A stretch of 39,285 bases of DNA, taken from positions 1-39,285 of the forward strand of contig DUQP01000065.1 in assembly GCA_012837735.1 (NCBI GenBank), read 5' to 3'. How positions within the stretch are numbered: the first letter of the stretch is position 1; each line of letters begins with the position of its first letter. The notes under the pieces were generated by a model. It saw nothing but the letters and a program-made list of their open reading frames with translations. It was not told the DNA's origin and searched no databases. Below, piece after piece: positions 1 through 39,285 of the stretch. Both the position numbers and the translations under genes were made by a program. Origin of the DNA: Bacillota bacterium. Lineage in GTDB: Bacteria; Bacillota; Sulfobacillia; UBA3575; DUQP01.

Positions 1-87
1 CTGCTGTTGCTGGGGGCGGATCAAGAAAATGTAGAATACGGCAAAGATGCCGATTATCCACACAAAATTCATTAACTCTGCTTGCAT
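1..87 (-). CDS. yajC: Preprotein translocase subunit YajC, N-terminal part (cut by window edge)
   Basis: Only the first 29 codons are inside the window. They give a short polar N-terminus, one hydrophobic segment (about residues 7-23, WIIGIFAVFYIFLI) and then the RPQQQQ motif that follows the membrane segment in YajC proteins. YajC is a small single-pass membrane partner of SecDF in protein export. The ATG at 87 has an AAGGAG Shine-Dalgarno about 8 bases upstream; an internal ATG at 72 is less likely. The position just downstream of tgt, in the same direction, is the common queA-tgt-yajC-secDF order, which supports the call despite the short stretch seen. Confidence 0.85.
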   Translation of the reverse strand, partial: MQAELMNFVWIIGIFAVFYIFLIRPQQQQ

Positions 88-192
88 CCCCATCCTCTCC
101 TTCCGTTTCAGCGTCCCAATATTGGACTATTATTCTACGCTTCCCAATCGTTCCCTTTCACTCATCAGACATTTTACCCATTCCTGCGCCAT

Positions 193-2356
<2,164 letters not shown>

Positions 2357-2375
2357 TCAGACCACTTGCCTTTCT

Positions 2376-2603
2376 CTAGCGCCGCAACAATTGCCAGATG
2401 ATCGTTAACATGACGCTCAACACGATGCAAGTCGTCAAAGGGAAAAAAAACGAAAAACCGCCGCGCTGGATGTGGATATCGCCGGGCAAACGGCCCAGCC
2501 AACCCAGGCCAGGCACCTTGCTCAGCAGCAAAAACAAACCACCCAGCAAGAATATCATTACGCCAATGCCTATCAATAGTCTCCCTATGCCATCCAGATC
2601 CAT
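2376..2603 (-). CDS. DUF2905 family small membrane protein
   Basis: This 75-residue product has two hydrophobic segments (about residues 8-28 and 50-72) separated by a short loop with the LGRLPGDIHIQRGGFSFFFP signature of DUF2905 proteins. The ATG at 2603 has AGGAGGG 7 bases upstream. The role of the family is unknown. It commonly sits between ruvB/queH and queA in Firmicutes, as here, which argues it is a real conserved gene rather than a chance frame. It should be an integral membrane protein. Confidence 0.9.
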   Translation of the reverse strand: MDLDGIGRLLIGIGVMIFLLGGLFLLLSKVPGLGWLGRLPGDIHIQRGGFSFFFPLTTCIVLSVMLTIIWQLLRR

Positions 2604-2615
2604 CCCGGAACCCTC

Positions 2616-3221
2616 CTAGCAGCCCGGCCGCCAATAACGTTCTTTCTCGCTGTAGATGCAGCCGCAGTACGGCTGGCGATACAGGTCCAACTCCTTGCTC
2701 AGGGCCACTCCTGCTCGCCACAATGGTCGCAAATCCCGATACAAAAACTCCACCCCGTGTCGGGCGGCGCTCTCCTGGCCCAACTCCTTGATCAAGTCAT
2801 GTTTTTGGTATGGGCTGATCAGCAAGGAAGTGGTAAAGACCGGGCAACCGGCCGCAGCGGCCTGGGCGGCAGCGGCATCCAAGCGCAACTGATAGCAATA
2901 GCGACAGCGCTCCCCTGCCTGATGGGTCGGTACGGCGCCCTGCAAGAATTCCTCCAGTTGATAACCAGAGGCATATGTGACCGCCACCGCCTCATGTTCC
3001 GCCCACTTGGCAACTGCGTCCCGCCGTCGCTGGTATTCCCGGAACGGGTGGATATTCGGATTATAGAAGAATGCTTTGATGCGATAGCCTTCTTCCCGCA
3101 GGCTGCGCACCGGGAGGCAGGCACACGGGGCACAGCAGATATGAACCAGCAACTCCCCCGCGATGTAGCATCCCCTCCGATCATTCCTCCCAAAACCTGG
3201 CCTGTTCCTCCTGGACACCAT
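2616..3221 (-). CDS. queH: Epoxyqueuosine reductase QueH (DUF208)
   Basis: The product carries the QueH pattern: an early vicinal Cys pair in [21 protein letters not shown], a second cysteine pair in [21 protein letters not shown] and a C-terminal [12 protein letters not shown]. These cysteines serve the iron-sulfur/metal site and redox disulfide of the family. QueH reduces epoxyqueuosine to queuosine in tRNA and replaces the cobalamin-dependent QueG in many bacteria. With queA and tgt next door it closes the pathway. The 201-residue frame from ATG 3221 overlaps ruvB by 41 bases and has about 20 extra residues before the usual N-terminus; the true start may be an internal non-ATG codon just before VHICC, so the 5' end is uncertain. 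Confidence 0.9.
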
Positions 3222-4221
3222 TTGCCAGTTTCAAATGCCGGCGGGCGGTGGGCAAGGCCACACGGCCACGCGGTGTACGCTGGATGAAGCCGATCTGGAT
3301 CAAAAATGGTTCCAACACATCTTCAATCGTAGATGTTTCTTCCTGTAAAGCCGCTCCCAGCGTTTCCAAACCCACCGGGCCACCGTCATACATCTCGATC
3401 ATGACGCGCAGCAGTTCCCGGTCGGCGCCGTCCAAACCCACTTCGTCCACCCCAAGCAGGGCAAGCGCCTGCTCGGCCACCGGTAGTGTGATGGCGCCTT
3501 CCGCCCGCACCTGGGCGTAATCGCGCAATCTTTTCAGCAGCCGGTTCGCGACCCGTGGGGTACCGCGGGAACGCTTGGCCACCTCCTTGACGGCCTCCGC
3601 CGCGATCGGCACCTGCAGGATTTGGGCAGTGCGTTTCACGATCAACTCCAAATCCGCTTGATTGTAGAATTCCAAACGGCTGATTACGCCAAACCGGTCC
3701 CGCAGGGGAGATGTCAACAGACCGACACGCGTCGTTGCCCCAACCAAAGTGAAATGGGGCAAAGATAACCGCAAAGAGCGGGCGCTCGGCCCTTTGCCAA
3801 GCACGATGTCAAGGGCGAAGTCCTCCATGGCCGGATACAGGATCTCTTCCACCGTCCTGTGTAAACGGTGGATTTCATCAATGAACAAGACATCGCCTGG
3901 GCCGAGGTTTGTCAAGATGGCCGCCAGATCGCCGGGGCGTTCGATGGCCGGGCCGGCGGTGGTGCGAATATCCACCTCCAGCTCATTGGCGATGATGTGG
4001 GCCAGGGTGGTTTTGCCCAGCCCCGGCGGGCCATACAGCAAGACATGATCCAGTGCCTCGCCCCGTTCCCGCGCCGCCTGGATATAGATGCTTAACCGCT
4101 CTTTGAGCAAATCCTGGCCAATAAAATCGCCCAACAGTTGCGGGCGTAAGCTTGTCTCCAACGCCAAATCACCTGACAGAACCTCACCAGCAATAATCCG
4201 CTCTCGCTTCAATAATATCAC
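3181..4221 (-). CDS. ruvB: Holliday junction branch migration helicase RuvB
   Basis: The 346-residue AAA+ motor has Walker [13 protein letters not shown], Walker [10 protein letters not shown], sensor [18 protein letters not shown] and the C-terminal winged-helix region ending in [10 protein letters not shown]. Two RuvB hexamers pump DNA through the RuvA-held junction. The gene is six bases downstream of ruvA. The frame opens with a GTG at 4221 with AAAGGG only two bases away; a TTG at 4212 has better spacing, so the first three residues are uncertain. Confidence 0.97.
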
Positions 4222-4227
4222 TACCCT

Positions 4228-4812
4228 TTATCCGGCCAAAATCTGCAGGCCTTTTCTAATCAAATCCTCTGCCGTGATATCCTTGCCGGCGCCGTCGCAG
4301 GCTTGGGCCAGGACGCGCTCCGCCTCAGCGCGGCTATAACCCAACATCACCAACGCTTGCAATGCCTCCGCCTGGGCGCCCTGTGGCGCCAGCAAGTCAC
4401 CGTTCGGCAAGGCGCCAATCTTGTCTTTCAATTCCAAACACAAACGCTGGGCCGTCTTGCGGCCCACGCCGGGAACGGTCGTCAAGGCTGTCAAGTCGGA
4501 GTCATGCAGGGCACGCAACAGCCGCTCCGGTTCCAAGAAACCCAGGATGTTCAAAGCCACTTTCGGTCCCACCCCGGACACCCCCAGTAACAGCCGGAAG
4601 ACATCCGCTTCTTGCGCCGTGTCAAAACCATATAGAGAAATGCCATCCTCCCGCATGTGCATGTGGGTACGCAACTCCACTTTTTCGCCCACCGCCGGCA
4701 GTCTGGCCAGGGTACGGCCGGTCACGAAAACGCGATAGCCGACCCCCACCACATCCAGCAACACCGCATCCCCTTCACAACCAGCCAAATTGCCGCGCAA
4801 AAAGGCGATCAT
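4228..4812 (-). CDS. ruvA: Holliday junction DNA-binding protein RuvA
   Basis: From the ATG at 4812 the product is 194 residues and begins MIAFLRG, the standard RuvA N-terminus. The OB-fold covers about residues 1-62, tandem helix-hairpin-helix motifs follow ([16 protein letters not shown] and [19 protein letters not shown]), and a C-terminal UBA-like domain (residues about 145-194) contacts RuvB. The open frame extends upstream to 4869, but that part lies inside ruvC. The start overlaps the ruvC stop in an ATGA, indicating translational coupling. Confidence 0.97.
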
Positions 4813-5321
4813 TTTCGCTCCCCCTCGTGTGCCAACCGCATTTCCAACCCCCTGCTGTGCAAACAACACAGGGCAATCGCCAGCGCGTCTGCCGCGTCAT
4901 CCGGGCGCGGCACTTCTGGCAGGCCCAGCAGCAACCGTACCATCTCCTGCACTTGCTCCTTGCTAGCCCGGCCGTAACCGACCACAGCCATCTTCACCTT
5001 GGTAGGAGGATACTCGTGCACCGCCAGCCCCGTCATTGCCGCCGCCAGCAGGGCCACCCCCCGGGCTTGTCCCACCGCCAGTGCCGAGCGCACATTGCGG
5101 TTAAAAAACAACTCCTCCACCGCCATCCTGTCCGGCCGGTGGTAGGCTATGATCTCCGTCAGCTCGCGATGCACCACAGCCAATCGCTCCGGCAAAGGTT
5201 TGTCGGCCTTTGTCCGCACCACCCCGTAAGCTACGGCTTGCAGGCGGTTGCCCGCTTCCTGGACAAGTCCATAACCGGTAGTGGCAGTGCCCGGATCGAT
5301 TCCCAAAACAACTCGTGCCAT
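4809..5321 (-). CDS. ruvC: Crossover junction endodeoxyribonuclease RuvC
   Basis: From ATG 5321 the product is 170 residues, the usual RuvC size. The acidic active site is visible: Asp9 in LGIDPG, Glu69/Glu70 in AVEELFF and the [11 protein letters not shown] segment at residues 141-151. RuvC cuts Holliday junctions held by RuvAB. GGAGG lies about 9 bases before this ATG, and the upstream 34 codons of the open frame do not resemble the family. It is the first gene of the ruvCAB-queH-DUF2905-queA-tgt run. In many Clostridia ruvC directly follows yebC-bofC; here about 4 kb intervene. Confidence 0.96.
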
Positions 5322-5456
5322 GTGCCTTCGCCTCCGGTTCATATTCGACAGCAAAAAATGGCCTTCCTTCCAAACATGCGCTACCCAGCCCTGAGCATCA
5401 TATTTGCCAACTATTTGGGGCATACTTCCTGCCGAAGTCTATTTAAGGAGTGGTTG

Positions 5457-5669
5457 ATGGTGACTATGCATACGTGGTATCGGATAGCACTCGTCTTGGT
5501 GATCATTGGCGCCCTAAATTGGGGGCTGATCGGGTTTTTTGGTTTTGACCTGGTTTCTTACATCTTCGGCGGCCAGAACGCCATGGCAAGCCGCATCATA
5601 TACGCCGTGGTGGGAATCGCCGGTCTCCTTTCCCTCGGCCTGTTGTTCCAGACAGAAGAAAGGGTATAA
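5457..5669 (+). CDS. DUF378 family small membrane protein
   Basis: The 70-residue product has the DUF378 (YuzA-like) signature: ALNWGLIGFFGFDLVSYIFG in the first membrane segment and a second hydrophobic stretch (RIIYAVVGIAGLLSLGLLF). The ATG at 5457 has AAGGAG with a 6-base spacer, so the very long upstream open frame, which runs antisense through ruvA and ruvC, is not coding. It is one of the few plus-strand genes, divergent from ruvC, and ends at a hairpin shared with the convergent neighbour. Function of the family is unknown. Confidence 0.88.
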   Translation: MVTMHTWYRIALVLVIIGALNWGLIGFFGFDLVSYIFGGQNAMASRIIYAVVGIAGLLSLGLLFQTEERV

Positions 5670-5678
5670 GTCATTCGG

Positions 5679-5702
5679 AAAAGGGCTGTCATCAGCCCTT
5701 TT
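5679..5702. terminator. Bidirectional Rho-independent terminator
   Basis: A 10-bp perfect stem (AAAAGGGCTG / CAGCCCTTTT) with a TCAT loop lies between the convergent DUF378 gene and the ASKHA-domain gene. T runs form on either strand, so it can end transcription from both sides. Confidence 0.85.
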
Positions 5703-5704
5703 CC

Positions 5705-7486
5705 TCATTTGTTTCCCGGGAAAAACATCGCCTCCATGAATGCTTGGTTGAAGTCGGCCCGCGTTGCCAGCTCCACATGCTTCGCCCGGGCGGCCAGCAG
5801 TTCGGCGCGCCGCCGCTCAGTGAGTGAGCAAAGAGCCACCTGTGCGCCCACACCGGCGGCGTTCCCAATCCCGCGTAAAGCAGGGATATCCGGCACCAGT
5901 CCAATCGCCCGCGCACTGTCCTGGTGAAAGTTGTTCCCCAAAGCTCCGGCCAACAGCACCTCATCCGGTGCCTCTATGCCAGCCATGCCCAGCAAAACCG
6001 CAATGCCGGCGGAAATCGCCCCTTTCGCCAACTGAACCTGACGCACGTCCTTTTGGGTCAGCCGTACGTCCCCCACAATCGTGAACTGATTTCCCTCCGG
6101 GCTGCTGAGGATGTGTGGCCGTACCGCGGCCGGCACCTCATCCGGCCCCAAAAGGCGGCCGCTGGCATCAAGCGCTCCGATCTCCAACAACATGGCGATC
6201 GCATCCACCAGTCCGGAGCCACATAAACCGGTCGGCGGTCCCTGGCCGATCACGCTGTAGCGTAGGCCACCATCTTCCCAACGCAGATGGTCGATGGCAC
6301 CAGCGTCCGCGCGCATCCCGCATGAGATTTGGCCGCCCTCAAATGCCGGCCCGGCCGCTGTCGAGCAGGCAAAGAAACGATCACCGGCTGCCAGCACGAT
6401 TTCTCCATTTGTGCCAAGATCAACCAGCAATTTCGTCCCCGGTCGGATGTCCAACTCGGCCGCCAACATCGCCCCTACAGTGTCGGCCCCCACAAAACCA
6501 GCAATATTAGGCAGGAAGGTGACCTGCGCTTGCGGATACACCTGCAGATCGACCTCACTGGCCGGTGCCGTTAGACTACGCTGCCAAGCAGCCACATAGG
6601 GAGCTTGCGCCAAGTAGTATGGGTCAATCCCAAAAAAAAGGTGATGCATGCAGGTATTGCCCACCATCACCACATCAACTATCTCCGTACGATCTATGCC
6701 GGCCTGTTCGGCCAGATGGCCGATCAGCTGGTTGACCGCTTTTTGAGCGGCTTTCGTCAATTGCGCCAGGCCGTCCTGCTCTTGTTGCGCATAATAGATC
6801 CGGCCGATCACATCAGCAGCATACATGGACTGCGGGTTGAGCACCCCGCTGGTGGCCAGGCACACACCGTTCGTCAGGTCCCACAAATATCCGGCCACGG
6901 TGGTGGTGCCCAGGTCAACCGCCACGCCGTATGTTTTTTGTCCCAGGTCCGCAGCGATTTCCCATAGATGACCATATCCCGTCAAGACCGATATCGGTCC
7001 CTGGCGAATCCGCCCGGGCAAAGATTGCAAAATAGGCAGGGGTATGGCCAGTTGCTGTCCTAAAGCCTCCTCAAGCCGCGTACCATCTGCCCGTGCTTCA
7101 GTGAGACTGGCCGGGGGCACAGCAATGGTCTGCCAACGGCTGGCTGGTTCCAAAGCCACCGGGCGCCCTTGGCCCTCCAGCAGGATATTTCCCACCCGCC
7201 TGGACGCCAAATGTACTTCCACCGGCTCCGGCCCCAAAACGCGTGTCAGACAGGCCAGGCGGCGCTCGTCGGCCATATGTTCTAGCAGTGCCAATTCCCC
7301 GGGGTCCGGCTCGCTGACGGGCCCCACCACCCGCACCTGGCATTTACCACAGGTGCCCTGCCCCCCGCACAAACCGGGGAATATCTCCACACCAGCCAGG
7401 CGGGCGGCCTCCAGAATGCTTGTCCCGGCAGCCACCGCCACCTCTTGACCACCAGGCAGGAATCTGACCTGCACCAATCTCCCCAC
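5705..7486 (-). CDS. ASKHA-domain reductive activator of corrinoid proteins (2Fe-2S ferredoxin + DUF4445)
   Basis: The 593-residue product starts with a plant-type 2Fe-2S ferredoxin domain (Cys40, Cys46, Cys49 and Cys79). A linker follows, then an ASKHA ATPase-fold region with YGVAVDLGTTTVAGYL, VMVGNTCMHHLFFG, LLVDLGTNGEIVL, a STAAGPAFEGG loop and GLCGSGLVDAI. This architecture is that of RACo/RamQ-like activators (COG3894), which use ATP and an iron-sulfur cluster to re-reduce Co(II) corrinoid methyl carriers to Co(I). It probably acts in the cytoplasm on a corrinoid methyltransferase partner, but no methyltransferase or corrinoid protein is in the window. It sits 3 bases after the DUF1638 gene. 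The start is a GTG; internal TTG/GTG codons at residues 4-5 are alternatives. Confidence 0.9.
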   Translation of the reverse strand: MGRLVQVRFLPGGQEVAVAAGTSILEAARLAGVEIFPGLCGGQGTCGKCQVRVVGPVSEPDPGELALLEHMADERRLACLTRVLGPEPVEVHLASRRVGNILLEGQGRPVALEPASRWQTIAVPPASLTEARADGTRLEEALGQQLAIPLPILQSLPGRIRQGPISVLTGYGHLWEIAADLGQKTYGVAVDLGTTTVAGYLWDLTNGVCLATSGVLNPQSMYAADVIGRIYYAQQEQDGLAQLTKAAQKAVNQLIGHLAEQAGIDRTEIVDVVMVGNTCMHHLFFGIDPYYLAQAPYVAAWQRSLTAPASEVDLQVYPQAQVTFLPNIAGFVGADTVGAMLAAELDIRPGTKLLVDLGTNGEIVLAAGDRFFACSTAAGPAFEGGQISCGMRADAGAIDHLRWEDGGLRYSVIGQGPPTGLCGSGLVDAIAMLLEIGALDASGRLLGPDEVPAAVRPHILSSPEGNQFTIVGDVRLTQKDVRQVQLAKGAISAGIAVLLGMAGIEAPDEVLLAGALGNNFHQDSARAIGLVPDIPALRGIGNAAGVGAQVALCSLTERRRAELLAARAKHVELATRADFNQAFMEAMFFPGNK

Positions 7487-7489
7487 CCC

Positions 7490-8158
7490 CTAGGCCAGGC
7501 GAAACATTTCCGCCGTGACAGGCTGTCCCGGCGCCAGCTGCAAGAATTCCTCGTTCCACCCCTTTTCCACTCCAGCCAGTAACATTTTCAACAGCCGCAG
7601 ACTACCTGTCATCTCCTCATAACGAAGAGCAAAAAACCCCGCCATTGCTTGCGCATGATCCATGTAGCGGGGGGGTGTGTTGGGCAGGGTATGCACAAAG
7701 CAAACCCGGCGGTAGTTTTTCATGTATTCCTGCATTACCCAGCGGGCGGTTTCCGGCCCATATTTCTCCGCATTGACATGATACTCCCGCCAGGGATCCG
7801 TCGCCCCGTCCACCCATCCCCGGCTGAAATAGTAAGTGCCGGGCTCGTTTGCGAACTCCTCCTGAAAAAGCCGGCGTGATCCCATGAATAAAGCGATGCA
7901 ATCGTCCAGGCATGGGATCACTATCCGCGCCCGGGGGCTGCACAGGCCCTCCGTGCCATTTGAACAAAGACCATAGCCCAACAATAATACATCGAAATCT
8001 TGACTGGCCAGGATCTCCGCCTGCAATTCCACCCGCAGCTGCTCTGGGGTGCGATGCAGGCCTTGCTCCAAGTACTTGACCTCCGCCATCCTCGCCAGAT
8101 CGGGCAATGTGATCAGTTCCTCGCGCAATACCTCACAGGCGATCAGCTTGGCCCGCAC
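7490..8158 (-). CDS. DUF1638 family protein
   Basis: This 222-residue soluble protein carries DUF1638 features: an N-terminal IACEVLREE segment, LLLGYGLCSNGTEGL, and an IPCLDDCIALFMGSR segment with conserved acidic and Cys residues. Later it has FSRGWVDGATDP. The biochemical role is unknown. In methanogens and acetogens this family often lies beside methylamine or betaine corrinoid methyltransferases, and here it is directly upstream of the corrinoid activator gene, consistent with that link. The GTG start at 8158 has GGAGGTG 7 bases upstream, a strong initiation site. Confidence 0.85.
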   Translation of the reverse strand: MRAKLIACEVLREELITLPDLARMAEVKYLEQGLHRTPEQLRVELQAEILASQDFDVLLLGYGLCSNGTEGLCSPRARIVIPCLDDCIALFMGSRRLFQEEFANEPGTYYFSRGWVDGATDPWREYHVNAEKYGPETARWVMQEYMKNYRRVCFVHTLPNTPPRYMDHAQAMAGFFALRYEEMTGSLRLLKMLLAGVEKGWNEEFLQLAPGQPVTAEMFRLA

Positions 8159-8175
8159 TGCATCCCACCTCCGGT

Positions 8176-9255
8176 TCAGTCTTTCATTAACTCCGTTGCT
8201 TTAGCGGCCAGAGCGTCCCCCATCTCGGCAGTGCTGGCATTGCCCCCCAGATCCGCTGTCCGCACTTGCCCTTCCCGCAAGACCGCCTCTATCGCGCCCA
8301 TCATCACCTGCGCTGCTTTTTGTTCCCCAAGGTGCTCCAGCATCATGGCTCCCGCCCATACCGCCCCGATTGGGTTGGCGATGCCCTGCCCGGCAATGTC
8401 CGGGGCTGAACCGTGCACAGGCTCAAACATGGACGGGAAGCGGCGCTCGGGGTTAATGTTGGCACCGGCGGCCAATCCCAAGCTGCCCTGCAAAGCGGCC
8501 GTCTCGTCCGTCAAAATGTCGCCAAACAGGTTGCTGGCCACGATCACATCGTACCACTGGGGCTTCCTGATTAGGTTCATCACCAGGGCATCAACGTGGG
8601 TCCAGTTCACCTCGATGTCCGGGTAATCCCGGGCCACCTCCTGCAGCACCTCTTCCCAGAACACCATGGTAAAGGCGTTGGCGTTTGACTTGGTGGCGGC
8701 CGTCAAGCGTTTTTTGCCATCCCGGTGCCGGCACAAATCAAAAGCATAACGCATGATGCGCTCTGTGCCGCGGCGGGTGAAAATGGCGGTCTGCACGGCC
8801 ACCTCGTTCGGTGTCCCCTGATACAAGCGGCCGCCAGCATGAGCATATTCCCCTTCCGCGTTCTCGCGCACGACCACCAGGTCGATCTCATCCTGGCTGA
8901 CCCCTTTTAGTGGACAGAGTTCCTCCGCCATCAAGCGCGTTGGACGCAGGTTAACATACTGGTCGAATCCTCTCCTGATCCGCAGCAAGAGGTCGCCGAG
9001 GGAAATGTGGTCCGGCACACCAAAACCGCCGATCGCACCTAGATAAATGGCGTCAAAGTCTTGCAAAACATCTAAACCATTTTGTGGCATCATCTCGCCG
9101 TGCTCCTGGTAATATGCACAACCCCAGGGAAAACGCTCATATTCTAATGCAAAGCCAGCCAGTTCGGCAATCGCATCCATCACCTTACAACCCTCAGTCA
9201 AAACTTCCGGGCCAACCCCGTCTCCCCCTATAACAGCAATCCGGTAGCTATCCAT
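8176..9255 (-). CDS. Tartrate/D-malate dehydrogenase-like NAD-dependent beta-decarboxylating dehydrogenase
   Basis: From ATG 9255 (GGAGGG 6 bases upstream) the product is 359 residues. It belongs to the isocitrate/isopropylmalate dehydrogenase family: an N-terminal IAVIGGDGVGPEV, the GAIGGFGVPDHISL loop, YVNLRPTRL, VVRENAEGEY, the catalytic Lys/Asp regions (TAATKSNANAF, NLFGDILTDE) and FEPVHGSAPDIAGQGIANPIGA near the nucleotide site. The GVPDH-ISLGDLLL loop and FDQYVNLRP resemble TtuC/DmlA (tartrate or D-malate dehydrogenase) more than LeuB. The family oxidises and decarboxylates a 2-hydroxy acid with NAD. The exact substrate is inferred. It heads the three-gene module with DUF1638 and the corrinoid activator. 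Twelve further upstream codons in frame look non-native. Confidence 0.85.
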   Translation of the reverse strand: MDSYRIAVIGGDGVGPEVLTEGCKVMDAIAELAGFALEYERFPWGCAYYQEHGEMMPQNGLDVLQDFDAIYLGAIGGFGVPDHISLGDLLLRIRRGFDQYVNLRPTRLMAEELCPLKGVSQDEIDLVVVRENAEGEYAHAGGRLYQGTPNEVAVQTAIFTRRGTERIMRYAFDLCRHRDGKKRLTAATKSNANAFTMVFWEEVLQEVARDYPDIEVNWTHVDALVMNLIRKPQWYDVIVASNLFGDILTDETAALQGSLGLAAGANINPERRFPSMFEPVHGSAPDIAGQGIANPIGAVWAGAMMLEHLGEQKAAQVMMGAIEAVLREGQVRTADLGGNASTAEMGDALAAKATELMKD

Positions 9256-9358
9256 GACCGTCCCTCCATTTCTGCGCTTCGTCTTTTGCACAACTACGCC
9301 GCACCCGGCCCAGTTCCCTGCTTGCCTGTATCACTGCCACCACGGTCAAATTTACGCA

Positions 9359-9390
9359 CAAAAAAAAGCAAGCCCGGATCCAGACTTGCT
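9359..9390 (-). terminator. Rho-independent terminator after bofC
   Basis: On the minus strand AGCAAGTC pairs with GGCTTGCT (with G-T pairs) around a GGATCC centre, followed by a run of T. It separates bofC from the dehydrogenase gene. Confidence 0.85.
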
Positions 9391-9409
9391 CGCACCATCT
9401 TTTTTGGCC

Positions 9410-9985
9410 TTATTCGCTAAATCCTTCCAGATAGCGCATCAATTCCTGTTCGTTCTCGACAATGATTCCCTGTTCCAGTCTGGCCACTTCCCCTGGCGGC
9501 AGCCAGTCCACGCGAATGTCGGTCTTGTGCAACAAAAGGCCGTTGCCCGGCCGCCCGCAAAACACCGCCACCTGCCCGGCCTCGACCGCAATGAAGCGCT
9601 CCGGACAGTTTCCGGCTGTCGTCACCAAATATTCTACCTCACTGGTCGAGAAAGCCAATAACACCGCCTGGCCATGGTAACCGGTGAACTCCTCCGCTTT
9701 CAAACCCACTTCGTCCGCGCTGGGACTGCGCACATTGATTATCTCATGTCCGCAGCCGGTGTGACGTACCCGCTCCAGGATGCGAGTTTGGGGCAAAATA
9801 CGCGCTTCCTGCTCTGTCACTTCTTCGTGCGGCCTTTCGGCGACCGCTTCCGGCGGCCATATCCCCTCATCCTCGTCACCTGCCTGAAAACCATAACCGG
9901 TGAGCAAATAGCCAGCCAAGCCACCCGCCACTGTCACCGAAATCAGGAGCAGCACCAGTCGCCGGCGGTACCACCGCCTCAACAT
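9410..9985 (-). CDS. bofC: BofC-like forespore regulator of sigma-K processing
   Basis: From ATG 9985 (GAGGGG 8 bases upstream) the product is 191 residues. It has a basic N-terminus, one membrane/signal segment (about residues 7-27) and an extracytoplasmic part. The C-terminal 35 residues (IRVDWLPPGEVARLEQGI, then ENEQELMRYLEGF) match the BofC C-terminal domain. BofC is secreted from the forespore into the intermembrane space, where it restrains the SpoIVB signalling protease that triggers sigma-K activation. The middle of the protein is divergent, so function beyond the domain match is inferred. The order yebC-bofC is typical of spore-forming Clostridia. It is followed by a strong terminator. 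Confidence 0.8.
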   Translation of the reverse strand: MLRRWYRRRLVLLLISVTVAGGLAGYLLTGYGFQAGDEDEGIWPPEAVAERPHEEVTEQEARILPQTRILERVRHTGCGHEIINVRSPSADEVGLKAEEFTGYHGQAVLLAFSTSEVEYLVTTAGNCPERFIAVEAGQVAVFCGRPGNGLLLHKTDIRVDWLPPGEVARLEQGIIVENEQELMRYLEGFSE

Positions 9986-10017
9986 CCACTCCACCCCTCT
10001 GCCAGTATCAGTCCCCC

Positions 10018-10047
10018 TATATTGTCCAATTCAGCGGGGGATTATAC
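10018..10047 (-). promoter_or_regulatory. Possible forespore-type (sigma-G/F) promoter for bofC
   Basis: In the yebC-bofC gap the minus strand reads GTATA, 18 bases, CAATATA. The -35 fits the forespore GYATA consensus and the -10 partly fits CATNNTA of sigma-G. The gene it would serve is a forespore gene. This is a pattern match only. Confidence 0.35.
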
Positions 10048-10056
10048 GGCAGAGAT

Positions 10057-10803
10057 TTATTCCAGGCTGGCCATCACTTCATCGGGGATATCAAAGTTGG
10101 CATAGACGTTTTGCACATCATCATGATCGTCCAAAGCATCCAGCAAACGCAACAATGGCGCCACAGCTTGTGGTTCCGGCTGGACGGTGGTGCGCGGCAC
10201 CATAGCCACCCCAGCGCTCGCCACCAACACGCCCCTTTTTTCCAGGGCCTCCTTCACGCTGTAGACATCCTCCACCGCGGTGTAGATCTCCCAGCTGCCC
10301 TGCCCCCCTGCCAGGTCTTCGGCGCCGGCCTCTAAAGCCGCTTCCAGCAGCTCTTCTTCATCCAGGGCGCATTCGTCGATCACCAGCAAGCCACGCCGGT
10401 CAAACATCCAGGCCACGCAACCGGTCTCACCCAAGTTGCCGCCGTGTTTGCTAAACAGATACCGGATTTCCCCGGCGGTGCGGTTGCGGTTATCGGTCAT
10501 GATTTCCAGCAGCACAGCCACTCCGCCCGGTCCATAGCCCTCGTAGACCAGCTCTTCGTAGCTGACACCTGCCAGTTCCCCCGTACCGCGCTGGATCGCC
10601 CGTGTCACATTGTCCTGTGGGATATTGTATTCGCGCGCCTTGTTGAGCGCCGCCCGCAAAGCGGCGTTTGTCTCCGGATCGCCGCCCCCGCGTCGGGCCG
10701 CAGCAATGATCGCCTTACTGATTTTAGAATACAATTTGTTTTTCTGCGCATCCATTCTGGCTTTGCGATGCTTAATGTTTGCCCATTTGGAATGCCCTGC
10801 CAT
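10057..10803 (-). CDS. yebC: YebC/PmpR family protein (TACO1-like)
   Basis: From ATG 10803 the product is 248 residues starting MAGHSKWANIKHRK, the family hallmark. Further family segments are YNIPQDNVTRAIQRG, YEGYGPGGVAVLLE, TDNRNRTAGEIRYLFSKHGG and the VYANFDIP ending. Older work names these proteins transcription regulators; recent work describes ribosome-associated factors easing translation of proline-rich stretches. The ATG overlaps the nadE stop by one base (TGATG), so it is coupled to nadE. Seven upstream codons in the open frame lie in nadE and are not native. Confidence 0.96.
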   Translation of the reverse strand: MAGHSKWANIKHRKARMDAQKNKLYSKISKAIIAAARRGGGDPETNAALRAALNKAREYNIPQDNVTRAIQRGTGELAGVSYEELVYEGYGPGGVAVLLEIMTDNRNRTAGEIRYLFSKHGGNLGETGCVAWMFDRRGLLVIDECALDEEELLEAALEAGAEDLAGGQGSWEIYTAVEDVYSVKEALEKRGVLVASAGVAMVPRTTVQPEPQAVAPLLRLLDALDDHDDVQNVYANFDIPDEVMASLE

Positions 10804-11597
10804 CAATCTACCCCCTCGCCACATTTTTCCGTTGGGGGATCCAGGTCCTCAGAAGTCAAGGGCGGTGCCGGTGGCATAACGCGCTTGTGTTGACTGGCCG
10901 CCATCATGTTCTGTAGCTGGGCGGCGTTTTCCCCTTCCTCGCCAGTAAGCAGAAAGTGATCCAGCTCCTGATAGGTAAGGCCCATTTCCTGCTCATCGGT
11001 CTGCCCCATCCACAGGCCTGCCGAAGGTGGGCGATCGATCACCTCTGCCGGCACGCCCAAAAAACTAGCCAGGCGCCAGACATCGCGTTTGACCAAGCCC
11101 GCCAAAGGAAGCAGATCAGCGCCCCCATCCCCGTATTTTGTGAAGTAGCCCACCGCCAGTTCACTGCGGTTGCTGGGACCTAACACCAAGTAATTCTTGC
11201 GGTTAGCTATATAATAGAGCGCTACCATGCGCAGGCGTGGTTTCAGGTTCACGGCCGCCAGGTCCCGCCGCGCCCTGGTACTGCCGCTGGGCACAAAGCC
11301 CGCCCCTTCATCCAGGCTGCCCAAAAACATGTCATACAGTCTGTCCAGTACCACTGTGCAGGTTGGCAAACCGAAGGCTTTGGCCACCGCGTGGGCATCC
11401 CGCACATCGCGCGGATCACTGTGGCACGGCATGATCACCCCCAGCGCCGTATCTGGAAAGGCCTGCCTGGCCAAGCCGGCAACGACGGCTGAATCTACCC
11501 CGCCGCTCAACCCGAATGTCACCCCTTGCGCACCTGCCCCATGCACCTGTTCTTTAATCCAAGCCACCAACGCAGCGGTGAAGTGCCGGCAATCCAT
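10803..11597 (-). CDS. nadE: Ammonia-dependent NAD+ synthetase
   Basis: The 264-residue product (ATG 11597, GAGGGG 8 bases upstream; a GTG three codons earlier is possible) has the PP-loop GLSGGVDSAVVAGLA and later GPSNRSELAVGYFTKYGDGGADLLPLAGL, both typical of NadE. It amidates nicotinic acid adenine dinucleotide to NAD with ammonia and ATP. There is no N-terminal glutaminase domain, so it should depend on ammonia or an external amidotransferase. It lies between larE and yebC with 13-base and overlapping junctions, as part of one operon. Confidence 0.95.
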   Translation of the reverse strand: MDCRHFTAALVAWIKEQVHGAGAQGVTFGLSGGVDSAVVAGLARQAFPDTALGVIMPCHSDPRDVRDAHAVAKAFGLPTCTVVLDRLYDMFLGSLDEGAGFVPSGSTRARRDLAAVNLKPRLRMVALYYIANRKNYLVLGPSNRSELAVGYFTKYGDGGADLLPLAGLVKRDVWRLASFLGVPAEVIDRPPSAGLWMGQTDEQEMGLTYQELDHFLLTGEEGENAAQLQNMMAASQHKRVMPPAPPLTSEDLDPPTEKCGEGVD

Positions 11598-11610
11598 TTT
11601 CCCCACCCCT

Positions 11611-12390
11611 CTACCCGTCCCCGGCCGCTAAATCTAATGTCACATAAGTAAAACCCAATCCTTTGAAAAAGGCCGCCACCCGGCCGGCGTCTTTCAGCAG
11701 CACGCCCGCCTGTGCCGGCGGCACCTCGATGCGAGCCAGGTCGCCGTGATGGCGCACCCGCAGGCGGCGGAAACCATAGCCCTGCAAGAAACTCTCCCCG
11801 GCGGCAACAACCGCCAGCTTTTCCGGGGTGATGGGTTGACCAGCCGGGATGCGGGTCGCTAGACAGGCAAACGATGGTTTGTCCCACACCGGCAGTCCCA
11901 ACTTCCGCGCCAGCGTCCTTATCTCGTTCTTGCCCAAGCCGGCCGCGCGCAACGGACTAACCACTCCCAGTTCTGCCGCCGCTTTCATGCCCGGACGCTC
12001 TTGCGGAGAATCATCGGCGTTCGCCCCATCCAAAACCACTGCCAGGCCTCGTTCCTGCGCCAAGGCAAGCAAACCGGCAAACATGTCCTTTTTGCAGATG
12101 TAGCAGCGTTGCTGGGGATTAGCCAAAAAAGACTTGTTTGACATCACCCGACCGGCATAGGTAACGAGGGGCAAACCCATGTCTTGCGCCAACCGCCGGG
12201 CCGCTTCCACTTCGCTCATCGGAAACACCGGTGCGGTCACCAGCACGGCCAACAACCGCTCCGGTCCCAGTTCCTGCAAAGCTATTTTAGCCAACAGAGC
12301 ACTATCCACTCCGCCCGAAAAGGCCAGTAAAGCGCTGGGCAGACCCCGCAAATACAGGCGCAGATTTTTCAGCTTATCCCCCAGATCCAA
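11611..12390 (-). CDS. larE: ATP-dependent sacrificial sulfur transferase LarE-like
   Basis: This PP-loop ATPase (about 259 residues) has AFSGGVDSALLAK, VLDGANADDSPQERPG and KPSFACLATRIPAGQPIT, the LarE set. LarE adenylates and thiolates a pyridinium carboxylate in synthesis of the nickel-pincer cofactor of lactate racemase. Besides the Cys in SFACLATR there is a CYIC pair (about residues 96-99), a pattern like LarE forms proposed to use a bound iron-sulfur cluster; that is inference. No larA, larB or larC is nearby, so a different sulfur-transfer role is possible. The TTG at 12390 has GGAGGG 6 bases upstream; an ATG at 12414 with a weak SD would add eight residues. Either start overlaps the upstream amidohydrolase. 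Confidence 0.87.
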   Translation of the reverse strand: MDLGDKLKNLRLYLRGLPSALLAFSGGVDSALLAKIALQELGPERLLAVLVTAPVFPMSEVEAARRLAQDMGLPLVTYAGRVMSNKSFLANPQQRCYICKKDMFAGLLALAQERGLAVVLDGANADDSPQERPGMKAAAELGVVSPLRAAGLGKNEIRTLARKLGLPVWDKPSFACLATRIPAGQPITPEKLAVVAAGESFLQGYGFRRLRVRHHGDLARIEVPPAQAGVLLKDAGRVAAFFKGLGFTYVTLDLAAGDG

Positions 12391-13570
12391 GTTCAGCCCT
12401 CCGTGACCACCCATACTCTCTCGCTAATCCGGCCAGGTAAGCACAGCCCAGCGGCAAAGCGGACTCATCAATCACAAAGCCGGGGTGATGCCAGGGGTGG
12501 CCACCGGCCTTTGGCCTGATCCCCAACAGGCTATAGACGCCAGGCACCTTCTCCAAATAACGGGCAAAATCCTCTCCCACCATCACCGGCCTGTCCAACC
12601 AGACAAAAGACCCTTCCATCCCCGCCACCACCCGGGCGGCCAGTTCCACCAGGCGGTGGTCGTTGATCACGGGCGAGAAAGCCGGTTCGTAATCCAGTCT
12701 GGCCCCGCCCCCGAAGGCAGCCGCCACCCCCTGGGCTATGGCTGCCATTCGTTCCGGCAGCCAGGCCCGGAAAGCGGGATTCAAGTAGCGGGTGGTGCCG
12801 GTCATCTGCACTCGGTCCGTGATTACATTGAAGCCTGTCCCGCCTGTGATGGTACCGATGGTCAGCACCAACGGTTCCTGCGGATCAGCCTGGCGGCTGA
12901 CGATCTGTTGCAAAGCTGTCACAACCTGGGCGGCCACGGCGATGGCATCCACCGTGTTCTGGGGAGCTGCCCCATGTCCTCCCTGCCCCGTAATAGTAAG
13001 GGTGAAACGGTCGGCGGCCGCCATGATTGGTCCTGGCCGCAACCCGAACTGGCCAGCCGGCAAGTCCGGGCTGACATGCAGGGCCGCCACCGCTTCCACC
13101 CCGTGGTCGCTTAATGCGCCATCTGCGATCATGGCAACCGCGCCGCCGGGGGGCAGTTCTTCAGCCGGTTGAAACAGGAACACCACCCGTCCGGGGAACA
13201 GCTCACGGTGCGTGGCAATTAACTTGGCCGCCCCCAACAACATGGCGACGTGCGCGTCATGCCCGCAGGCATGCATGAAACCAGGTCGCTGCGATGCATA
13301 TGGCAGGCCGGTATCCTCTTGCACCAAAATGCAATCCATGTCTGCCCGTAGCGCAATCGTGCCGGCCTCCGGGTCGCCCTCATGCACCGCCACTACGCCG
13401 GTGCCGCCTACCCCGGTAAAGATTTGCAATCCCAATCCTCGCACATAGTCGCACACCAGTTGGGCAGTGCGCTCTTCCTGGAAAGCCGGTTCCGGCCAGC
13501 TATGGATTTGCCGGCGCACAGCCACCAGTTCCGGCGCTATTTTTTCGGCTGCCCGGCGCAAATCGCTCAT
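12374..13570 (-). CDS. M20 family amidohydrolase (N-acyl amino acid/aminoacylase type)
   Basis: From ATG 13570, overlapping the cysK stop in ATGA, the product is 398 residues. Motifs are [24 protein letters not shown] (with the metal Cys and His), FQPAEE with the catalytic Glu, [10 protein letters not shown] in the dimerisation/lid domain, and a late [10 protein letters not shown]. These define the M20D amidohydrolases that remove acyl groups from amino acids, such as hippurate hydrolase and the SndA/SndB-type N-acetylcysteine deacylases. Tight coupling to cysK suggests an N-acyl cysteine-related substrate, which is an inference. The open frame continues 61 codons upstream, but inside cysK. 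Confidence 0.9.
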
Positions 13571-14502
13571 GCCCCATCCTCCCCCAGGAACAGCGCTGTG
13601 CTCAGGTAACGGTCGCCTCCGTCCGGGAGAAGCACCACCAGCAGCCGCTCGGCGTTTTCCTGCCGCCCGGCCAGCTGCAAAGCAGCATGAACCGCTGCCC
13701 CGGAAGAAATGCCCACCAGCAGTCCCTCCATTTGCGCTAAGCGCCGGGCACAAACGAGCGCCTGTTCCGTCGCCACAGGCATTATTTCATCCACGAGGCC
13801 TAGCTCCAGCACCGCCGGCACAAAACCGGCACCAATTCCCTGGATGCCATGATTCCCTCGTGCTTGGCCGGAAAGAACAGCCGACTCGGCCGGTTCCACC
13901 GCCACCGCCTGCAGGGTCGGCCGGTGTTGTTTCAAAAATTTTGCCAGCCCGGTTAACGTTCCGCCTGTTCCCACACCAGCCACGACAATGTCGACTTGTC
14001 CGGCGCTTTGCCGCCAGATCTCCGCCGCCGTGGTTTTGAGATGGGCTTGGGGATTGGCCGGGTTGCTGAATTGCTCCAGCATCACCACACCGGGTTTGCT
14101 GGCCAGTTCCTGTGCTTTTCGCACAGCCCCTGCCATGCCCTCATCCCCCGGCGTAAGGACGATTTCCGCTCCGTAGGCCGCCAACAGTTTCCGGCGCTCC
14201 AGGCTCATTGTTTCCGGCATAGTCAGGATCACCCGGTAACCGCTTACGGCCGCCACCATGGCCAGCCCAATTCCAGTGTTGCCGGAGGTAGGCTCCACCA
14301 ATGTGGCACCGGGCTGCAAGCGACCTGCTTGCTCCGCCTGCCTGATCATCTCCAGGGCAATGCGATCTTTGACGCTGCCGCCAGGATTCATGAACTCCAG
14401 CTTAGCAGCTATTCTGCCCGGCAGGCCGCATGCCAAACGATCCAAATAGACCAGCGGCGTGTTGCCAATTACCTCTGTCACGTCTGCGGCTATCCCTGAC
14501 AT
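13567..14502 (-). CDS. cysK: Cysteine synthase A (O-acetylserine sulfhydrylase)
   Basis: From ATG 14502 (AAAGGAG 7 bases upstream) the product is 311 residues. It shows IGNTPLVYL, the PLP lysine in [12 protein letters not shown], the substrate loop [12 protein letters not shown], the phosphate-binding [10 protein letters not shown] and a late VGISSGAAV. The fold-type II PLP enzyme makes cysteine from O-acetylserine and sulfide. It lies between an M67 (JAMM) protease and an M20 amidohydrolase, an arrangement recalling the mycobacterial mec-cysO-cysM cluster, in which a JAMM enzyme releases cysteine from a sulfur-carrier protein. No CysO/ThiS-like carrier is visible here. Confidence 0.95.
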
Positions 14503-14546
14503 CAGTATTCTCCTTTCCGGCCTGCTTGTCCTCAGCCAGTCCGCCG

Positions 14547-14987
14547 TCATATCCGGACTGGCTGCAGATGGCCGATCGGCGCACTTATTTTCGGCAGGAC
14601 ACGGATGAACTCCGGCCAGGCCTGACCGTCCTTGATATAAAAGCCACGCACCGTGACCGGTCGCCGCAATGAGATGATTACATAAACCACGTCCCGATAA
14701 GCGGCCAATTCGATGTCCCGCCGCGAGGGCTGGGCCGGCGCTGTCGGATGGGAATGATAAATGGCCAGCAGCCGCTCTCCCCGGCGTGCGATCTCATCCA
14801 TCACCTGCGCCTGTTCCCGGGCATCGATCCGGTAACAAACCGGGCTGTTGGCGGCATTGCGCATATGAAAGGCGCGGCGCACCACCCTCCCGGTCCCGGC
14901 TAACATCCCGCAAGCCTCCCAAGGCTGCTCTTGTTGACAGTGGCGGATGACGGCCGCCAATAGAGAGCGACTGATGGTCAGAGCCAT
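14547..14987 (-). CDS. M67 family (JAMM/Mov34) metallopeptidase
   Basis: The 146-residue product starts at ATG 14987 with GGAGGA 8 bases upstream. The JAMM motif is present: an early Glu in WEACGMLAG and then [20 protein letters not shown] with the two zinc His, Ser and Asp. These are prokaryotic deubiquitinase-like proteases that cut C-terminal adducts from ubiquitin-fold sulfur carriers (for example Mec acting on CysO-cysteine). The neighbouring cysK makes a role in cysteine or sulfur transfer plausible, but no carrier is next to it. The upstream extension of the open frame overlaps yunB and is not native. Confidence 0.9.
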
Positions 14988-15018
14988 TGCTGTTTCCTCC
15001 CCCGCCAGACAGAATCCG

Positions 15019-15696
15019 TCAGCGTGCCATGGGGATGGCCCCATTGGGCAGCAAACCGCCCAACAAACCATCCTTCTGGCCCCACATCCAATACACGTCA
15101 GGCACATCGCCCACGATCACCATGGAACTGAGGGGAATGCGGGTCCGCACAGGAAACTCCTTGCTCATCAAAGGCACGACCACCTTCAGGCGCGCTTCCA
15201 CCAGTAAGAAAATCGTATGCTTGATTTGGTTGATGCCGGCATCGGTGATGGTGTCTTCCACAGCCACTGTCACAGTACCGAGCGGATAAACGGTAGTGGG
15301 CAGCTTGGGACCATAGGCGGCAAAGAATCGGGCCCCGAGCGCCTGCCCCAAGGGAATCGCCAAGCGGCGCCCCTCCATGCTGGCCAGCTCCATTTGGACG
15401 GCCCCGACCGCTTGCGTAACCAGAGTGTCGATCCGGGCATAATCTGCTTGCACATAGGACACGCGCCCATCTGCCGTGCAACCAATTTTCATCAGATCCG
15501 TGTAGGCGATGTTGCCACCGATCTGCCGCTCAATCGCGCGATAGATGGCCTCCACACCTGTGATGCGCGCTTCATACTCCGCCATGGCGAGCAAAGCCGG
15601 TGTCAAGCTCACCTCCGCAATGATGAAACCGCAAACGGTAATCGCCAATATCACTATCAGCCAGCGCAATGCCTTCCCTGGGCGGCGCCCCCGCAC
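15019..15696 (-). CDS. yunB: Sporulation protein YunB
   Basis: The 225-residue product has one N-terminal membrane segment (about residues 11-30) and an extracytoplasmic domain. The domain contains the YunB pattern: AIERQI near residue 55, then LGTVTVAVEDTITDAGINQIKHTI split by a short gap, RTRIPLSSMVIVGDVPDVY and a GAIP ending. YunB is a mother-cell sporulation protein of unclear molecular action. The start is a GTG with a GGGGGGAAG SD. It sits between tyrS and the M67 gene on the same strand, with a 73-base gap to tyrS. Confidence 0.88.
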   Translation of the reverse strand: MRGRRPGKALRWLIVILAITVCGFIIAEVSLTPALLAMAEYEARITGVEAIYRAIERQIGGNIAYTDLMKIGCTADGRVSYVQADYARIDTLVTQAVGAVQMELASMEGRRLAIPLGQALGARFFAAYGPKLPTTVYPLGTVTVAVEDTITDAGINQIKHTIFLLVEARLKVVVPLMSKEFPVRTRIPLSSMVIVGDVPDVYWMWGQKDGLLGGLLPNGAIPMAR

Positions 15697-15769
15697 TACT
15701 CTTCCCCCCTGCGCGGTTCGGTGTTTGGAACCGTCGCCTTGTCATCCTATGCGGGAACGCCGCAGATTG

Positions 15770-16993
15770 TCAGCGTCGGAGCGCAATGCGCACAATCCGC
15801 CGCTTGCCAACCCTGATCACAAGACCATCTTCCAGCTCCAGTTCGGCATCGGGATCGCTGATCCGCTCCTCCCCCACCCGCACGGCACCCTGCTTGATCA
15901 TGCGCTTGGCCTCGCTGTTGCTGCTCACCAGACCGGTCTGCACCAACAAACTGACTGCGCGCAGGCGCTGGGCTGAGATTTCCACCTGGGGGATTTCCTC
16001 GGGCAGACCGCCCTGGCGGAAAACGGCAATGAACTCCTGCTCGGCCTTTTTGGCGGCTGGCCATCCATGGTAGAGCGCGACGAGTTCGCGGGCTAGCCGC
16101 ATCTTGACATCACGCGGATGGGCAGTCCCATCCCTCAACCCAGCTCGCAGCGCGGTGATTTCCTCGACCGCCAGGTCAGTGGTCAGCTCAAAATATGGGA
16201 GCATCATTTCATCGCTGATCGACATCACTTTGCCGTAAATCTCCCCGGGCGCCTCATCGATGCCGATGTAGTTGTTTAGGCTTTTGCTCATTTTCTGGAC
16301 CCCGTCGGTGCCCACCAACAAGGGCATCATCAGGGCGACCTGTGGTTGCTGGCCATATTCCCGCTGCAGATCCCGGGCCACCAGAAAATTGAACTTCTGA
16401 TCTGTCCCGCCCAGCTCCACATCGGCCTCAACCGCGACGGAATCATAGCCTTGTGCCAATGGATACAGCAACTCATGGATGCTGATTGGTAGGCCGTCCT
16501 TTAACCTGGTTTTGAAATCCTCCCGCTCCAGCATCCGCGCCACCGTGTATTTGGCAGACAAGTGGATTACATCCACGAAGTTCAGCGGCGCCAACCAGGA
16601 GCTGTTGAATACGAGCCGCGTCCTGGCGGGATCCAGGATCTTGAATATTTGTTCCTGGTATGTGCGGGCGTTTTCCTGCACCTCTGTCTCCGTCAGTTGG
16701 CGGCGGGTCTCGGAACGGCCGCTGGGGTCACCGATCCGGCCAGTGAAATCGCCGATAATGAAGATCACCTCATGTCCCAAATCTTGAAATTGCTTCAATT
16801 TGCGGATCGGCACGGTGTGGCCGAGGTGAATATCGGGAGCGGTCGGATCAGCCCCATACTTGACCCGCAGCGGTCGCTTTTCACGCACCGATAGCTGCAG
16901 TTTCTGGAGCAATTCCTCCTCCGACACGATCTCGGCTGTACCTCTTTGCAATTCTTTTAACTGCTGTTCTGGCGGCAACCATTTTCCGGTCAT
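15770..16993 (-). CDS. tyrS: Tyrosyl-tRNA synthetase
   Basis: The product is a class I synthetase with the HIGH-type signature [29 protein letters not shown], the tyrosine/tRNA region [17 protein letters not shown] and [12 protein letters not shown]-terminal S4 RNA-binding domain (about the last 65 residues) follows. The ATG at 16993 has AAGGGAG with a 9-base spacer, better than the ATG at 17020, giving 407 residues. No T-box elements (no T-box core, no terminator) were found in its 150-base leader, unlike pheS and thrS. It reads divergently from the penicillin-binding protein gene. Confidence 0.95.
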
Positions 16994-17175
16994 CTGGGTG
17001 ATCTCCCTTCTTGCACTCATTACCTTACCATTAGGAACAATTTTATCCCTTTGTTCGTCATCCTGCTAACGCCATCCCAAAAAGCCTTCCGTCAGTTCCG
17101 GCACAAATACTCCGCCGGGGACGAAAGGCAGACTGAAACTACTCCCCCATCAGGCGGGGACTGGACTTTTCAGGT

Positions 17176-17205
17176 ATTATAGCATGTCGTTGCCATAAGT
17201 GCCAA
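17176..17205 (-). promoter_or_regulatory. Sigma-A-type promoter of tyrS
   Basis: On the minus strand TTGGCA and TATAAT are separated by 18 bases. Transcription would start near 17169, leaving a leader of about 175 bases before the chosen tyrS start. That leader holds a GC-rich hairpin (TCCCC / GGGGGA, about 17144-17160) without a T run. No T-box was seen. Confidence 0.7.
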
Positions 17206-17260
17206 AAGGAAATCCCCTCCCGAGCGCGAAATATTGAGTGTTATGTCGCAAGCAGGCACT

Positions 17261-17290
17261 TTGGACGGCATTTTGCACATATGGTATAAT
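17261..17290 (+). promoter_or_regulatory. Sigma-A-type promoter of the penicillin-binding protein gene
   Basis: TTGGAC, 18 bases, TATAAT. The predicted start is near 17297, giving a leader of about 124 bases. A 7-bp inverted repeat and an SD-start hairpin lie in that leader. Confidence 0.75.
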
Positions 17291-17307
17291 GCAACGTCAC
17301 ATGGAAA

Positions 17308-17327
17308 GTTTACCAAGGATGGTAAAC
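17308..17327 (+). promoter_or_regulatory. Inverted repeat just after the predicted transcription start
   Basis: GTTTACC, six bases, GGTAAAC is a perfect 7-bp inverted repeat about 11 bases after the predicted start. It could be an operator or a 5' stabilising hairpin. There is no T run, so it is not a terminator. Confidence 0.4.
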
Positions 17328-17376
17328 GGAATGTGGCGACACGGCCCGGCAGCGCTGCCAAGCTTCCGGGAATTTG

Positions 17377-17420
17377 AAAGGAGGTGGCGGTTGCCAGGCA
17401 GCTGATGGCAACCGCAGATC
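17377..17420 (+). promoter_or_regulatory. Perfect Shine-Dalgarno separated from its ATG by a hairpin
   Basis: AAAGGAGGT (17377-17385) is 35 bases from the ATG at 17421, too far for normal initiation. Between them GCGGTTGCC (17387-17395) and GGCAACCGC (17407-17415) form a perfect 9-bp stem with an 11-base loop. Folding would leave about 6 unpaired bases between SD and ATG. The strand also has a TTG at 17391 opening a four-codon frame that ends in TGA. No in-frame start lies between that stop and 17421. Confidence 0.65.
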
Positions 17421-19991
17421 ATGAGTGCCACTAAACGCAAGGGCAAACTCAACACCTGGCGAGTCGTATTGCTAGTCGGGTTGTTGTGCTGTTTTGTCGG
17501 GGTCGGGACAGCAGCCGGCTTTGTAGCCGGGGTTGTAAAAGACCTGCCGGCGGTCAGTGAACTTGACCCTGCCAAGCAACAAATGGAGACATCCTTTATC
17601 CTCAACGAAGACGGCAGTCAGGTTGTAGCGCGCTTGCACGGGGAGGAAAACCGCGTCCTGATCGACATCGACGAGCTCCCAGAGCACCTCTTGAATGCCT
17701 TCATCGCCATTGAGGATAAACATTTTTGGTCCCATCCGGGAATTGATGTGACAGGCATTATCCGCGCCACCTTCAAAATCCTGACCGGTGGGGGTCTGCA
17801 GAGCGGCAGCACCATCACCCAGCAGCTGGCCAAAGAAGCGTTTTTGACCCAGGAGCAGACCATCCGCCGGAAAGTGGCGGACATGATTCTGGCAATCCAG
17901 TTGGAGCGGCGTTATACCAAGAAGGAGATCCTGGAGTTCTACCTCAATCAAATCTACCTGGGGCCAGGCGTGAATGGTGTGGAAACGGCCTCCCAATATT
18001 ACTTCGGCAAGAGTGCCCGCGATGTTTCCTTCAGTGAGGCTGCCCTGCTGGCTGGCCTGACGCAAAACCCGGGCCGTTACTCGCCTTTTAACAATCCGGA
18101 AGCAGCGACCAATCGGCGCAACTATGTTTTGACGCGCATGGAAGAGCTGGAAATGATCAGCCCCCAAGAAGCGGAAGCAGCCCGCCAGGAGGGCTTAAAC
18201 CTGAACAAAGAGGGACTAGCAAGTCGCTACCAAGCCCCATACTTCGTGGATTACGTATTGGAGCAACTTTTGGACCGCTATGGCAAGGACTTGGTTTATG
18301 GCGGCGGTTTGAGGGTCTTTACCAGCATTGATCTGGACATCCAACAAGCAGCTGAGGCAGCGGTAGCCAAACACCTGAACGCCGCCTATCCTCTCACCGC
18401 AGAAAAAGCGCAGCCAGAAATGGCCGTGGTCGTGCTCGACCACCGCACAGGACATATCAAGGCCATGGTCGGAGGCCGCGAGCATAAGCGGATGTTATCC
18501 CATAACCGCGCTGTACATTCTCTGCGGCAACCTGGCTCTGCTTTCAAACCGATTGCCGTGTATGCGCCGGCCCTGGACCTGGGCTATACAGCCGCCAGTG
18601 TGATCGACGACTACCCCACCACTTATGTGGTGGCAGGCGGAAGCCAAACTTGGACCCCGCGCAACTACGATAACACCTACCGCGGCCTGATCACAACCCG
18701 TGAGGCTGTGGAAGGTTCCGTGAACGTAGTGGCCGTCAAGCTGCTTGACATGATTGGCATCCGCACCGGCCTGCAATATGCAGAGAAATTTGGCATCAAC
18801 AGCATGGTGGCCACTGGCCCGCAAAGTGACTTTGGCCTAGCCTTGGCCCTAGGCGGCCTGACAAAGGGCGTCTCGGTCCTGGAACTGACGAGCGCTTTCG
18901 GTGTGTTCCCCAATCAGGGCATCCGGGTGGAGCCAGTCGCCATTTTGCGGGTGGTAGACAAGGATGGCAATGTCTTGGAAGACAACACCACTGCCCGTAA
19001 GGAAGTGGTATTAAAGCCCGAGGTAGCGTATTTGATGACAAGCATCTTGGAAAGCACCGTCAAAAACGGTACCGGCCGCGGAGCGGATTTCGGCTACCCA
19101 GCCGGCGGTAAGACGGGCACGACCAGTGACTGCGTGGATGCCTGGTTTGTCGGCTTCACACCCCACTTAGTAGCCGGGATCTGGATGGGCTATGACCAGC
19201 CGCAAGCCATGGTTAATCCCCTGACAGGTGGGCCAGTGTGGGGTTCTTCATTTTGTGTGCCGGTCTGGCGGGAAATCATGGCCAATGCCCATGCCAATTT
19301 GCCGGTCCAGCAGTTCCCGCAGGCAAACAATATCGTGACATTACCAGTTTGCACCAAGTCTGGCAAACTGCCATCATCTTGCTGTCCACCGGAGCAAATC
19401 AGGACTGAAGTCTTCATCCGCGGCACCGAACCGACCACCGAGTGTGAAACGCACCTGCGCGCCTGGGTCTGTTCCGAAACTGGGGAACTGGCCACTGCCA
19501 GGTGTCCGGCACCGATGGAAAAGGTGTTCATCCAACGGGAGGTGCCTTGGGTACCGATCACAGATCACCGCGGGGTGGCGGTAAAACCGTTGGACGCTGT
19601 TCAAGAGCTCCCGGTGATCACGTGTGCCACCCACCAGCACTCCGTCCCTGTGATCAGGGACGATGATGACGATGACCGAGACCACCACGGCCCCACCCAG
19701 CCCAGCGGGCCCAAGCCTACGGACAACGCGCAGGTGGTGGTGGATGGCAATAACGTTTTGCCGGACCACATTGTGGCCAGAGCCAACCACCGCCTCACCA
19801 TCCAGGTGACAGCCCATGTGGCGCACCGCCTGCTGATACCGGATTTTGACATTGACCGGTCGATTCGGGCTGGTACACTGGCCACGGTCCGATTCACCCC
19901 GGATAAAGTCGGGACTTTCCCCTTCCAGATCCTCATTAGTGATGAAGACGGCGAAAAGACCATCAGCGGGGTCCTGGAAATAAAAAAATAA
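17421..19991 (+). CDS. Class A penicillin-binding protein (PBP1A type) with C-terminal cupredoxin-like domain
   Basis: The 856-residue product makes and cross-links peptidoglycan at the outer face of the membrane. In order: a basic N-terminus and membrane segment (residues 14-38); a GT51 glycosyltransferase domain (about 55-230, catalytic Glu98 in AIEDKHFWSH, QSGSTITQQLAKEAF); and a transpeptidase domain (about 300-620) with Ser373 in GSAFK, SVN at 433-435 and KTGT at 564. A Cys-rich segment (643-735) follows, with seven cysteines in pairs around SGKLPSSCCP and SETGELATARC. Then an Asp-rich/Pro linker (745-766) and a last domain (770-856) ending with VRFTPDKVGTFPFQILIS. That last domain looks like a cupredoxin fold, but the copper Cys is replaced by Gln836. 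The start is fixed by an upstream in-frame stop. Confidence 0.92.
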   Translation: MSATKRKGKLNTWRVVLLVGLLCCFVGVGTAAGFVAGVVKDLPAVSELDPAKQQMETSFILNEDGSQVVARLHGEENRVLIDIDELPEHLLNAFIAIEDKHFWSHPGIDVTGIIRATFKILTGGGLQSGSTITQQLAKEAFLTQEQTIRRKVADMILAIQLERRYTKKEILEFYLNQIYLGPGVNGVETASQYYFGKSARDVSFSEAALLAGLTQNPGRYSPFNNPEAATNRRNYVLTRMEELEMISPQEAEAARQEGLNLNKEGLASRYQAPYFVDYVLEQLLDRYGKDLVYGGGLRVFTSIDLDIQQAAEAAVAKHLNAAYPLTAEKAQPEMAVVVLDHRTGHIKAMVGGREHKRMLSHNRAVHSLRQPGSAFKPIAVYAPALDLGYTAASVIDDYPTTYVVAGGSQTWTPRNYDNTYRGLITTREAVEGSVNVVAVKLLDMIGIRTGLQYAEKFGINSMVATGPQSDFGLALALGGLTKGVSVLELTSAFGVFPNQGIRVEPVAILRVVDKDGNVLEDNTTARKEVVLKPEVAYLMTSILESTVKNGTGRGADFGYPAGGKTGTTSDCVDAWFVGFTPHLVAGIWMGYDQPQAMVNPLTGGPVWGSSFCVPVWREIMANAHANLPVQQFPQANNIVTLPVCTKSGKLPSSCCPPEQIRTEVFIRGTEPTTECETHLRAWVCSETGELATARCPAPMEKVFIQREVPWVPITDHRGVAVKPLDAVQELPVITCATHQHSVPVIRDDDDDDRDHHGPTQPSGPKPTDNAQVVVDGNNVLPDHIVARANHRLTIQVTAHVAHRLLIPDFDIDRSIRAGTLATVRFTPDKVGTFPFQILISDEDGEKTISGVLEIKK

Positions 19992-19997
19992 CGGACA

Positions 19998-20026
19998 GGG
20001 GCTGACACCAGGTCAGCCCCTTTTTT
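19998..20026 (+). terminator. Rho-independent terminator after the penicillin-binding protein gene
   Basis: A perfect 9-bp stem GGGGCTGAC / GTCAGCCCC is followed by TTTTTT. It lies 6 bases after the stop codon and directly before the SD of the next small gene. Confidence 0.9.
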
Positions 20027-20038
20027 GGAGGTCAAGGC

Positions 20039-20197
20039 ATGATGATAAGCATCCTCGCCGCCCTCTTTTCCGTGGCGACGATCACAGCAGCAATCCACAC
20101 CGTCAGGACCGGTGCCGATGCCGGGCTCTGCATCATCCTGATGATCTTTGCGTTAATATTCATCTCCCTCGCCAAACGACCACCGGGGCGTATGTAA
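20039..20197 (+). CDS. Small two-segment membrane protein, unrecognised
   Basis: This 52-residue frame begins with two ATG codons at 20039. GGAGG lies 7 bases upstream and abuts the T run of the preceding terminator. The product has two hydrophobic segments (about residues 3-18 and 29-45) with a short polar loop and a basic C-terminus ending KRPPGRM. It matches no family I can name. The strong SD, the membrane pattern and the fit into the gap between two same-strand genes argue for a real gene. Expression would need readthrough of the terminator or a promoter within it. Confidence 0.6.
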   Translation: MMISILAALFSVATITAAIHTVRTGADAGLCIILMIFALIFISLAKRPPGRM

Positions 20198-20260
20198 ACC
20201 GGAACAAAATCATGCTGCCTGCGTCTAATACAAAAAAGCCAGTTGAAGGGAGTCTGGGCA

Positions 20261-20773
20261 ATGATCAGGGTCAGAACCATGCAAGCGCTCCTAGTCGGGG
20301 TTTGTTTAATCGCACTTTGCTCAGGGATTGCCGCCGCAGGAGGCAAACTGCCGGTACCCGCCCCCGACCGGCCGGTGAATCATGATGGCGGTGACCCTTC
20401 CCTGAATGAGGAAGTGCGCCAAAAACAACAGGAAATCGATCAGTATCTGTTCGTGGACCATGCCCGAGAAATCGCTGGTTTTCAAGTGACCCACACGGCA
20501 CCGCAGGCAGACTATGTTGAGATTGGGATTACTCCGTTCAGCGTGGAAAACGCTGCTTATCTTTATGACATATTTGGTCATGATATGGTGCTGGTCGTGG
20601 CCGGACGGCAGGCGGAATTACTCAGCCCAGCCACAGCCTATAATGATGTGGAGATTGATGCGGTGGCACAGGCCGGCGTGTCACCGGCCTGGTATGCCCT
20701 GGGGGTTTTCGTGCTCATCGGCGGGTTCATTGTTCTGCGGTGGAAGCGAGCGATTAAAAACACGCTTTTGTAA
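20261..20773 (+). CDS. Secreted, C-terminally membrane-anchored protein of unknown function
   Basis: From ATG 20261 (AAGGGAG 8 bases upstream) the product is 170 residues. It has a signal peptide (hydrophobic 8-25, likely cut after SGIAAA) and a Pro-rich segment. The soluble domain has an EIAGFQVTHTAP motif, then YVEIGITPFSVENAAYLYDIFG and VLVVAGRQAELL. A single C-terminal membrane segment (about 143-161) precedes a basic tail. The layout suggests a domain held on the outer face of the membrane. I do not recognise the family. It follows the penicillin-binding protein and the 52-residue protein on the same strand, so an envelope role is a guess from context. A TTG six codons upstream is a weaker start. 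Confidence 0.8.
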   Translation: MIRVRTMQALLVGVCLIALCSGIAAAGGKLPVPAPDRPVNHDGGDPSLNEEVRQKQQEIDQYLFVDHAREIAGFQVTHTAPQADYVEIGITPFSVENAAYLYDIFGHDMVLVVAGRQAELLSPATAYNDVEIDAVAQAGVSPAWYALGVFVLIGGFIVLRWKRAIKNTLL

Positions 20774-20801
20774 ACGCTCTCCAGATGTTTATAAAGCAGC
20801 C

Positions 20802-20823
20802 ACCCCGCCGTTTGGGACGGGGT
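20802..20823. terminator. Weak hairpin between convergent genes
   Basis: ACCCCG and CGGGGT form a 6-bp stem with a 10-base loop between the 170-residue protein gene and mutS2. There is little T-run on either strand. It may act as a terminator for one or both genes. Confidence 0.35.
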
Positions 20824-20844
20824 TTGCCAGAAGATAATCTTTAG

Positions 20845-23202
20845 TCACTCCAGTTCCACCACTGTCACCCCATGGTCCCCCTCCTGGGGCGGCGCCAGGT
20901 GAAACGCCTTCACGCGCGGGTGTTCCCGGAGCACCTCTGCCACCACCCGACGCAACGTGCCGGTTCCTTTCCCATGTACGATCCGCACCTGCCGCAAGCC
21001 CGCCACACAGGCGGCATCCAGGTATTTGTCCAGGAGCGGCAACGCGTCTGCCACCCGCATGCCCCGCAGGTGCACTTCCGTCTCCACTCTGTCCGACACC
21101 AGCGTTGGCCGGGGGCCGCTATCTTTGACCTCTGTGATCTCGTCTTCTGCGCCTGGTCGCAGATCCGACAATGGTACCACCACCCGCATGATTCCGACCT
21201 GGACAGGCACTTTGCCATCGCCACCGGGTTTGTCAAGGGCATGGCCCGCTTTGCGCAGGCTCACCACATACACCGGTTGGCCCGGTCGCAGGTCAGTTAA
21301 AGGCTGTTCCGTTGAGCGGGGTTGCCGGGCCCGCACCCGGTCGGCAAGTTCGGAAGTGGTTTTTTCCAGGTCTTGCTTCAGCTTCTGGGCACGGCGGTCC
21401 AATTCACTGCGATCATGGGCTGTGCGCAGTTCCCTAATCAGGTCCTCACTTTGCCGGCGCACGCGTTGCAGAATGCTGAGCGCCTCTTCCTGGGCGTTTT
21501 CGATGATCTGGCGCTCCCGTGCCTGCAGATCTGCCAACTGCTTCTCATAGCGCTGGCGCAGGATGGCAGCATCTCGGGCATCTTGTTCGGCTTGCCGCCG
21601 TTCTCCCGCAGCCTGCACCTTGTCATCGGCGATCCGGGACAAAAGCCCTTCCACCTCGCCCTGCCGGCGGGGCAACAACTTCTTGGCACGATCGACCAGG
21701 TTTCCAGGCAAACCTAAGCGAGCAGCGATTTGCAGGGCATTACTGCGGCCGGGCAGACCGATCAGGAGCCGGTATGTGGGTTGGAGCGTTTCCAGGTCAA
21801 ACTCCACAGCAGCATTTTCCACCCGTTCCCTGGTATAGGCGAAGGTTTTCAGCTCGCTGTAGTGGGTGGTGGCGATCGTCCGCGCTCCTTGTTCCTGCAG
21901 ATACTCCAGTATGGAGCGGGCCAATACCGCGCCTTCGGAGGGTTCAGTACCCGCCCCTAATTCATCCAACAACACCAGATGCGGTCCTTGCGTCTGCTTC
22001 AGATTCGACAAAATCTTGACGATCTGGGTCATATGTGACGAGAAGGTGCTCAGGCTCTGTTCAATGCTTTGCTCATCGCCGATGTCACAGAACACCCCGC
22101 CGAAAAACCCCACTGCCGTGCCAGGTTGGGCTGGCAGGTGCAGTCCGGTCTGATGCATGAGCAAAAACAGACCGACCATCTTCAGGGTCACCGTTTTGCC
22201 GCCCGTGTTCGGTCCGGTGATCACCAATGTGTCAAAATCGTAACCAATATGCACATCTACCGGGACAGCTTCATTTTGGAGCAGCGGATGGCGACCGGCC
22301 AGCACGCGCATTTGCCCGGGTTGGGCCGGCGCCGGCCGGCAGGCGTCCATCTGCAGGCTGAGGCGGGCGCGGGCCTGGATCACATCCAGTTCGGCTAGGA
22401 TGTTTAACATGCGGGTCAATTCCTCTGCCACCCCGGCCACCACTGCCGAGAGTTGGCGCAGGATGCGTTCCACCTCATGGTGTTCGGCAGCCTGAGCGCG
22501 GCGCAGTTCGTTGCCCATTTCCACCACCGCCAGCGGTTCCATAAACAATGTGGCTCCGCTGGCGGATTGGTCGTGCACCAGGCCTTGGACCTGGTTGCGG
22601 TATTCCTGCTTCACCGGCACCACATAACGATCCGCCCTGATGGTGATCAAAGGCTCTTGCAGGTAATGCTGAAATGAGGGGGAACGAATCAAATTCTCTA
22701 ATTTGCTGCGCATGCGGCTTTGCAGTGTCAAGGCACGCTGCCGCAAACGGGCCAGTTCCGGGCTGGCATCATCCCGCACCTCGCCCTGATCATCGATCGC
22801 CCGGTTGATATGCCTGGCCACGGGCTCAGGTACCGGCAATTCATGCGCCAGACCGCTCAACAAGGGCAAATCCTCTCGCCCGGTCAAGGTGCGCCGCACG
22901 CGGGCGGCGGCTGCAATCGTCCCCGCCACCGCCAAAAGTTCGCTCCCCGCTAAAGCACCACCGCGGGCAGCACGCCGGATGGATTCCCGGTAGTCCCGCA
23001 CACCGCCCAGGGATACGGATTCCGCCCTATCCAGCAAGGTGCGCGCCTGATCGGTTTCGCTTTGCCAACGGGCGATCTGATCAGGATCAGTGCTGGGGCG
23101 CAAAGCGCCAGCACATTCTGCCCCTACACTGGTCTCCGCCTGTTGCGCCAGCATGGCGATGATTTTGTCATATTCCAGATTGCGCAATGTCCGCTCGTCC
23201 AT
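20845..23202 (-). CDS. mutS2: Endonuclease MutS2
   Basis: The 785-residue product has the MutS-family ATPase: Walker A GPNTGGKTVTLKM, the GDEQSIEQSLSTFSSHM segment, Walker B HLVLLDELGAGTEPSEGA and TTHYSELK. A long coiled-coil linker (about 515-620, Glu/Arg-rich) and a C-terminal Smr nuclease domain (about 708-785) follow, the latter with HLRGMRVADAL and IVHGKGTGTLR. It lacks the MutS mismatch-recognition domain. MutS2 proteins act in recombination control and, in Bacillus, in rescue of collided ribosomes. The ATG at 23202 lies just after a hairpin that spans the stop of the upstream ogt gene. Confidence 0.96.
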   Translation of the reverse strand: MDERTLRNLEYDKIIAMLAQQAETSVGAECAGALRPSTDPDQIARWQSETDQARTLLDRAESVSLGGVRDYRESIRRAARGGALAGSELLAVAGTIAAAARVRRTLTGREDLPLLSGLAHELPVPEPVARHINRAIDDQGEVRDDASPELARLRQRALTLQSRMRSKLENLIRSPSFQHYLQEPLITIRADRYVVPVKQEYRNQVQGLVHDQSASGATLFMEPLAVVEMGNELRRAQAAEHHEVERILRQLSAVVAGVAEELTRMLNILAELDVIQARARLSLQMDACRPAPAQPGQMRVLAGRHPLLQNEAVPVDVHIGYDFDTLVITGPNTGGKTVTLKMVGLFLLMHQTGLHLPAQPGTAVGFFGGVFCDIGDEQSIEQSLSTFSSHMTQIVKILSNLKQTQGPHLVLLDELGAGTEPSEGAVLARSILEYLQEQGARTIATTHYSELKTFAYTRERVENAAVEFDLETLQPTYRLLIGLPGRSNALQIAARLGLPGNLVDRAKKLLPRRQGEVEGLLSRIADDKVQAAGERRQAEQDARDAAILRQRYEKQLADLQARERQIIENAQEEALSILQRVRRQSEDLIRELRTAHDRSELDRRAQKLKQDLEKTTSELADRVRARQPRSTEQPLTDLRPGQPVYVVSLRKAGHALDKPGGDGKVPVQVGIMRVVVPLSDLRPGAEDEITEVKDSGPRPTLVSDRVETEVHLRGMRVADALPLLDKYLDAACVAGLRQVRIVHGKGTGTLRRVVAEVLREHPRVKAFHLAPPQEGDHGVTVVELE

Positions 23203-23208
23203 ATATTA

Positions 23209-23226
23209 GAGGGCCTACCGGCCCTC
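23209..23226 (-). promoter_or_regulatory. Hairpin over the ogt stop that pairs the mutS2 SD region
   Basis: GAGGGCC, four bases, GGCCCTC is a perfect 7-bp stem on the minus strand. It includes the last codons and TAG stop of ogt. The only GGAGG near mutS2 is in its 5' arm, 19 bases before the mutS2 ATG. Without a T run it is more likely a translation-coupling element than a terminator. Confidence 0.45.
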
Positions 23227-23733
23227 CACTTCAACCCCCTCCAAACGCAACAAGCGCTGTTTCATCTCCGGGCCGCCACCGAACCCGCCCAGGCTGCCGT
23301 CACTTCTTAAGACGCGGTGGCAGGGAATCACCAGCGGCAACGGGTTGTTGGCCATCACCTGTCCCACCGCTCGGGCTGCCCCGGGGTAACCGGCTGCCCG
23401 GGCCAGTTCACCATAAGAGGTCAGCTGGCCAAACGCCACCTGCCGCAACACATTGAGCACGCTGCGTTGAAAAGCCGTCAAGCCTGTTAAATCCAGCGGC
23501 AGATCGCAACGCAGCTCCTCTCCCTGGGCGTAGGCCAGCAAATCCTCCGCCAACTCCGCCGCGAAACTAGGCGTGCAGCGTTTACCTAATGGGGCCTGAG
23601 CAGTTTTCTGCAGCAAGCAAATTGCCTCTTCCTCTGTCTTTTGGGGCAGCGTCAACAAACGCAAACCCACCGCACTGAAGGCGGCACCGATCCAACCCAA
23701 ATCAGTCTCGTACACATCCCATTGCAACGCCAT
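23215..23733 (-). CDS. ogt: Methylated-DNA--[protein]-cysteine S-methyltransferase
   Basis: From ATG 23733 (GGAGGGAG close upstream) the product is 172 residues. The C-terminal DNA-binding domain contains the active-site motif PLVIPCHRVL, preceded by VAFGQLTSYGELARAAG and RAVGQVMANNP, and followed by a GGFGGG loop. The enzyme removes alkyl groups from O6-guanine onto its own Cys in a single suicide turnover. It is one base downstream of the metalloenzyme gene and 12 bases upstream of mutS2, giving a small DNA-repair run. The open frame extends 49 codons upstream, inside the neighbour. Confidence 0.94.
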   Translation of the reverse strand: MALQWDVYETDLGWIGAAFSAVGLRLLTLPQKTEEEAICLLQKTAQAPLGKRCTPSFAAELAEDLLAYAQGEELRCDLPLDLTGLTAFQRSVLNVLRQVAFGQLTSYGELARAAGYPGAARAVGQVMANNPLPLVIPCHRVLRSDGSLGGFGGGPEMKQRLLRLEGVEVEGR

Positions 23734-23734
23734 T

Positions 23735-24664
23735 TTACTCCCTCCCGGGCAAGGCGACCTGGAACCCGAGCAAATCATAAATCGCCGGCATGATATCCGT
23801 AAGATTGCGTATCTTTTTGGCGACCTCTGCCCGCCCGCAACCGAGCAGGATGGTCGGGACCGGATTGAGGGTATGGACATTGGAGCGCAGATCTTCGATA
23901 TTGCCGTGGTCGCTACTGATTACGACCAATGTCTCATTCAGATCCACCCCCGCCACCGCCGCCCCCAGGTATCGATCCAGGTTTTGCAGACATTCCACTG
24001 CCACCTGCTCGTCCTGCCGGTGGCCAATATGGTCGGTGAGAAAATATTCGAACATGGAAAAATCATTTTGAGCCGCCACCCGGGCAGCACTTGCACCTGC
24101 TTGCTCCGGTTCTTGCCAGGGAACGGCATAACCGGCCGCCACCAGGCCAGCACCGCAGATATCATGGTAGACCGCCTCACCGGCAAGCAGGTCATCTATG
24201 GTGCGAAACATCAACCCACCGCTCATCACCGCCACAGTGGAAGCAGACGGTTTGTATCTGTTCCTGGGCATCTCCACAAAAAAGCGGTCCCGGTAGGCGT
24301 TGATGAATGTGGCCCGGAGCCCCCGTTCTGTAAAAACCTTAAAGACACTATAGGAGTCCAGCAGGTCGCGCAGTACTTTCGGTGGGAAGGCGTTGATGTG
24401 CCGGCCGCAGTAGGCGGGAGCGTTCACACCGGAAAAGAGCGCAGTCTGCCCTGTGGCGCTTTGCGGAATGCCCGGCACACCTAAACAGGCATCTGTCGGT
24501 ACCACCTCGGCAATCGGACTATGGAAAGGGCAGGTGTCCCGCAAGAGAAATTTCCCGCCTAGGAGCGAGTCCAGCCAGGGAGTATCGGCAAGCAAATATG
24601 GGTTTGACTGAGGATCATTATCCCCTAGTCCAAATCCGTCAATGAAAAAAAACAATACCTGCAA
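23735..24664 (-). CDS. Alkaline phosphatase superfamily metalloenzyme (phosphomutase-like)
   Basis: The 309-residue product has the binuclear-metal layout of the phosphoglycerate mutase/phosphopentomutase branch. An N-terminal FFIDGFGLGDND is followed by the nucleophile region PQSATGQTALFSGV, TDHIGH with metal ligands, and a late ISSDHGNIED. It lacks the inserted domain of full-length cofactor-independent phosphoglycerate mutase. The substrate is unknown; a phosphatase, phosphodiesterase or mutase role is possible. The start is a TTG with a moderate GGGTG SD. It lies between the DUF421 gene and ogt. Confidence 0.78.
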   Translation of the reverse strand: MQVLFFFIDGFGLGDNDPQSNPYLLADTPWLDSLLGGKFLLRDTCPFHSPIAEVVPTDACLGVPGIPQSATGQTALFSGVNAPAYCGRHINAFPPKVLRDLLDSYSVFKVFTERGLRATFINAYRDRFFVEMPRNRYKPSASTVAVMSGGLMFRTIDDLLAGEAVYHDICGAGLVAAGYAVPWQEPEQAGASAARVAAQNDFSMFEYFLTDHIGHRQDEQVAVECLQNLDRYLGAAVAGVDLNETLVVISSDHGNIEDLRSNVHTLNPVPTILLGCGRAEVAKKIRNLTDIMPAIYDLLGFQVALPGRE

Positions 24665-24748
24665 TGGAATTCACCCGGCGATCATGATTCGGCTTCCTAA
24701 ATACCGTTTCATACATATTTCTCCCTGGCCAAAGCCAATCCTCCCCTG

Positions 24749-25339
24749 TCAGGGCAGGGGCCGCCGGGAGCGCAACAAATCCTGCAGCCGGGCCAAGTCC
24801 TCCCGCAGGCGAGCGCTTTGCCACCGGATAGCCGGAGCGAGATTTAGTGATGGAGTCTGGACAAGATCGCGCGGGGTGAGACTGCGTTCTTCCGGGCGCA
24901 ACCTGACGCTCACCTTGCCGTTTGGTTCCAAACGCGCCTCTTCCACCTGGGCTATATTCTCCACACCCTGTTCACGCAGAAAAATAATCAGATCCGCCAT
25001 GCTCATCCGCTCTTTATACAGGTTGGCCCTGATCACCTGCCCATTCCGCACAAGCAGAGTTGATACCCCTTGCGTGATACACTCGAGCGGACGGGAATAC
25101 AGGTTTATCCAGGACAGAAAGATTTGCAGTAACCCTAATGTGAAGATTGGGATGATCACGTGCCACACATTCTGGTTAGGGTTTTGGATCCCGATCCCCG
25201 CCACGTCGCCAATCATAATCATCACGGCCAAATCAAAGGGCGCCATGTTAGCCACGGAGCGCTTCCCCATCAACCGGAACACCAGCAAAGCAATCAAATA
25301 CATCAAACTGGTGCGCAAAAAGAGGGTAACATAATCCAT
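24749..25339 (-). CDS. DUF421 (YetF-like) membrane protein
   Basis: The 196-residue product has three N-terminal hydrophobic segments (about residues 5-20, 34-50 and 60-78). The family motif RLMGKRSVANMAPFDLAVMI is in the first loop. A C-terminal soluble domain holds LVRNGQVIRANLYKERMSMADLIIFLREQG, here written as one region of about 30 residues in two parts. DUF421 proteins are often linked to sporulation or the cell envelope, with unclear function. The ATG has AGGAGGG 9 bases upstream. It is followed after 84 bases by the metalloenzyme gene. Confidence 0.9.
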   Translation of the reverse strand: MDYVTLFLRTSLMYLIALLVFRLMGKRSVANMAPFDLAVMIMIGDVAGIGIQNPNQNVWHVIIPIFTLGLLQIFLSWINLYSRPLECITQGVSTLLVRNGQVIRANLYKERMSMADLIIFLREQGVENIAQVEEARLEPNGKVSVRLRPEERSLTPRDLVQTPSLNLAPAIRWQSARLREDLARLQDLLRSRRPLP

Positions 25340-25405
25340 GGGCGCATTCCCTCCTGAAGTCTAATGGGCCAATATATTGTGCCCGTTCCCCAGCCGGGAA
25401 TGCAA

Positions 25406-25427
25406 CGGGGCCCCTTGCGGAGCCCCG
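25406..25427 (-). terminator. GC-rich hairpin after pheT
   Basis: On the minus strand CGGGGC and GCCCCG form a stem directly after the pheT stop. Only TTGC follows, so this is a weak intrinsic terminator. It also overlaps the presumed promoter region of the DUF421 gene. Confidence 0.5.
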
Positions 25428-25435
25428 GTTTCCAG

Positions 25436-27853
25436 TTATGAACGCAGGTTTGCTCTCAATTCCGTTTGCAAAGCGGTGCGCACCCGGTCATGCACAGCGT
25501 CCACCTCAGCATCAGTCAAAGTGCGCTCAGGAGAACGATAAGTGAGCGAATAGGCTAGGCTGCGGGACCCGGCCGGCACAGGCTGTCCTTGATAGACGTC
25601 AAACAAGACAATCCCATCCAAGAGCGGACCGGCAGCGGCGGTAATCACTGCCGCCACCCGCGCCGCTGGGATCTCATCCGGCACGATCAACGCCAAGTCC
25701 CTGTGCACAGCCGGGAACCGCGCCAATGGCCTGTATTCCGGCAGCCGCTTGTTTTCTGCCAGGGCCTGCCAGTCCAATTCCGCCGCCACCACCGGGCCCG
25801 GGATGTCGTATGCCTCGGCCACCAATGGGTGTATCTCTCCAAACACACCAACCGGCACCCCATTGCACAGCAAGCTGGCCTGTCGGCCGGGGTGGAATGA
25901 TGGCTGGTCGGAGGGCCGAAAAGCGAGTTCCCCCAGATGCAGGCCCTGGGCGAGCGTCTCAATCACACCTTTCAGCCAGAAAAAGCCGGCCGTCACGGGC
26001 CTTCCAGACCAGCCACCGGACATAATTTCCCCGTATGCGGCCATTGCCAGGCGCAACTCCTCCGCCGGGAGATCCTGCAAAGGCAAGTCATCTGCTAAGT
26101 ATACCGGCCCGATCTCATAAAACGCTCCCCCGAGCGTCTGGTGACTGGCATTGAAGGCACACGCCTCCAACAGCTTCGGAAACAGCAACGTGCGCATGAA
26201 AGCCTGTTCTTCCCGCAGGGGATTTGCCAACGGGATTAACCGGCGTTGCTGGGCAAAAGCGGGCAGTTGCAGGCGGTCTAAGTCCCGGCGGTCAAAGAAC
26301 GAATATGTGACCGCCTCGTTCAGTCCGCAACCCCGCAATATTTGTCCCGCTTGTTCCTGCACCATAGTCTGCTCCGTGACCAGTTGTTCACTGGCCATCC
26401 CGCCGGGAATGGTAGCCGGGATCCGGTCATAACCGTAGACGCGCGCCACTTCCTCAATCAAATCCACCTCTTCCTGCAGGTCTCCGCGCCGCGTCGGCAC
26501 TGTCACCTGCCAGGCGGCGGTTTCCCGGCGCACGGATAGGCCCAGGCGTTCCAAGCAATTGGCCATTTCCTCGCCCGACAATTCTGTACCGAGAACCTTG
26601 TTCACCCGGGCAGGCCGCAGCAAGATCTGCTTTGGTGGCACCGGGTGCGGGTAGACATCGATCGGCCCGGCAGTGAGCCGGCCACCGCCCAGTTGTGCCA
26701 ATAAGGCGGCCGCCCTGTCCAGGGCCCTGATGCAGCCGTTCACATCCACTCCTTTGTGGAAGCGGTTCGATGCCTCCGAGACCAGCCCAAGGCGCCGCGA
26801 TGTGCGACCAATCGTTGTTGGGTGGAAACAAGCCGATTCCAGCAACACATGCCTGGTGGCGGGCCCTACCTCTGTGTTTTCACCGCCCATCACGCCAGCC
26901 AAACCAATCGCGCGCTTGGCATCGGCAATCACCAGATCATCTTCCTGCAATTCCCGTTCCATCCCATCCAGGGTGATTAACAGCTCGCCGGGCAAAGCCG
27001 GCCGCACGATGATCCGCTTGTCCTGAACGCGCTCGTAATCAAAGGCATGCAGGGGCTGTCCCATCTCCAACATGACATAGTTCGTTACATCCACCAGGTT
27101 GTTGATCGGCCGCATGCCGGCTTTCCGCAATCGCTGCTGCATCCACAGCGGAGACGGCCGGGTCTCCAGGTCAGATATGATGCGGGTACTGTAGCGGGGG
27201 CAAAGCTCTGTGTCGACCACATCCACCCGCACCCGCTTCTCTGCGCCGTGCGCACTGTCCGGAAGGATGATGGCGGGTTCTTTGACGGCCAGGCCGGTCA
27301 ACATCGCCACTTCCCGGGCCACCCCCAACATGCTTTGGCAATGCACGGCGTAGTTCGGCGTCAGTTCCAGCACCAGCACCACATCATCCAGGCGCAAAGC
27401 AGAACTCAGCTTATCCCCCGGCTGGCCCTCTTCTAAAATCATAATTCCGGCCCGGTCCGCCTCCGTGTCCCCCAATCCCAGCTCCCAGGTAGAACAAAGC
27501 ATGCCCTGGGAAGTCACGCCGCGGAATTCCATTGCCTGCAAGCGGCTTTCCAAACCAGGCAACTTAGCCCCCGGCAACGCAACAGGTACCAATTGGCCAA
27601 CCGCCAGGTTCGGGGCACCGCTTACCATCTGCACCATGCCCTTACCGATGTCCACCTGGCAGACCTGCAAGCGGTCCGCGTCCGGGTGCGGTGCCAGGGA
27701 GAGGATCTTACCAACCAGCAAACCTGCCAACCCTGCCCCGGGATCCTCCAGGCCCTCCACCGCCAGGCCGACAGCCGTCAGGCGCTCCGCCAACTCGGCC
27801 GGGGACAGATCGACGTCTATGTAATCTTTCAGCCATTCATAAGAGACCCGCAT
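25436..27853 (-). CDS. pheT: Phenylalanyl-tRNA synthetase beta subunit
   Basis: The 805-residue product is full length. The N-terminus MRVSYEWLKDYID precedes a tRNA-binding EMAP-like OB domain (about 42-150, with HPDADRLQVCQVD). B5 and core domains carry RRGDLQEEVDLIEEVARVYGYD as a long central segment, and a C-terminal ferredoxin-fold anticodon-binding domain ends in SLTYRSPERTLTDAEV. With PheS it forms the alpha2-beta2 enzyme; the beta subunit carries editing and tRNA-binding functions. It starts 13 bases after pheS, with GGAGGGG upstream. Confidence 0.97.
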   Translation of the reverse strand: MRVSYEWLKDYIDVDLSPAELAERLTAVGLAVEGLEDPGAGLAGLLVGKILSLAPHPDADRLQVCQVDIGKGMVQMVSGAPNLAVGQLVPVALPGAKLPGLESRLQAMEFRGVTSQGMLCSTWELGLGDTEADRAGIMILEEGQPGDKLSSALRLDDVVLVLELTPNYAVHCQSMLGVAREVAMLTGLAVKEPAIILPDSAHGAEKRVRVDVVDTELCPRYSTRIISDLETRPSPLWMQQRLRKAGMRPINNLVDVTNYVMLEMGQPLHAFDYERVQDKRIIVRPALPGELLITLDGMERELQEDDLVIADAKRAIGLAGVMGGENTEVGPATRHVLLESACFHPTTIGRTSRRLGLVSEASNRFHKGVDVNGCIRALDRAAALLAQLGGGRLTAGPIDVYPHPVPPKQILLRPARVNKVLGTELSGEEMANCLERLGLSVRRETAAWQVTVPTRRGDLQEEVDLIEEVARVYGYDRIPATIPGGMASEQLVTEQTMVQEQAGQILRGCGLNEAVTYSFFDRRDLDRLQLPAFAQQRRLIPLANPLREEQAFMRTLLFPKLLEACAFNASHQTLGGAFYEIGPVYLADDLPLQDLPAEELRLAMAAYGEIMSGGWSGRPVTAGFFWLKGVIETLAQGLHLGELAFRPSDQPSFHPGRQASLLCNGVPVGVFGEIHPLVAEAYDIPGPVVAAELDWQALAENKRLPEYRPLARFPAVHRDLALIVPDEIPAARVAAVITAAAGPLLDGIVLFDVYQGQPVPAGSRSLAYSLTYRSPERTLTDAEVDAVHDRVRTALQTELRANLRS

Positions 27854-27866
27854 CCCATTCCCCTCC

Positions 27867-28889
27867 TCAAAACTGCCGCAAAAAGCGAAAATCGTTTTGG
27901 TAAAACAGGCGGATGTCGTCTATCCCATATTTCAGCATGGCCACGCGTTCGATCCCCAATCCGAAGGCAAATCCGGTCACGCGATCCGGATCATAACCGC
28001 CGTTTTTCAACACCCGCGGGTGCACCATCCCGCAACCGAGGATCTCCAGCCATCCCGTTTCTCCACACACGCGGCAGCCGGTTCCCCCACAGATCGTGCA
28101 GGAGACATCCACTTCCGCGCTTGGTTCAGTGAATGGGAAATAGCTTGGCCGCAAGCGGATGCGCGTCTGCGGCCCATACATCCGGTAGGCAAAGGCCCGC
28201 AATGTGCCTTTCAAGTCTCCCATCGTGATGTCTTGATCAACTACCAAGCCCTCGATCTGATGAAAGACCGGCGAATGCGTGACATCATCGTCGCGGCGAT
28301 AGACGCGCCCGGGAGCGATGATGCGCACGGGTAAGTTCGGGGTCATCTGCTGCATGGTGCGCACCTGCACCGGCGAAGTCTGAGTGCGCAAAACGATCTC
28401 GTCTGTGACGTAAAACGAATCCTGCATATCCCGGGCTGGATGATCGGCCGGGATGTTCAGGGCTTCAAAGTTCAGATAATCCCATTCCAGCTCCGGACCC
28501 TGCGCAATGCTAAACCCCATGGACAGGAAGATGCGCTCAATGGCGCGGGCTGTGGCCTGCAACACATGTTCACGGCCACGGGGAAAAGGTAAGCCAGGCA
28601 AGGTGATGTCGATCCGTTCGGTTGCCAACCGTTCCTGCAGCTCGCGCGCCTCGAGCTCCTGCCGCCTTTCTTTCAGCAGTTGCTCTAACTGTCCCCGGGC
28701 TTCATTCACCATTTGCCCTACTAAGGGACGTTCCTGGGGATCCAGCTCCCCCATCCCGCGCAGCAGGGCGGTCAGTTGCCCTTTTTTGCCCAGTAGAGAG
28801 ACGCGCAAACTCTCCAATTCTTGCTGGCTTTTGGCGGCCGCAATCCCCTCTTGGGCCTGCTGCAAAATCCTTTCCACCTTTTCCCGCAC
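27867..28889 (-). CDS. pheS: Phenylalanyl-tRNA synthetase alpha subunit
   Basis: The catalytic class II subunit has LGKKGQLT in the N-terminal coiled-coil region, [10 protein letters not shown], the motif 2 region [21 protein letters not shown], and the motif 3 region [19 protein letters not shown] near the C-terminus. The open frame begins at an ATG at 28925, but that codon lies inside the T-box terminator hairpin. The GTG at 28889 has AAGGGGG 8 bases upstream and lies just past the terminator. It gives 340 residues, the normal PheS length, so it is taken as the start. Control is by the T-box upstream. Confidence 0.96.
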
Positions 28890-28906
28890 CAGCGATTCCC
28901 CCTTGC

Positions 28907-29160
28907 AAAAAATTGAGGCTTCCATCCCCTAACCGGGACGAAAGCCTGGCTTCCGCGGTACCACCCCTGTTGAGTCGATGACTCCGCTCATACCCGATAA
29001 CGGTGGGGTACCGGTCCGGCCTACTCACCCAATGGGGCTTCAACCGGCAGCTCCAGGGCGAACTTCAGACGGACCAAACCGGGCAAGGCTCCCAGTTCAC
29101 AACCCCGCCTCCCTGGCGGCTGTTCCGTCCTACTCTCCCTTTCATGGCCTATTGGTCACA
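28907..29160 (-). promoter_or_regulatory. T-box riboswitch of pheST (phenylalanine, specifier UUC)
   Basis: The minus strand has the T-box core AACAGGGGTGGTACCGCGG (28953-28971). A terminator hairpin follows (AGGCTTTCG... pairing with ...GAAGCCT, then TTTTTT, 28907-28947). Upstream is a stem I region with a GAGAGTAGG motif, and GAAG-TTC-GCC places the specifier codon UUC at 29060-29062. Uncharged tRNA-Phe would stabilise the antiterminator. The 5' boundary is approximate. Confidence 0.92.
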
Positions 29161-29193
29161 ATAAAACCCGCAATCACTCCCGGCGAACGGACC

Positions 29194-29280
29194 TCACTGC
29201 AAAGCCAACTGACGGTAAAGCAGGTATGCCGTCACGGAACCCGTGGCCTCAAACAGACTCCAGAAGAATTCGGCCGTCAA
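29194..29280 (-). CDS. YqzL-like very small protein
   Basis: A 28-residue frame from a TTG at 29280 (or 33 residues from a GTG at 29295) reads AEFFWSLFEATGSVTAYLLY and then RQLALQ. It closely follows the YqzL family pattern FFW-LFE-TGS--AYLLY. The SD is unclear: AAAGGAA lies about 15 bases before the TTG and abuts the GTG. YqzL proteins are tiny and of unknown function. It sits between the methyltransferase gene and the pheS T-box and has its own upstream promoter, so it is likely cotranscribed with pheST above the T-box. Confidence 0.75.
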   Translation of the reverse strand: MTAEFFWSLFEATGSVTAYLLYRQLALQ

Positions 29281-29331
29281 GATGATTGCGACCACTTCCT
29301 TTCTGCCCTCATCGGCTGCGAGTTTTCCTAG

Positions 29332-29360
29332 ATTATATCACAACCCGGGGGACTGCTCAA
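29332..29360 (-). promoter_or_regulatory. Sigma-A-type promoter before yqzL-pheST
   Basis: On the minus strand TTGAGC, 17 bases, TATAAT. It overlaps the last codons of the methyltransferase gene. The predicted start is near 29325, so the transcript would carry yqzL before the T-box. Confidence 0.75.
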
Positions 29361-30157
29361 GCGCGCTGCCGAACCGCTTCAAACAGCGCGATCGCCCCTG
29401 CCACAGCCGCATTCAGCGATTCCGTCCCGCCCGGCATCGGAATCCTAGCCAGGCAGGATGCGGCGGCCAAAAATTCCTGCCCCAATCCGGCTCCCTCGTT
29501 ACCGAGCAAAAAGGCGGTCGGTTTTCGCAAATCCAAATCATAAATAGTGGTTTTGGCGTCCGTGGTCAAGGCCACCACTTGCATGTTTGGCCATCCCCAG
29601 CCCTGCTCGATTTCGGCCAGATTGGATTTCAGCACTGGCATCTGGAAAACGGCTCCCTGACTGGCACGCAAGGCTTTAGCATTCCAAGGATCCACACCCT
29701 CCCCCACCAGCATCACACCAGTGGCAGCGGCGGCAGCCGCGGTCCGAATTAATGTGCCCATATTGCCCGGATCCTGCAATTGGCAAGGCACCACCAATAA
29801 CGGGGTGCCTTTTAGGGCTTGGGGCAATTCATATTCAGGCACTGACACCACTGCCAAGACTCCCTGCGGGCTGTTCGTTTGGGCGGCAAACGCCAGCACA
29901 TCATCACTGCAAATCCGAACTTCATCAACCATTTTTGTCAAAGCTGCCCCTGCCGGGGTTCCCCGGAAAGACTCACTCATCAACAGTAAATCCAAGCGCA
30001 AACCCGCCTGCAGGGCCGCCTCGATCAAGTGCGGGCCTTCCAACAGGGCCTGCTTCAGGGGGCGGTGGCGACGAAATTCACGCAAGTCTTTGATCAATTT
30101 GTTTTTCCGGCTGCGGATGACCTCATTCTTCCTCCTGGAAGCTGCGCATGTATTCAT
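29357..30157 (-). CDS. SpoU-family RNA 2'-O-methyltransferase
   Basis: The 266-residue product has an N-terminal RNA-binding substrate domain (EGPHLIEAALQAG) and a C-terminal SPOUT domain. The three motifs are QDPGNMGTLIRTAAA, FLLGNEGAGL and IPMPGGTESLNAAVAGAI, the last two building the knotted S-adenosylmethionine site. It methylates ribose in rRNA or tRNA; the position is not known. The ATG at 30157 overlaps ktrA by 35 bases. Family members usually start near residue 13, where no standard start codon exists, so the N-terminus is slightly uncertain. In many Clostridia this gene lies directly upstream of pheST. Confidence 0.92.
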   Translation of the reverse strand: MNTCAASRRKNEVIRSRKNKLIKDLREFRRHRPLKQALLEGPHLIEAALQAGLRLDLLLMSESFRGTPAGAALTKMVDEVRICSDDVLAFAAQTNSPQGVLAVVSVPEYELPQALKGTPLLVVPCQLQDPGNMGTLIRTAAAAAATGVMLVGEGVDPWNAKALRASQGAVFQMPVLKSNLAEIEQGWGWPNMQVVALTTDAKTTIYDLDLRKPTAFLLGNEGAGLGQEFLAAASCLARIPMPGGTESLNAAVAGAIALFEAVRQRA

Positions 30158-30773
30158 TTCTGCCCACCACCACTAACACGTCCTCCGGGCCAATCACATC
30201 ATCGGCCCCTGGTGATACAATCAATTCCTCATTCCGCCTGAGGGCCACCACGTTTATGCCGTGCCGGGCGCGCAGGTGCAAATCCCCGAGCGATTTATTG
30301 ACCATGCGCCGGGGCGGCTTCAACTCAACGATCGTGTAGTCCTGGGACAGTTCAATGTAGTCCAGGATGTTGGATGCCACCAGGTTATGGGCCACGCGCG
30401 TCCCCATGTCCCATTCCGGGAACACAACCCGGTCTGCTCCCACTTTTTGTAGAACCTTGCTGTGCACCTCGCTGCCGGCTTTAGCGATCACGTGCTTGAC
30501 GCCCATCTCTTTCAAAAGCATGGTAACTAAGATACTGGCCTCCAAATCATCCCCAATGCTGACTACCACCACATCGAAGTTGCGGATCCCGATTTCCTTC
30601 AGATTCTCGGGGTCGGCCGCATCAGCTTGCACGGCGTGCGTGACCACATCGGACATGGCCTGCACTTTAGCTTCATTCAGGTCGATCGCCAGAACACTCT
30701 TGCCCATTTGGGTGAGGGCATGTGCCACGCTGCTGCCGAAGCGTCCGAGCCCGATCACGGCGAACTCCTTCAT
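30123..30773 (-). CDS. ktrA: Potassium uptake regulatory subunit KtrA/TrkA (RCK domains)
   Basis: The 216-residue product has an N-terminal RCK_N Rossmann domain with GLGRFGSSVAHAL and an acidic residue (VLAIDLNE) for NAD/ATP binding. A TrkA_C domain follows (about 135-216). It forms a cytoplasmic ring that gates the KtrB channel. The ATG has a GGAGG-type SD and lies 16 bases after ktrB. Confidence 0.94.
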   Translation of the reverse strand: MKEFAVIGLGRFGSSVAHALTQMGKSVLAIDLNEAKVQAMSDVVTHAVQADAADPENLKEIGIRNFDVVVVSIGDDLEASILVTMLLKEMGVKHVIAKAGSEVHSKVLQKVGADRVVFPEWDMGTRVAHNLVASNILDYIELSQDYTIVELKPPRRMVNKSLGDLHLRARHGINVVALRRNEELIVSPGADDVIGPEDVLVVVGRNEYMRSFQEEE

Positions 30774-30789
30774 TCCCCTCGCCTCCTGC

Positions 30790-32136
30790 TTAACCTACCG
30801 ATATTCTCTCCTGCGGGTAGCGCACCCCTTCGTGGCTGGGCCCGGCCAGGGCGGTGGCCACCGTTAAGGGGCCCAGGCGACCGGCAAACATGGCCACGAT
30901 CAGCACAAACCGTCCCGCGGAGGTCAACTGCGGTGTCAATCCCATGCTTAAACCGACCGTACCGACAGCGGAAAAGGATTCAAAGAGCACCGCCAAAAAT
31001 GTTCCTTGCCCGAATGTCAAAAGGAGAAATGCCGCTCCCAATACTAAAGACAAAGAGATGGCCAAAATCACTTGCGCTCGCTCCACGATCTCGCCGGGGA
31101 TTTGCCGCAAGTTGATCACCACACTGCGTTTGCCCCGGATGATGCTGGCCAGATTCATCACCACGGCCGCGAAAGTGGTGGTCTTGATGCCGCCCCCGGT
31201 GGAACCGGGAGAGGCGCCAATGAACATCAATATCATCACCAAGAGCAACGTCGCCGGCCGCAGTTGGTTTGTCATCACCGTGTGGAAGCCGCAAGAGCGC
31301 GGGGCGGCAGACTGGAAAAAGGCAGCCAGCAGTTTTTGCGGCCACGGCAGGGGGCCCAATGTGCCGGGATTATTGAACTCCAGCAGCAGGACCAGCACTG
31401 TGCCCAGCACCAGCAAAAGGCCCGTCACGCGCAACACCAACCAGGAATGCACCGCCAAATGCCAATGCCTATGCGTTCGCCAACGATACAAATCTGCAAT
31501 CACGATAAAACCTAAACCACCGACAATAAATAAAGTGGCTATTAACAAGTTCACAGCCGGATCAGCCACATAAGGCACAAGACTGGTATTAAACAAATGG
31601 AATCCGGCATTATTAAACGCTGAAATGGAGTGAAACACCCCGTAATACAGCGCCTGGCCAAGGGGGAATTGTGCTGCAAAGCGAATCGTCAACAATGTCG
31701 CCCCCAGGCCTTCGATCAAGAATGTGGCGACCAAAACGCCTTTCGTCAGGCGCACTAAACCGGCCAGGGAGGCCCCGCCCATAGCCTGTTGGATCACCAG
31801 GCGCTCGCGTAAACCGATGCGTCGTCCCAGTAATAGGGCGATCAACGTGGCGGCAGTCATGATCCCCAAGCCACCGATCTGGATCAAAAGCAAAATCACC
31901 AGTTGCCCAAACAAAGACCAGTAACTGGCCGTGCTCACCACCACCAGCCCGGTGACACAGACGGCGGAAGTGGCTGTGAACAAGGCAGTAGAAAAGGCAG
32001 GGATACTGCCGTCGGCAGTGGCGATAGGTAACATCAACAGGACTGTGCCTACAACAATTAAAGCCGCAAAACCGACCACCAACACCTGGGCGGGCCGGAA
32101 ATGGGACGACCGCACTGTTGCTTGCGTCCACTTCAT
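30790..32136 (-). CDS. ktrB: Potassium uptake membrane subunit KtrB/TrkH
   Basis: The 448-residue product has four repeated pore regions. The filters can be seen in TSAVCVTGLVV, NNAGF, GASPGSTGGGIKTT and SAVGTVGLSMG. Many hydrophobic segments span the membrane. With KtrA it forms a sodium-dependent potassium uptake system. It starts at ATG 32136 with GAGGGGAG 9 bases upstream. A promoter is seen before it, overlapping the rplT terminator, so ktrBA is probably its own unit. Confidence 0.95.
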   Translation of the reverse strand: MKWTQATVRSSHFRPAQVLVVGFAALIVVGTVLLMLPIATADGSIPAFSTALFTATSAVCVTGLVVVSTASYWSLFGQLVILLLIQIGGLGIMTAATLIALLLGRRIGLRERLVIQQAMGGASLAGLVRLTKGVLVATFLIEGLGATLLTIRFAAQFPLGQALYYGVFHSISAFNNAGFHLFNTSLVPYVADPAVNLLIATLFIVGGLGFIVIADLYRWRTHRHWHLAVHSWLVLRVTGLLLVLGTVLVLLLEFNNPGTLGPLPWPQKLLAAFFQSAAPRSCGFHTVMTNQLRPATLLLVMILMFIGASPGSTGGGIKTTTFAAVVMNLASIIRGKRSVVINLRQIPGEIVERAQVILAISLSLVLGAAFLLLTFGQGTFLAVLFESFSAVGTVGLSMGLTPQLTSAGRFVLIVAMFAGRLGPLTVATALAGPSHEGVRYPQERISVG

Positions 32137-32165
32137 GCAACGATTCTCCCCTCAGTCCGGCAAGG

Positions 32166-32194
32166 GTATAAAGCAAGGAAAAAAGACCTGCCAA
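32166..32194 (-). promoter_or_regulatory. Sigma-A-type promoter of ktrBA
   Basis: TTGGCA, 17 bases, TTATAC on the minus strand. The -35 and part of the spacer lie in the rplT terminator hairpin. Confidence 0.5.
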
Positions 32195-32207
32195 TGAGGT
32201 CTTTTCC
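32179..32207 (-). terminator. Rho-independent terminator after rplT
   Basis: AAAAGACCT, seven bases, AGGTCTTTT forms a 9-bp stem with the T run after it on the minus strand. Confidence 0.88.
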
Positions 32208-32227
32208 TGCAATTCTTCTTTTGTGGC

Positions 32228-32584
32228 CTATGTGTTCAGTCCGCCTTTCGCTTTCTCGACTAGCTGACCAAAAGCCTGTCGATCATTGACGGCCAAGTCC
32301 GCCAACACCTTGCGGTTAATCTCCACTCCGGCTTTCCTTAAACCGCTAATCATCCGGCTATAGGAGAGCCCGTTGCTGCGGGCGGCCGCATTGATGCGGG
32401 CAATCCACATACGGCGGAAATCACCCTTTTTCTTACGCCGGTGCTGAAACGCATACCAAAGCGACTTCAACACCTGTTCATTGGCCGGGCGGAACAGTTT
32501 GCTCTTTGCCCCCCGGTATCCCTTGGCAAGCTTGAGGATCTTTTTATGCCTGCGCCGGGCTGTAACACCCCTTTTTATTCTCAT
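32228..32584 (-). CDS. rplT: 50S ribosomal protein L20
   Basis: The 118-residue product begins [20 protein letters not shown] and contains the basic helical repeats of L20. It binds 23S rRNA early in assembly. In Bacillus it also represses its own operon through the leader upstream of infC. The ATG at 32584 has GGGAGGTG 6 bases upstream; three extra upstream codons are not native. Confidence 0.98.
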
Positions 32585-32628
32585 CGGGCACACCTCCCAG
32601 TGCGTCTTTCACATGTGCCATGTCCTGA

Positions 32629-32826
32629 CTATAAATATGGAACCAATTTTTCCATGCGTCTTTCATCAGACGCATGCAACATAACCTGCTTGCGCAGCCG
32701 GCGTTTTCGCTTGGCGGTCTTATGGGTCAACAAGTGACTCTTGTGCCCCTTGTATCTTACTAATTTGCCGCTCCCAGTCCGCTTCAGGCGCTTAGCCGCG
32801 CCTCGCCGCGTCTTCATCTTGGGCAA
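32629..32826 (-). CDS. rpmI: 50S ribosomal protein L35
   Basis: The 65-residue product MPKMKTRRGAAKRLKRTGSG (start) with TAKRKRRLRKQV is L35. The start is a TTG with AAAGGGG about 9 bases upstream. It is the middle gene of infC-rpmI-rplT. Confidence 0.98.
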   Translation of the reverse strand: MPKMKTRRGAAKRLKRTGSGKLVRYKGHKSHLLTHKTAKRKRRLRKQVMLHASDERRMEKLVPYL

Positions 32827-32861
32827 TCGTTACAACCCCTTTCTGCCTCACCGCAAAGAAC

Positions 32862-33380
32862 CTATTCTTTAACCTGCTTTGGGCTCAAAACCATGACCAT
32901 GTTTCTGCCCTCTACCTTCGGCGCCCGCTCCACAACTGCCACATATTGCAGGCGCACGGCCATGCGCTCCAAATTAGATTTCCCAAGTTCGGAATGGACT
33001 ATTTCCCTGCCCCGGAACAATATGGAGACCTTAACCTTGTCCCCATCCTTGAGAAAGCGTTCCGCATTTCGCGCCTTGATTTCGAAGTCATGAACATCAA
33101 TGGTGGGCCGCATTTTGACCTCTTTCACCACCGTCACCTTTTGCTTCTTGCGCGCCTCTTTCTCGCGCTTACTCTGCTCGTACTTGAACTTGCCGTAATC
33201 CAAGAAACGGCATACCGGTGGTGTTGCCCCAGGCGCCACTTCCACCAGGTCCAAACCACGTTCAGCGGCCATCCGGATAGCTTCACGGCCGGATACGATC
33301 CCGAGTTGCTCGTTATTCTCCGAAATCAGGCGCACTTCCCGGGCCCGAATCTGTTCGTTGACCCGTAAGTCCTTAGCGAT
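32862..33380 (-). CDS. infC: Translation initiation factor IF-3 (probable AUC start)
   Basis: The frame from a GTG at 33335 lacks the conserved N-terminus. Reading upstream in the same frame gives AKDLRVNEQIRAREVRLI, which matches IF-3, beginning at an ATC at 33378-33380. AGGGGGTG lies 7 bases before it. An AUC or AUU start is known for infC in many bacteria and underlies its autoregulation. The full product is 172 residues. It has the N-terminal domain, a Lys/Glu-rich linker (KREKEARKKQK) and a C-terminal domain that binds 30S. A nearby ATG is out of frame. Confidence 0.94.
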   Translation of the reverse strand: MAKDLRVNEQIRAREVRLISENNEQLGIVSGREAIRMAAERGLDLVEVAPGATPPVCRFLDYGKFKYEQSKREKEARKKQKVTVVKEVKMRPTIDVHDFEIKARNAERFLKDGDKVKVSILFRGREIVHSELGKSNLERMAVRLQYVAVVERAPKVEGRNMVMVLSPKQVKE

Positions 33381-33550
33381 CGCATTTCACCCCCTGTTAT
33401 TAGCCAAATCAAACACATCAAAAGGGCGGGTTTGCCTACACCCGCCCCTTCGCACCCCAACAGCGAATTCGACCAGCAACCACGGCAGCTAAGCGCCACC
33501 GGGTGAGAAGCGGGAGGCTTCTACTTTGTTTCGCGACTCTTTGCAGTTGC
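33381..33550 (-). promoter_or_regulatory. infC-rpmI-rplT leader with attenuator (L20-leader-like)
   Basis: The leader of about 170 bases has a hairpin AGAAGC / GCTTCT, a long-range AGCAAC / GTTGCT pairing, and a terminator stem GGGCGGGT / ACCCGCCC followed by TTTT (33419-33447), ahead of the infC SD. Position and layout fit the L20 leader of Firmicutes; the assignment to L20 is by analogy. Confidence 0.65.
33419..33447 (-). terminator. Attenuator hairpin in the infC leader
   Basis: A perfect 8-bp stem with an 8-base loop and a following T run lies about 40 bases before the infC start. It would stop transcription unless an alternative leader fold forms. Confidence 0.8.
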
Positions 33551-33556
33551 TTTTTG

Positions 33557-33585
33557 ATTTTACCACGCCCAGCCGAAACCGTCAA
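33557..33585 (-). promoter_or_regulatory. Sigma-A-type promoter of infC-rpmI-rplT
   Basis: TTGACG, 17 bases, TAAAAT on the minus strand, directly after the thrS stop codon. Confidence 0.75.
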
Positions 33586-35490
33586 TTACTCCCGCTTATG
33601 CACTTCCTCCTTCAACCGGGCCTGGAAATCTGCCAAACTCATTTGGCCTAGATCACCCTGGCGGCGGTGGCGCACTGCCACTAACCCCTTTTCCACCTCG
33701 GCATCGCCAATCACCAACATATACGGCACTTGCTCCAACTGAGCGGAGCGGATCTTGTAGCCAATTTTCTCCGGCCGCAAGTCTGCCGCCACCCTTACTT
33801 CAGCCGCATGCAATTCAGCAAAGACCTGTTTGGCATAGGGCACTTGCCTGTCACTGATCGTCATCACCTTGGCCTGCACCGGTGCCAACCAGGCCGGGAA
33901 GGCCCCGGCGTAGTGTTCAACCAGGATCGCGATGAAGCGTTCCAAAGAACCGAAGATGGTGCGGTGCAGCATCACTGGGCGATGTTTGCCGCCGTCCTCG
34001 CCCACATAGGTCAAATCAAAACGTTCCGGCATCTGGAAGTCCAGCTGGATGGTGCCACATTGCCAGGTACGGCCAAGGGCGTCTTTCAGGTGGAAGTCGA
34101 TCTTGGGACCGTAAAAAGCGCCGTCCCCCTCATTCACCTGGTATGGCAAGCCCTTTTCCTCCAAAGCGGAGCGTAGGTTATCAATGGCCCGCTCCCAATC
34201 CGCATCCGAGCCCAAAGCCTTTTCCGGCTTTGTGCTCAGCTCCACGTGGTAATCGAACCCAAACACCCCGTATAAGTATTCGGCCAGCTCCAGTACCCCG
34301 ATGACCTCATCTTTCACCTGCGTAGGAAGCAAAAATAAATGGGCGTCGTCCTGCGTGAAACAGCGCACCCGCATTAGACCGTGCAATGTTCCGGACAGCT
34401 CATGCCGGTGCACCAGCCCCAGCTCCGCCACCCGCAGCGGCAGGTCGCGGTAGCTGTGCAGTTTCCGCTTATATAGCAATATCCCGCCCGGGCAGTTCAT
34501 CGGCTTGATAGCATATCCTTCGTCATCTATCTTGGTAAAATACATGTTCTCTTGGTAATGATCCCAATGCCCGGACTGCTTCCACAGATCCTCATGCAGG
34601 ATAATCGGGGTGCGCACTTCCTGGTAACCCCATTTGCGGTGCACCGCCCGCCAGAAGTCCTCCAAAATATTGCGTAGCACCATGCCCTTTGGATGGAAGA
34701 ACGGAAATCCGGGGCCCTCTTCCTGGATGCTGAACAGATCCAGCTCTTTGCCCAAACGGCGGTGATCGCGTCGTTTCGCTTCTTCCAGACGCTCTAGATA
34801 GGCGTCCAGATCAGTCTGCTTTTCAAAGGCCGTCCCGTAAATACGCTGCAGCATGCGGTTCTTTTCGCTCCCTCGCCAGTAGGCGCCGGCCACGCTCAAT
34901 AGTTTGAATGCCTTAATCCTGCCGGTGCTGGGCACATGGGGCCCGGCACACAAATCCACAAAGTCACCATGGCGGTAGTTTGTGACTGGGGCCAGGGCAT
35001 CCAGCTCGTCCAGGAGCTCCACTTTATATTTCTCGCCTTTTTTCGCAAACAGCTGCCGGTTTTTGTCCCGATCCACCACCAGGCGTTCAAACGGCAAATC
35101 AGCCGCAATGATCTTTTTCATCTCCGCCTCGATCCGCTCCAGATCTTCCGGGGAAAATGTCCCATCAATTTCAAAGTCGTAATAAAAGCCATCCGCGATC
35201 GCCGGCCCGATGGCCAGTTTGGCCTCCGGGAACACTCTTTGCACCGCCTCTGCCATCACGTGGGCGGCACTGTGGCGCAAGATGTCTTTCCCGGCCTGGT
35301 CGGCAAATGTGATGATCGCCAGTTTGGCATCCCCTTCCAAACGGTAGTTCAGGTCAACATAGTGCCCGTTCACCCGCCCCGCCAAAGCGGCTTTGGCGAG
35401 TCTGGATCCAATCGACTGGGCCACTTCCAACACAGTGGTTCCGCGCGGGAACTCCTTGATGCTGCCATCCGGCAAGGTAATTTTGACCAA
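33586..35490 (-). CDS. thrS: Threonyl-tRNA synthetase
   Basis: From a TTG at 35490 (GGAGGTG 6 bases upstream) the product is 634 residues. It has an N-terminal TGS domain (KITLPDGSIKEFPRG), an editing domain with HSAAHVMAEAV and LCAGPHVPSTG, the catalytic class II core (MNCPGGILLYK, RVRCFTQDDAHLF, HRTIFGSLERF) and a C-terminal anticodon domain. It charges tRNA-Thr and clears mischarged serine. A TTG five codons upstream lies in the SD itself. The T-box leader lies directly upstream. Confidence 0.97.
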   Translation of the reverse strand: MVKITLPDGSIKEFPRGTTVLEVAQSIGSRLAKAALAGRVNGHYVDLNYRLEGDAKLAIITFADQAGKDILRHSAAHVMAEAVQRVFPEAKLAIGPAIADGFYYDFEIDGTFSPEDLERIEAEMKKIIAADLPFERLVVDRDKNRQLFAKKGEKYKVELLDELDALAPVTNYRHGDFVDLCAGPHVPSTGRIKAFKLLSVAGAYWRGSEKNRMLQRIYGTAFEKQTDLDAYLERLEEAKRRDHRRLGKELDLFSIQEEGPGFPFFHPKGMVLRNILEDFWRAVHRKWGYQEVRTPIILHEDLWKQSGHWDHYQENMYFTKIDDEGYAIKPMNCPGGILLYKRKLHSYRDLPLRVAELGLVHRHELSGTLHGLMRVRCFTQDDAHLFLLPTQVKDEVIGVLELAEYLYGVFGFDYHVELSTKPEKALGSDADWERAIDNLRSALEEKGLPYQVNEGDGAFYGPKIDFHLKDALGRTWQCGTIQLDFQMPERFDLTYVGEDGGKHRPVMLHRTIFGSLERFIAILVEHYAGAFPAWLAPVQAKVMTISDRQVPYAKQVFAELHAAEVRVAADLRPEKIGYKIRSAQLEQVPYMLVIGDAEVEKGLVAVRHRRQGDLGQMSLADFQARLKEEVHKRE

Positions 35491-35509
35491 ACCAATCACC
35501 TCCAAAATA

Positions 35510-35726
35510 AGAAAAGCTCGTCCTCTTGGGACGAGCTGTCTGCCCGTGGTTCCAACCCACTTGGCCCATCCGGGCCCACTTTAGGACGCTTATCGCGCGC
35601 CAACGGCCACTTTCATGGCAAACTCCGGGGCGGTCTTCACCCAACCCGTTCCCGGGGGGCTTTCAGCCTCAGACCCCCCTCTCTGGGAGAACGCAAGCGG
35701 GTTACTCTTCCCTTCATCGTTCTATG
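35510..35726 (-). promoter_or_regulatory. T-box riboswitch of thrS (threonine, specifier ACC)
   Basis: The T-box core AAGTGGGTTGGAACCACGGG lies at 35543-35562. Its terminator is AGCTCGTCC / GGACGAGCT followed by TTTT (35510-35537). Upstream a GGGAAGAGTAAC motif opens stem I. GAAG-ACC-GCC places the specifier ACC at 35632-35634, aligned with GAAG-TTC-GCC in the pheS leader. The core has GGGTTGG instead of the usual GGGTGG. Confidence 0.92.
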
Positions 35727-35732
35727 GATTTG

Positions 35733-35761
35733 ATTGTAAGCGAGGTGAGAGAAGCTGTCAA
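35733..35761 (-). promoter_or_regulatory. Sigma-A-type promoter of thrS
   Basis: TTGACA, 17 bases, TACAAT on the minus strand, 7 bases after the merR stop. It gives a transcript that begins with the T-box. Confidence 0.85.
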
Positions 35762-35768
35762 GCTGCCG

Positions 35769-36536
35769 TCAATTGAATCCACCGTTCAACCAAATCAATA
35801 CTGCCTGCCGCAAAAATTCCGCGCACCCAGGCACGTTCTGGTCATAGTAGGCTCGGAACCGCTCATCATCCACATACATCTGTACGAGGCCGGCATGGCC
35901 TTGGGGAGAATACTCGGGCCAGGTAAAACCCAGCCACTCCTTGTGTAAAAGGGCTATTTTTTGCCCTCTTTCCCCACCCGGGTCTTCGCCCGCCCGGACC
36001 GCCTCTTCCAAACTGCCCTTGATCTCCTGATCGATCTGATCCATCCGTTGAAACTCTGCCTGGCTCAAGCCAAGCATTTTTCGGTTACTCTCCTCAACCA
36101 CTTGCTCCCCATACTCAGCCCTTATTTCAGCCCCATACTTTTTCTCATTTTCATCCACCAGCTGCTTCTTGAACCCCGCGAACTTCTCTCGATCACTCAT
36201 CAAGATCATTCCTTTCCGGGCTTGCAGGGTTTTGTCCACGTTTTCGAGCAAAGCCGCCAATTGGGCTTGCCGCTTCACGAGCTGCGCCCGATGATCCTGC
36301 AGGGCGGCCAGGGCATCATAGGCGGGGGCGGAAATGATGCGCTTAATCTCTTTCAGGCTGATGCCCAACTCACGATACAGCAGGATCTCCTGCAGCCTAT
36401 CCACCTCCGCCTGCCCATATATCCGGTATCCGGATGCGGTACGAGAGGAGGGCAGCAAGCCGATCTGATCGTAATAGCGCAAAGTACGTGGGCTCACGCC
36501 CGCCAAAACTGCCAGTTGCTGCACCGTGTATGGCAA
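35769..36536 (-). CDS. MerR family activator with TipAS drug-sensing domain (Mta/TipAL-like)
   Basis: The product has a winged-helix MerR domain (YTVQQLAVLAGVSPRTLRYY, then DQIGLLPSSRTASGYRIY), a long dimerisation helix (about 80-115) and a C-terminal TipAS domain (about 130-255). The last is Glu/Lys-rich early and ends in RFRAYYDQNVPGCAEFLRQA. Such proteins bend promoters with long spacers on binding drugs and usually activate efflux genes. No efflux gene is adjacent. The TTG at 36536 has AGGAGGG 7 bases upstream, and the N-terminus then matches MKYQVKQ of Mta. Its length is 255 residues. An ATG at 36542 has the SD too close. Confidence 0.9.
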   Translation of the reverse strand: MPYTVQQLAVLAGVSPRTLRYYDQIGLLPSSRTASGYRIYGQAEVDRLQEILLYRELGISLKEIKRIISAPAYDALAALQDHRAQLVKRQAQLAALLENVDKTLQARKGMILMSDREKFAGFKKQLVDENEKKYGAEIRAEYGEQVVEESNRKMLGLSQAEFQRMDQIDQEIKGSLEEAVRAGEDPGGERGQKIALLHKEWLGFTWPEYSPQGHAGLVQMYVDDERFRAYYDQNVPGCAEFLRQAVLIWLNGGFN

Positions 36537-36554
36537 GCTCATCCCTCCTACCAA

Positions 36555-36585
36555 AGCATAAACTATGACGTAACGTCAATGTCAA
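36555..36585 (-). promoter_or_regulatory. MerR-type promoter with 19-bp spacer and palindromic operator
   Basis: TTGACA and TATGCT are separated by 19 bases on the minus strand. The spacer holds a perfect inverted repeat TGACGT-T-ACGTCA (36566-36578). Both features are typical of MerR operators and predict autoregulation of the gene. Confidence 0.75.
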
Positions 36586-36590
36586 GCCCG

Positions 36591-36614
36591 AAAAAACCAG
36601 TGCCCCAGCACTGG
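36591..36614 (-). terminator. Rho-independent terminator after the DUF445 gene
   Basis: CCAGTGC, four bases, GCACTGG with TTTTTT after it on the minus strand, directly upstream of the merR promoter. Confidence 0.9.
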
Positions 36615-36620
36615 TCAGTC

Positions 36621-37244
36621 CTAAATCATTTCCAACGCGATTAAGACGAAGGCCTGCACAAGCCCAATTAGACCGCCCAGAACTCCCCCCAGCAATTCGA
36701 TCCTTCTCAGCTCTTTCCCCCCGAGCTGGCGCATCACCCGCTCCAGTTCATTAAAGGACAGCTCGGCGATGCGACTCTCCAGCAAACGGCCCACTTCCAC
36801 TCTCCCGGCCATTTTCCCCACCAGTTTGTCTATCTCCTGTCCCACCATCTGATTCGCTTCCTGGCGGATCACTCTACCCACCAAGTTGCAAATGGGGTTC
36901 ACGGCCGCCCCCGGCACAAAGTTGATCAGCCGGTCTCTCAGCTGCCGCTCAGCAGCCTCTGCCACCGAAGCCGCCACTTCCGCCTTCAGTTCCGGCGAAG
37001 TGGCCACCGCCAGGATGTCCCTGCCGCTCAAAAACTCCTGATCGACTGCCGCGCCCACGGCCGCCGCCAGTTCATACCGGCGTTTCGGGATCAAACCCTG
37101 GATGGTGAAGAATAGGAACCGCCGCGGCTCTTTGGGGTTGAACAACAACCTAATCGCCCAAATATTTGTCACCCAGCCCGTCAAGGCTCCCACTGCAGGC
37201 AAGAGAATCAATATGTGGATATTGTGTTCGGTGAAAAACCCCAA
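36621..37244 (-). CDS. DUF445 family membrane protein
   Basis: From a TTG at 37244 (AGGAGGTG 6 bases upstream) the product is 207 residues. An N-terminal membrane segment (about residues 9-30) leads into GWVTNIWAIRLLFNPKEP and IPKRRYELAAAVG, the DUF445 signature. An amphipathic helical middle follows, and then a C-terminal membrane segment (GGVLGGLIGLVQAFVLIALE). YheB-like members lie in the Bacillus cell envelope; the function is unknown. It follows ytxC on the same strand after a terminator. Confidence 0.88.
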   Translation of the reverse strand: MGFFTEHNIHILILLPAVGALTGWVTNIWAIRLLFNPKEPRRFLFFTIQGLIPKRRYELAAAVGAAVDQEFLSGRDILAVATSPELKAEVAASVAEAAERQLRDRLINFVPGAAVNPICNLVGRVIRQEANQMVGQEIDKLVGKMAGRVEVGRLLESRIAELSFNELERVMRQLGGKELRRIELLGGVLGGLIGLVQAFVLIALEMI

Positions 37245-37317
37245 CTGACGCACCTCCTGCCCCAAGGTTAACAGAAATGCCGGGAAAGGAAAAGATGTAA
37301 CCTGGGTGCAAAAGAGG

Positions 37318-37341
37318 AAAAGCCCGGCCTTCCAGCCGGGC
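37318..37341 (-). terminator. Rho-independent terminator after ytxC
   Basis: GCCCGGC, six bases, GCCGGGC (with TTTT on the minus strand) lies 6 bases after the ytxC stop. Confidence 0.85.
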
Positions 37342-37346
37342 CACCG

Positions 37347-38303
37347 CTATCTTTGTTTACACAACGAGCAATTGTGGCAGACTCGCATGCTATCCCCGAA
37401 GACGGCTTTGATCGTCTGCATGTTCTCTTCCCGTTCCTGAGTGGGCTGACAATGCACTGTCAGCCGGCGGGGGGCGATCGTGATCAGGGCACTGATCAGC
37501 AGGTCATCGTAGCAAGTTTCGTTTTGCATCGTTTCCAGCACGATCTCTTCCAGATACTTATCTCCGACGGTTTCGCCGTTTTCATTCAAGACCTGGAACT
37601 GTCCATCCGCACCCAGCAAGACATGTGCCTCGGGCAAAGCTGGCTCCTGCGCCCTCACGAAATGTTGCAGCAGCTCGATGAATTCCTTTTGCTCCCGCTC
37701 CTGCAGGAAATCATCGACGGCCCGGTCTACAGCCTCTTCCAGTTCTTCCATGTATTCTTTCAGCCGGAACTGCACGAAACCCTCAAGTACCACCTCATCA
37801 TGGCGATCAAGGAATTCCTGCAGTTTCTGGATGATCTCGCCCCGATATTTCAGGCTGTTGCTCAGCAGGCCCCGCCCACATGGCAGCCGCAGGTTACCGT
37901 CCACATAACTCAAGATGCGTGCGCGTTCCTCGGGATCGAAGTAGTAGTAATTATGTTGGATGATCTTTTGTAACAATGTCTGCTGCAATTCGTTCAAAAT
38001 GACCCCTGAGATGGCTCTGGCGATGTAATCCCGGAATAACTTGCTGTTGCCCCGTCTTATCCTTCTCCCAGCCAGGTTGCAGCCGAGAAAGGTGATGTTT
38101 CCTCTTTTTACTTGGTTGATTTCCACGTCCAGTCCTTTGGCATGGAGCTGCCCCAATTCTTGCCGCAAATGGCGCCGCAGGTCTTCCACCTGTGCCGCCG
38201 TTCCAATCGAGATGCTCTCAGCCAAATGCATCCCCTCCATGGTGCTGAGGGTAACGGACACACTGATTCCGTTTTTCCTTATCGCTAGTATTATATGTGT
38301 CAT
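37347..38303 (-). CDS. ytxC: Putative sporulation protein YtxC
   Basis: From ATG 38303 the product is 318 residues. It is soluble and rich in Glu/Gln helices. It shows the YtxC pattern: DYIARAISGVILNELQQTLL in the middle, then FVQFRLKEYMEELEEAVDRA and a late RLTVHCQPTQ. It ends with three cysteines (CHNCSLCKQR). The family is found in spore formers and has no known biochemical role. No clear SD precedes the ATG. An in-frame TTG at 38324 lies inside the tRNA terminator, so the ATG is preferred. The transcription source is unclear. Confidence 0.85.
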   Translation of the reverse strand: MTHIILAIRKNGISVSVTLSTMEGMHLAESISIGTAAQVEDLRRHLRQELGQLHAKGLDVEINQVKRGNITFLGCNLAGRRIRRGNSKLFRDYIARAISGVILNELQQTLLQKIIQHNYYYFDPEERARILSYVDGNLRLPCGRGLLSNSLKYRGEIIQKLQEFLDRHDEVVLEGFVQFRLKEYMEELEEAVDRAVDDFLQEREQKEFIELLQHFVRAQEPALPEAHVLLGADGQFQVLNENGETVGDKYLEEIVLETMQNETCYDDLLISALITIAPRRLTVHCQPTQEREENMQTIKAVFGDSMRVCHNCSLCKQR

Positions 38304-38322
38304 GTTTTTTTTGTATCCGGCC

Positions 38323-38358
38323 AAAAAAGAAGGTTCCTCCCAACAAAAGGAGGAACCT
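38323..38358 (-). terminator. Rho-independent terminator after the tRNA pair
   Basis: AGGTTCCTCC, eight bases, GGAGGAACCT forms a perfect 10-bp stem followed on the minus strand by TCTTTTTT. Confidence 0.9.
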
Positions 38359-38367
38359 CAAATTTCA

Positions 38368-38444
38368 TGGTGGGCCCGCCCCGACTTGAACGGGGGACCT
38401 CTTGCATGTCAAGCAAGCACTCTAACCAGCTGAGCTACGAGCCC
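38368..38444 (-). tRNA. tRNA-Val (GAC)
   Basis: A 77-base cloverleaf with encoded CCA. The acceptor stem pairs GGGCTCG with CGGGCCC. The D arm is AGCTCAGCTGGTTAGAG. The anticodon stem CTTGC / GCAAG encloses loop TTGACAT, giving anticodon GAC. The T arm is CCCCG-TTCAAGT-CGGGG. Confidence 0.96.
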
Positions 38445-38457
38445 ACTATAATCTTTT

Positions 38458-38531
<74 letters not shown>

Positions 38532-38561
38532 ATAAACATGGCTGTCGGCCAATGTATGATT

Positions 38562-38590
38562 ATTATAGCAGAAGTGATTTCTAGAAGCAA
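38562..38590 (-). promoter_or_regulatory. Promoter of the tRNA-Cys/tRNA-Val pair
   Basis: TTGCTT, 17 bases, TATAAT on the minus strand, about 30 bases before tRNA-Cys. Confidence 0.7.
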
Positions 38591-38904
38591 GCAGATGGCT
38601 TTTTTCGTTGCTGAAATGGAATTGTAAACATATTGCTGGCTTAAGAAAACGTTGCTATGAAAGTAGATATTTCGAACCTTATAGTTTATAGTTTACTATC
38701 TCCCAAAATAATCCTTGGCCGTCAATCCGGAAAACCAGTGTCGGGTATTTGTTCTCGCTTCCAGGACTCCTGCCGGACTTAAGGCAACTCTTGCTAATCC
38801 CTATCCGTCCATTAGTCTGGCCACTTTGAGGGTCAAGAAACGCGAATAAACGCTTCGCTTCTGCGCCGAGCCGCTGACTGCGCATTATTCGCCGGTGGCT
38901 CAAA
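38591..38904. other. Noncoding stretch beside the CRISPR array
   Basis: No gene is supported here. The left half is AT-rich with a TATAGTT tandem near 38680. At 38842-38849 and 38885-38892 there is a perfect 8-bp inverted repeat GCGAATAA / TTATTCGC, 35 bases apart, close to the first repeat of the array. An open frame on the minus strand runs on into the repeats and is taken as spurious. Confidence 0.5.
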
Positions 38905-39285
38905 GGATCATCCCCGCATATGCGGGGACCACCCCGATCATCCTCGATAATGCCATCTAGGATTTTGATCATCCCCGCATATGCGGGGACCACCCTAGTC
39001 CCAGAGACAATGTGAAAAGCGGCCCGGAATCATCCCCGCATATGCGGGGACCACTCACCCAGATACTCATGCCGGTATGCAGTTTCGGAATCATCCCCGC
39101 ATATGCGGGGACCACCCTCTTTTGTGTATAACTTGACACATACGGTAAGGATCACCCCCGCCCATGCGGGGACCACCAAATCGCAGAAAGCCTAGCTCGG
39201 CTTGAAGAGGGATCACCCCCGCCCATGCGGGGACCACTCTTCTGCCTCGGCCCAGAGCAGCCCGGCCGAGGGATCACCCCCGCCC
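38905..39285 (-). CRISPR. Type I-E-like CRISPR array, trailer end (7 repeats, last cut by window edge)
   Basis: Repeats of 28 bases start at 38905, 38966, 39027, 39088, 39149, 39210 and 39271, at a strict 61-base period with six 33-base spacers. Each repeat has a GC stem: CCCCGCATATGCGGGG in the first four and CCCCGCCCATGCGGGG in the next two (the seventh is seen only up to CCCCGCCC), flanked by GATCA-like bases and ACCAC. By comparison with known type I-E repeats the crRNA strand is the minus strand. The leader and any cas genes would then lie to the right of the window. The first four repeats also vary at their GG end (GGATCAT, TGATCAT, GAATCAT twice). Confidence 0.95.

Follow-up and report, generated by a model that had tools for sequence, protein, structure and literature searches.

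A distant Shine-Dalgarno and a gap-filling hairpin suggest an accommodated ribosome binding site before a bacterial class A penicillin-binding protein gene

The mRNA of a class A penicillin-binding protein (PBP), encoded on a 39,285-nucleotide stretch of DNA from a Bacillota bacterium (hereafter, the window), probably has a ribosome binding site whose spacing is set by a hairpin, an 'accommodated' site like those of genes 25 and 38 of phage T4, where this mechanism has mainly been proven so far; we judge this from its predicted folding and from analogy with those two genes. From the sequence, geometry, predicted stability and rarity of the arrangement, each obtained directly, we infer that the ribosome uses the hairpin, and we regard the PBP leader as a plausible further case of the known T4 mechanism.

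The gene (17421-19991, plus strand) encodes 856 amino acids with matches to the transglycosylase (PF00912) and transpeptidase (PF00905) domains; after an Asp-rich linker, a C-terminal region (19716-19925) is cupredoxin-like (PF13473; 22.7 bits, short of the 27-bit cut-off), which is to our knowledge unusual in a class A PBP. We assigned the start by elimination to the ATG at 17421-17423, because the stretch from the in-frame TGA to the conserved basic N-terminus contains no other in-frame ATG, GTG or TTG. The resulting N-terminus, MSATKRKGK, is by eye similar to those of relatives, e.g., MATTKKKGKK in genome G019. The sole strong Shine-Dalgarno (SD) before the gene is AAAGGAGGT at 17377-17385, whose duplex with a consensus anti-SD is calculated at -14.8 kcal/mol; a search of the draft genome for the 16S gene as the source of its own anti-SD returned none. 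The preliminary description had noted that this SD sits 35 bases from the ATG, and the sequence agrees: 35 nt separate the two elements, the ATG follows the end of GGAGG at a linear distance of 36 nt, and no SD match of at least 4 nt occurs 3-13 nt from ATG 17421. Taking the genome's normal spacing range as reference, the SD therefore lies beyond normal reach, and there is no other.

The gap between the SD and the ATG is filled by a hairpin with a perfect 10-bp stem, in which the 5' arm GCGGUUGCCA (17387-17396) pairs with the 3' arm UGGCAACCGC (17406-17415) across the 9-nt loop GGCAGCUGA (17397-17405), at a predicted dG of -17.9 kcal/mol. The preliminary description had recognized a perfect stem filling this gap but gave it 9 bp, a length we correct to 10 bp, and its statement that folding leaves a normal spacing holds: removing the 29-nt hairpin reduces the distance from GGAGG to ATG from 36 to 7 nt (2 nt before and 5 nt after the hairpin), which together with 8 nt is among the most frequent SD spacings of the genome. 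By prediction, a stable hairpin thus leaves a functional spacing.

We propose that the anti-SD of the 30S subunit would pair with AAAGGAGGU while the 29-nt hairpin directly 3' of the SD remains folded, looped out of the path of the mRNA. AUG 17421, 5 nt past the hairpin, would then lie at an effective 7 nt from GGAGG and could enter the P site. The folded hairpin would also hide a well-spaced competing TTG and most of the sequence TGATG, which would favour the correct start.

Among 20,000 dinucleotide shuffles of the 35-nt gap, 34 contained a perfect stem of at least 9 bp and 12 one of at least 10 bp, and the fold of the gap has a z-score of -3.64. With eight perfect hairpins of at least 9 bp in the window, the hairpin alone is not rare there; its placement before a start is. 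Across 690 kb of the genome, 62 perfect hairpins of at least 10 bp were counted, three of which end no more than 12 nt 5' of a candidate start, that of the PBP gene among them; one of the three is terminator-like. For the 34 genes called in the window, the chance of one such hairpin at some start would be a few per cent, and simple coincidence becomes less likely given that the sole SD is far away and that the folded spacing falls at the genome's peak. When the palindrome was searched for as a DNA operator or repeat, the genome contained one exact copy (its own) and one match with three mismatches, and a reversed control of the pattern also matched once per strand; a repeat element or operator was rejected, the palindrome being unique in the genome. 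Elsewhere in the window, a perfect inverted repeat (14533-14564; 11 bp, 10-nt loop) lies at the overlap of two minus-strand genes, a cysteine synthase-like frame (13567-14550) and a frame ending at 14547.

The start-site habits of this genome (G000) were surveyed using simple mechanical gene and start calls, which yielded 613 genes in 689,653 bases (44.5%) and 611 evaluable starts. An SD of at least 5 nt is found 3-13 nt from the start in 423 of the 611 genes, with a peak at 7 nt (85 genes) and 8 nt (96 genes); the remaining 188 have none, and initiation without an SD is common in this genome. Among these 188 genes we counted 66 combinations of a start with a far SD (at least 6 nt, 18-60 nt away), and a perfect gap-filling stem was present in 4 of the 66 at a length of at least 6 bp (expected 0.18) and in one, the PBP gene, at a length of at least 7 bp (expected 0.035). 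The other three stems of at least 6 bp belong to an internal start at 20375 and to the GTG and the ATG of recA. In the control genomes, a filling stem accompanies 0 of 10 far-SD combinations in G001, 0 of 16 in G022 and 1 of 14 in G085 (a 5-bp stem). Within the 44.5% of the genome surveyed, the SD-hairpin-AUG arrangement is exceptional and does not look like a genome-wide strategy.

Several further sites were considered as candidates. Three were rejected on manual inspection: the one at 20375 in the window as an internal start (the true start is likely 20261, with AAGGGAG), L086:8254 as lying inside an overlapping ORF, where a later start reads as a signal peptide, and L145:260 of G001 as lying inside a longer frame. 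A gene that we take to be recA from its sequence (L093:10245-10283 of this genome, minus strand) lacks a close SD and has AGGTGA about 30 nt upstream, with the 6-bp stem GCCACT/AGTGGC between; this hairpin is absent from the minimum-energy fold of the wider leader, the relatives' recA leaders that we compared by eye mostly have a purine-rich, SD-like stretch near the start, and recA is a weak further candidate. In G085, L206:12147-12177 (start MPAVIVVGSQWGDEGKGK) combines AGGAGG, the 5-bp stem CGGGT-GTAA-ACCCG and an ATG before a gene that is presumably purA, again named from its sequence, and its spacing is 22 nt linear and 8 nt folded. It resembles T4 gene 38 and, with its start secure, is a second natural, albeit weak, candidate; a 5-bp filling stem of this sort is expected 0.32 times in the G085 sample.

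Next, we compared the energetic cost of the possible routes to initiation. At 37 C, the predicted probability of the hairpin is 0.85-0.99 for each of the leader lengths folded. Exposing the SD and the AUG with the hairpin kept was calculated to cost 6.3 kcal/mol (10.6 kcal/mol when 13 nt after the AUG are included), compared with 14.7 kcal/mol for a start at the TTG within the stem (21.3 kcal/mol as the counterpart of the 10.6 figure), 16.2 kcal/mol for the AUG without an SD and 31.1 kcal/mol for opening the whole gap. In this calculation, which leaves out steric limits inside the 30S, the accommodated route comes out as the cheapest of those computed by about 8 kcal/mol. Together with the 7-nt spacing and the fold probability, this cost makes the first alternative offered in the preliminary description, that folding places the SD next to the AUG, the best-supported one.

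The same figures bear on the possibility that the far SD and its hairpin are mere coincidence and that translation starts at AUG 17421 by an SD-independent route, with upstream standby binding as an aid. Such a start would be in keeping with the 188 of 611 evaluable genes noted above, and the word AAGGAGGT is found twice more elsewhere in the window. We nevertheless consider this explanation unlikely, given the cost of 16.2 against 6.3 kcal/mol and the improbability that a 9-nt SD, a 10-bp stem filling the gap and a modal folded spacing coincide.

That a 10-bp hairpin would fit within the 30S is suggested by analogy with T4 genes 25 and 38 and with E. coli thrS. According to PMC3014915, the SD-AUG distance of T4 gene 25 is shortened from 27 to 11 nt by a hairpin, with mutational (reporter) evidence and DMS probing reported, and that of T4 gene 38 from 22 to 5 nt by structure between SD and AUG, with mutational support reported. 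Like gene 25, the PBP leader has a far SD that a hairpin would bring closer, but the T4 structure removes 16 nt and that of the PBP leader 29; likewise, the gap of gene 38 is shorter than that of the PBP gene. The larger size of the 29-nt hairpin relative to the T4 cases counts against the accommodated reading. Moreover, gene 25 is a phage gene tested by reporter and DMS experiments and gene 38 is reportedly backed by mutations, whereas the PBP gene is a bacterial cell-wall gene and its case is a prediction only. The split ribosomal binding site of thrS is described as one in which a long hairpin is held by the 30S without being unfolded (PMC3936740 and PMC3858243). This thrS hairpin (domain 2, -14 to -48), a binding site for ThrRS, is upstream of the SD, whereas the PBP hairpin lies between SD and AUG and is not known to bind a ligand. 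Within titles, abstracts and text passages of the open-access literature, a scope that leaves out most subscription journals, we recognized no bacterial chromosomal example of an SD-hairpin-AUG site. If the accommodated reading is correct, the T4 mechanism would also serve a bacterial chromosomal cell-wall gene, with an SD that depends wholly on a folded hairpin, and the leader would provide a clean, easily mutated test of the hairpin size that the 30S can hold between the SD and the P site. Most gene finders and translation models score the SD by linear distance.

To place the leader among its relatives, we drew on 101 genomes, all of which matched the PBP, and examined leaders at 70 loci (the window, G001 and 68 others); a contig search gave nine loci with 29-44% identity at the best segment, which were left out of the leader comparison. 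An SD of at least 5 nt lies 3-13 nt from the start at 39 of the 70 loci. A strong SD (at least 6 nt) beyond 13 nt with none nearer is confined to the window and G001, and a far SD with a filling hairpin was found in the window only, with 0 of the 68 distant loci having one. G001 is the only other genome of the order in the collection; its PBP is 57% identical, and its leader has AAGGAGG 15 nt from the ATG. A 6-bp stem in that leader (GCCGUC/GAUGGC, 9-nt loop, L002:318-338) begins inside the SD and contains the AUG in its 3' arm, and because of this, as its sequence reads, it cannot work as the hairpin of the window would. A leader motif common to G001, CAAGGATGG, was dropped, as the two leaders do not align there; the 13-base pattern searched for matches nothing in G000 but the leader of the window itself, and its two matches in G001 lie at other places.

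As read from these leaders, the relatives compared, none of which is close, lend conservation of the arrangement no support. The preliminary description had held that relatives with the same gene, a standard SD and no hairpin would refute the proposal, and the distant relatives are mostly of this kind; in our view this does not settle the matter, since the hairpin of T4 gene 25, too, occurs in close relatives only (PMC3014915). By this analogy, the pattern would fit a recent, lineage-limited origin, and it would fit coincidence too.

The wider leader is itself structured. A putative promoter, with a -10-like hexamer TATAAT at 17285-17290 and a -35-like TGGACG at 17262 (consensus matches only), would place the transcription start near 17296-17298 and give a leader of about 125 nt, with a predicted stem-loop at its 5' end (17297-17335). 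Measured against 200 shuffles, none of which was as good, the fold of the region 17296-17460 is better by 4.0 sd, and the leader may therefore have a wider regulatory role. At 37 C, the predicted unpaired probability of the GGAGG core is only 0.19-0.47, which counts against the accommodated reading: AGGUG (17382-17386) has a potential partner in CACCU of PBP codons 11-13 (17453-17457), a competing structure, or, in short folds, in upstream bases. The stable leader fold and the low SD accessibility would both suit a brake or switch, in which the 5' stem, the 10-bp hairpin and the AGGUG:CACCU pairing keep PBP translation low until they are opened by heat, a protein or an RNA, and the hairpin of G001 is also located at the start codon. 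However, the longer leader folds show the SD little more accessible at 60 C, and Rfam searches of the window and of the PBP leader (17020-17460) gave, on the plus strand, no match at threshold to a riboswitch or leader family, leaving this explanation improbable in our view. Elsewhere in the window, a T-box leader (RF00230, 94.7 bits, gathering 93) lies at 28931-29154 on the minus strand, before a minus-strand gene.

The leader also contains the four-codon TTG frame pointed out in the preliminary description (TTG CCA GGC AGC TGA, 17391-17405), which is in the PBP frame with an SD spacing of 6 nt and ends at a TGA (17403-17405) within the hairpin loop. Its TTG lies in the 5' arm of the stem and is predicted to be unpaired at 0.001-0.009 (0.1-0.9%) across the leader folds. 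It is conceivable, although we place little confidence in it, that the hairpin acts as a start-site selector, such that the SD would serve the PBP AUG when the hairpin is folded and the TTG minigene when it is unfolded or before the 3' arm is made, and that SD-hairpin-AUG sites are more widespread in the class, with recA and the purA of G085 as weak candidates. Were this the case, the output of a cell-wall synthase would depend on leader folding in a bacterial chromosomal housekeeping gene.

Under the second alternative of the preliminary description, translation would begin at TTG 17391 and end at TGA 17405, and the PBP would be made by re-initiation at AUG 17421. The SD spacing is ideal for such a start, TTG starts are common (90 of 322 genes with an SD in a 536,650-base subset), and the stop is close to the main start, at a distance of 15 nt. 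In addition, the leader shares with regulatory minigenes such as the txe leader a short SD-bearing frame just before the main start, and minigenes are able to modulate a downstream gene (PMC8708949). Unlike in those minigenes, the start codon sits in a stable predicted stem whose opening was calculated to cost 14.7-21.3 kcal/mol, and G001 has no start codon at the place matching TTG 17391; we therefore regard re-initiation as very unlikely. That TTG 17391 is instead the true PBP start, with the TGA at 17403-17405 a sequence or assembly error or a recent nonsense change, gains from its PBP frame and perfect SD in a draft genome of 67 contigs, but TGA regularly serves as a stop in this genome (177 of 478 genes in the same subset), the TTG would sit inside the 10-bp stem and the extension has by eye no counterpart in the N-termini MAHRKKRK (G001) and MATTKKKGKK (G019), so that we give this reading hardly any credence.

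Two further small frames occupy the leader. A 34-codon open frame (17301-17405), in the same frame as the TTG, starts a few bases past the predicted transcription start, crosses the SD and ends at the loop TGA; it scores -0.05 per codon against a 5th percentile of 0.06 for the genes, and its role as a coupled leader gene is unsupported, although the first 34 codons of the PBP gene itself are likewise low (0.016). A nine-codon ATG frame (17405-17434) overlaps the TGA as TGATG, is out of the PBP frame and ends inside the PBP gene.

Follow-up and report, generated by a model that had tools for sequence, protein, structure and literature searches.

The window, by which we mean the whole 39,285-nucleotide stretch of DNA analysed here, carries a gene (pbp) for a class A penicillin-binding protein (PBP), with a divergent tyrS upstream and a convergent mutS2 downstream (Table 1). 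By its domain matches the product is a member of the PBP1A family (603 bits against a TIGR02074 cut-off of 509) with GT51 and transpeptidase domains in one chain, and its enzymatic activity is predicted. The catalytic part is followed by a Cys-rich segment, an Asp/Pro-rich linker and a terminal domain; the initial annotation of this DNA had described such a linker joining the last domain to a Cys-rich segment, and both were found in that arrangement. The Cys residues of the segment stand at positions 644, 654, 655, 675, 684, 695 and 735. By motif counts, many cupredoxin-free PBP1A proteins of the phylum have such repeat units too; the two units could be disulfide or zinc sites. When the whole PBP tail was modelled, confidence was moderate to low over the Cys-rich part and high over the final domain, with a disordered linker between them. 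Between pbp and mutS2 lies a small ORF (20243-20773, + strand) in which a signal-like N-terminus and a C-terminal membrane segment are discerned by eye, and for which NCBIfam gave no match.

Table 1. Features of the pbp locus, in coordinates of the window
Feature	Position	Strand	Details and evidence
tyrS, divergent upstream neighbour of pbp	15770..17020	-	TIGR00234; synteny
Class A penicillin-binding protein, PBP1A family (pbp)	17421..19991	+	856 aa including the cupredoxin tail; ORF, PF00912, PF00905, TIGR02074
Transglycosylase (GT51) domain	17619..18140	+	residues 67-240; Pfam PF00912, E 9.6e-65, 217.8 bits
Transpeptidase domain	18420..19163	+	residues 334-581; Pfam PF00905, E 1.5e-30, 106.9 bits
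Cys-rich tail	19350..19634	+	residues 644-738; two C-x9..10-C ... C-x2-H units; sequence, motif counts
Asp/Pro-rich linker	19635..19718	+	residues 739-766; predicted disordered, pLDDT <50 in tail model
Copper-less cupredoxin domain	19719..19988	+	residues 767-856; Pfam, AlphaFold, Foldseek against PDB, family profile against PDB
Codon of His802, sole retained copper-ligand position (first His)	19824..19826	+	alignment with copper-type relatives
Former copper loop	19929..19964	+	residues 837-848; Cys to Ile837, Cys to Asp841, His to Glu845, Met to Ile848; alignment with L080 (G525)
Terminator-like inverted repeat ggggctgac / gtcagcccc and T run	19998..20026	+	just past the PBP stop; sequence only
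mutS2, convergent downstream neighbour of pbp	20845..23202	-	TIGR01069; synteny

The assignment of the last 90 or so residues of the protein to a cupredoxin domain is well supported. Pfam Cupredoxin_1 (PF13473) scores 27.4 bits (E 3.6e-6, cut-off 27) on the tail domain alone and 22.7 bits, under the cut-off, in the whole protein. An AlphaFold model of residues 759-856, made with a two-row input alignment, reached a pLDDT of 87.4 and consists of nine strands, being all beta save for a 3-residue helical turn. With this predicted domain the best 50 Foldseek matches in the PDB were all cupredoxins (best E 1.5e-6, query TM-score up to 0.76), and they include CupA, a Cupredoxin_1 protein of Bacillus anthracis, CuA domains, nitrosocyanin, FtrB and NosZ. 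A single-sequence search of the PDB gave weak matches, topped by nitrosocyanin and CupA; a profile from 37 related PBP tails matched CuA domains of the PDB with an E-value of 3e-18, and 36 of these 37 relatives' domains matched Cupredoxin_1 independently (E up to 0.01). A cupredoxin fold for the last 87 or so residues had been proposed from the letters alone, from AHRLLIPDFDID beginning at residue 801 and VRFTPDKVGTFPFQ at 823-836. Both segments are present as claimed, and the structure prediction, the fold search and the profile search of the isolated domain all bear the proposal out.

The initial annotation had also named what would speak against it, namely a predicted structure other than a Greek-key barrel or a better match to an Ig-like, PASTA or fibronectin domain, and both points were settled in its favour. 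A few relatives' domains give single weak Pfam matches to Big_9, fn3_5 and Ig models, and inspection of L033 by eye hints at FN3-like tails elsewhere among the PBP1A proteins of the phylum. However, no Ig, PASTA or FN3 fold was among the best 50 Foldseek matches of the window domain, and these matches, with the Cupredoxin_1 and CuA profile results, make an Ig-like, PASTA or FN3-type tail exceedingly improbable; within the limits of prediction, the fold search refutes that identity.

To read the ligand positions, 59 fused cupredoxin domains were aligned with 44 stand-alone ones. Among the CuA-type positions (His, Cys, Cys, His and Met) the window protein keeps the first and has the other four replaced (Table 1), within a copper loop of identical length: YCYVACGPGHDKM in the intact relative G525 versus QILISDEDGEKTI in the window. 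With His802 as its only ligand, the domain has neither a CuA site (His, two Cys as C-x3-C, His and Met) nor a type 1 (blue) copper site (His, Cys, His with or without Met), as it is devoid of Cys and, as had been noticed earlier, no His follows His802. The former Cys position had been assigned to Gln836, which is one residue off, since the relatives with a copper Cys align it to Ile837. Loss of the copper site from the window domain is thus well supported, and the domain is presumably free of metal. The original proposal of a fold kept and a metal lost stands for the window, where a cupredoxin fold is predicted and four of five ligands are replaced, but the loss is specific to certain lineages and some relatives still appear to have a copper site.

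Far from being an isolated case, the fusion recurs across the whole class. The survey of other class A PBPs that had been proposed for the same tail found it in 59 PBPs from 54 of the 154 genomes of the host's class, belonging to 25 families; this count is a lower bound, with profile matches followed up by frame length. The class was searched with a profile from four domains and then with one from 37, and a class member with a weak 12-bit match in its PBP (G008) was left out of the count. Among 398 genomes sampled across the phylum, cupredoxins were found in other members and the PBP fusion only in the host's class, a part of the profile matches outside the class having been retrieved for checking as PBPs. 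Even at very loose thresholds, the cupredoxin profile matched none of 27 PBPs taken outside the class and, within it, left most of the unfused PBPs unmatched. Two doubtful large-frame matches outside the class (L218 and L219) proved not to be PBPs, and outside frames of about 600-660 aa with a cupredoxin match look like nitrous-oxide reductase. Two genomes of family f170 (G458 and G459) carry three different PBP-cupredoxin paralogues each (L105, L110, L111, L113, L116, L181). Among class relatives that have no such tail, the closest (L005, G281:C29:20903-23176) has an in-frame TGA inside the matched PBP stretch.

As read from the alignment, the fused domains show a graded decay of the copper site, from CuA sets to no Cys. 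The domain of G525 (L080:749-1024) has the complete CuA ligand set and that of G404 (L084:3016-3297) keeps all ligands except Met, replaced by His; no gap is needed to align either with the CuA domain of Thermus, and the fusion gene of G404 is broken upstream by an assembly gap. The PBPs of these two genomes are candidate copper-carrying cell-wall synthases. In G431 both Cys are present and the second His is gone, and in G454 one Cys is left. A Cys followed by His, often as Cys-x-x-His, is found in f148, f150, f151, f155, f168, f169 and most of f173; f7 and f179 have Ser or Ala at both Cys positions; and no Cys remains at the site in f1 (the family of the window), f142, f3, f5, f10, f159-f162 and f170-f172. 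The Cys is kept in 21 of 59 fused domains (38 lack it) versus 41 of 44 stand-alone ones (Fisher p 9e-10, on rows that are phylogenetically non-independent), and the fused domains keep the first His more often than the Cys (43 of 59). The full and nearly full CuA sets, the partial ones of G431 and G454 and the bias between stand-alone and fused domains strongly indicate a copper-binding ancestor of the tail, a cupredoxin of CuA-like or type-1-like kind. Two stand-alone cupredoxins of f155 (L076 and L097) are also without the usual copper Cys (YTIRNDVDCG), in genomes with a Cys-x-x-His PBP fusion.

How the fusion arose may be read in two ways, and an early gain with losses fits its distribution as well as several gains do. 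On the tree of PBP cores a single clade of all fusions is rejected (AU test, p 0.00014), and the domain tree sets f7, f177, f156, f179, f149 and f167, which lie nearer the CuA and NosZ domains, apart from a larger group; both results favour independent acquisition of the tail, lineage by lineage, from stand-alone copper proteins. Against this, the fusions cluster strongly on the core tree (6 changes versus 30 in shuffles), its backbone is weakly supported, the domain tree comprises 92 columns, and early gain followed by several losses is equally fitting. We give independent acquisition a chance somewhat short of even; it is compatible with the function favoured below.

Pairwise dN/dS values for the copper-less domains were 0.17-0.39 in f7, 0.16-0.26 in f5 and 0.12-0.30 in f170, and about 0.16-0.21 in f10, where the pairs are more diverged and the divergence is usable. 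The catalytic cores of the same f7, f5, f10 and f170 pairs gave about 0.09-0.28. Higher domain values were obtained for f172 (0.45) and a pair from f179 (0.56), and one copper-type pair of f155 is near neutral (0.95). By these ratios, the copper-less domains are under purifying selection in several families, which suggests that such domains can be functional in these relatives of the window protein. Between the window and G526, its nearest relative and a member of the same order, identity is 32% for the domain and 62% for the core, with a domain dN/dS of 0.71 at an uncertain dS. Such fast divergence makes relaxed constraint or partial decay possible in the lineage of the window.

The gene neighbourhood is shared with the PBPs of class relatives: mutS2 adjoins the fused PBP in the seven relatives examined, and tyrS lies on the other side in some. 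By the conservation of this order, the window PBP is the housekeeping orthologue. No copper genes were recognised in the tyrS-pbp-mutS2 neighbourhood of the relatives, where a minority of the unmatched neighbours were profile-searched. The host genome (1.55 Mb in 67 contigs, 94.9% complete) encodes on another contig (C32) a second class A PBP without a cupredoxin. It gave no match for a heme-copper oxidase, none for Cupredoxin_1 besides the window PBP, and one copper-type P-type ATPase over the cut-off. A simple rule linking copper-site loss to a copper-free lifestyle was rejected: across the class, genomes with and without heme-copper oxidase (COX1) did not differ in Cys retention (Fisher p 0.24), a comparison with too few independent pairs for a test on the tree. 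Elsewhere in the window, an AcsV-like corrinoid activation protein that scores below its cut-off (5708-7486, - strand) and a YunB-type sporulation protein (15022-15696, - strand) suggest an anaerobic, possibly acetogenic organism of a spore-forming lineage.

What the tail now does can be approached from its history. We think it probable that it is a former copper cupredoxin that kept its fold, lost copper binding and serves as a metal-free extracellular module for binding or scaffolding. The cupredoxin forms the C-terminus of the PBP1A orthologue linked to tyrS and mutS2, and its copper site has been lost in the lineage of the window. The flexible Asp/Pro linker would hold the domain outside the membrane, beyond the transpeptidase domain, where it may bind a partner protein or a cell-wall component and so position or stabilise the synthase. 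The initial annotation had likewise suggested an envelope-binding module. This role is suggested by analogy with the copper-less FtsP/SufI of Escherichia coli, a multicopper-oxidase-like protein of the septal ring for which a scaffold function has been proposed (PMC2661564).

It is unlikely, in our opinion, that the domain is merely a vestige, left without a role and slowly decaying after the loss of an ancestral copper centre that had sensed or buffered copper or put wall synthesis under redox control. The divergence from G526 and the graded decay of the site across families would both be expected of a vestige, but prediction still recovers the fold with high confidence, copper-less domains are under purifying selection in several other families, and the ORF of the window is intact to its stop. 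A rearranged site still holding copper, zinc or another metal, made of His802, His799 and the acidic residues Asp841, Glu842, Asp843 and Glu845, seems to us decidedly improbable. His802 is kept, the first His outlasts the Cys among the fused domains, the soft ligands of the loop are replaced by acidic residues and the linker is rich in His and Asp. However, no Cys, Met or second His is left in the site, and the first His is kept also in relatives with Ser or Ala at both Cys positions, which fits a structural role. Returning to the metal-free module, its ancestry allows a more tentative proposal, about which we have considerable doubt: that the PBPs of the class originally carried a working copper centre that made wall synthesis responsive to the copper or redox state of the envelope, the window protein then belonging to one among several lineages that lost the metal and afterwards put the domain to a new use. 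The CuA set of G525, that of G404 with His for Met, and the Cys-x-x-His of several families point to such a centre.

Both parts of the protein are of known kinds. Its transglycosylase and transpeptidase domains and the Cys-rich tail repeats are those of the PBP1A family (TIGR02074) of Bacillota, whose sampled members outside the class have no cupredoxin tail, unlike the window PBP. The terminal domain shares its fold, the FTP-x-x-x-G-x-F motif and the loop length with Cupredoxin_1/CuA proteins (cytochrome c oxidase subunit II, nitrous-oxide reductase), CupA and nitrosocyanin, and two relatives share the full or nearly full ligand set of CuA domains; it differs from these proteins in its four replaced ligand positions and its fusion to a cell-wall synthase. 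The likeness to FtsP/SufI, which is by description, lies in a copper-less cupredoxin fold within the cell-division machinery, but FtsP/SufI is a three-domain soluble periplasmic protein outside any PBP chain. A non-exhaustive search of the open-access literature found no paper on PBPs and cupredoxins besides that on FtsP/SufI and unrelated mentions. Consequently, the fusion and its series of copper sites appear to be undescribed.

Class A PBPs rank among the major synthases of the cell wall and are targets of antibiotics, yet few of their additional C-terminal domains have a known role. With the class-wide series, from apparently intact CuA sites to copper-less domains under selection, one can ask if wall synthesis was ever under the control of copper or redox state, and how the fold of an electron carrier turns into a plain binding module. 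It suggests a shared history of cell-wall synthesis and copper domains.
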